From Micractinium sp. NFX-FRZ (lineage: Eukaryota > Chlorophyta > Trebouxiophyceae > Chlorellales > Chlorellaceae), in the NCBI GenBank assembly GCA_029339195.1, contig JAPTJF010000121.1:1-64000 (forward strand): a stretch of DNA of 64,000 nt, in the 5' to 3' direction. The translations under genes and the position numbers were made by a program. Below the pieces are notes generated by a model. The model did not search any database and was not told the DNA's origin. It saw only the letters and a program-made list of their open reading frames with translations. The stretch's first letter is position 1. The number at the start of each line of letters is the position of its first letter. Shown here in pieces: positions 1 to 64,000 of this stretch.

Positions 1-222
1 TTTGAGCCTTCTACGGGCAAATTTGAGCCAGCCCGTCAAAACTGACGGGCAAATAATAAACTGTTCCTCACGGCCTGATGCTGCTGCAGCATGCACCTCT
101 TCCTGGCCGCACCGTCAGCAGCGAGGTGGCGCCGGCACACCTGGCCCAAGCGCACGCAACTCTCCCTCCCCTCCCGACCGGCCAAATCGATTGCAACAGG
201 CGCAATAGTTATTTTCAGAGGC
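1..222. promoter_or_regulatory. Upstream region of the LigB-like gene with a perfect inverted repeat
   Basis: No coding exon is visible before the start codon at 223. Positions 31-38 and 43-50 form a perfect 8-bp inverted repeat (GCCCGTCA, loop AAAC, TGACGGGC), and TTTGAGCC occurs directly repeated at the left end. A role in promoter or 5' leader function is inference; no TATA or initiator is clear. Confidence 0.35.
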
Positions 223-1823
223 ATGAGGCGCTGGGTGTGTGCTGCCCTGTGCCTCACGGTCGTCGTCTTGGCGCTCCTGCGCCCCGCTCGCGCTGGCGTT
301 ATCGCAGCAGTCTTGCTTCCTCACGGAGACATAGCACTGGATCCCGGGCGAGAGGTTCTGAACGAAACTCAGCGTCAGCAGGCGGCAGAGCTGCAGGCGG
401 CGGGGCTGTCCGCCGGCCGCCTGCTGGCCGCGACCCGCCCCGACCTTGTCCTGCTCACCACACCGCATGGCATCGCGGACATGGACAGCTACTCCTTTTA
501 CCTGAACCCAGAGGCAGCAGGCTGCCTGGAACCTGCGCCAACGCAGCCTGGCTGCAGCAACAGTGGCGGTGGCCCGCCGCCCCTGCCCTGCATGTGCGCC
601 AATGCGAGCGTGGATGCCGCCGCCTCGGTTGCCCTGCTCAAGTACCTGCAGGACAGGTGGGTGCTGGTGGCACTGCTACACCGATGTCACTTTTCCACCT
701 CCTGCCACTATAGCTGGAGCGCTCGTTCTCATCACCAAGCATGTGCTGCTTGACCCGGCTGACTCGGTCCCTGGCCGTCCCGCTGTCCGCCTGCTGCCTG
801 CTGCCCTGCAGGACGTTCAGCCGCACCACAGGGCTCAGCGGCTTTGGTCCCCCCGGCCAGGCGGCGGCGCCCTTCCCGCTGGGCTGGGGTGAAGTCATCC
901 CCCTGTCCTTCCTCCCAGGTGAAGCTGCGCAGCTAACTGGCCCTGGGCGCCTCCCTAGGGTGCCCGCCCATCTGCCTGGCTGGCTGGCTGGCTGGCTGCC
1001 TGGCTGGCTGCCTGGCTGCCTGGCCGCCTGGCTGCCTGGCCGCCGCCAGCTGGCTGCCCTCTCGACCAAACACTTCTCAATGCCCGAGCAACCTCCTGGC
1101 CTGCTTCCCAAACCCTGCCCGGTGCCGGTGCAGCCGATTTACGTCGGAATGCAAGATTCGTGCTGCTGTCGTTCCCCATCCGGCGCTACAACGAGTCAAC
1201 TCGGATGGTGCGTGGGGGGGCATGTGGGCCATCGCGGCATGCATGTAGAGCGTGGCTGTCTGTACGAGTGGCAACGTGCTGACTCCTGCGCGGCTGCCTT
1301 GTTGCCCATGCTGCCTGCTTGCCTCGCTCTGTGCAAGCGCTCCAGCTGGTGCTGCCTCCGCTGCCTTTCAACTGCACTGCCTCTGCACTTTGATCTTGCA
1401 TGGACGCTGTTGTGTGCAGAATGCTGAGCTGGCGGACCCGGGCGGCACCCTGTCATGCTTGCTGCTTCACTGGACTCTAAACACGTCCGTCTGGCAATGC
1501 CCGCCTGCACATGTGCTGCAGATTCCCGAGCTGGTGAGCCTGGGGGGCGCTCTGTTTGACGCACTGGACGCCCTGCCCCAGCGGGTGGCGGTGGTGATCA
1601 GCGGCGACCTGGCGCATACGCATGACAAGGTGGGCCGACAAGGTGGCGTGGGATGCGGGCGGGCGCACCACCCAACAGCCGGTATGCGGAAGGGTAGGGC
1701 GGGTGCGGGTGGTGGTTTCTGTAGTGCTGTGGTGCTGTGTGGCGCATCTTGCTCTGCGCCCGCAACGCTGTCGCCTGCACGGCCTGCGCCACACCTTGTT
1801 GCTGCTCAGCTGCTGCTATCCTG

Positions 1824-1867
<44 letters not shown>

Positions 1868-2322
1868 CCCATCCACTGAGATGACCCCGCGCTCTTATGC
1901 TGTGGCCCCATGCGGTGCCCGCTGCTGCGTCTCATGTGCAGGACGGGCCTTACGGCTGGTCCGCTGATGCAGCGCCCTTTGATGCCGCCATCAAGCAATG
2001 GGTGCAGACCTTGCAGCCCGAGCAGCTGCTTCAAGAGGCGCGGCGCCACCAGCCCGGCGCCAAGAGCTGCGGCTTCACCGGCATGGTGCTGCTGCACGGC
2101 ATGCTGCAGCGCTGCAGCAGGGCTGCGTTGAGCGCGCACGCTGGCCAGGGGCAGGCTGGGTTCGCGGCTGGGCAGCGCTCCCTCCAACAGCATGAGCGGC
2201 AGGGGCTGGCAGCCGCCCGGGAGTTGCAAAGCATCTGGCGCAGCCGCCTGCTGGCACTTTCGCACCCAACTTATTATGGCATGGCAGTTGCGACGTTTGA
2301 GCGGCACGTGCACTTGGGGTGA
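223..2322 (+). CDS. Secreted LigB/Memo-like class III extradiol dioxygenase family protein
   Basis: Five exons: 223-656, 812-918, 1134-1207, 1522-1629, 1942-2322 (367 aa; phases chain). The start is the ATG opening MRRWVC followed by a hydrophobic run (about residues 6-20) and ARA, a typical signal peptide, so export or ER entry is inferred. LigB-type landmarks in order are HGDIALDP (N-terminal His), TTPHG, the basic RRYN, SGDLAHTHD with the second His cluster, GPYGW, and a C-terminal PTYYGM. Proteins of this fold (LigB, Memo, AmmeMemoRadiSam protein B) bind non-haem iron or have lost catalysis; the His residues argue that metal binding is retained, but the substrate is unknown. The last exon carries a Gln/Ala/Arg-rich insertion before PTYYGM. 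That last exon was partly copied downstream (5.9-6.1 kb). Intron 4 holds a CA repeat, and intron 3 holds a decayed copy of the exon 4 start. Confidence 0.82.
1831..1866. repeat. (CA)18 microsatellite in intron 4 of the LigB-like gene
   Basis: Uninterrupted CA dinucleotides preceded by CGCGCG. It lies about 75 bases before the acceptor of the last exon, so length variation could affect splicing (inference). Confidence 0.95.
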
Positions 2323-2642
2323 GGAGCTGCATGCAGAATGTCCCGCTGGGTGGTACCGGCTAGTTGTCCATGTTTGCACACCAAGTGTATGTACATGTCT
2401 TGTTGCAACGCAAAAAGTAGACAAAAGTGTCCACAACGGGCACTCAAGCGACACACAAGAACTAGTAAAACAGCAGTGGTCACGCTCAATCTGGGTGGCG
2501 GTTGGCTGATGGAGCCTGGCCGTGTGTGTCTTGCTGGGCTCACTGTACACGCATCATTTGACCTTCAAAGACACAGGAAAACTGTTTCTAGAAGAAAAGC
2601 AAAACGCTTGTGAAGCTCAGTTGGACTGCCCCAGGGACTGTC
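2323..2642. other. Convergent 3' intergenic region
   Basis: The region lies between the LigB-like stop codon (2320-2322) and the F-box/LRR stop codon on the other strand (2643-2645). No gene is seen; it presumably holds both 3' UTRs. Parts of it recur at 6046-6307 in the duplicated copy. Confidence 0.6.
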
Positions 2643-4832
2643 TCACCACCCACTAATCAGCAGCTTTGGCATGTCGCGTGCCAGACTGACCAGTGGCATG
2701 ACGGACCGAGAGGGCAGGTCGCCAAGGCTCAAATGCTGCAGCTCACTGTACTTGCTAGTGATGGTTTTCACCGCGTTGTGATCAAGCTCGAAAAAGGGGC
2801 TGTGCCGGAGGGAGAGGCTGGTGAGATGGGGTGCCAAACCGATGTCGGGCGGCTCCCTCAGCCTGTTGCCGTCGAGCACCAACCCTTGCAGGCCTGCATT
2901 GAAAAGGCAGAAGTGGGAGTGGGGAGCCACTGGCTTGGTGTCCCCTTTGGCACCCGGCTTAAAGTCCCCCGGGTTGGATCCCCCTTGGCATGCTTAAATA
3001 TCTCCCGCCCGGCCGCTGCTGCTGACCCCGCCTACACCGAGCGACATTGTATCACAGCTCTTGAATCTGTCCATGTGCGTATTGCCATGCATACACGGCA
3101 CATCCACTCACATGGAGCGCATGCCAGGGGTGGCACCGACGCCAGCTGGCAGCTGCTGAGCTCAAGCCGCTTGAGACCTGCCAGCTGGCACATGGCTGCG
3201 GGCACGCCCGTCGACAGGTTGCATCTGACCACTGCCAGCTCATGCAGCCCGGGCATGTACTGCAATGCCTCCTGCAGGACCGCCTGCATACTGCCGCCTC
3301 CATGTGCCTGGCAGTCTGCCAGGCTCAACTTGGTCAGCGCAGACAGCTCTCCGGCCGTCTGCCACACAGGCACTGCAAGCCTGCACCTCGTGACGCTGAG
3401 GCTTGTGGCAGCAGCATTTGCGTCGCCCCTCAGCGCCTTCACCAGCTCGCTTGCCCTGCTTGGGCCGCCAGTCAAGATCATGCCCATAATGCTGATGTGG
3501 CAGGGGGCTTGGCCCGTAGGGGAGCATTGGTCTGGGGTGGAGAGGGTGCACCAGCAGGGGCCCTCGTGAGCCGCAATGGGTCCTCCCAGCTGCACAGCGC
3601 ACACGGTCGAGAGGGCACACTGGTGAGCGAGCACCTGCGCAATCGCTCCACAGGCACGTGGCAATGCAACCGCCCAAAAAGCTGCGTTGCGATTGCCCGG
3701 TGTACAGGCGCTGGGGCGCCACAGCGTTCCAATGGAATTACTTTCTCCCAGCCTGAAGACGCCCCAGCTCAACATACAATTGTTCTTCTGGGCACTTCTC
3801 TACACACTCAATGAAACGCACGTCTAGCTGGCAGCACCAGCTTGTAGTTGCAGAAGTAGCTCGCCCCTCTCACCTGCAGCCTAGGCGATGTGAACTCCAC
3901 GCTGCGCCTGACAGGGAAGTTGGACCCCTGCAGCAGCGGCAGGCCTTCTGGTCGTGCCGCGCCCTCTTCCAGCTTCAACACTTCCAGCCGGCTGAGCGCA
4001 GTCAGTGGCTGCACATCCGGCAGTGGCTGGCTGCTGACCATGCTGAGCCAGGTCAGGCGGTTAAGCCTGGCCAGCGAGGCCGGGACGCCAGCTGGCACTT
4101 CAGAGGGGACCAGCTCGAGCGCTTGGAGTGAGGTGAGCTGGCGCAGCGCCCACGCAGTGTTGGAAGGCAGGGCCGGCCTGCTATCGCTGCCTCCATCTTC
4201 ATAGCCAAGCTGCAGGTGAGTGAGGTGCCGCTCAAAGCTCGGCAGCAGGCGCATGGCTGGCGGCATGACCGACTGCGCGGACAGCAGCGCCACGCTTTGC
4301 AGCGGCGCTGGCACTGGCGCGCTGCTCAGGCTCTGCAGGCACTCGGCCAGCAGCTCCTCTCCATCAACGTTCAGCTGGAAGTCATTGATGTGAGGCGCCA
4401 GCTGGCGCAGCATGCGCAGCTTGCCGACCACCCATTCCTCGCGCTCATCAGGGCTGCATGTGTCCAGACAGTCCCCAATCACAAGGTGGTAGCGCCACAC
4501 AGCGGCGGCTGCGGGGCTGTAGAGCACGCGGTGCCAGCGCTTGCAGGTGAGCGTGATGGCGGGGCTGCAGGCAGCAGCAGAGGTTTATTAAGAGGGCGTG
4601 TGTTAGCAAAAGGTAGCAGCATGTAGCCTACAACAGCACCATCGAACGTGTGCCCATTATGTGGCAGTTAAACTCACCCATACTCGTTAACATCTTGCAG
4701 GATCTTCTCGAAAACCAGGCCCAGGCAGGCATCGGGCAGTGCGTGCACATGGGTGCCGGCGGTGCCGCGCTGGTGCCGCTGGCGGCCCGCGGCGGGCGCC
4801 CCGGCGGCAGTCGTGGTGGCTGACCCATCCAT
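2643..4832 (-). CDS. F-box / leucine-rich-repeat protein, copy A
   Basis: Four exons on the minus strand: 4832-4678, 4564-3874, 3589-3112, 2893-2643 (524 aa; phases chain). The start ATG is in good context (GCAGCCATGG). Residues about 35-65 form an F-box-like motif: LPDACLGLVFEKIL, a spacer, then LTCKRWHRVLYSP. The rest is a leucine-rich repeat array with strands such as LQALELV, LTWLSMV, LEVLKLEE, MPGLHELAV, LKRLELSS and LQGLVLDGNRL. Such proteins are usually substrate receptors of SCF ubiquitin ligases in cytosol or nucleus; the target is unknown. The tandem partner is at 6308-8282, with exons of exactly the same lengths. Introns 2 and 3 differ strongly between copies, whereas exon 1, intron 1 and the start of exon 2 are nearly identical, suggesting gene conversion. 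A plain LRR protein is the alternative if the weak F-box is not functional. Confidence 0.82.
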
Positions 4833-5893
4833 GGCTGCTGCCGGCTCTGCCCGTTTGCTACTGCCGCTGTTGCTTGATCTGCCTCTGCACCTCGACACTG
4901 CTCAGTGGACGTTGGCCTGCGTGTCCAAGGCTGCCGCGCCTCACACCAGCGCTTCTGCTCCCAGGTCCAAGTTGATGGGATCTGGGTTTCTGAACTTGAG
5001 AGCCACACCTTGCTGGCTCCGCTGCCACTAATGAAGAAAGCAGTTGTCGCTGGCCAGCATGCAGCTGCCTGCAGCCTTCATTTGTCGCTGAGAAAGACTG
5101 CTGCATGGTTGGCAGTCTTGAAGCAACGGCAGCAGCTCAGCCCTGCTACAGGCGGTCGTGTGGGCAACCCGGCCCTGACAGCCTCTCACCGCCACCGCCG
5201 CCACCAACCTGGGGGGTGACGGAGGGTCTGCAGCCCCCCTACCCCTGTTCCCTGTCTGTCAAGCATCAGTCTGAGGGCAGTAGCGGCAGCGGCAGCACGC
5301 CTGAGCAGCAGCGCTCCTTCCCCCGCCCCCCTGCCCCCGGCGCTCCTTTGCCTCGCTAGCTCCGCTGGTTCCCGACGCGACGTGCTTCAACGTTCATCGC
5401 AGCCTGAAACCACACACCAGCTGTCAAGACGGCCCAGAGCCGTTGATGTGGTTAATCTGCTTGTGAATGACATCCCTGCCTGTTGCATGTGTCCATGGCC
5501 CCGCAAGCGTGTCCCAGCTTTCTGGTAGGCAGGCAGGCACGCCAGCCGCAGTCAGGTTGAGCGGGCATGGCATACTGGATTCACAGAGCTGCGCACTTGC
5601 TTGCAATATGTTCGTCATCCACTCATGCGGCACCAATAAGCACACACATGCGCCCAGGCATTGCAGCACATCGACACATAAACAGAACCAAATGCTCACA
5701 AGTGGCTATAGTGTGCTAAGGGAGCGGGCTTGAGCAAGGTGCATTAGCACTGCCGAGAGGGAAGCACAGGGTGGCAGCGGTGGGGCAGCAGGGAGGTTGT
5801 GTGCCGTGCCTCACATCTCCCTCCAGTCCATGGCACATCTGTTCTGCTGTCAGAGGGCAAACACCAAATTGTACCGGTCGCCAGCTGCTGCTT
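4833..5893. promoter_or_regulatory. 5' region of F-box/LRR copy A
   Basis: No convincing exon is seen on either strand. The first 500 or so bases are highly similar to 8283-8820 and the block at 5480-5720 to 8890-9130, so both F-box/LRR copies carry the same upstream sequence and may share regulation. The open frames here are GC-driven and not conserved between the copies. Confidence 0.55.
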
Positions 5894-5924
5894 ATGGAGC
5901 AACGGCTGACTGGCAGCGGGTGCC

Positions 5925-6120
5925 ACACACGAGCAGCAGGGCCTGGCAGCCGCCGGTAGCCTGCACATCACCTGGCGCAGCTGCCTGCTGGCAGTTTCGC
6001 ACCCAACATACTATGGCATGGCAGCTGCCACGTTTGACCGGCGTGCGCACAAGCTTTGAACATGCTATACATGTCCTGCTATACACATCACACACCAGAG
6101 GTATGCACATGATTCAGATG
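5925..6120 (+). pseudogene. Remnant of the LigB-like terminal exon and 3' flank
   Basis: The stretch from CTGGCAGCCGCC at about 5945 through TTTCGCACCCAACATACTATGG to GCCACGTTTGA matches the last exon of the LigB-like gene (about 2209-2303), including the codons for SHPTYYGM. The downstream 3' flank is also recognisable (ACATGTC... and CACAAAAAGCAGACAAA against 2395-2425). There is no upstream LigB exon, signal peptide or promoter, so it is a dead fragment carried along by the duplication. Confidence 0.85.
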
Positions 6121-6307
6121 CGACACAAAAAGCAGACAAAGGCGTTCAAGCTCACTCTGTTGTGCCGGTTGGCAGGTGCAGGCTGAGTGTTCGCTGCTTG
6201 CTGGGCCACTGTACAAAATGCAGCCATGAAACATGCAGGGGACTTCGTTTACAATGAAAACAGTAGCACTGGAGAGGCCCAGCTCGACCCTTGCTCCGGG
6301 GCTGGGG

Positions 6308-8282
6308 TCAGTAGCCGCTGACTTCCAGCTCTGGCATATCGCGTGCCAGACAGACCAGTGGCCTGACGGAACGTGAGGGAAGGTTGCCAAGAAACAGGTT
6401 ACGCAGCGCAGAGTGATTTTTAGAGATGGTTTCAACCCCAATGTAATCAAGCTCGAAAAGGGGGCTGTTCTTGAGGGAGAGCCTGCTGAGTCGGGGTGCC
6501 GGGCCGATGTTGGGCAGCGTGCGCAGCCCGTTGCCGTCAAGCACCAGCACTTTCAGGCCTGCACTGGTGAGGCAGGAGTGGAAACACACACGGCTTCAGC
6601 TTGAATTCTGCCACTGGCATGCCTGGCTTCGTTTGCTTTCTCCTGCGATTGATTTCCCCACAGAGCGCTAGGTCTGTCATCTGCCCAAGCGCCTACCCCC
6701 ATGCAAGCCGCGCAACCACTCACATGGAGCGCATGCCAGGGGTGGCACCGACGCCAGCTGGCAGCTGATGAGCTCAAGCCGCTTGAGACCTGCCAGCTGG
6801 CACATGGCTGCGGGCACGCCAGCCGACAGGTTGCAGTTGCGCACTGCCAGCTCCTGCAGCCCTGGCATGTGCTGCAACCCCTCCTGCAACACCGCCTGCA
6901 TACCGCCACCTCCATGTGCATGGCAGTCTGTCAGGCATAGCTCGGTCAGCTCAGACAGCTCTCCAGCCGGCTGCCACGCAGGTGCTGCAAGCCTGCACTT
7001 CACGATGCTGAGACTTGTAGCAGCAGCGTTCAGGTTGCCTCGCAGTGACTCCATCAAATTGCATGCCCTGCTGTGGCCGCTTGTCAAGCACATCCCTCCA
7101 ATGCTGATGATGCAGGGGGCTTGCACGCTAGACGAGGGTTGGAATGGGGTTTCGAGGGCTGACCAGCAGTGCCCCTCGTGCGCTGTAATGGGTCCAGAAA
7201 GCTGCAGCAAGCAAACTCATGAAACAGCATATTGGCCAATGGGCGCCTTTAGAGCAACCTCACAGGCACATGGGGAAGCCATCGCCAACAGGCTGCAGTG
7301 CTGATGTACCGCGCCCTCCTCACCTGCAGCCTTGACGATGTGAAGCTCGCGCTGCGCCTGGCGGGGAAGTTGGCTCCCTGCAGCAGCGGCAGGCCTGCTG
7401 GCCGTGCCGTTGCTTCGCTAAGATGCAGGTGCTCCAGTGCTGAGAGAGCGGTGAGTGGCTGCACATCGGGCAGCGGCCGGCTGCTGACTAGGCTGAGACA
7501 GGTCAGGTGGGTGAGGCTGGCTAGCGCGACCGGGATGCCAGCTGGCACCTCCAAGGGCACCAGCTCAAGCACCTGCAGCCCGGTGAGCTGGCGCAGCGCC
7601 CAGCTGGTGTTGGAAGGCAGGGTCAGCCAGTGTGCGCTGAAAGCGTTTTCATAGCCAAGCCGTAGATGCGTGAGGTGCCGCTCGAAGCTCGGCAGCAGGC
7701 GCATGGCCGCTGGAGTGACGGCCTGCTCGGAAATGTGCAATATGTTCTGCAGCTGGGCAGGCACTGGCGCGCTGCCCAGGCTCTGCAGGCACTCAGCCAG
7801 CAGCTCCTCTCCATCCACGTGCAACTGTAAGCTCTCCAAGTAAGGTGCAAGCCGGCGCAGCATGCGCAGCTTGCTGACCACCCACTCCTCCCGCTCATCA
7901 GGGCTGCATGTGTCCAGACAGTCCCCAATCACAAGGTGGTAGCGCCACACAGCGGCGGCTGCGGGGCTGTAGAGCACGCGGTGCCAGCGCTTGCAGGTGA
8001 GTGTGATGGCGGGGCTGCAGGCAGCAGCAGAGGTTTATTAAGAGGGCGTGTGTTAGCAAAAGGTAGCAGCATGTAGCCTACAACAGCACCATCGAACGTG
8101 TGCCCATTATGTGGCAGTTAAACTCACCCATACTCGTTAACATCTTGCAGGATCTTCTCGAAAACCAGGCCCAGGCAGGCATCGGGCAGTGCGTGCACAT
8201 GGGTGCCGGCGGTGCCGCGCTGGTGCCGCTGGCGGCCCGCGGCGGGCGCCCCGGCGGCAGTCGTGGTGGCTGACCCATCCAT
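6308..8282 (-). CDS. F-box / leucine-rich-repeat protein, copy B
   Basis: Four exons: 8282-8128, 8014-7324, 7201-6724, 6558-6308, with lengths 155, 691, 478 and 251 nt exactly as in copy A (524 aa). The F-box-like LPDACLGLVFEKIL segment and the ITLTCKRWHRVLYSP segment are unchanged. The LRR part has many replacements, for example LKVLVLDGNGLRTLPNIG where copy A has LQGLVLDGNRLREPPDIG, and PLLQGANF where copy A has PLLQGSNF. No frameshift or stop is seen, so both copies look functional. Conserved frame and exon lengths with scattered amino-acid changes suggest selection to keep both, possibly with divergent ligand surfaces (inference). It would act, if the family role holds, as an SCF substrate receptor. 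It sits just upstream of the LigB remnant left by the duplication. Confidence 0.82.
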
Positions 8283-9348
8283 GGCTCTGCCCGTTTGCTA
8301 CTGCCGCTGTTGCTTGATCTGCCTCTGCACCTCGACTGCTCAGTGGACGTTGGCCTGCGTGTCCAAGGCTGCCGCGCCTCACACCAGCGCTTCTACTCCC
8401 AGGTCCAAGTTGTTGGGATCTGGGTTTCTGAACTTGAGAGCCACACCTTGCTGGCTCCGCTGCCACTAATGAAGAAAGCAGTTGTTGCTGGCCAGCATGC
8501 AGCTTCGTGCAGCGTTCATTTGTCGCTGAGTAAGACTGCTGCGTGGTTGGCAGTCTTGAAGCAACGGCAGCAGCTCAGCTCTGCTACAGGCGGTCGTGTG
8601 GGCAACCCGGCTCTGACGTTGCTATCACAGCTACCGCCGCCACCAGCAGGACCTGGGAGGTGACAGAGGGTCTGCAGCCCCCCTACCCCTACCCCCTGTC
8701 TGTCCAGTATCAGCCTGAGGGCACTACCGGCAGTGGCAGCACGCCTGAGCAGCAGCGCTCCTTCCCCCGGCCCCCGGCCCCCGGGGCTCCTTTGCCTCGC
8801 TAGCTCTGCTGGTTCCCGATGCGACGTGCCTCGAACGTTCATCACCGGCTGACACCATACAGCCCAGGGCCGTTAATGTGGCTAATATGCTTGTGATCCC
8901 ATGCCTGTTGCGTGCATGGTCACAGCCCTGCACAAGCGCGCCCCAGCTTTCTGGCGGGCAGGCGGGCACGTCAGCCGCAGCCAGGTTAAGTTGGCTTGAC
9001 ACACTGAATTTGCAGGGCTGCACACTTGCTTGCAATATGTTCGTCATGCCTCGTGCTGCACCAACAGGCGCACACACGCGCCCAGGCATTGCAGCACAAC
9101 AACACAGAAACAGAAGCAACTCCTCACAAATGGCTGCAGTGTGCCCAGGGGGCTAGCTTGAGCAAGGTGCAGGAGCGCTGCCGCGTGTGAAGCACAGGGT
9201 GGCAGGGATGGGGCAGCAGGCCTCACACCACCCTCCAGTGCATGCCACAGCTGTTCTGCTGCCTGAGGGCAAACAACCAATTGTGCCCGTTGCCAGCTGC
9301 TGCTACAGTATGAAGCCGCGCCCCGGGGTGCCATACAGGCTGTGCGCC
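8283..9348. promoter_or_regulatory. 5' region of F-box/LRR copy B up to the AKR stop codon
   Basis: The region is homologous to 4833-5893 up to about 9303 and then enters the aldo-keto reductase 3' end. No gene is seen. It presumably contains the copy B promoter and the AKR 3' UTR. Confidence 0.5.
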
Positions 9349-12300
9349 TCAGCCGCAGGTGCGCTCCTCGTGCGGCGTGTCCCACAGCTCCTCCAGGGTG
9401 CGGTAGGGCCCCTCGGGGTGCAGGAACCAAGACCCATCCAGCATCCTGCACCAGGGCAGCAGGAGGACATCAGGAGGAGAAGACAGGTGCGGCATGTGTT
9501 CAAACGTTGCGCCTGGTAAGCCTGCGCCAGCGTGCTCTGCCAGCGGACAGAGAACCCTGTACCGTCACCAGCCCCCCCCGCTGCTGTCCGTGCTGTGCTG
9601 TGCTGTGGTGTGCTGTGATGGCTTGCCTGCTCTGCGTAGGCAGCGTGCTGAGCGCCTGGAAGTCGTCCTCAGGCAGGCGCCAGCTGGCAGCTGCCAGGTT
9701 GGACCTGCCATGTCAGCATCGCACACCAGAGAGAAACGGGAGGGGCGGCAAGCAGTGTCACAGCCTGTAATCAGACTCCGGGCACGTGTGCAGTTGACCG
9801 ACCTCCCAGCCTCTGCTGCTCACCGTCATCTGCTGCTCCCAGCCGCAAAACTGCCCCAAACTGCCGGCATTGCCCCCCAACCCACCGCAGGTGCTCTGGG
9901 TTGGTGCTCTTGGCAAGGCAGGAGGTGCCACGCTGCACTGCCCAGCTGCACAGCATTATGCAAGGAAGATGGCAGGGGACAACCAGGATCAAGAGGTGGG
10001 CAGGGTAGGGCTGCGTGAGACGATCCAATGGAGCAGCGCTGACTACAAGCAGCCAGAGTCAAGTAGCCAACCTAACCGCCAGGCGCGCTGTGGCAGCCCA
10101 TCCCACGGGGGCCACCACGGCTTGCCTGATGAGCACTTGCGCCGGGCTCCGGCCGTGCTTGTCTGCGATGCGGCGCAGCATCTCATCCTGCGGGCAGGCA
10201 CCAGCACATGCCACCAGCGCTGCGTTACATTACTTTGTCCATGAGCAGAGAATGGGGGACTCGGCAGCTGCGCAGTGCCTTGGCCCAGGCTGCACCCTCC
10301 TTCCTCCCTTCCTCCCTCGTTCCCTCCCCCCTCCCTGCCTTCCTGCCTGTTCAGCTGGTGTTCTGTCAGCTGTGCCCAGCAGCCACCCCACCCGAGCCCA
10401 GCCCACCTGCATGAGCACCGGCACGCCCTCCCGCCGCTTCAGGAGCCCGGCGCTGGGCGCGGAGCCCAGGGGGCTGTACGCCGTCACATGGATGCCGCGT
10501 GCCTGCCGGAATGCTTGCACAGCGAGGGGGGCGGTCAGGGAAGCAGGGGGCTGTGACGGCGGCTGGCAGTCAAGCAGGGTGGCCAGCACAAGGGGTGCAG
10601 TGAAGTTGCTGCGTCACATCCATCTTGTGGAAGGATGAAACACATGGTCCCACTTTTCCTGTGCCCACTTTACACCCCTCACAGAGGCCCCCACCTTGCA
10701 CCAGTCGATCAGCTCCTGGTTGCGCCAGTAGGGGTGGGACTCCACCTGCAGGGGCATAAGGGACAGGTGCGCGACAGCGGGGCCCGCATATGCATGTGAG
10801 GTGGACACCACTGTGGAGCCACCAGGGCGGTGTGGGACCGGCTGGGAGGCAGCGAAACAGCGTCAGGGGGGCGTGGGGGCAGCCAGGAAGCCAAGCACAA
10901 TGGTGACAACAGCACAACGGCGCGTCAGGGCAGCCAGCACGGCGTGCCTGGTTCACTGCGGGTGGGATGGTAGCCTCTGCCAGCAGGCGCTCCAGCTTCT
11001 TAATGCTCACGTTGCTCACGCCAATGGCCCTGCAGCCCCACAGAGTGGCACAAGGCAGTGGGGCATAAGGAGGCACAGCTCCTGGGGAACTGAAGGAGCG
11101 GCAAGGTGGGCCAGATGCAGACTTGCAGGTGGGCAGTGTGTCAGGAAGCAGGACGGTGGCAGCTTGCGGGGACATGAGGGAGGCATGCCAGCAGGTCGGG
11201 TGCAGACAGAGGTTGTGATGTGGAGTGGGGGGCACCCAGTGTCCGCTCCTCTCCCTGCAGGACCCCGCTGCCAGCGGTGCCCACCCTGGCCATGGCCCCT
11301 CCCTCACCCTACACCCTTCCCCCCGCTCCAACTCAATCAGCATGCAAACTGCGCATGCACACCCCTCAGCTGGCTGGCCCCCTAGCAACAAAAGGGCCCC
11401 AAGAGCTCTGCCAGTGTCGAACCTGTTTTGATTGGATCACGGCAGCCCGCATGCCTCAATGACATACAGTGTGGCCCTCGCATGCCAATGCCCCCACCGT
11501 CCAGCCCACATCCCACTGTACCCACCCCCTACAGTACCCAGAAGCAGGACTCACTACCGAGTCCCTCAATGGCAGCTCCCATCCCTCCCACCACCCCACC
11601 TGACCAGGCCGCCGCGCACCAGCCCCTCCATGGCCGCCCACGTGGCCTCCAAAGGCGGGTCCAGCCGGGGCCCCCGCTTGCCGGTGACCGGCCAGTGGAT
11701 GAGGTAGAGGTCCAGGTAGTACAGGCCCAGCCGGCCCAGAGACTCCCTGCGGCACAGCACAGCGCAGCACGGCACAGCGATGTGATGGGGAAATGAAGCG
11801 CAGGCGGCAAGCCAGACGGCTGGCTGGCACTGCCAGTGCGTGCATGCACGGCAACAGGGTGCGGTGCCAACCCCGGGCCAGCCGTGTATGTCCCTGCCGA
11901 GATCGTGCGGCTTTCACACCCGGCACGCCCTGCGTGCATGGCGTACAGCCCCGACCTTGGACCTCAACACAGCCCCAGCCCAGCCCGGACCTGCAGGCAG
12001 CCTCCACGCGCTGGGGCTCGTGGTCCGAGTTGTCCAGCTTGGAGGTAATGAAGAGCTCTGTGGGCTTGCGATCATGTGGGGTGTCAGGAGGACTGGTGTG
12101 CGTGGATGTGTGTAATTGCAAACAGCCCCACCTTTGCAGCTGCAGGGGGCCGGTGTGCCCGGCGTGAGGCCGCCCCTGGCCGCCAGGGCTACTCACCCTC
12201 GCGGCGCACCGTGCCGTCGGCCATGACAGCCGCCAGCGCCGCCCTACATGAGTCTCGCCTAGGGGTGGCATTGCAGCCAACTGAGGCACCCTGCTGCCGG

Positions 12301-12501
12301 CTCCCTCCGCCATGCGCCCGCTGCCCTGTCGCCCGGCTTCCCGTCTCCCAGGTCTGCCTGCCTGATGGCCGCCTGCACGGCGTCTTGCACCTCGCCCTGC
12401 TTGCGCTGCGTCCAGGTGCCGAGGCCCACCAACGGCAGGGGCAGCGAGGCGGGGAAGATGGGAGTGGTGGGAGCCTTGAGGGCAGCCTCGGACGAGCTCA
12501 T
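9349..12501 (-). CDS. Aldo-keto reductase (AKR4-like), catalytic Asp/Tyr segment not found
   Basis: Eleven exons on the minus strand: 12501-12362, 12243-12197, 12057-11991, 11746-11600, 11029-10948, 10745-10695, 10502-10407, 10187-10126, 9945-9886, 9704-9627, 9445-9349 (308 aa; phases chain). Family motifs in order are [26 protein letters not shown] (catalytic Lys), [13 protein letters not shown] (catalytic His), [46 protein letters not shown] with AKSTNPEHL (cofactor loop), and a plant-like C-terminus RTLEELWD. Such enzymes reduce aldehydes or ketones with NADPH in cytosol or plastid. The stretch that normally reads GYRHIDxAxxYxNE, carrying catalytic Asp and Tyr, is absent between exons 1 and 2, yet the join stays in frame. 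Several introns start with GC. Either an exon is missing from the assembly or the protein is a pseudo-reductase. Confidence 0.85.
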
Positions 12502-12846
12502 TGCGCTTCCCTCGCGCCAAGTTGGTGCAGTGGAGCTCAGAACACTTGCCTTGAGGCAAAACAAGGCAGAGCACGATGAACGAGGGCGGGATGAAGGTGC
12601 GGGGGCAGTACAGGTGAGGGATGTACTGGGCGGTGAGGTGAGTAGCCGTGCCTCCTACAGTCCAGGACATCATGCTGCAGCAGTGGCCGTCCATCCCCGC
12701 ATTATCTTTGTCCTGGGCTGATAGTTGAGCTGTATGGTTTCAGAAGTTCGGTTTGCATGCGAATGCTGACAACACCAGGCAGGATCACATGGCAGCAGGC
12801 ACAGCCAGGCCACCATGTTTTGAGGACAGGGCAGTGCAGTCACTGG
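12502..12846. other. Gap between AKR start and RRM gene stop
   Basis: The region is 345 bases between two minus-strand genes and should hold the AKR promoter/5' UTR and the RRM 3' UTR. No coding exon is seen. Confidence 0.45.
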
Positions 12847-15538
12847 TCAGTGCCGCCATGAGGCAGCCACGTCTGCATCGCTCCGGCCAACCACCCTGCC
12901 GCTGCTCCCGTCTTGGCTGCTGCTGCGGTGCATCCCAGCCCCTTGGCTGCCGCTGCGCTCCATCCCGCCGCCGCCGCCAAAGCCGCCGCCGCCACCGTAG
13001 CCGCCCCCACTACCGCCATAGCCGCCGCCATAGCCGCCACCGCCGCCGCCATAGCCGCCGCCGCCATCCCCGCTGCCGCCGCCAGCCGAGCGTGCATACT
13101 CGAGGGTTACTCGCTCTGTGGGGTTGAGCAGCGGCACTATTCTGTGGTGCAGCCCATCAATGGCTGCTGCTGCTGCCTCTGGTGTCTTGAACTGGATGAT
13201 GGCATAGCGGTTGCCCTGCTTCTTGGTCACTCGTGCCAGCGACCCAAACCTGCGGGGCAAAGGGCAGGGCGCATGGGCATGGGCACCAAGGGATGGCACC
13301 AGTGGTGCAGCCGTGTACTGCACTTGGGGTTGGATGGTGTGGGACTAACGTGCAGGCATGTGCATTTCACCGCACAGCAGCAGCACCACCAGTCTGGCGC
13401 CGGCATGGGTCCCGGTCGCAGCGAGGGCCAGCGCCCCAGCTGGCCCTGCTTTGCCAGGCTGCAGGGCGCGCTCACGTGGCCGGCCTTCAATCCCCCTTCA
13501 GGATCCCTCCAGAAGGCTCCCCCACAGCAGGCCGGTACCTCCACCCCCCCCGGCTTGCACCCGCCCCAGCCACTCCACTCACGGCGAGAAAGCTTGCCAC
13601 ACGTACTGCCGGTCCACCTGAGGCAGCAGGTTGTGCACCACAAGGGCCGTGCCGCCGCTCCCCTGAGGCTGCCGCGCGGCGCCGCCCTGCTGCTGCCGCT
13701 GCCGCTGCTGCTGCTGCTGCTGCTGCCGCTGGGCACGGTCACGGGTGTCGTTGTTGCGGTACTGCACCGTCAGCACGGCCCCAGGTCGGAGCTCGTCCAC
13801 CTGTAGGGTGGGTAGCGTCAGGTTGGTGGGGCAGGGTGGGGGAGGGCAGGGGAGGGGAGGAGGCACTGTGCTCACCACAACCAGCTTTGCCCGTGCACAA
13901 GCCCCTCCACCTGCTTGCAGCAACGACAGGGGCAGCGGGCAGGGCAGCATGCACTATGTGCAAGAGGCACCGGGCCTGCGTCAGCCAGATGCAAGCACTT
14001 GGGATGCGCTCGTCACGACACAAGCACGGTGCCCCATGGTTGCACATCATTAGCGCCTCGCACTGCCCCTCCCAAAACCGTCTCCCCCAAACCCCACAGA
14101 AATTTCCCCACCCGCCGCTGCGATGCTGTCCTGTGTGCCAGCCTCAGGCAGGCACCCTCTTCTGCACACGCATGGGGGGGTTGCCTGCATGCTGCCCGAA
14201 ACATCACACTAACATTGTTGTTGTTGTTGTGAAGTGAACAAACCCAACAGTGGAGCCCCAGCCTCACCACTTGCTCGTGCAGCGCCTCCTTGGCGGCGGC
14301 AGCGGCCTGGGGAGTGGAGAAGCGCACCAGCACGTAGCGCGCGCCGGCAGGTTTCAGGCACTCTTCCAGAGGGCCAAACCTGGGCGTGGGGGTGGGGCGG
14401 GGCGGCGGGGTGAGCCCAGAATAGAGTGTGGGGTGGGGAAGTGGCAGGGCGTCAGCGTGGCCACACCAGGCAGGCCTGACCTCCAGGGGTCGCCCGGCTG
14501 GGCATCAGCGCACGCCGCCACACCGCATGAACAGGGCTTCTCTGAATCTAGTAGCTATTAACTCAAACGGGCGAAGGCTTCTACAAGCGCCCGCCCCACA
14601 GCACAAGCAGGCCCCCTCCAAGTCCAGGCTGGCACATGCAGTCCACGCCAGGTCAGCCTCACCTGCACAGGAAGTCCCCCACCTCCTGGGCGCTTGCCTC
14701 CGGAGGCAGGTTGAACACCACAATGCCTCCGTTGTTCAGCGGCGGGCTGCCCGGCGGGCGCCCCGTGCCGCCGCCGCCCTCGCCGCCCCAGTCCGCCCAG
14801 TCGCCGGCGTCGCTGCCGCTGCGGGGCCGGGCGCGCCCCGCGCTGCCCTCGCTGCCCCGGCTGCGGCTGCGCGGTCCCGCCGCCTGCCAGGCTCCCCCAT
14901 CGTCATCATCGCCCTCCTCATCAGGGGCTGGCCAGTTGTAGGCCTCTGCTGCGTTGCTGCCCCCCAGCAGCAGCTCTAAGGGGTCGAATGAATCTTCGCC
15001 GCTGAGGCCATGCTCGCTGCCACCGCCGCCACCGCCGCCTGCCGCCTGCTGCCCAAATGGCGCCAGCTGCACGCGGCCCAGGACCCACAGGAGGGTTACT
15101 TGTTGGCGTCCGGCGAGAGCAACAGCGGAAGCTGCCCAGCCTTGCGTGCAGGCAGCATGTGCCAGCTGGCTCCGAATGCAACGCAGCGCAATGCAACGCG
15201 GGTGCTGGCACCCTTACTGCCCACCCACCCACCTGGGCTCCCACCCTGCCTTGCAGCCAGCCCCCTGGGTCCTCACACACAACGACTTCCAGCATGCCGT
15301 CATGTAGTGGATAGCAGTCCAACAGCTCAGCTGCCGTGGCTGCCAGCACAGCAGTGCCGCCGCCGTCACCGCCGTCGCCGCCGGCTGTGGGCGGCAGCAG
15401 CACGAGCGCGCTGCCGGTGCCGCCTTCTGGGAAGATGGTGATCACCCGGTCAACAGCACAGAACTGAGAGACCAGGCTGTGCACATCGGCGTGCGTGGCA
15501 GACGCCGGGATGCCCTCCATGGCTAGCGCCGCCGCCAT
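12847..15538 (-). CDS. RNA-recognition-motif protein with Gln-rich linker and Gly-rich tail
   Basis: Five exons: 15538-15281, 15066-14663, 14379-14268, 13800-13583, 13249-12847 (464 aa; phases chain). Three RRM-like units are visible. A degenerate first one starts at the N-terminus (MEGIPASATHADVHSLVSQF). A second begins GGIVVFNLPPEASAQEVGDF and continues FGPLEECLKPAGARYVLVRF. A third begins TALVVHNLLPQVDRQYVWQA and continues FGSLARVTKKQGNRYAIIQF. Between RRM1 and RRM2 lies an acidic/Ser-Arg/Gly region; between RRM2 and RRM3 a Gln/Arg-rich stretch near 13690-13740; the C-terminus is a GGYGG-type tract. This layout recalls Mei2-like or hnRNP-type RNA-binding proteins, with binding of single-stranded RNA or condensate formation as the likely mode; the exact orthologue is not recognised. 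The first splice donor (15280) is less certain than the others. Confidence 0.75.
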
Positions 15539-17643
15539 GGCTCGCAGCGGCGGCGGCAGCAGCAGCGCGCCCCACCCCCGCTTCCTGGGTGACGCCGCGC
15601 GATACAGATCACAGCGCAATGAGTGCCGCCAGCCAGGAGGTCGGAGACGCGGACGGCGCTGCGGCGGGGATTGCGAGAAGGCGGCAGACGCGCTGGCTGC
15701 GTGGCCTACAATTGGAGGGCCGAGGTATGGAAAGTGCAGGGATGCGATGGGAGTGTGACGTCCTGTCCTGCTGAGGGGCCCTCTGGAGGTGGCGGCCACG
15801 TCAGCGGCCGCCGCAGCAGGCGCCGCCACACCAAGTTCTTGAACTGTCCTCACTGTGCACACCACAATTGGCTATGTTGCTTGAACGTGAGCGGAGCGAG
15901 TTGCAGCGCTACTCGCACAGTATGTATCCACACAATAACGCCACACAGTTATGCCACACAGTGGCGCCACGCAGCTGCGCTGGCCTGCCGGCCGGCTCGG
16001 CGGCAACTGTAGGCTGCGGGCTGCTTTGGCATGCTGGCAAGCATGTCCTAATCTGTGATGCCGCAGGTTGATTCTGTCTGAACAAGGTGCGCAAAGCGTG
16101 ATGTGACAACAATGGCATGCCTTGACCCCCATGCTTGGTCACCCCTCGCCCTCCACCATCGCTGGTGTGAGAAGCAAGCCTTGCTTCTCACACTGAGCGC
16201 CTGGCCAGGCCCGTGGGGGAGCACCTACCTTCAATATCACTGGCACGCCTTGCCTCCGCTGCAATGAACATCTAAGCAAGCTGGTCTGGAGCTCAGCAGG
16301 CTGCAATCGGTGACGTGTATGGCACATGCCTGCCAGTGTGCGCACAGAGTGGGGAAGGGCGCGTGGGAAGGGCGGCAGGCCTGGGCAGTGTGCGTCAGGG
16401 TGCCTGTGGCGGCCTCGGAACGCGCCACCTGTTCCCGGCCCCGGCAGGGTCTGCTGCCCGCCTGTCTCCTACTGGCATCACCTTTTTCCGCCTCCATCAG
16501 GCTTCATTCACTGCAACTTTTGATCAGCTTGATCCCATCAGAGCTCACCAGGATTCCAGAACCAGCTGGCAGCAGGTACCAGGCTGTCCCCGACAGGCTC
16601 CCGGCGTAGCTAGCTGAAAGTGAGCTAGCTCAAAGTTGCAGTGGCAATGCCTGCCCAGGGTGGGTGCCAGATGAAGAGTATGCCATATTTGAAGCCCTGA
16701 AAGACATGCCTGCAAACCATACAGCGCCTTGTAACCCTTCCTGCCTGCAGGTGCACGCCCCCCCAGGACGGCTCGTGCTCCTGCAAAGCTCCTGCCTACC
16801 AGCAGTGCCCTGACAAGTGCTCCTGGGTGGGCGAGGGCAACTGCTGGTGCCCCGCCACTTGAGCCCACTGCCCGCCAGCTGGCTCTCGGCAGCCTGGTGC
16901 ATGGAAGGCAGCTGAGGTGAGAGGCAGCTGAAGGCAACAGCCCCGCAGGCTGCCTCGCTGCACCATGGCTACCTCGGCACACCCCCAATCTGGCCATGGG
17001 AGCCAAGCACCATACAACTTCAATGCATGATGCGGTATTGAGGTATCTAGTCGTCAACATAGCAAGCAGAGACCGCTGTGCTGCCCATCTTCAGTAGACA
17101 ACTCCCGACACGATTCTCCACTCAATGCCACGCTTGTTGATGCCCCCTCCTTCACCCATGCACCCCACACTGTCCCACCCATATGCACCCCTCCCCTCAC
17201 CCCTCCGCTGTCAACCACGCACTGCCAGCCTGGTCTGAGATCTGAGATATGGAACACCCCACATGTGTAAAACCTTCCTTCCCCTCTGACTCGACTTTAG
17301 AAGCAGCGCCAGCAAGTGGGGATCGGGATGGAGGGGAAGGGATCCCTCCGGAGGCACACCCAAGGAAGGCGGTGGGACGGGCGCTGGCGCCCGCAGCAGG
17401 CGCAGCGCGCCGCCGCCGCCCTGGCACTGGCACGCACAGCGCGCGTTCCAGCGCTCCTTGTCGGATTGAACACCAACCCTGAAAGGCGTCAGCCGCCCGA
17501 AGCGATGCCTGAGCTCCCAGCAGCGCGACGCTGAGCAGCCTTGGAAGGCCCGAGCCAAGTTTGGCGATACGCTACACAGTTGATGCCCCCCAACCGCCTC
17601 GTCCTGACGACCAGGCTGCCGCCCCCGCCTAAGTGACGACCGG
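15539..17643. other. Gene-poor 2.1 kb between RRM gene and amylase
   Basis: The region holds the upstream region of the RRM gene, the doubtful Cys-rich gene at 16319-16862, and the amylase promoter just before 17644. Long open frames on the minus strand (for example 16545-17060) show no family motif and look like GC-driven shadows. Nothing else is supported. Confidence 0.4.
16319..16862 (+). CDS. Possible small Cys-rich protein (uncertain)
   Basis: Two tentative exons, 16319-16577 and 16751-16862. The second exon follows a clean CTGCCTGCAG acceptor and encodes a compact Cys-rich end: C-x7-C-x-C-x7-C-x3-C-x7-C-x-C, ending WCPAT and a stop codon at 16860. The upstream exon read in the matching phase contains a hydrophobic leucine run (LLPACLLLASP) that could be a signal segment, but it is not N-terminal and the start codon is a guess. 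I recognise no family. The regular Cys spacing is the main reason to list it; the alternative is a chance open frame. Confidence 0.3.
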
Positions 17644-20600
17644 ATGGCTCCCTCCGCTCCGGCCGCCGCTGCCGCCGCTCTGCTCCTCCTGTACGCCTGC
17701 GTGGCCCGCTCGCGGGGGCAGGGCGAGCCTGCCATCCCACATATGCGGTGAGGCTCAGGGCCTAGCGCACCACGCACCGTTGATTGACTGTTGTCTGTTT
17801 TAGGGGTTGCTGAGACCTGTCTTCTCGACCACTCATGACGATCAGCGATGCGCACCAACCTCGGCTTGTCACCCCAGCCTGCCCTGCCAAACCCTGACCT
17901 TGACCAGACCTCCCCCACCACCTGCCCCTGCAGCGCTGGTGGGGCCAACGGGCGCGACCCCTCCACCGCTGATGTGGTCGTCCACCTGTTCGAGTGGTGA
18001 GCACGACGCACCCCGGACCAGCGGTCGCTGCGGGCCGGGCATGTTTGCCGGCCTGTCGGCACTGGTGGAGGCGGCTCCTGCCCCGCAGCACGGCACAAGC
18101 GCTTGCTGATCAGCCAGCCGTGCCTTCTTTGAATTCCCCCACCCCCACACTGTTAGAGCCCAGTGCAGGCCTGCCTGACAGCCAGCCCGCCTGCCTTGCC
18201 CGCCTGCCCGCAGGTCTTGGGAGGATGTGGGCAAGGAGTGTGAGACCTTCCTGGGACCAGCAGGGTACAAGGCGGTGCAGGTGCGCCCTGCAGCAGCATC
18301 TCCCTGATGCAGGCTGTTCCCTAGGCTTGCTGCATGCCCGTCCGCCTGGGGTGCTTACCCCCTGCACAGCCCTGCCCACCTCGCCCCGGGCTGCCCGGGG
18401 CCGCCTTCCCACCCACCTAGCGCTGCCAGCCCGCTGGCCTGCCTGCCTGCCAGTAAGCTTGCCTGCCTGCCACGTGCCTGCCTGCCTTCCTTGCCCGTTG
18501 AATGCTGCTCCGCGCCGCGATCTGCCTGCCCTGGGCCTTGCACCCTCCCTTCACGTGCCGCCCGCTGCCCACCCTCTCACCCCTCCACCTGGCCCCACGC
18601 AGGTCTCTCCGCCCCAGGAGGACACGGGCGGCAACGCCTGGTGGACGCGCTACCAGCCTGTGAGCTACCGGCTGGAGAGCCGCTCCGGCACCCGCCAGCA
18701 GTTTGCAGATATGGTGCAGCGCTGCGCTGCGGCGGGGGTGGACGTCATTGTTGATGCGGTGCTAAACCACATGGCGGGCGCAGGGGCAGCCAGCGGCAAG
18801 GGCCGCAACGGCTCGTCCTTTGGGCCGGGCTGCAGAAAGTGAGTGAGCTGCAATGCGTGCGCAGCAGAAGCAGCGGTACAAGCTGAAGCCGTGTGCATGC
18901 ACGACGCGGGTGGCTAGCTGCATGCACTGGCCTGCTGTCTACCTGCCAGCTTGAGAGCGTGTGGCGCGTGTGCACCTGCTTCAGCGGCTCGAGAGTCTGA
19001 CGTACTCATGCGGGCGGGTCATGCGGGCGGGTCCTCACATAAAGAATGCCCGTTGTCTGCATCCCTGTTTGTCAAGTGCAGTTTCCCAGGGCTGTACTCC
19101 TGCAACGACTTTCACACCCAGGGGTGGGTGCTGCCTGCCTGCCTGCCTCCAGCCAGCCTGCTGCCGGCCACCTGCCAGCCAGCTGCCAGCCAGCCAGCTG
19201 CCTGCAGCCTGCCAGCCAGCCTGCCTGCCTGCCTGCGATGCTGGTTTGCTGGCCCGCTGCCCGCCTGCCTGCCTGCCCGCTCCCACCTGCCAGGCAGTGC
19301 TTCTCTGCCGCCGCTTGCCTGCCTGCCTGCCTGCCTGCACCCCCCACACCCACCTGCCTGCTCAAGCGCTTGCTCATCCAGTTTCCTGCCTCCCTGCTTG
19401 TCCGCTATCCGCCCGCCTTTCTGCTTGCCGGCTGACCAGCCTCCTAGTCCGTTTGCCCGCCTGCCTGCCTGGCCCCCTGCCTGCCTGCTCTCTCTTGATG
19501 AGCCGGTGGAGCACGCAGTGCAGTCCAGCCTTGTTAAAATCTTGTTTTATGTGCATGCCTACCACCTCCTGCGTGCAGCGACTGCTGCCACAACTGCCAG
19601 ATGTTCACTGACACCGACCTGTTCAACCTTCAGTTCTGTGACATCGGCCTGCCGGATCTCAGCAGCGCCTCCGACTGGGTCCAACAGAAGCAGTCCGAGT
19701 ATCTTCGGGACCTGGCCGACCTCAATGTAGCAGGTGGGATTGGGTGGGTAGAATGGGGAGGCGCGCACTTGAGGAGCGGAGAGGGCGGGCGGATGGCAGC
19801 ATTCAATGGCAGGTGTGTGGGCAGTGTGGGTCGAGGACATGCGTGGGGGGCATGAGCAAGTAAGCAGGGGCTCCCCACCCCTGGATATGCAAGTGCGTGC
19901 GTGCTGCCGCGCCTCCTGCCCGGCAGGCGTGCGCGTGGACGCCGCCAAGCACATGCCCGCCGCAGACCTGCGCTCCATTGTGGGCAGGAGCGGGCGCAGC
20001 CTGTACGCCAACCTGGAGATTATCATCCCGCCCTGGTCCCCCTGCGCCGTCGACATCGAGGTGCTGCGGCTCACATGCTTTGCATGCTGTGCTCAATGGT
20101 GTGCACGCTTTGCTCGGTGTGCACGCCTTGCGCTGCTGGCTGGTGTGGCTCCCTGGGCCGGCATGCACGCAGTGTATGCGGCTTGCTAGTGCGAAAGGGG
20201 AGGCCTCTCCTTGGGGCCACGCCGGCTGAAATGCAGTGGCACAACACCCTCCCCACCCCACCACGCTCCCTTCTCACATGGTGGCATGGGCCTGCACCCC
20301 CACACCCTTTCGGCCCCACCCCTGCCCCTGCCCCATCACCCACCCACTCATCCCGCTGCCCGCCCCTCCGCAGCATTACTATGACATGGGGCGCATCTGG
20401 GAGTTCAAGTACCCCCGCCTCGTCAGCGACGCCTTCAAGAGCCGCCAGCTGGACCTGCTGTATCAGATGGGCAGCTATGCCGACACGCAGTGGGCGATGC
20501 CGGGTCAGCTTCGGCGGCGACAGGAATGCGCCCTTGCCCCGCCCTTGCCCCGCCCTGCCCCTCCAGTGACGTCGCTCTGTGCACTTGCCCCCTTCCTGTC

Positions 20601-22570
20601 CTCTTCTCATGGGGGAAAGCATGCGTGCACATGCGCACTGCATGCTGGCCCGCCGCCCCCCATCCTTGCTGCCCCGCCTGCACGATGCCACACTTACCCC
20701 GGGCGCTCCTCTTCCGCTGCCCCCACTCCCAAGAACTTCAGAGAGGGCCATGAGCTTTGTGGTCAATCACGACCGCCTCGTGCACGGCAGCGACAGGTGA
20801 TCGCCGCACGCAGGGGGTGTGGGTAGGGGCGTGCAGGGCCAGGCCAGGCCCGTTGGGCGTGGGCATCCGGCGCTGCTCTCAATTGAGCTCCTGGAGAGTG
20901 CAGATCTCTGGGCCGAGGCTCCAGAGAGGCAAGCCGCAGGGTCAGGCGCTGGCAGGGGAAGCAAGGAGGCCTCCCATTCAGCCAGACGCTGGCTGATGCT
21001 GCCAAGGCATTGCATCTCGCTCCCCCAGACTGCCTAGCTCACGAATGGTTGGCGACAACTGCCTCTGTCCACCCCAGGCAGCAGAAACCCGCCCCCGACT
21101 CCGGTCTCGTCCCCACCCTTTCCCACCACATCCACTTGCAGGCCCTACACCGTCACTCCATTCGACGGCGACCTCTACCCCCTGGCCCTCATCTTCATGC
21201 TGGCCCACCCTTACGGTGAACAAGGGGTGTGGTGGGGGTGCGGGAGGAGGGGTGCTGGAAGGGCCTGCGGCGGGGGGGAGCTTGCAGGCACCACATTGCG
21301 CACTGGCACAGGCACCCGTGCTGTGGCACGCCTTGCAAGCGGGACATGTTGCACATCCGCAGCCCTCCACCCCGGCCTCCCCCTGCGGCCCGCGCCTTGC
21401 ACCCCACTGCGCAGGCCAGCCAAACGTGCTCAGCAGCATCAACTTCTCGCTCCAGGAGGTGGACAAGCAGTCGGGCGACTACAGTGGCGCCCCGGTAGAC
21501 TCTGCTGGCACCCTGCTCCCCGTGCACAACAGGCAAGGCATGTGTCAGCGCAGTTGCGTCCATCCGGGGCGGCTGGAGTAGGCGTACAGAATGCGGCACG
21601 GCGGCCTGGCCAACGTTGGTGCTGCATGCTGCTGCTGCTGCCGCCACTGCTGCTGCTGCCAACGCCAGCCCCTTTTGTTATCCAAATTGTCTGCCGGACT
21701 TTGCTGTTGCACCTTGATGACAGGCTGGAAGGCGAATCTTGCCACTCCCCGATCTGTGCCCGTACAGTACCCACCGGTGGCGCACCCTCCCGACTGCAGT
21801 GACGGCTCACTGAACTGTGGCGCTGGCAAGCCATATCTTTGCGAGCACCGCTGGCCCCAGGTGCATGGGAATTGTGGGTGTGCCGAGTAGAGGGGGGTGT
21901 GGGTTGTTGAGGCGCTGGTCATATTACTCATTTAGACGTGACGTGCCATCTTTGCATGCTGGGGGCGGAGCAGGTAGGGTGCTTGCAGCCGCGAAACTGG
22001 AGCTGAGGGTCAGCACACATGCCAGGGCGGGGCGGTGAGGAATGCCAGGGGCTGACAGCTTGACGCGCCCCAACCATCGCCAACATCAACTTGCCGCAAA
22101 TGGCCCAAACCGGTATGCTCGGGAATTCCCCTCGTTATCCCCAACCCCTTATCCCATCCCCCAATCGCTGCGCTCCACCACAGGTGGCGCCCATGGTCCA
22201 GTGGCGGAAAGTGGCAAGCGGGCCGGACTTCAACAACGACATCGCCTTCTGGGACGTCCTGAACAGCAACGCTGCAGTGTCCTTTGCTAGGGGCAAGGCC
22301 GGCGAGCACAGCGGCGCGTACGTGCTGGTCAACACGGCCTGGCAGGCAGGCCAGGAGGTGAGGCAGTGTGTGCGCACGGGACTGCCACCTGGAACATACT
22401 GCAACATCCTCCAGACTGACAGCTGCCGGAGCACGGTCACGGTGGCTGCTGACGGCACCGCAGACGTCTCTGTCCCGCTGCTGTCGGCGGTGGCGCTGCA
22501 CGTCAATGCCACCCCACCCGCCACCCCGCTTGCATCCTCAACCGCTTCAACATCCCACTCGTTCGCTTGA
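17644..22570 (+). CDS. Secreted alpha-amylase, GH13 of animal type
   Basis: Exons that chain cleanly: 17644-17747, 17934-17996, 18214-18280, 18603-18838, 19082-19123, 19579-19733, 19927-20060, 20374-20503, 20742-20796, 21142-21215, 21415 to about 21532, an exon ending 21860, and 22184-22570. The junction between about 21532 and 21768 is unresolved. A signal peptide ([20 protein letters not shown]) opens the protein. Catalytic features are VVVHLFEW and [43 protein letters not shown] (nucleophile Asp), YANLEIIIP (acid/base Glu) and FVVNHD (transition-state Asp), then CEHRWPQ and a beta-sandwich end. The order and wording match animal pancreatic/insect amylases (GH13_24/15) rather than plant starch amylases. 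It hydrolyses internal alpha-1,4 links of starch or glycogen, here probably outside the cell or in the secretory path. Introns are rich in CTGCC repeats. Confidence 0.9.
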
Positions 22571-23365
22571 ACACAAGCACGCTCTGCTTAGCTGTGCCTG
22601 CTGTGCACACGGCTGAGCATACCCTCTGGCCGACTGCAGCACCAGGCGTGCCCCGCTTTGATGGGTGAACATGCCCGTCCCGACACGCCACTCCTCCCTC
22701 TCCCACGGCACTATCCAACGAGCCCCTCTGCCCTTTCTCGTCTGGCCCGCCCCTTGGTACACGTTGGTACACGCTACGTGACCGTCCCCTCCCTCAGCCT
22801 GAAGCCCGTGGCTAGTTTCGCGGCGCTCTCTGCTTACAGTACCTCCTCCCTATGAAGTAGCAGACCGCTTGATGCATGCTTTGATATGTGTAACATTCTG
22901 TGTGTGCTTGGGCAACAATACAAAGGGGGGGGAGGAGCAGAGCACTGCTGCAGCTGCGGACCCCACTGGGCACTGTTGATCTGTACTCAATGATTCAAAC
23001 CAGAGTTAACCAGGTTCTCGACAAAACTTTTTCCTGTATAATGAAATGTGTGTGAGCAAGCGTCATCAGCCGAGCAGGTGCTTAATGCATGGAAGGCTGG
23101 TAGCCTGCCGGTCAGCCGGTGCAAGCATGCACATGAGTGCATGCGCATGGCCCTTCGCACCCAGGTGCCCTGAACAGCCGGTGTCCACCCTGCTGCAGTG
23201 AAAGTGTGCATGTGATCAGCAGTTCATGTTGCTGGGGAAAAGAGCGTAGCTCATGTCAACATATATTGTGCCGCCGCCGCAGCGTGGCACAGCGCACCGC
23301 TCGCTGCACAGAACCGCCTTCTCCGCACCGCTCCACGGCTCCTGCTGCTCTTCAACACCCAAGCC
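22571..23365 (+). promoter_or_regulatory. Intergenic region between amylase and phosphatase genes
   Basis: About 795 bases with no supported exon. It should contain the amylase 3' UTR and the phosphatase promoter; the AT-richer stretch 22850-23060 is the likeliest boundary (inference). Confidence 0.45.
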
Positions 23366-25022
23366 ATGGTTGGCGACACCCGGTCAGAGCGCCGGGAGCT
23401 ACAGGAGCAGCAGCGGCGAGCCAAGGCGCTCGCTGCGCTGTCCGACCGAGCTTGCGAGGTGCGCGACCGCCCAAGCCGGGTTGCGATCGATGGAAGGAGC
23501 GGGGTCAAAGGGATGCGGAACCCCATCCGCAGCTGTTGACCGTGCAGCTGCCGCCCTCCGCCGCACCTCCACCGCCGTTGCCCACCGCAACCCCTCACCT
23601 CTGCAGATTGTGCTGGTGCGGCACGGGGAGACGCAGTGGAACGTGGAGCAACGTCTGCAGGGGCAGCTGCTCCCTGGGCCAGGCCTCACAGAGCGGGGGC
23701 GGCAGCAGGTGAGGGGGCGGCGCAGCACCCACGTGCCCATCACCGGCCCTGCGTGCTGCTGAGAAGCTGGCCTTGCTGTGCTGTGCAGCACCCCAGCTGA
23801 GACCACAAGTTTCCCGGTGAGCTGCTGCAGGCACAGGTACTAGCGCAGCGCCTGCGGTCTGAGCATTTCGACTGCATCTACTCTTCTGACCTGCTTCGAG
23901 CCACCCAGACGGCAGCCGCCGTGGCGGCTGCACGACGCAACAGCAGCGGTCACCACAGCAGCGGCGGCGGCAGCACAGAGCCGGCCGCCCGCTGCAGCGG
24001 CGACCATGGCAGCAGCGGTAGCGGGGGGGAGACGGCAAGTGCTGATGTGGATGGGGCGTGGGCTGAGGTAGCGGCCCTGGCGCTGGTGCGGCAGGAGCCA
24101 CAACTGAGGGAGCGCAACCTGGGTGTGCTGCAAGGGCTGACCCGTGCTGAGGCGGCGCAGCGTCATCCAGAGGCGTACGACTCGCTGTCCGCCTCTGGCG
24201 GCGCTGACCTGCAGGTGCGCTTTAACAAGCAAGGGCCTGGTACTGCAGCACACGGTGGTGCTGGCTGCTTAGGGGCAGGCAGAAGCATGCGGCGGCGACT
24301 TGGCATAATTCCTTTGGTCCTGCTCAGACATGGGCTAACCGGCCTTGCTGTGCATCTGCCCTGCCTGCCTGCCCGCCTGCCTGTTCATCTCCGCCTGCCT
24401 GGCCACCTGCCTGCCCACCACTCTCTTTTCATGATACGCCACCCAGGAGGGCTTCCCGGAGAGCATGGCGGCACTTGAGGCGCGGGCAGAGGCGGTGCTG
24501 CAGCAGCTTGCGGCACGCCACCCGGGGCAGCGCCTGCTGGTCGTCACGCACGGCGGCTTCCTGCAGGCAGCCTACATGTGAGAAGGGGGCTATGTGTGGT
24601 CAAAGTGGCAGCTTCGGCAGAGGAGGAAGGTGTGCCAAAGAGTGTGGAGCCGAGTGGGTTGGGGACGCACTGCAGTATAAGGATGGTGCGGTGCAGGTTG
24701 AGTGCGCAGCAGCTTACAGCAGCAGCAAGCTTGCTGGGGAGCCGAGCAGGCAGTTGGGGTGTGCTGGCAAAGGTTGCAGGCAGGCGGGCAAGCGCGCACA
24801 GCAGCCTTCCTGCCTGCTGATTGCCCCACCAACCGCCACGCCTCTGCCGTGGCCGCTTGCTTGCACTGCAGGCGTGCAGCGGGGCACCCCAATTGGGGCA
24901 AGAACGTGAACGCCTCCATCAACACAATACGCATTGACGCCTTGGGGCCTCGGGACGCCTCTGATCTGCAGCGCCAGCAGGGGCAGGAGCAGCAGCCGGG
25001 CCAGCACGACCAGCACGACCTT

Positions 25023-25065
<43 letters not shown>

Positions 25066-25208
25066 TAGGCCAGCAGCAGCTAGGCCAGCAGCAGCAGGCG
25101 CAGCCACGGCGGCGGTGCCAGTGGGCGGTGGTGCGGTGGGGTGATGCGGACCACTTGGAAGGGGTGGGGGCGCTCGCCAGCGCCTTTGGCGGCGGCACCG
25201 AGGGCTGA
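23366..25208 (+). CDS. Histidine phosphatase superfamily (phosphoglycerate-mutase-like)
   Basis: Five exons: 23366-23458, 23607-23708, 23831-24214, 24447-24577, 24872-25208 (348 aa; phases chain). The start MVGDTRSERR lies in a good context (AAGCCATGG). The phospho-accepting motif VLVRHGETQWN is in exon 2, followed by LTERGRQQAQVLAQRL, IYSSDLLRATQTA, the QLRERNLGVLQGL signature and, in exon 4, LLVVTHGGFLQA with the second catalytic His; NASIN follows. These make a branch-1 histidine phosphatase close to cofactor-dependent mutase-like phosphatases; the substrate (phosphosugar, nucleotide or other) cannot be read from sequence. A Ser/Gly/Ala insertion splits the domain after TQTAAAVAAARR. The C-terminal exon has a poly-Gln tract before a conserved-looking CQWAVVRWGDADHL ending. 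No targeting peptide is seen; probably cytosolic. Confidence 0.87.
25023..25064 (+). repeat. (CAG)14 coding repeat giving poly-Gln
   Basis: Fourteen uninterrupted CAG codons in the last exon of the histidine phosphatase, followed by two LGQQQ repeats. The run is in frame, so length changes alter only the Gln count. Confidence 0.95.
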
Positions 25209-25579
25209 GCGGGCACGCCGACCCCTGGGCCAGAACAGTTGCTGCAATTTGCCGCCCTGGCTGTTGCTGCTGTTTGAAGGGGTGCTTGTTTTACACATGT
25301 GTGCCAGTCAAGAACTGGTGTCCAATGAAACGACAGGGAAAGCAGGAGGTGCAATCAACAGAAGTAGGAGTACAACTTTCCCGATGCATACAGTGGGAGG
25401 GGGAGGTAAGGGCAGAAGAGGGCAGCACACACCGCAGCAAGCCAGCAGACCAGACGAACAGCTGGAAGCAGTGCAGTGTGCTCCCAGGTGGCAGGCAGGC
25501 GGGCAGAGCAAGAAGGCACATGGCAGGCAGCGCACAATACCAAGTGCCAGCCTGCCCCATGCCTGCCCCGGCGGGCCGC
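25209..25579. other. Convergent 3' region between phosphatase and ELP3
   Basis: 371 bases between two stop codons on opposite strands. No exon is supported; both 3' UTRs are expected here. Confidence 0.5.
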
Positions 25580-31563
<5,984 letters not shown>

Positions 31564-31914
31564 GGCGCCGAGCGGGGCGCTGCGGCGCTGTCGGCTAGCT
31601 CTGCTGGATCTCGCTACAGACGTTCTCTGCCCCTCTCGTGTTTGTCAGAGCGCTCCTGCTCACATCCACAGCATGGTCGGCGCTACGCTCGGGGGGCTGC
31701 AGACATAAACACCGCAATTAACAGAAGGCGCAGGAGGGCGTAAAGCGCACCTTGCTGGCATGCATGTCACGGCGCAGCAGGGCGGCCGGTGGCACTTGTG
31801 CGCACCATCACGCTTGCTGCATCCTCTCCTGGTCTCACCGTATATCGGGGACCATCTCCGGCAATCCCGCGCCAGCGGTAGGCAAACCCACCTCGCTTCA
31901 TCGCTCCCCCACGA
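31564..31914. promoter_or_regulatory. Bidirectional promoter region, ELP3 / FolD
   Basis: Only 351 bases separate the two start codons of divergently transcribed genes, so both promoters and 5' UTRs must fit here. I see no clear TATA box. Upstream extension of the ELP3 frame (codons for RRSAPLGA) is open but lacks a nearer ATG. Confidence 0.7.
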
Positions 31915-34900
31915 ATGGCTCTTGCACTGTGCACTCCCGCAGCCGTGCTCCCCCAGGCGCACAGCAAGCAGTCAGCCGTCGCCCCGCGCAGCAGCACCAG
32001 GGTCCTCGTCGCCCGCCGGCCACTGCAGCAGCGGCACACCGCCGCCGCTCGCCGCTCCACGACAGTGGCCATGGCAGCCAGTGAGTGGCCGCACCGTCAA
32101 GCCCAGCATTGCCTCCCGCTTGGCATCGACATGCAGGGTCGTTTAAAAACTGATGCAGCATTGTCCTGCTGCTGTGCATGCCAGAGTGGACTTGCGCATG
32201 CTGCAGGCACGCGGCACCGGTTGAAGGGCGCAGCTGGCGCCTGCCCTGTTGCGCCCTGCACCCACCTGCTGCTTCCTCCCCCTGCACCCACGTGTGTGTC
32301 TGCAGAGCTGATTGACGGCAAGGCCATTGCCGAGCAGATCCGGCAGGAGCTCAAGGCGGAGGTGGAGGAGCTGCAGAAGAAGTACGGCAAGGTGAGGAGG
32401 GGGGCGCTGTTTGGTGAATGATTCCTGGGCATCTATTTGGGTGCAGGGGAGGTGGTGCCAGCAGCCTGGCGTGTACTGCTCCAAGCAGGAGGGGTTGAAC
32501 CGGGCTTCAAGGGCGTGGTGGGGCCTGCTCTGCTCTGCCCTGCGCTGCCGGCAGCCTGCCTGCATGCATGTGTGTGTGTGTGTGTGCATTGGGTGCAGGG
32601 CATGCGATGCAGCACAGCAGGCATGCTGCTCCCCTCCTCAGTCCGCCTGTCTGCCGCGGTCCCCACCATCGAGCCATGAGATCCCAGCCGCATGCCCCGC
32701 CCCCGCCAACGTCTCACCCATGCCCCTGCTGTCTACCCCTCTTGCCATGGCTGCTGTGTGTGTGCAGACCCCCGGCCTGGCTGTGGTGCTGGTGGGTGAG
32801 CGCAAGGACTCCCAGACGTATGTGCGCAACAAAAAGAAGGCGTGTGATGAGGTGGGTTCAATTGACCCCTCCTTGCCGGACATGACGACTCAAGAGTTGT
32901 GGACAGTCGTGCGTGGTGGTGGGGGCACGTAGGCGCAAGAAGCAGAAGCTGTGCCACGAGCTGAGCAAAGGGAAGGGCTCTTGCAGTTGACAACATTTGT
33001 GGGGTGGGATCGAGTGCTCCGGGCATGTGCGCAGCAATGGCGGAACAGCAGCCGCAAATGGAGTGGTGGGTGTTGTGGATGGGGATGGGGATTGGGCAGC
33101 AGGTCGCTTGGGAAGTAGGTCGCACTTCTCCCGCCCTCTCACCATGCCCTGCCGCACCGAGCCCTGCCTGGACCCTCAGCTGTGCCATCACCCCCACGGA
33201 CCAATAGCTGCCCTTCCGTCTCCCTGGTCCTGCCATGCCTGCAGGTGGGCATCGTGAGCTACGGCACCGACCTGTCGGAGAGTGCCACCGAGGAGGAGGT
33301 GCTGCAGGTGGGTGCTGATCTCAGCTGGTTGTCTTGCTGTCCTGCGGCAGCTTTGAAGGGCAGGCGAGGCAGAGTGTGGTGACCCAGGGTGGGGGTATAG
33401 GCGCAGGGTGCCTCTACAACCGAGGAGGTGGTGCTGCAGGGGCGCCTTGGCCTAGCGGTGGGAGAATAGCCATGTGGACTGGCAGCAGTGGGGCCAGTGC
33501 CTCCCAGCCTGTGCTGCTCTAGCATTGCGCTGCTGGGGTGCCTCTTTGCCTGCGTTGCCTGCGTTGACCCCGCCTGCCCAGCTCCCCCCCGGCCCCACCC
33601 TCCCGCTCCCCCACCCTTTACCCCCTGCTGCCCCCGCCCCACCTTTTGCCCACCTCTCCTCCCACTGCCGCACCTCCCCATGACTGATGTTCCCCCGCAA
33701 AGGGTTGCCAAATGCGAAGCGGAGCCCAACATGCACGGCATCCCTGGTGCCTCCCACCCTCCTGTCTGCCCTCTCGCGTACTAAGGTTGTGATTCTTTCC
33801 CTCGAACCCCGCAGGTTGTTGCCGAGTACAATGCGGACCCCAACGTGCACGGCATCCTGGTGCAGCTGCCCCTGCCCAAGCACATCAGCGAGCAGCGCGT
33901 GCTGGACGCCATCTCCATCGAGAAGGTGAGCTTGCAGGGCATGGTGGGAACAGTTGGCAGGCCCCAAGGGGCCAAAGGACGAGCACTGGGCATGTTGGGG
34001 AACGGAAGCAGCCACCTGGAGTGGGGTGAATCGCACGGAAGCATGCTGCCATGTGCTTGTGGGTGTCTGGTGCTCTTTGAGGAGCGTGCTGTCTGGTCGC
34101 GGTCACGCTGTATCAACTCGACTCACACATTTAGTTACAGCTCGTCCAGACGACTGGCTGGCTCCCTCAGCCGCAATCTCAACTTGGGTTTCCACCTTCC
34201 TCACCTTACCCCTGCTGCTGGATGTGGACGGCTTCCACCCCCTGAACATCGGCATGCTGGCAATGCGTGGGCGCGACCCCCTCTTCGTGCCCTGCACCCC
34301 CAAGGGCTGCCTGGAGCTGCTCAAGCGCAGCGGCGTGCAGCTGGCGGGCAAGAAGGCGGCCGTGGTGGGGCGCAGCAACATTGTGGGCATGCCGGCGGCG
34401 CTGCTGCTGCAGCGGGAGGATGCCACGGTCACCGTCATCCACTCCCGCACCCCGGATGCACAGAAGATCTGCGCCGATGCTGACATCATCATTGCGGCGT
34501 GCGGGCGCGCAGAGATGGTGGCGGGTGACTGGGTGAAGGAGGGCGCGGTGGTGATTGACGTCGGCATCAACGCGGTCGATGTGAGCGGGGCAAGCAAGCA
34601 TGGGGGTAGCGAGGAGGGCAGGGAGGCAGCAGCCCGTAGTGGGCAAGTGATGGGTTGTCGGTGTCGGCACCAATGCGCGGAGAGGCGAGATCGATAGAAA
34701 GCGTTGTTGTGGTCGTACCGGTGCTGGCCAGCAGCTGGCAGCAGCACGTGCTCTCGACCACCGCACGTATTGTGATGTATGTATATATATATATATATTG
34801 ACGTATTGTGTCCCCCTCCGAACCCCACTCTTCCTTACCGCCGCGCTCCTCCCTGCTCCCTGATGCAACAGGACCCCTCTGCCAAGCGCGGCTACCGCCT

Positions 34901-35045
34901 GGTGGGGGACGTCAACTTTGCAGAGGCCAGCGAGAAGGCAAGCCAGATCACGCCCGTCCCCGGCGGCGTGGGCCCGATGACGATAGCAACCCTGCTGCGC
35001 AACTGCGTGGATGGCGCGGCGCGCACCTTTGCCTCTGCACACTGA
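31915..35045 (+). CDS. FOLD: Methylenetetrahydrofolate dehydrogenase / cyclohydrolase, plastid or mitochondrial
   Basis: Seven exons: 31915-32080, 32306-32391, 32768-32851, 33245-33307, 33815-33925, 34221-34580, 34872-35045 (347 aa). The enzyme interconverts 5,10-methylene-, methenyl- and 10-formyl-tetrahydrofolate with NADP. Residues 1-52 are rich in Ala, Arg, Ser and Gln and look like an organellar transit peptide. Core motifs are [32 protein letters not shown] (catalytic Tyr and Lys), [56 protein letters not shown] (NADP loop), [24 protein letters not shown] and [17 protein letters not shown]. Exon 6 must begin exactly at GATGTGGACGG because phase and homology demand it, but no AG precedes it (sequence ...CTGCTG), an unusual or mis-assembled acceptor. 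Decayed copies of exon 4 and 5 edges lie in intron 4. Confidence 0.96.
34784..34799. repeat. Short (TA)n run in the last FolD intron
   Basis: A pure TA dinucleotide run in the intron before exon 7, preceded by GTATGTA. It is one of the few AT-rich spots in the window. Confidence 0.85.
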
Positions 35046-36038
35046 AATTTTCTATCATTGTAACGTAGGAGCAAGGATAGCTTGAGTGGTGCAAGTTTCT
35101 TTACTACTGCACTGACTGGAGGGGCAAATGCCACACAGTTGCAATCGCAACCCTGCCGCGGGGGTGGCGGGTGGTCAGGCAGGCCGATGGCAGAGCAGTA
35201 CGTGTTCATCAGAGGGAAGGGCTTGAGCGTGCCACTTCAGGCTGCCTGGTCATGTGAGGCATGCTGGAAAGCAAGGCCCCAAATGCATTGCCCACAAGCG
35301 GGGCGCGGGAGCGGGCGCAGTGGCTACAGCGTCGCTGCGCCCCACCGCCCTTGGGTCGCGGCCTTGCCTAGTGCTGGCTGCTAGGGGGACCTGGCAGCAG
35401 GGTGGACTTCCACAGTACAGCGGCCCACATTACAGCGGTCTGCTGCAAATCCTGCCAGGCCCCACAGCGTGCTGCGCTACAGCCAGCGCGCAGCGACGTG
35501 ACGAGAGTATCCGGCCACATCTCGAGGCGTCCGTCCTCCGCTTGACTTGAGCGACATTGCAAAGTTCGGGCCTATACATGCTCCCAGGCACCCCACAGAC
35601 CGGTGGCGTCGTAGGCTACGACGCTGCGGCACCGCACAGACCTGCCGCACAGCGCATAGGTACACAGCGCACAGCGCCGCAGCGCCGTGGCGACAGCGCA
35701 ACAACACACAGCACCAGAGCCGCACAGGGTCTGGCGTGACGCTCGATCGCCCCAAAGTTCCGGGCCCCGGTGCCAAACACTCCGCGACACGCAGATAACG
35801 CTTCTTAGAACGCTGGGATCGGACAACTGCGCCAGGCGCGCGGCAGCTGTTTCGGGTTGCCTGGGCTGCGCGCCCTGCCGCCCTGCCGCCCTGCGCGCAA
35901 TTGCCGCCGCTTGCGGGCAGCTGCTGTCGCTGCATGCAAGGGGCAAGGCGGGGCACCCGTGCAGCCCTTCTGGCCTTCTGCCAGCCCGCCTGCTGCTGAG
36001 CTTACAGTTTGATGCAATCATTGCAGGCACCCGCTGCA
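35046..36038. promoter_or_regulatory. Intergenic kilobase upstream of the modular gene, with a perfect palindrome
   Basis: No supported exon is present in the 993 bases between FolD and the modular gene. Positions 35606-35614 and 35616-35624 form a perfect 9-bp inverted repeat (GCGTCGTAG, one-base spacer, CTACGACGC), followed by CACAGCGC-type repeats to about 35710. It must contain the FolD 3' UTR and the promoter of the modular gene. Confidence 0.45.
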
Positions 36039-39000
36039 ATGGTCAAGGCCCCATCGCTGTGCAGCAGGGTTGTGGCCTTCTTCCTGCTGGTGTGCTTGGC
36101 TGCTGCAGGTACGGTTAGATGAGCCCCACCGCCCGGGGGGGGGGGGGGGGGGGGGGCAGGCAGGATTTCTTTTGGTGCCAAACTACCATTATTTCTTAGC
36201 ACACCAAAATCCACTGAATACCTGCCGTCACCTTCTGTCGCCCTGCAGCTGCCAACCGGGATGCCCCCATCTGCAACTCCGAAGCGGGCCAACAACAACG
36301 CCGCCGCCTGCACGGTGGGCTGCCTGCGTTGCTGCGACTAGCTTGCTTCTGCTCCTGCCTCTGCTGCCGCTGCCGCTGCTGTTGCTGCTGCCGCTGGCGC
36401 TGCCTCAGCCGCCGGCGCCGTCACCGGCGCCGCCGCCGCCGCTGTGCTGCTGCTGCCGCAGCTGCTGCCGCTGCCGCTGCCGCTGCCGCTGCCGCCGCGT
36501 GCGCGGTGGACTGCCTGCTTGTCTGCTGCGACTGACGCGGTGGGCTGCCTGCTGCTGCTGCGGCGGCGGCGGCTGCTGCGGCCGCGGCTGCTGGCGCTGC
36601 GGCTGCTGCTGCTGGCCGCGGCTGCTGCTTCTGCTGCCGCCGCCGCCGCCGCCAACATCTCCAGGCTCCTCTAAATGTGTGTCCAATTCACCAGCAGTTG
36701 CCCTGCATGCCAACCCACCACCCAAGCCACCTGCTCACCCCCCTGCCTGCTGCTGCAGCAACGTGCGCACAATCCTGCAACGTTGTTGACATCAGCAAGA
36801 GCAAGTATCGCCGCGTCAATTCCACCACGGCGCTTGCGCTGTACAAAAGCCCCTGCATTGTCAGCCCGGTGCAAGCCAGCCTGGCAGCATGCACCCGGCT
36901 TGCGTTGACTGGCAACAACAAGTCCCTGAGCAGCTGCCCCCAGTATGGTGACGAACGCTGCTACCTGGAAGTGGTGTACGGCGGCACCAAAGGCTGGGTG
37001 CCCAACTTTGAGTGCTCGTGGTGAGTATGGGGATGGCGTGCACATGTCCCCCCGCTTGCGTTGCAAACCTGCATTCAGCAATTTTTAGTTCAACCTGCCC
37101 AACTGGCTCCGGATACCCAACAACATTTGACCGCATTTTAATGCCCCCGGGTTATCTAAGTGCAGGGACCCGGTTACGCAGTCCTACATTGTTGGTGACG
37201 AGAACATTGCCTGCAACACGCCACCGCCGCCACCAAGAGGTGCTGGCCGTGCTTTGCTGCGCACCACGTATCAGTTGTGTACCAGAGCTTCATACTTGGA
37301 GAGCATTCACCTAACACTTTGTGTTTCATCTAACACTATGTGTTGCTGTTTGCAAGCAGTGCTAACGCTGCCATTGCCCAAACACCACCGGTCGCCTGCT
37401 TCCTGCTGCTGCAGGTTGCCAGTCCAACCGAGGGGTGTTGTGTGAGGGCACGCCAGCTGGCGCCAGGCAGATCACCCTTGCCGATGGTTTAAATGTGTAT
37501 CGGGACGCGTGCAGGTGTGTGCGTGCCTATTACAGTGAGCACGAATGAGTGGGCGGGGCGGAGGGCCATGTGGTAGATGCCAGACTTGGTGGCCGTGTTT
37601 GACGTTGGCTGACTCTCCCATCGCGCTCTTGCATGTTGCCAGCTTGCCTACCCGCTATTGTTTCCGCTGCCACTGCCGCAGCTGGCGGGACTGGTTGGAG
37701 TACCTCCCTCAGTGCTCCACTATCCAGTACACTGGAGCGAAGCGCCTTGGCTGTGATGGGCAGACCTGCTTCGCCCAGGCACGTCGCTGCTTGGCGGCCG
37801 CACATTTTGTCTGGGTGTGCTGCCTGAACGTGCTCTCTGCAGCGCCGCATGCAACGTTGATGCGTGCTCCTGGCTTGCTTTGGGATGGCGTATATAGGAG
37901 CTGCAGCGCCCCCCCCCCCCACCCCCCCCCCACACACACACACACCCCACCACCACCATTGGAATTGTGCCCCCTGTTGCATGTCCGGCAGATACAACGT
38001 CCACAGGGCGGGCTGGCTTGGGTCGCCAACTTCGACTGCGACGGAGGCACAAGCATGCTCGAGGGGGTAGGAGACGGCGCATGCGGTGAGCAGCCTTCGG
38101 AGGTCAGCCGATTTGCGTCGCTGAGCACGGAGCTGCACACCAGGCAACATGGCAGCCTGCCTGCCAACATGTTGCTGATGTTATTGCTTGCGGCCTGCCT
38201 TCCCGTCTGCCTGTCAGCTTGCCTGTCTTGTTATGTTACGTTGCGGATGCATGGCACATGAACACCGCAATTGCCTCCATCCTGCAGCGTGTTTCACGGA
38301 AACTGATGCGAACTGCGTTCCTGAAGAGGCATGTGCTGATGGTGACTGCCGGCGCAAGGTAACCTGTAACTCACATGCCAAACAGCGAGCCGGCCTGGCA
38401 GTCAGCCTGCCATTCAAACATGCAAGATACCAACTGGTCAGCTTTGCTTGCCCAAATCATGTCAGCAACCTGTCCAGGAATTGTCTACCCTGTTCCTTGC
38501 AGGTGGTGGTGGACTCTGCCGCATTATACCTTGCCCCTTGCAGTATGTCCAACATTCTCGCCACCGTGTCCAAGTGCAACACCGTCACATTCTTGCTGGC
38601 AAAAACACGCAGCACCTGCAAGGAGAGCGTATGCTACGTCAAGGTCAGGTTTGCCTGGAGATCACAGTACCCCGGGATGCACTGCAATGCAACACGCCAT
38701 GGTGCGGCTCCTTCAAATGTGGTAGCAACAAGATGGCAGCCCAGCTCAATGCTGGGCGAACTGCTGGTGCATTCAATGGCATTGCCAAGCTTGCCGTTGC
38801 TATGCAGGTGCGCACAGCCGCAAGTGTAGAGGGATGGATGCCTTTGTACAACTGTGGACAGAGGGCCACCAATCTGGGCATGTTGAGCACCAACGCATGC
38901 AAAGCTTCTCCGCCGGCGCAACAGCTTGTGCCGCCTCCACCGCCTCCGGCCACTGGTAGGCAACAGGCTGCCAATGCGCCATGTGTGCACAAGCTGCTTG

Positions 39001-42000
39001 CAAGTAAAACAATATGGACTTCTTGCGTTTCCTTCCTCATCCAATTCGAATCATCTGTTTTTTTTGCTCATGCGTTGTCGCTTCAGCAATTGTTGCAGCC
39101 CTGACTAGTTCCTTCACCTTGGGCGCCGGCGCCGGCACTTTGGGAGGACTAACTGGGGGTTTCATACTTGTTCCTCCTTCTGCTTCCGTCAGTAGGGTGC
39201 CCATCCGAGGCATGCACCAGCTCGTCGTTGGCCTGGTATGATGATGGCTCGCGCCTTCCAAACAAGCGCCTGCCACTCTACAGCCAACCATGCGGGACCA
39301 GCGAGGTGCTGAAGAACTTTACTGTCTGCCGTGAGATCACAATCACGGGCACCAAGGCTGCCAGCAGCTGCCAGGAGGACATTTGCTATGCTCAGGTGGG
39401 CAACACAACATCACCAGCGCGAGCCAACATCATGGCTGTGCAGTGCAACTGGTAGACGCCGTGTAGCCTGGTGCCTGTGTGTTGCTGCGCAAGGTGCCAA
39501 AACCAACCTTTACTCATAGCAATATGTATTTATCCCCACTTCCCACCTTCAGGTCAAGTACTCCTCATCCAGCTCTGCTCTTGGCTGGACTCCCGACTCC
39601 GTCTGCTCGACTGGGGGGCGCTTCATTGACACCCTCAACTCGAGAGTGTGCACAACGCCGCCGCCCCCTCCGCCCTCCCCAATCCCATGTTAGTGGCCAG
39701 TGTGGGCATGCATGACCAGTGTGGGCATGCAACATCCCCCTGCGGCCACCCCCTGTAGTGTTGCAATGTCAGGAAGCTTCCAAGGAAAGCTTTAGACTGC
39801 ACGCACCGGTAACACACCTTGCCTGCACTGGTGTCACCTGAAGAGCTGCATTATGCAATACGTTGCTGTTGTTGCTGCAGATGTGTGCCGAGGTGCCTGC
39901 TCCACGGTTGACATCAGTAACACACCGTTCCGCCGCATGACGCTCAACCACTGGCTGTTCATGGAGCCCTGCTTCCTCACCCTGCAAGTTCTGCTGCACC
40001 GCTGCGAGCGCATCACGCTCACAGGGGTGAAGCAAGCCACGCAGTGCCCAAATGCTGGTGACGTGTATTGTTACGCACAAGTGTTGACTGACTATGGGGT
40101 GCGTTGGGTTGCCAACTATGACTGCACACAAGTGTCTGATGCGGGTTCGATTCTAGACTCTTTCATCGGCCCCGACAACATGGCGTCGTGCGCCGGCGCA
40201 CCGCCCTCTTCTCCTGAAGGTGTGTGTTTTGTGTGTGTGTTGGACAAACTGGGGAAGGCCGCTATGGACCCTGGTCGATAGCCAGCTAGAGTGGCTGGCA
40301 TGCTGGTGGTTGGACCGCCTGGTTGGCCCCCCGCCTGGCTTGTCAGGCCTATCCGCTCACCCCGCTCATCCCAACAGCTCTAGCCACACGCTTCCAGTGT
40401 CCCTTATCCCTGGTGCCTCCATGGCTGCAGACGCCTGCCCTAGTTGCGCCCCCAAAGTGGACATCAGCAAGACACCATACCGCCTGGTGGCTGCCAGCTC
40501 GCCACCGCTCACGTTGCACGAGGCCCCGTGCTCTACCAGCAACAACAAGGGCACGGTGACTGCCTGCCAGCAAGTGAAACTGACGGGCAACCGGGAAGTG
40601 AGCCGCTGCTCAGCCTTTGACAACCGCTGCTACGTGGAGCTTGATCTAGGGGGCACAGCAGGCACAGCGTGGGCGCCGCTCTTTACTTGTGGCACTGACG
40701 CCTCGAGGAACTCGAGCCTCGTCACCACGGATTACCAGTTGTGCTCCTCGCCTCCTCCGCAAACCTCAGGTCCATGGAATGTGGCTGCGTCGCTTGTTGC
40801 ATGGCAGGCGTTCTGGCTGTGAAAGCGTGGCACATTGCATGTTGCCTGTCCGGCGCCTGCCTGCCACGCGTTTGTCACAACCCAAAGGACCCAACGTTAA
40901 CCCTTTGCCCACTCCCATCTGTTGTTTCAGGCTGCAAGACCGCCAGTGGCACGGCATGTGAATCCACCAAATGCGCCCCCGACTGTCTGAGGAAGGCACG
41001 ACATGCCTAGCCAATGCTCGTCTACTGCCGCTTGGAGCAAGCAGCCATGCCCCCCTTGCCTACTATGTGTTCACTCACCTTGTCTCTCTTTCTTTGCAGG
41101 TTCAGTGGAAGGACCTCAACGTGTTTGAGAACAGATGTTCTTCAGGCACCCCGCTTGCAAGATTGCCGGAGTGTGAGACTGTTCTGTACTTGGAGGAAAA
41201 GCAAGGCAGTAGCTGCAACGAGCAAGCCTGCTATGCAAAGGCAAGTGCTGCACCATGTGGAGGTGGGAGTGTGTATGGCAGCAGTACCTGGTGATAGTCA
41301 GGCAAGGCAGCATGGAGGCTACCTAGCCAGCTGCCGCATAGTTGCTTTGCTGCTTTCTTTACACGAAATACGCACGAGGATTACGTGCAGGTGCAACATA
41401 TCTCTTCGGGCAAAGTGGGCTGGGTGCAGCTGTTTGCTTGCGGCTCCAACACCATTGCCCTTGGAGACAGGACGCTTTCAAAGTGCCTCCGCCCACCACC
41501 TCCGCGCCCGCCGCCCCCATGTAAGGCTCTCTGTGTGATTCTGATATAGATTGCATCAAAAAGCAACTAACTCAAGCATGTGCCTGAGCGCCCTGAAACC
41601 TGGATGCATGCATGGAAGTTAGGGCTGCCTGCCTCTCCTTTGCCCGCAGCTGGCATCAAACACCCTCCGCCGCCCACAGGCATGCGCTGTGGTGAAGAAT
41701 GGCATGCCATTGGTGCATGCGCATGGGCCGATGTGCATGCGTTGCATTGATTGCCACGAGAACCCCGCAACCAAACTCATGTTCGTCTTCACATTGCATT
41801 CCTATGCAGCATGCCTTGTGCTCAAGGGCTACAAATTTTACAACCTTAAGGACTCTGAGGCAACCACTCTCAAGTACATGGCAGGATCCACAGTGGCGCA
41901 GCTGGCAGCCTACTGTTCCCAAAACCCAACGTGCGTGGGCTTCAACACCTGGGGCCACCCCAAGTCCAGCCTGCCCTCCGTGAATCGGCTTGTGGACGTG

Positions 42001-45000
42001 GCAAACACTGGCGTTGCGTGTCGCGGCTTCTACATCAAAGGCACGTCTCTCTCGCCTTTGTTTGCTCGCTTGCCAAATGCCGCAGTCATGCACGATGGGA
42101 CTTGCAATTGATGCAACTTGCACTGGCTGGTGGCACAGATGAGCACAAGCGCAACCAGTGCCGGCTGTGGCTCGTCCAATAAAACCATTTTCGCTATGTG
42201 TCCATGTTGCAGTATGCCCTTATGCCACCCCCACTGGCTTCGCTTTCTACCCCAACCTTAATGACGAATCTGGCGCTTCTAGCCCCAACGACCTCCAGGA
42301 TCTCTCCGCCATGTTTGCTGGCAACGTGCCTGAGCTGGCAAAGGCCTGCAGTGCCGACAAGAAATGCGTCGGCTTCAACACCGGCGGTTTCTTGAAGCAC
42401 ACGGTTCGACCTAAGCAAGGGTGGAAAGCAGTTCCAACCTCTTGGGCAAAATACCTTCCTGCCACGTGCAACGGGCTTTACGTCAGGACAGCAGGCACGC
42501 AAGCTGCCCGCAATGTTGGTGGCTGCAGTAGTGGCAGTTAGTTGATGGGATGTAGGCACTGCAAGCTTTGCTTGTGCTGTAGGGATTCGCACACCCCTTT
42601 GCACGAATTTTAAGACCCCTTCCTTTGCCTCCTCACCTGATGCAGCCACGCCGTGCAACACCGGGGCCTTCACTAGCTGGTGCTCGAGCGTCGCTCCCTG
42701 TTGCGGCAACTCTCAGTGCTGCTCGACTACACAGTGTTGCAATGGGACATGTTGTGCAACTGGCATGACCTGTTGCACGTCAGGCAACACCAAGACCTGC
42801 GCTGCCGTTTGTGGCGGTACGTTGGGGTCTTAGAATGGTAGGGCTGTCTTGGGGGAGCCAGGCTTGGCATTGTGCTTCCGTTGGGGTTGGCATCTGGATG
42901 TTGCAGGCGGCAGACTGTTGCACCATTTACCCCACCGCGAGCGCGCCTGTATGGCCTGCACTTGCAGACTGCTCCAAGTGCAGCAGCTGTCAGCGATGCG
43001 CCGTGAGAGGCAAGATAAGGAAGTGCGAGGCTGACCCCGCTAAAGAGGGCAAGGCATGTGTGATCGGCACGGCGGGCGGCTCTTGCAAGCAGGGCCAGTG
43101 CACTCTGCCAGGTGAGCATGATGCATTGCAAGTGAACCTACGTCGAGCATTCCCCCAATGCAATTGCAATATCATCGACACTCTGGGCCTGTCCGCACTG
43201 GCAGCACCGGCTCGAAATCGGGCTCAACATTGGGCGGCGGTTGGGCTGGTCCCGCTACCAGAGTGGTCCGATCGCTCCCCCGCGCTGCTATTTATGTTCT
43301 TCTTGCTCTAGAGGTTATCAGGGTAATCCGCGCAGTCACGCGAAATCGGTGCATACATGGGGGGGACCATGTGAATGTCCTGATTTCACGCCGGTTCGCG
43401 CCGGTGCCAGCTGGTGCGGACAGACCCTGAGAATCACATGCTCATGATGCCAACTTCTTCTGCTACTTGCAGCCTGTTCAGCCTGCAACAGCGGCGGTGC
43501 AGGCAACCTTCAGGTCACAAGCACCGTTGGCGCAAGCTACTTTACCGACAGTTGTGGCAAGCAGCTCAAGGGGACACTCCCCACTGGCGCCATTGTCGCT
43601 GCAACTGGCACACGTGCCTCCTGCAACAACAAGTGCTTTGTGGAAATCACGATGGAGTGGGACATAACGCTACCAGCCTTTGTCGACAAATTCTGGGTGG
43701 AGAGCCACACATGCCGCAGCTCAATGTACGGGCTGGTTCCATCCGGTGAGTACTTGCGCTGTGCACTCCGGCACTGATTCCTGACCACCACCTCGTGCTG
43801 AATTTGGCATGGCTGCCATCTTGTGCCATGCATAAACTCAAGTGCAACTGCATCGCATCACTCGGGCACTGGCTGCAGGTTGCGCAGCGTGCGTCAGCGA
43901 GCAGAAGACATTTGTCTACATCGCCTCGCCACAAGGCACCACCGTCACAGACACATTGTGTCCCGGCCTTATTGCTCCCAACCTCCCGCAAGGCGCCATC
44001 TTGAGTACCACTGGCATCAGGGCGGCTTGCAATGGCGGTTGCCACATGCAAGTTGTTCGTGATCAGCAGCTGTCGTGGGTGTACAGCCAACCCTGCGGCT
44101 CGACATCTCTAGGCCTTGTCAGATCAGGTGCGGAGTGTGTGCAACGCGGTTGTGCGGCAGGATCATAACGATGCCCGCCAAGCTGCACACGGATCAGTCA
44201 CGTGCGCCTGTCAGGCTCTTTGGGGTTCTTTCCATTGAACTCAAACTCCCCCCCACCCCACCCCCCACCCCACCCCTGCTCCGCTGCAGAGTACTTTGAC
44301 TGCCTGGATTGCATCAGCACAGCCCCTATCGATCAGGAGGTTGTTGCCCCTGCCCAGTACTATCAGAGCGCATGCCAGAAAACAGCTGTGGGGGCGCTAC
44401 GCGCTGGCACGATCTTCAAAAGCTCGGGCATCAGGGTCAGCTGCAATGGCAAGTGCCTGGTTGAGTATCCAGTGTCCGTCGGGGTCTCGCAGTGGGTGGT
44501 TCACCACACGTGCGCCACCAGCTCCAAGGGAGCGAAGTACAACCTGGCAAGCACAGGTGAGACTTTTCTTTTGCACTTTGCTTTGTAGCATGCAACTTCT
44601 GGCTTCATGTGACGGCAATACTTGCGCAGTCCCAGCTGGAGGTGGGGCTCACAAACCGCACCTTCATATGTGTTTGTGCAGGCTTGGGCACTTGCATGAA
44701 TGTGGAACCCTACACCACATGGGGCTCCACTGAGCCGATGGCAACAGTGCCTGCCAGCACAGCCTCCGAGTGTTGCAACTTGTGCAGCCAGAGCTACAAC
44801 TGCAAGGCGTGGACGTTTTATGACCCTGACCGTTGGGCCATGGGCTCCGATGAGGCCACTTGCAAGCTGTTCTCGGTCAAGCAATACAAGGCAGGCTTGA
44901 AGAAGGACTGGCCTCCAGGGTTTGGACTCGGATACAATGAGGCGTTTGTGTCAGGGGCGGTCAAGCAAGGCAAGTTGGAGGCCCCACTCTGAATGATCAC

Positions 45001-46454
45001 GATGTTGTTTGACACTGAAAGTGGCATTAGCTCACGCCAAAAATGTGCGCAATGTGCGCGGCTACACGTCGGCCGTGCCTCAATCCCTTACATGTGCAGA
45101 AAAAGTCAACAAATACGTTTGCCCCAACACATGCCACTTCTGCCAAGGTTTCCTCTCCAAAGGCGACGAAACTGCATTCGACAAGGCAAGGTCTTGCAAG
45201 GCGCTTGCCTCTTAAGCACGTTTGTGGTATGTTGTTGTTGCACTTGGCCACCAGTTGTGGCACGGTTGGCTACTTTGTTTGCAGCGGTGCAGGTCGGCCC
45301 CTTTTCCGGGTCATGGTTTAAAGCGGTAGATGCTCTTCCCTTGCCCATGCGACTTCAACCTGCAGGTTGGAGAGCTGAAGTATGGGGACGACACTGATCT
45401 GGTGGCGCTGCTGCAAGTGATTGCCGGCCTATGGTCCACCGCCAACAAGAACCAGCTGGCCGCCACCGCCCGCACCATTGCCGCATCCCCCGCAAACTTT
45501 GCATGCGCCAAGGCGCACATATTGGAGGTCCTGGCGTGCACCGCCAAGTACGAAAACGAGTTTTACGAGAGCGTGGACGACCTTGTTGGCTTCATCCTGG
45601 ACATAGCTCCACCGATTGCCCGCTCCATCAAGATCTTGTGGGGTGAGGGCAACACTTAACTTCACTTTTGGCTTCACTTCTGAGCCGAGGCCAGGAGTGC
45701 CGGTACCCCAACTATTGGTAACTCCTGGCAGCGATGCTTTCCCAGCATGCATCCCAGCCTGGTACCACCCAGCACGGCCCCCAGCCTGAGGCGTACCCCC
45801 CTTGAGGCGCGGTTTTTGCACAAGCGTTGCCGGTCAAATTCTGGGCTCACTTTGCTTGCTTTGCTTTCGCTGCTGCAGCTGGCAGGTCTTTGACCGCTTT
45901 CAAGTTGTTTGCTTACAAGGGCGGCGCTGGCGACGCCCAGCTGCGCGGCATCATGAGTGAGCAAACAAACACGATAATCAACAGCATAAAATCAGGGACA
46001 GTCGCATCGATAATCACCGCCATCACCCGCGCCAACCACAAGTGAGCATGTGGTGGAGCGGGCAGTAGCATGGGTCCGCCAGCTGAACCATGTGGGCAGG
46101 GTCTTAAGCTTGCGGCACAATAACCAAATGAAGCGCACACACCCATTGATTTTAAGCCTGAAATCCACACTCTTTGCTGCTTTGGTGAGGCATATACATA
46201 GGCGCAACTGCCGTACGGGGTTTGCCGCTGCTGACATTGCTTATTGCGCTCCTTGCAGGTATGCGGACCGGGATTCGCTGTATCGCATTGGGTGCTGCAT
46301 TCAGCCCTTTTCAACCATCTACGAGCACCGCAACAAGGCGATCAATGACCTCTCGTGGCAGGCGCAGGAGGACTACCGCTCCTGGATGACCGACTTTAGC
46401 TTCCGCTGCGGCTGCTACGACAGCGATGACTGCCCTGTCCTGACTGTCTTCTAG
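36039..46454 (+). CDS. Giant modular secreted Cys-rich protein (about 1,732 aa), family not recognised
   Basis: Thirty exons, 5,199 coding bases, phases unbroken: 36039-36108, 36249-36314 (least certain), 36759-37020, 37166-37239, 37415-37514, 37682-37778, 37992-38085, 38288-38358, 38503-38643, 38808-38955, 39196-39395, 39553-39688, 39881-40219, 40431-40769, 40931-40995, 41100-41240, 41391-41520, 41650-41679, 41810-42040, 42213-42494, 42646-42816, 42968-43111, 43473-43745, 43879-44127, 44290-44556, 44682-44969, 45031-45185, 45366-45642, 45879-46041, 46259-46454. Exon 1 is a signal peptide (MVKAPSLCSRVVAFFLLVCL). Seven type A modules, two PAN/apple-like modules, two Cys-rich modules, three type B modules, a third PAN-like module, a ShK-like motif and a unique C-terminal domain follow. 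No transmembrane or GPI signal is seen, so a soluble extracellular or wall protein is inferred. Eight introns start with GC. It could be two genes (stop at 44990 if the GC donor at 44970 is not used). Confidence 0.72.
36135..36156. repeat. Poly-G tract in intron 1 of the modular gene
   Basis: About 22 consecutive G residues in the first intron, about 25 bases after the donor. It could form G-quadruplex RNA and is error-prone in sequencing. Confidence 0.9.
36759..41520 (+). other. Seven type A modules of the modular protein
   Basis: Each module is about 100-113 residues with the pattern C-x(1-4)-C-xVDIS-x(n)-YR, then LYxxPC, xxCxxxxLTG, CxxxxRCYVEV, xGxxGWVPxFxC, and a final LC followed by a Pro-rich linker such as CSSPPPQTS or CLRPPPPRPP. 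Spans are A1 36759-37239, A2 37415-38085, A3 38288-38955, A4 39196-39688, A5 39881-40219, A6 40431-40769, A7 40931-41520. Module A5 and module A6 are each one 339-nt exon; A3 and A7 are each split in three, with a middle exon of exactly 141 nt. The core looks like a disulfide-stapled SH3b-type barrel (inference from the LTG...CYVEV...GWV order). Confidence 0.75.
41810..42494 (+). other. Two PAN/apple-like modules
   Basis: Two single-exon modules (41810-42040 and 42213-42494) share CVGFNTxG in the middle, an early Cys before a GYKFY / GFAFY segment, a run AAYCSQNPTC or AKACSADKKC, and a late C-x-GFYIK / C-x-GLYVR. The spacing AxxCxxxxxCxGFN is typical of PAN/apple domains, which bind carbohydrate or protein. 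A tiny Pro-rich exon (41650-41679) links them to the type A array. Confidence 0.6.
42646..43111 (+). other. Two Cys-dense modules
   Basis: Exon 42646-42816 encodes CC pairs (PCCGN, QCCST, QCCNG, TCCAT, TCCTS) in 57 residues, resembling granulin or conotoxin-scaffold spacing but of unknown family. Exon 42968-43111 encodes CSKCSSCQRC followed by a disintegrin/EGF-like C-x-VIGTAGGSCKQGQC end. Both are flanked by phase-1 introns. Confidence 0.55.
43473..44556 (+). other. Three type B modules
   Basis: Single-exon modules at 43473-43745, 43879-44127 and 44290-44556 (each about 83-91 aa) share CxxC at the start, a strand region, xxC, L-x-xGAI or AGTI, the signature TGxRAxCNxKC or SGIRVSCNGKC, then V-x(n)-WV-x(3-5)-C and a closing GLV-S or L-A-S. 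The order C, GAI, TG-x-R, C-N-x-K-C, W-V, C parallels the type A module. Confidence 0.68.
44682..45185 (+). other. Third PAN-like module and ShK-like Cys motif
   Basis: Exon 44682-44969 has TASECCNLCSQSYNCKAWTF and a late CKLFSV, the hallmark order of a PAN/apple module of the kind common in algal and protist surface proteins. Exon 45031-45185 encodes LTCAEKVNKYVCPNTCHFCQ, like the C-terminal half of a ShK domain. Both joins use GC donors. Without the GC donor at 44970 the reading frame would stop at 44992. Confidence 0.55.
45366..46454 (+). other. Unique C-terminal domain of the modular protein
   Basis: Three exons (45366-45642, 45879-46041, 46259-46454) give about 211 residues predicted largely helical: LVALLQVIAGLWS, a conserved-looking AKAHILEVLACTAKYENEFY, DLVGFILDIAPPIARSIKILW, then AGRSLTAFKLFAYK and a Cys-containing end RIGCCIQPF ... 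FRCGCYDSDDC. I know no family. It is unlike the beta-type modules in composition. Confidence 0.6.
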
Positions 46455-47459
46455 CTAACTGCTACTCATGCTGCTGCCATGCAATGTGGGGATAAGAAAG
46501 CGTAAGGAACAAAAGCACCAGTGCACGGAACAGAAATGATTGAAAGCACATATTTGTACAAACTGCAATTGAAGGGAGCTCTGGGCTGGGCAGGGTGACG
46601 AAGCAGGTGACGAAGCAGGGTGACGAAGCAGGTGACCGTCAACGCCCCACTCGGCAAGCAAAAGGCGGCATAGCTGCCCCCTACGCTGTACCTGAATTAC
46701 GCAGTGCCGTACCGGCCAATTCCTGCTTGGCTCCATGGCACACACAGGGGTGCCACATCAACCTCAGGCAAGGCCCCCCCGGCCAAGTTTCACAGCCACC
46801 AGCGACGGGCTGCGCCATGGTGGCACGTGGTGCGCCGTCCCAGCCGTTGTACGCGTCACAACCGCAACTTGTCTAGCTGACAAGCATGCCCACCTTCCGG
46901 CTCATGCCCCGTAGTGCGTTTCTGCTGCTGTCGGCAGTTAGAGCCGAACCTGTTGCATGCGCTCGCTCGAGGGGTTGTGCTGCACGCATGTCTTTGGCGT
47001 TGAACTTACAACGTAATCAAGATTATGTGAGCAACGCAAGTGCGAGCTCACACATTGCCAGGTAGGCCCACACGCAGACATCCAAGCTCACAACTTGCAC
47101 CAGCGGCCAAACCCTCAAGTCCGCTCCCCTCAATGAGAGGGGGACCCCCGAAAGGATGCGAGGAGACAGGTGGGTGTTGGACCTGGCACCAGCTCCTAGA
47201 ATGCTGACGTGGCACCAGCTCAGGACGCCTGTTGTTGCGGACGAAGGAGGGGAACTTCCCTAGGCAACTTGAACCTCAAGTCCAATTGCAATCGTGTGTC
47301 AGATCTTTACACATTCACACACCCGCCAGGGGCCAAACAAGCGTTTAAGAGCCCAAACCCTGTGCTTCACAAGGTTGACGTTCACTAAAACCCAAAATAA
47401 AATAGAATGTTCTCAGAACAATAAAGTACATTCAGAATGCTGGAAATACAGCCCGAGTC
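46455..47459. other. Convergent intergenic kilobase with short tandem repeat
   Basis: Between the modular gene stop and the GH5 stop on the other strand. Positions 46594-46636 hold about three and a half copies of GGTGACGAAGCA. No coding exon is supported. The 47280-47450 part is AT-richer and suits 3' UTR and polyadenylation signals. Confidence 0.5.
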
Positions 47460-50400
47460 TCAGGCCATTGCCGCCACCTGCTCGTCAATGAGCTTCAGGG
47501 TGTCCTGCCAACCGGCACTCCATGAAGCGGTACCGTTGCCAGCTTGGCGTCCCAGGCAGCTGCAAGAGGAAGGAGCAGGCCACACTATGTCATTAGAAAG
47601 CTGCCGAAAACAGGTCAGGCAGCACCAGGCAAGACCAGCAACTGCTGCTGCAGCGGCGTCAGCCCCTGGTGTGGTAGCAGCAGAAGCAGCAGGGAGGCAG
47701 ACGGCAGGCCAGGCACAGCAGGGCAAGTCAAGGCAAGTCAAGGCAAGGCGGGGCAAGGCAAGGCAGCACCTGAGGAAAGCGTCGTAGTTCTGCCACAGTG
47801 CAAACTGGGCATAGAGGGGGGCCACCTCGTCCGGGCGCTTCTGCGGCAGGCAGCAGGCAGGCAGGGGAAGCAGGCAGGCAGACAAGTGTACAAGAGCTTA
47901 GTCGGGGTGCGTCTGCGGCAGGCAGCGGGCAGGCAGCAGTGTCGGAGCTTGGCAGGCAGGACTGCATGTGCCCCCCCTGTGCCAGCCTTCTGCCAGCTGC
48001 CTGCAGCACACAGGCACCTTGCCACACGCAGGCACCCCGCTTGCCTCTGTGTAGGGTATGCTTGGCTGGGCGGTGTAGGGCTGCCCGGATGCAAACACAG
48101 TGTAACCGCCATAGTCTGGGTAGGTTGGCGCTGCAGGGAGGCAGGTAGGTATGCAAGGGGCTTGCCTGTGTGTAGGGTCTGGTGGGCTGTGCTGTGTAGG
48201 GCTCCCCCTCCACAAACACAGTGTTGCCGTCATAGTCTGGGTAGGTGGGCGCTGGAGGGAGACGGGCAGGCACGGGGGAGAGGGAGGGCAGGGGGCATGC
48301 AAAAGCTTGTGTCACGCTGGGGGCACCGGGCAGCAGCACCCCGCTTCTCCCTCGCTCCCCACCCACTCAACCTCCCAGTTGGCACACCCAGCCCAGGCTG
48401 GGTGCCTCCTTGCCTTCTGAGCCAGCACACCCACCTGCTAACATCCAGAACAGGCTGCCGCCGACGTTCTGGCCAGCCGCTCGTGCGGACAGCAGCTCAT
48501 CAAACACCATCTGGCCAAGCAGAGCAGTGGGCGAAAAGGAGGCAGGGAAGTGTTGAGGGTCGGAAGTGGGCCAGCTGCTGTCAGCGTGGCAATGCGTGGC
48601 AGTGCCAGGGCGCCAGGCTGGCGGCCCTCTCTGCCTCCCTGCCCGGCCGAGACCCATGCTTGCACCCCAATTAACCCTACCTTGTAGAAAGCGTTGCGCC
48701 CCGCCACCGGCCGCACTTTTCCAAACTCCTCCACAACCAGCGGCTTGCCAAACTGCAGCAGCAGCAGCAGGAAGTGTGGGGGCGCAGGCGCCAGGCAGGC
48801 ATCATTTAGGAAGGGAGGGTCTCCGAGGGTCTCCTTGGTTGGTTGAGGGTTGAGTGAGTCACATGGGGAGGGGGGCTGGCAGAACACAAGGCAGCAAAGG
48901 TATGCAACTGGCAACCCGCCAACGCTCGGCGGCAAGTCACACGTCAGCACAAACAGCAGGCATCTTGGATCCCATGGCGGTGTGGGAGACAGCAGGCGGC
49001 ATGACACTCATTGCGCTTTGGAAGGCAGCAGGCAGCGGGGCGGCGCGCCTTGGAGGCTGCCAGCAGCTGGGCCCGAAGCAGGTCGCGGTTCCCTTCGATC
49101 TTGCACTCGTCGCTGCACACCCAGGCGGTGTCCGGCCTGCAGGAGGGGGCGGCCAGATGGCAGGCCGGTAGCCTGTCCTCAGCAGCAGCAGCAGCAGCAA
49201 CAGCGCATGCTCTTCCAAGGCAAATATTCACCCACTACGTTCAGCAGCGCCCCTGAATGCATCCTCCCTCCGACCATTTCACCTGCCCCAACCACCCACT
49301 CCCCACGCCACACTACCAAAAGGCGCTCGCTCAGCACAGGCGCAGAGCGGCACAGTCAATGGCAGGGCACGGCATGGTTGTGCAGTCACCCAGGCGGCTG
49401 GCTCAGAGACACACAGGGCACACCGCTGGGCAGCGGGGCTCAGCACAGGTGCACGGTGGCAAAGTCCATGGCAGGGGCGACGTGGTTCTGCAGCCGCCAA
49501 GGCGCCTACTCAGACACAAGCACGCCCCCCAGCGGGCGCTCACCACAGGTGGACGGTGGCAAAGTCAATGGAGGGCGTGGCGTGGTTGCGCACAAAGTCG
49601 GTGCCCTCGCACACCGCTGTGTACGGCATGTAGGCGCCAACGTAGGTGGAGGCTTGCTCGGACGCTGCAGGCGGGGGAGTGTGGCGGTATGTGGAAGCGG
49701 CCTGTGGAAGAGGCCCTAGGGCTGGGTGGGTAGTCACAGGGGGGAGTGGGGGAGGCACAGCACACCGGGATCAGGTGCAGACGTGGCTTCAACTCGCACT
49801 GCTATGCTGCATGCTTGTGTGCTGCAGCTCTGTGGATCAGCCCAGTTCTGCATATCAGCCAACAGCAGCAGCAGCTGGCCAACGAAAGCGGGCGGGCGTG
49901 TACAGACCCCCAGGCACGCCGGGGGGCGGCACCAGCAGCGGCGGGCGGCGGAGCTGACGCGAGGGCGGGTTGAAGCGCAGCAGGTCGGGGGTGGAGGCTC
50001 CAAAGAAGCCCTGGAGGCCGGTGGTGAGAAGCTGGCGGGGTGCCAGCTGCTTGACGTATGCCGACACATCCTCCAGCCATGCCTGCAGCGGCAGGCAAGC
50101 AGCCAATCAGTGAGAGTTCACGAGTCGTATGAGGCTGCGTGGGGACAGCTTGCAAGACTGTGAAACTTGGTGGGTCACTATGTATTCAAAGGCACTTTGG
50201 GTGGACACCCAAACTGGCAGCCCAGTAGATACCCGTCGGACAAGCAGTGCAGGCAGCTCAGCAAGGCAGGGAGGCCAGGGGGCACCTGGCAGGCGTGCCA
50301 GCCAGCGCACCGCCAGCTCAGCCCCCGGCGCACCTGGAACACATCCCCGCTGGCGTCCCCCTTGTTCTGCGGTTCGTTTACCAAATCATACCTGCGGAGC

Positions 50401-52331
50401 GGTGCAGAGCAAACCAGAGGAGGGGGATTGACTGTTACAATCATCTGTCGGCGCCTGGAGTGGCAGGTGCCTACGCAGCGGGGGGGGGGGGGCAGCTGGG
50501 GCCAGCGCAGCAGGGGCCAGCGCCACAGCTTGGCGCGCGGCAGATGGACCAGGCAGCCACTCCAGCCACCACTGAGCGCCCAGTGACGCACCCCAGGAGG
50601 CACGGCGGCCAGATTTGCAGCACGTGTGAAGCCCCCTTTCCTCACACCCAACTTCGACCCCAATCCCAACCCTAAACACAAACACGCATGTTGCAGGATT
50701 CTCCTTCAGTAAAGGCATCCCGTGGGATGGGCAGCCCCTTCACCGCTTAAACAACCAACCCCACCCCCGCCCCTGCACAAAACCACCACCAACCGACGCA
50801 CCCCAGGATGCATGGCTCCTCCGAGTACAGGCGCCCCGTGACGGTGTTGCGGCGCCCCAGGATGGCGGCCACGTACTGCTTGTACAGCGCTCGGGGGCCG
50901 GGCAGGGTGTAGAAGTCGCTCTGCTTGCTGCCGCCTGCAGCAGGGCAGGGCAGGGCAGGGCAGGGAATGGGAGAAAGGCAGCCTCTGACATTCGGCTGGG
51001 AGGTGCGAGGGCTGCTGCCGTTTGCAGCCCAAACTAGCAGCCCCCAAAGGCGCGGTACGCCCAGCAGCAGCGCATGCCCTCGGACTGCAATGCGCAGCAG
51101 CCTCTGACCAACAAAGCAGACCGGAACAGTCAGACCAGAGGCGGGCCAGAGGCGGCACAATGGTAGGCCAGCCCACCTCCCCACTTCGTGTACAGCCACA
51201 TGCTGCCCAGGTTGCCTCCGGTGGGCCAGTTGTCGCTCAGTGTGAGCAGGAGGCGGATTCCGTAGCGGCAGGCCAGGCTGCAGGGGGGTGCGGGGGGCAC
51301 AGCATGGGCCAGCAGGAGCGGTGGTGAACACCGCCAGGCTGTCACATGAACAACTGTGGACCTGGTTCTGGTCACTGCTGCTGCTGCCGCTGCTGCTGCT
51401 GCTGTGTCTGCTGCTGCTGCTGCCAACCCTCCTTTCCTCCTCGTGCCCCCTTGCCCTCCTCCCCTCCTCCTCCCCCTGTCTACGCCCCCCCCTGACCTGA
51501 CGGTGTAGTCAAGCCCCTCCCGCAGGATTGTCTCATTCAGCTGGCCAGGGGCGGGCTGAATGGCGTTCCACATGTCGGGCCCATCCGCATCTGCAGTGAG
51601 GGAGGGGAGGAAGGAAAGGGAGGGGCAGGAGAGGGGAGTGGTGTGGGGGAATGCAAGCGCAGGCAGGCTGCGGGCGCGAGCCAGCGGCGCCTTGCCGGCT
51701 GCCTATCCCATCTGCGCCCCGGTGGGAGCCCAGTCCACTTTTCAACTTTTCAAGTTGAGGCGAGTCAATCCCAGTCGGGTCAAAGCAGGTCACGGCAAGC
51801 TGCCAGAGGTATCCAGGCTCCCAGGCAGGAAGGGCTCACAGGCGGCAGTGCGGATGACGTTGAGCCCCATGGCCGCCGCTGCGGCAAAGCTCTGCTCCGT
51901 GTCGGCGCGCACGCCTGCGGGGCCGAGGGTGGCAGCGTGGTAATGGGTTTCCAAGCCAGGCAAGCATGGGAGGGGATGGCCGTCTCGCAGCCAGTGCAAA
52001 GCAGGGCAGGCAGGGCAGGGCAGGGCAGGGAAGCAAAACAGTCGGCAGCGGCGGCAGCGGCAGTGGCATGAAGGGTACCTTTGACATCAGCGGCGCGTTG
52101 GGCCAGGTAGTAGATGTTGGTGCCCGTCATGAACCACTCCCTGCCGTCCAGCCAGAACCGCCCGCCCCGCACGGTGACAAAGCTCTCAGGCCCCTCTGCC
52201 GCCGGAGCGCCGCCAGCCGAGCTTGCTGGCTGCTGAGGGGCGGGAGCGCTGGCATTAGGTGAGCTGGCTTGCCCTCGGCAGACGCCCGTGGCGGCGGACA
52301 GAGTGAGCAGGACGACCAGGAGGTGCAGCAT
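47460..52331 (-). CDS. Secreted glycoside hydrolase family 5, endo-beta-mannanase type
   Basis: Fourteen exons: 52331-52079, 51914-51804, 51590-51497, 51277-51177, 50934-50802, 50391-50334, 50082-49959, 49664-49544, 49136-49049, 48752-48681, 48510-48435, one of 48251-48166 or 48130-48045, 47840-47770, 47559-47460 (495 aa; phases chain). Signal peptide MLHLLVVLLTLSAATG is followed by a Ser/Pro/Ala linker. GH5_7-like landmarks are FWLDGREWFMTGTNIYYLA, GLNVIRTAA, LTLSDNW, the acid/base YDLVNEPQ, LLTTGLQGFFGAS, FATVHLW, the nucleophile PLVVEEFGK and LFWMLA. Family GH5_7 cuts internal beta-1,4-mannan links; substrate here is inferred, other GH5 activities are possible. Exon 12 exists in two diverged copies. 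Introns 2, 9 and the one after exon 12 start with GC. Confidence 0.87.
48045..48130 (-). other. Alternative exon 12b of the GH5 gene
   Basis: An 86-nt exon with acceptor before 48130 and GC donor after 48045. It encodes PTYPDYGGYTVFASGQPYTA and a PSIPYTE end. It enters in phase 1 and leaves in phase 0, exactly as exon 12a, so the two cannot both be retained without a frameshift. Confidence 0.75.
48166..48251 (-). other. Alternative exon 12a of the GH5 gene
   Basis: An 86-nt exon, first of the tandem pair in transcript order. It encodes PTYPDYDGNTVFVEGEPYTA and a PTRPYTQ end, with a GC donor after 48166. It is clearly homologous to exon 12b along its whole length, including the splice sites; only 35 bases separate them. 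Confidence 0.78.
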
Positions 52332-53288
52332 GGCGGGGAGGGGAAACCTGGAAGGGGTTTGAGAGGCCAGGGGAAGGCCGGTGGTCAAGGCTGCTTCAGG
52401 CGCCACTGTGCCTGGCACAGCAGAGCTGCCTGCAGTGAGAAGTGAGGGGCGACACGGCACTTTGCTGGAAGGCTGGCTGGCTGGAAGGATGAGGGAGGAT
52501 TGCGCACCGCTGCCGCGCAGGCGGCTGCCGGCCGCGGGATGAGTGGGCAGGGCAGCGCCGCGCCGCCGCCGCCGCCTACCAACGCCCTCCAAGGGTGCTC
52601 ACCTGTGCTCAGAGGGTTATGCTCGTCAACTGCCACGGTCCAAGGCAGGCAGGGGCGTACAAAGCAGCAGCCCAGGGCTGGACGCGGGGAGGTGCTGCGT
52701 GGTGGCACGTGCCTCGAGCCAAGCAGGTGCCCTCTGGGGGTGCAGGCTCAAGCAGGCGCCCTGCTGGGAGTGCAGGCTGAGCAACGAGGTGTTGAGGAGG
52801 ACTAAAGATGCGGTGCACCAAAGCTGATCACCAGGATCTTGTAGCCGCCAGCATGCCCTAGCAGCCAGCAGGCCAGCACGCGCAGCGGTGCAACAAGAGC
52901 ACTGACCAAGGCCCCTTCTTTACACCAATTCCATCGCCAAAGGTCAACTGTGGCACTTTCATGGTGCCACGACCTGCCAGCAGGTAGGTGAGGGCTTGCA
53001 TCGAGCGGCACAGTACTGCACCGCCCATGCAGACCCACCACCGCCCACGGCTGCTGTATACTGTTGAACTTCTGGCTGGTAGGCAACATGGCATAAGTCG
53101 TGTTGAAGTCATGGTATGGCATCACACATTATAAAACTGCTCTGCACGCCTTGATGCATGGGAGAACGGCTAGGACGCAGCGCCAGCTAAGCAGGGGGCG
53201 GCCAACACGGCGGCAGTGTTGAATTTATGTAAGGCACAGGTGCGACTCCAGTTGAACTCTTAGTTCTTGCTCTGCTCTTTGCGCAGTG
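52332..53288. promoter_or_regulatory. Divergent promoter region between GH5 and ankyrin genes
   Basis: 957 bases between two start codons on opposite strands. Positions 52715-52775 hold two imperfect 30-bp repeats (GCAGGYGCCCTS...GTGCAGGCT). No exon is supported. Confidence 0.5.
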
Positions 53289-55039
53289 ATGAATTTGGCT
53301 TCGACTCGATCTGCAGGCCAAAGCGTGTCAAGCGGGCGCCAGCTTCCCGCGCTCAGCCTTCGCTCGCGCTCTCCAGCGCCAGCCGCGCCTGTGTGTAGAC
53401 CAGAGCAGAAGGGTGAGAGCTGTGCCGGCCAGCAAGAGCGTAGGCCTGGGCGGGTAGCCCGGGGGCTTGCCCCGCCGCCGGGGCGGGGGCCTGCGGGAGG
53501 CATGCCGCCCTCGCCTTAGCAGTGCTTCCTTCATCCCACGTGCTCCCGACGTGCTTGCTGCCCTTTGATTTCGTGCAGGTGCAGCATCTAGACGCAACAG
53601 ACGTGGCAGCAGCAGCAGCAGCAGAAGCAGTGGCACGGCACGGCACAGCGCCCCGCACGGGGCCACCACCACCCAGCCGGCTGGCCTGAGGCACGGCGCC
53701 GCCGCCTCGCAGGCTGGTCCCGCCGACCCAAATGAGCGCGACAGCTTCGGCCAGACACCCCTGATACGTGCTGCACCGGAGGGCGATACCGCCGCCATCC
53801 GGCAGCTCCTGGGGCAGGGCGCAGACGTGAATGCGCAGGACAGGTGGGGCACAACGGCGATGATGCTGGCGGCAGCCAAGGGCCACGCCGCCGCCGTCAG
53901 GCTGCTGCTGCGGCGCGGCGCAGAGGTGGATGCGCGGGACTGCTACGGCCGCACGGCGCTGACGGCAGTCTCGCTGTGGGGAGCGTACACTCTGATGGAC
54001 AACTTGGCGATACTGGCGTTCCCCAGTGCGTACTCTGCCCAAGGCGCCTACGAGTCTGCGGAAGCGCTGGTGGCGGCCGGGGCGGACGTCGACGCGGCAG
54101 ACGAGTGAGTGCACGCGTGTGGGGCGGGTGCGATTGTGTTGAGATGCGCACACGAGGGCAGTGCGCTAGCGGGAATCTAGGCCCAGCTGGTGGGGTGAGC
54201 GAGGTGTTTTCGCAGCTCATGAGAGGGGTGTGGCTGCGCTGCTGCCAGGGGTGGAGAGTGGCTGCAGCGGGCAACTCTGGGCGGGCAGTGTCATGTGGGC
54301 TGATGCTGATCTGCTGCTGCCAGCTGGCAGGCTGCCAACCGGCCTGCGGCCCACTGCTGCCTGCTGCCCACTTGCTGCCAGATGACCTGCACACACGCCT
54401 CTTTCCACGCGCAGCATGGGCTTCACGCCACTGGCACGGCTCGCCCAAACCAGCATAGATGAGCATGCAGCGGCCACAGCGCGCCTGCTCCTGGCTGCTG
54501 GCGCCGACGGCGGCCCCCCGCTGGAGACAGCGCTGCATTATGAAAACTTGGCAGCGCTGGAAGTGCTCATCTCGGCAGGCGTGGATGCCTCTGGCCTGCT
54601 AGCAGAGAAGCTGGAGTTTACACGGCGGCGTCGGTTGGCGGCCGATGAGGCGCTGCTGCTGCTGCGGGCGGGCGCCAGCATGGAGCAGCTGCCCCTCCAG
54701 CTGAAGCAGTTTGCTTTCGAGCTGGCCATGCGAGATCGTGCTGAGCGGTGGGTGGGTGGGAATGTGCGTGGGCGCGTGCCGGGTGGTGGCGGTGGCGGCG
54801 GTGGCGGCGGCGGCGGCGGGGCGGGCGCGTTGTCAGTATGGGTTTTACAGAGAGAGAGACTAGTCTGGGGCTAGTCCTGAGGGCCAGTATTAGATGCAGC
54901 CCTGCCACGCTGGTATGAGCTCGGCCAGGAGCACATGAAGCAGGGCTGCACAGTACACACACACACACACACACTCTTGCACCTCCTGACCCACCTGCCC
55001 GCCTGCTGCAGGCTTGAGGGCACCCAGTCGGATTTGTGA
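53289..55039 (+). CDS. Ankyrin-repeat protein with likely plastid transit peptide
   Basis: Four exons: 53289-53412, 53579-54104, 54415-54747, 55012-55039 (336 aa; phases chain). The first 60 or so residues (MNLASTRSAGQSVSSGRQLP onward) are rich in Ser, Arg and Ala with almost no acidic residues, as in chloroplast transit peptides. Ankyrin repeats follow: FGQTPLIRAAPEGDTAAIRQ, WGTTAMMLAAAKGHAAAVRL, YGRTALTAVSLWGAYT (with an insertion), SAEALVAAGADVDAADD and MGFTPLARLAQTSIDEHAAA. The remaining part has helical pairs with weak ankyrin character (ALEVLISAGVDASGLLAEKL). Ankyrin stacks mediate protein-protein contact; the partner is unknown. The last exon is only 28 nt and lies after a GC- and CA-repeat-rich intron. 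Confidence 0.8.
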
Positions 55040-55970
55040 GGAGCGCAAGGGCAGGCCTGGCGGGAGGACCTGGCCACTGATGGCAGCCTCCAGTTCTACT
55101 CCTACTTCCGAGTTGCCGCGTTGCATTGCACACTGCTTTGTTGGCCTGACTGCTGGGGCCCCGCAGCAGGCTGGCTGGGCCCGCCAACGGCTTCCCCCAA
55201 TGAGCCGGCGACAACCCGACAACCCATCCAGCACTTGATCACGTTCCTATCATTTCATCAGAATTGTCACCCGCTACCTTGCTGCCCTACCCTCATCCCC
55301 CTTCTTTTCCCTATCAAAGCGGCTTGCCCACAGTCTGGCTTTTCTCGCTCGATCTCGCTCTTGTGTATATGTGTTTGGATTTGTGTCACCGCCACTTTCC
55401 TGCCATGCCCCCTTTTCTTTTGAAACGGGAATTGCGGTTGGCCCCTGTACCTGATTGCAACACACTGCAACGCAAAACGACGGAAACATGAAAAGGAGCA
55501 GCAAATGTTGGGTCCCCCAGCTGCCGTGCCTGCCCGTCTCCCTGTTGGGCAGAGCTGCTTACATCCCGTCCTGCTGCGCTTTGTGCTCGCATTGCAGTGT
55601 TTCATTCATGCTTCCATGTTTGATGAATTCATTGTAAAGGGCAGATTGTGCTGAAATGACGTGTAACACAGGCTCAGTCGGTCGCGCCCCGGGGGCGGTC
55701 ACCCCAGCTCAAGCCAGGGCATGATGCCCGGCGCGGTAGCCCGACGTGGCAGTGGGAGGAGGTGCGTGCCTGCATGCCGTCCGCCTGCCCGCCCGCTTTG
55801 CAGCTTTCAGGGCATCCAAGCTGTCGCAGCCAAGGAAGTTTCACCAGCTGGCGCCGCCAGCTGGTGCTGCCAGGTGGCGCCGCCAGCTGCTCAGGTAGTT
55901 CGGGGACGTGCGCCGCCCCGTGGTGATCCAGACCCGGCACTGGGTCCTTGACCCTTTTCATTCCTCTGTG
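55040..55970 (+). other. Intergenic region with a palindromic GGCGCCGCCAGCTG cluster
   Basis: 931 bases between the ankyrin gene and the next plus-strand gene. Around 55843-55893 CAGCTGGCGCCGCCAGCTG and near-copies recur, able to fold into hairpins. An open frame in phase with the next gene extends back to 55908 without an ATG, so the downstream start could have an upstream exon. No other gene is supported. Confidence 0.4.
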
Positions 55971-57616
55971 ATGTTGCGCAAGGGCTCAAAGCGAGCCGGC
56001 CCTTTTGGGGGCGCGGCGCTGCTTCTCGGCATGAGATTGGCGCTTCTGGGCCAGCCTGCTCTCGCGCAATTCCTACCCCGGCCGCCGCTGGGCCATCAGC
56101 CGCAGGCTCTCCCCCCGTCCACCGCCGCCGTGCGCCCCGGCCCGAGCGTCGACACCACGGCGGCCGCCGCTGCCACGGACCCGCTCATCCGCCTCCTTGT
56201 GGGCAGTCAAAGCAAGATTAGAGCCACGACCACAACTGGGACCATGGTCCAAAGCGCCAGCACAGTCGACAACAGCTTGCATGTGCTGCTGGTGAGATGC
56301 TCGGGCTTGAGCTGCAGCTGCCGGAGAGTGCTTGCGTTGCCACGCTGCATGCGGGGGGGCGCAAGGGACATCAGCCTTGCAGCACGCCCTGCTTGCGCCT
56401 GATCTCGTCCACCGCAACTTGCAGGAAAAATCCAGGGACGCCTCGGTTGCAGAGGCCCTGCGAGTGCTGAGCCCAGCGGCCTGGCGCAGGGCGCCCCAAG
56501 CCCCAATCGCGCGCACAGCGTTCCAGCCCAATCACGCCACGTCGCACCCCAGCTCTAGCCAGCCCGAACATCCACCTCATCAGGGAGCAAACCCTGGCGG
56601 AGGGCCGCAGCCGCAGAGGCGCACGCCCAGCGCCACACGCGACGGAGGCAGCGACAGCTGCTTCCACCTGCTGGCAGCACTGGGCGAGCTGGGCCGGCAG
56701 GCGTGGCTCAGCACCGGGCCCAAGCGCGAGCAGCTGGTGGGTGCTGGCAGGGTGGCGGCGGAGCAGCTGGCGTCGGCCTGCGATGCCGGCTACCCAGCTC
56801 GCTTTTACCAGGTGAGCTGCCTGTGAGCGTTGGGTGCACCCCAAGCGGGGCTGTCGGGCGGTGTGACTGACGTGCCCGTCCTCAGGACCCCCCAAACGGG
56901 TGGGCTGGGGTGGCGAGAATGAGCGGCTTGCTGCATCTTGTCAGCTCAACTGGCATTCGACACTGGGGAAAGTTGGGGTTGACGGGCGGTGGGTGTTCCT
57001 CGGATGAGAATGTGCAGGGGCGGCTGACGATGCGAGCGCCCATGTCCCTGCTGCGCACGCTGTGCTCCGGGCCCTACAGCTGCCCGCACCCTTCCGCCTG
57101 CCGCCCACCTGCCGCCTCACCCCGGGTGGTGCCCTCCCACACCTGCTGTCCCAACCGCCCCATCCCCACCTCCCTGCTCAGGCTTACTGCACTGGCCAGC
57201 AACCCACGTACGCTGGATCACCCATGTGCGCCAAGGCTGCCGCCGCTGCACACGCCAGCCGGCGTGGCCTGCTGTGGTCTTGGAACCCCGTGGACTGGGC
57301 CACAGGTGCAGCGGACGCCATCTCTTCCGCGGCCTCTGATGGGTACGGTTTCGTGAAGGAGCACGTGGTGGCCACGGTGGTCACGGTCGTAGCGGTAGCT
57401 GGAGTCGTGATAGGGTACACTCTGTGGACGAGGCAACGCCCGGTCGAGGCGGGGCTGGTCGCGCAGGAGGTCCAGAAGGATGTGATCAAACTGATTGTGG
57501 ACTCTGCTAAAGAGACCGCTGCGAGGGCCGCCGCCGGGGTGAACACCCCGGTGGAGCTGGCCGCCCCCGGCGACTTCATGGCCATTTTCTACCCCGGGGG
57601 CGCCGGCGCCGGCTAG
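55971..57616 (+). CDS. Unknown protein with signal peptide-like start and one membrane span
   Basis: Three exons: 55971-56291, 56425-56811, 57182-57616 (380 aa; phases chain, all phase 0). The N-terminus has a positively charged start and the hydrophobic stretch ALLLGMRLALLGQPALAQ, a possible signal or plastid targeting segment. The middle is Pro/Gln/Ser-rich and probably disordered, with a short helical segment FHLLAALGELGRQAWLSTGP. Near residue 310 lies a strong membrane helix, HVVATVVTVVAVAGVVIGYT, followed by WTRQRP and a charged helix EVQKDVIKLIVDSAKETAAR. Two Cys (YCTGQQ and MCAK) precede the span. I recognise no family; a small organellar or ER membrane protein is a guess. The start codon is the first ATG of the open frame. 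Confidence 0.62.
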
Positions 57617-59015
57617 CACCCCTCTGCCTCAGCTGGGGCAGCTGCAGGCGTGCTTCCCCCCCTGTCGGCCCAACTCCCCAGCCCACCATGTCACGCAACC
57701 CCCACACCACCTCCTCATGCCAGCCAGCCATGCCCAGCCGGCTCCTCCAGTTGCCATGCTCCCCTATTATAGTTGCCATGCTCCCCTATTTTAGTTGCCA
57801 TGCTCTCCTATTATAGTTGCCATGCTCTCCTATTATAGTTGCCATGCTCTTTTATTGCTGCCCACACCGGAGCTGGCAGTGGCCCTGGGGTTGTCTGTCC
57901 CCACAGGCTTCACTCCGCGTCGCTGTGCCCCAGCACCTGGCGGCACCCGGCGCCTTGCTCCGCCCTTCTGCCGCCAGCCCCTACACATGGTGCAGCTTGC
58001 TCCCAGGAGTCCTGGTACATTCCCATTCCTTGCCACTTGCAAACACGACCCCTCACCCTTTGCTTCAGAACTGCCTCAAGGCAGATCCCAACCACACTGC
58101 TGCTGCACCGTTCGTGCACGGAGCTTACATGCCCCACCATCCATCAACCACTGCACAGTTCAGACTGCCGACGCTGAGCACACCCCAAGCCTGCAGCAGC
58201 ACCCATCGGTCCTCCCGGCTCGGCCCAGGGGCACACCTGTGTGCGCCCCACCTCTGTCACGCATGCACCCCTCCCCATCCATCTGCATGCCCTCTCGTGT
58301 CAACCTCGAACCGTGCCAGATGTGAGCACCACCTGTAAATACTAATATTGCAGCAAAATGGAGGGAAGCAGCGCTGGGGGCGGCACAGTGCGCTAGGGTG
58401 CGAGCCTGCTTGGGTTGCAGCCTTAGCGTGCATGTCAGCATTTCCCAACCTGTGCCACGCCAGGCGCCCTCCCACCTCTCCCCCTGCTTTCTCTATCGCA
58501 CTATCTGTGCGTGAGGAAGTTGTTTACAGGGGGAAAAGGGCTGGAAGCAAGTCCACGGAATCAGGGCTGGCCGCTGCAGGTCAGCTGCAGGCCGGCAGGC
58601 AGAGCAGGCAGAGCAGTTCTGGTGCGAGACAGCTGCAAGGGCAAGCGAGCACACGTGCAGGCGGGGGCGTTCGTTCAAAACAACAAAAGCAGCGAGCGGG
58701 CAGGGGCATGGCATGCATGCGGGTGGGCAGGCGAGGTGGTGGATGGGATTCAATGGGGGGGATGAATGGTGCGGGGAGAGGGTCCGAAAAACGAAATGCC
58801 GATTGAGCCGTAGCCGTCATCAAAGAGAGAAAGGCAGGGGGGCACTGATTGGTACAAAAGCGAGGCGTCTGGGCTATCAGACGCGAGGCACGCGGGGGGC
58901 GGGGCGGCCGGCGCCTCAGGCGCCTGCGGGCCGCCCACTCCACTACTGCTGGAGTGAAGGCCCGCTTGCTGTGGCGTAGTGCATGTGCGCTCCACTCACT
59001 CGCTCACCCAGTCAC
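57617..59015. other. Convergent 3' region with minisatellite
   Basis: 1.4 kb between the membrane-protein stop and the aminotransferase stop on the other strand. It contains the 22-bp repeat at 57751-57858. Open frames in it share no known motif and look incidental. No gene is supported. Confidence 0.45.
57751..57858. repeat. 22-bp minisatellite, about five copies
   Basis: Units start at 57751, 57773, 57795, 57817 and 57839; the consensus is TTGCCATGCTCYCCTATTAT plus AG. The last copy is partial. It lies in the 3' flank of the membrane-protein gene. Confidence 0.92.
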
Positions 59016-63615
<4,600 letters not shown>

Positions 63616-64000
63616 CTGCGCACATACGGCAATGAGCGGATGGTGGTGGGAGAGCAGTGCCGGTGGGTGGGTGGAGGGAGGGAGGGAGCGGGTGGCAAGG
63701 GAGCTGCCTGCCAACCTGCCGCCTGGGTAGTGGCTGCACAGGGAGGAGGGAGGCTGGGTGCTGGCCCGCTGGCGGGTGGCCGGAGCTGACTGCTGTTGGG
63801 GCTAATGATGCTGGGCTCCAAGCAGGTTGTAGCACCGGCTCATGTGTGCTCAGGCGGCACTCGAGTCCCTGCTGCCATGTGTGGCCGCTGCTCTGCCGGA
63901 GGTGCGCTGCCGAGGAGGAGACGCACAGCAGGCTGGCCGCTAGCCCTGTGCTGCTCTGGCCTGCGAGCCGACGGAGCAGCTGCAAACTGGCAGTACCACT
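63616..64000 (-). other. Upstream intron or 5' region of the aminotransferase
   Basis: The exon preceding 63615 should encode the conserved NIGNPQ...TFFRQ part, but it is not here, so it lies beyond 64000. The minus frame at 63518-63985 (LLRRLAGQSSTGLAASLLCV) resembles a mitochondrial presequence but has no ATG in the window and does not join the next exon directly. Confidence 0.4.

What the first reader, a model, noticed from the sequence alone, without database searches (positions are those of the whole stretch)
36039..46454. A 1,732-aa modular extracellular protein assembled from repeated Cys-rich modules
Thirty exons read in unbroken phase from a signal peptide to a stop codon and encode 7 + 3 related beta-type modules, 3 PAN/apple-like modules, 2 Cys-dense modules, a ShK-like motif and a unique helical C-terminus. 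I recognise no known algal family with this architecture. PAN modules plus a Cys-stapled repeat array suggest adhesion, wall anchoring or recognition of sugars or microbes (inference).
Basis: partly seen in the sequence, partly recalled or inferred. Interest (0 to 1): 0.88.

Follow-up and report, generated by a model that had tools for sequence, protein, structure and literature searches.

The report
Alga's exon-shuffled bacterial-type SH3 array
The genome of a photosynthetic organism, likely a green alga, holds a 30-exon gene model for a large, predicted secreted protein whose ten repeated modules likely fold like the small SH3 domains that hold bacterial wall-cutting enzymes on their targets, and whose intron pattern suggests it was likely assembled by exon shuffling, a route usually credited to animals.

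Summary
The observation largely holds. Each of seven type A modules is found by a profile of the other six (42.7-62.2 bits; 0 of 1000 Cys-fixed shuffles each). New here: type A is likely a Cys-rich bacterial-type SH3 (SH3b). The array passes Pfam's SH3_3 cut-off (28.6 v 27 bits; not seen in one reversed and two shuffled arrays), and the predicted fold (pLDDT 73) matches wall-binding SH3b domains, with weak E-values. Type B is a diverged, less certain relative. Only one of three 'PAN' modules is PAN by Pfam; the ShK call fails. With hand-placed borders, 17 of 17 inter-module introns are phase 1, against 2 of 12 inside modules. Two other genes of this genome carry SH3b and PAN modules in other orders, with Pro-rich tails. 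No relative was found in the other collections searched. Best reading: a multivalent wall- or peptide-binding matrix protein, no catalytic domain detected, likely built by class 1-1 exon shuffling. Ligand and single transcript are untested.

The parts
36039..36108 (+). Exon 1, start codon and signal-like N-terminus
   Evidence: MVKAPSLCSRVVAFFLLVCLAAAA; signal peptide judged by eye
36249..36314 (+). Exon 2, short link
36759..37239 (+). SH3b-like type A module A1 (exons 3-4) with Pro linker
   Evidence: leave-one-out 62.2 bits
37415..38085 (+). SH3b-like type A module A2 (exons 5-7)
   Evidence: 46.0 bits; exon 6 ends at a GC donor at the intron position shared with A3, A4 and A7
38288..38955 (+). 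SH3b-like type A module A3 (exons 8-10) with Pro linker
   Evidence: 59.4 bits
39196..39688 (+). SH3b-like type A module A4 (exons 11-12) with Pro linker
   Evidence: 53.0 bits
39881..40219 (+). SH3b-like type A module A5 (exon 13, symmetric 1-1)
   Evidence: 42.7 bits
40431..40769 (+). SH3b-like type A module A6 (exon 14, symmetric 1-1); the module folded
   Evidence: 59.6 bits; pLDDT 73.1; Foldseek and VIA SH3b rows
40931..41520 (+). SH3b-like type A module A7 (exons 15-17) with Pro linker
   Evidence: 55.8 bits; best SH3_3 stretch lies here
41650..41679 (+). Exon 18, short Pro-rich exon, perhaps optional (phase is kept without it)
   Evidence: phases; alternatives
41810..42494 (+). Exons 19-20, two copies of an unclassified module (GFxFY...CVGFNT)
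   Evidence: 34% identical to each other; no Pfam match; found only here among the loci scanned
42646..43111 (+). Exons 21-22, Cys-dense modules
   Evidence: no Pfam match
43473..44556 (+). Probable SH3b-like type B modules B1-B3 (exons 23, 24, 25; each symmetric 1-1)
   Evidence: related to A; SH3b fold rows at low pLDDT
44682..44969 (+). PAN module (exon 26, symmetric 1-1)
   Evidence: PAN_4 31.8 bits, PAN_1 22.7 bits, both over cut-off
45100..46454 (+). Exons 27-30, three-Cys motif and C-terminal unit, stop codon
   Evidence: no known family

Best explanation
This 30-exon gene model encodes a predicted secreted, likely disulfide-stapled scaffold of ten modules predicted to be SH3b domains (seven with fair, three with low confidence) and one PAN module, which was likely built by exon shuffling and would bind wall polymers or Pro/Gly-rich peptides at many points at once. 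Shown by sequence: the modules, the mutual homology of the seven A modules, phase-1 introns at the module borders of the model, and the reuse of SH3b-like and PAN modules in two other genes of the genome. Predicted: the SH3b fold of type A (pLDDT 73) and, less surely, of type B (pLDDT 55). Inferred: secretion, disulfides, a single transcript, absence of enzyme activity (no catalytic domain was detected), and work as a multivalent wall or matrix binder.
Confidence: 0.55

Rival explanations
1. Microbe catcher: the SH3b array binds bacterial peptidoglycan peptides and the protein agglutinates or tethers bacteria near the alga.
For: Nearest solved folds are peptidoglycan-targeting domains of lysostaphin, ALE-1, endolysins and fungal muramidases. 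PAN_4 is expanded in this genome: 55 exon matches at E <= 0.01, 31 over the cut-off.
Against: A lytic domain was not detected. A shared fold does not fix the ligand. Sister genes carry wall-type Pro tails.
Confidence: 0.22
2. Self-matrix cross-linker: SH3b modules bind the alga's own Pro-rich glycoproteins and knit the wall.
For: Pro linkers within this protein and an SPPPP tail on a sister gene with the same module. Triglycine sits in the canonical SH3 peptide zone of a fungal Cys-stapled SH3-like domain.
Against: No ligand groove was tested, and hydroxyproline glycosylation could block it (recalled).
Confidence: 0.28
3. Two or more separate genes (for example a break after exon 26).
For: An in-frame stop follows exon 26 if it is not spliced (44990). 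Eight introns of my model use GC donors, three with no in-phase GT found.
Against: GCAAGT looks like a strong GC donor; no ATG lies in exon 27's frame between the stop at 44994 and the exon; A2 and A7 use GC at the place where A3 and A4 use GT.
Confidence: 0.15
4. The beta modules are not SH3b but another small Cys-rich beta fold that the searches rate alike.
Against: Sequence profile of the array and fold of the model agree.
Confidence: 0.1

Closest known systems
Bacterial SH3 domains (Pfam SH3_3; SH3b of lysostaphin, ALE-1 and phage endolysins)
   Same: Sequence profile over the array, predicted barrel, use as non-catalytic modules
   Different: Here 8-10 Cys per type A and 6 per type B module, in a eukaryote, ten copies, no enzyme domain detected, introns at the borders
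SH3-like wall-binding domain of fungal GH24/GH184 muramidases (8b2f, 8b2g)
   Same: Eukaryotic, Cys-stapled, SH3 fold; rows 11 and 17 for type A
   Different: There fused to an enzyme and with two disulfides; here 8-10 Cys per type A module and no enzyme detected
PAN/apple proteins (PAN_4, PAN_1)
   Same: Exon 26 and the C493 sister pass both cut-offs; the C219 sister passes PAN_1 only, 21.5 v 21.4
   Different: One PAN among SH3b-like modules
Class 1-1 exon-shuffled extracellular proteins of animals
   Same: 17 of 17 inter-module introns phase 1 in the model
   Different: In a photosynthetic organism; PMC8001218 (passages) asks why exon shuffling is restricted to Metazoa
Brown-algal ROCO LRR exon shuffling
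   Same: Repeat exons shuffled in an alga (PMC11378527, passages)
   Different: Phase 2, LRR repeats, candidate immune receptors

Membership tests
SH3_3 / SH3b | Profile score over the curated cut-off | tested here: met
   Type A array 28.6 v 27 bits, summed over repeats; the full protein is below, 23.3
SH3_3 / SH3b | A single module recognised alone | tested here: inconclusive
   0 of 10 A-type and 0 of 3 B-type members at E 10; the signal is spread over repeats
SH3_3 / SH3b | SH3 beta barrel, type A | tested here: met
   A prediction: six strands, pLDDT 73.1; SH3b rows lead, VIA Z to 7.5, but weak E-values
SH3_3 / SH3b | SH3 beta barrel, type B | tested here: inconclusive
   SH3b rows on top but pLDDT 55.1
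SH3_3 / SH3b | Binds wall peptide or polymer | not testable with these tools
   needs protein
PAN | Pfam PAN match, exon 26 | tested here: met
   31.8 v 27 and 22.7 v 21.4 bits
PAN | Pfam PAN match, exons 19 and 20 | tested here: not met
   0 families at E 1; no alignment with exon 26
ShK | Six-Cys ShK domain | tested here: not met
   Three Cys, no match at E 1; six-Cys pattern recalled
Class 1-1 exon-shuffled protein | Modules flanked by phase 1 introns | tested here: met
   17 of 17 on a hand-made model
Class 1-1 exon-shuffled protein | Same modules in other genes and orders | tested here: met
   SH3b-like and PAN modules in C219 and C493
Class 1-1 exon-shuffled protein | Spliced transcript | not testable with these tools
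   no RNA data
Hydroxyproline-rich wall glycoprotein | Long SPPPP-type repeats | tested here: not met
   Only short Pro linkers here; long tail in sister C493

The most novel reading that the evidence does not exclude
An alga independently invented the animal trick: an extracellular matrix built by class 1-1 exon shuffling, from a module set of its own in which disulfide-stapled SH3b domains grip Pro-rich wall chains as a protein velcro.
Probability: 0.22. Interest if true: 0.87.

Novelty: new variant of a known kind. Interest (0 to 1): 0.63.

Why it matters
SH3b domains are known to me mainly as targeting parts of bacterial and fungal wall enzymes; a eukaryotic array of ten with no enzyme would be a new use. 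The intron pattern bears on a long-open question, why exon shuffling with phase-1 modules should be special to animals. A non-animal case with its own module set lets that be tested in one algal clade. The modules are also candidate wall or bacterium binders that can be expressed one at a time.

Tried and rejected
Protein database: full protein, A profile and C-terminal half (residues 1-874 of the 875 typed) gave no hit among 7987, 555 and 7992 scored candidates. The database may hold few spliced algal proteins, and Pro-rich words may have crowded the first search. Viral contigs (exons 19-20, B2, A1/A5/A6) and prokaryote genomes (A1/A5/A6): pattern matches but no relative by tblastn. NCBIfam and PHROGs: nothing useful for the type A part given. 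PDB by sequence: weak matches of exons 19 and 20 to mimivirus R655 (E 0.11 and 0.33), judged not significant; A and B profiles none at E 10. Pherophorin family: no match, but no control rang, so uninformative. A weak SH3_3 match at C283 (21.1 bits, below cut-off) was read by eye as unrelated. C527 (E 0.035) was not confirmed by the A profile. LHC introns as a baseline for phase and donor were too few and partly ambiguous (some GC candidates were listed there, and I would pick GT in each case that I could read), so the internal control (2 of 12) was used. A k-mer count in 114 kb gave AGGCAAGT 9 v AGGTAAGT 0 and AGGCACGT 12 v AGGTACGT 1, but AGGCAAGC v AGGTAAGC is 30 v 0, so composition may explain it. 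ShK and PAN calls for exons 19, 20 and 27 were dropped. Paper searches: (SH3, SH3b, PAN and algae; 1, 0, 1, 5 and 0 papers; exon shuffling; 12 of 45 and 12 of 195 papers seen in the listing) showed no such algal protein; two searches looked for GC-AG introns in green algae (4 and 0 papers, listings only) and gave no figure.

Full report
The thing itself. I rebuilt the gene by hand and checked it by script: 30 exons, 36039-46454 (+), one stop at the end, 1,709 aa, 127 Cys (7.4%), introns 104-444 bases (mean 182). Eight of 29 introns in my model have a GC donor, all beginning GCA. With my acceptors, no in-phase GT was found after exons 15, 26 and 27; after exons 6, 16, 18 and 20 in-phase GTs lie downstream, and for exon 19 only upstream. 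I prefer GC at exons 6 and 16, since the intron then sits right after the CYxx motif (CFAQ in A2), as in modules A3 and A4, which have GT there. That is support by paralogy, not proof.

Is it more than chance? Yes. Each A module is found by the other six at 42.7-62.2 bits, with 0 of 1000 shuffles that keep the Cys in place reaching the score, for each of the seven. The seven share eight invariant columns, seven Cys and one Trp; they hold 8-10 Cys each, the B modules 6 each.

Exon shuffling. I classed 17 introns as lying between modules and 12 as inside. All 17 are phase 1; of the 12, two are (Fisher P 3.3e-6). Limits: borders were placed by hand with phase as a criterion, classes are mine, and tandem duplication copies phases. 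Further support: gene C219 (signal-like start, SH3b, PAN, X, SH3b, Pro-rich to the contig end; 4 of 4 introns phase 1, its first with a GCAAGT donor) and C493 (PAN, X, SH3b, then a long SPPPP tail to a stop; its two introns, and the entering one, are phase 1 once the carried base is counted; the script's printed 0 leaves that base out). These borders too were placed by hand. Module X is unclassified (one DUF hit at E 0.076). Against: of 10 other PAN exons taken from the 55 matches, best-scoring splice sites called 4 as 1-1, with 5 of 10 acceptors and 5 of 10 donors phase 1, so phase 1 is not the rule for every PAN exon here.

How it most likely works. SH3b domains of bacteria and of fungal muramidases bind wall peptides; in a fungal one, with two disulfides, triglycine sits in the canonical SH3 zone (PMC10394673, passages). 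Ten such modules, joined partly by Pro linkers, with a PAN and no catalytic domain detected, point to avidity: many weak grips on a repetitive polymer. Whether that polymer is bacterial peptidoglycan or the alga's own Pro-rich wall is open. The sister genes' Pro tails tilt me slightly to the alga's own matrix. All of this step is inference.

What is known. The parts are known kinds; no relative was found in the collections searched, and no such algal protein in the paper listings (for some only 12 of 45 and 12 of 195 papers were listed). Those collections seem to hold few algal genes, so orthologues in other algae are likely. PMC8001218 (passages) treats class 1-1 exon shuffling as restricted to Metazoa; brown-algal LRR exon shuffling in phase 2 is in print (PMC11378527, passages). 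This is therefore not the first algal exon shuffling, but I saw no phase-1, multi-module, extracellular case outside animals in those listings.

Verdict. A real and unusual gene; a new variant of known kinds. Interest 0.63.

Noticed in passing
introns after exons 6, 15, 16, 18, 19, 20, 26, 27: Eight of 29 introns of the model have GC donors, all starting GCA; for three no in-phase GT was found. Sister gene C219's first intron also fits GCAAGT. GC-AG introns may be common in this genome.
   Followed up: partly
37001-48000: The gene lies in a lower-GC island (0.549-0.602 per kb) against 0.64-0.65 in the flanks; cause unknown.
   Followed up: partly
G000 genome-wide: PAN_4 is expanded: 55 exon matches at E <= 0.01, 31 over the cut-off; six weaker ones, none over the cut-off, cluster on C388 around 47.5-59.7 kb.
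   Followed up: partly
L036:8999-9259 and L037 (reverse strand) 1932-2186: An unclassified Cys module (YNxxP...AAxxWCxLLGFD) sits between PAN and SH3b in both sister genes.
   Followed up: no
L039/L034, C272:52352-52495: A PAN-like piece follows what looks by eye like NHL-type repeats, perhaps another secreted protein.
   Followed up: no
41810-42494: Exons 19-20 weakly resemble part of mimivirus R655 (E 0.11 and 0.33).
   Followed up: partly
3808-4584 and 7249-8034 (-): Two closely similar reading frames, F-box/leucine-rich by eye, suggest a local duplication.
   Followed up: no
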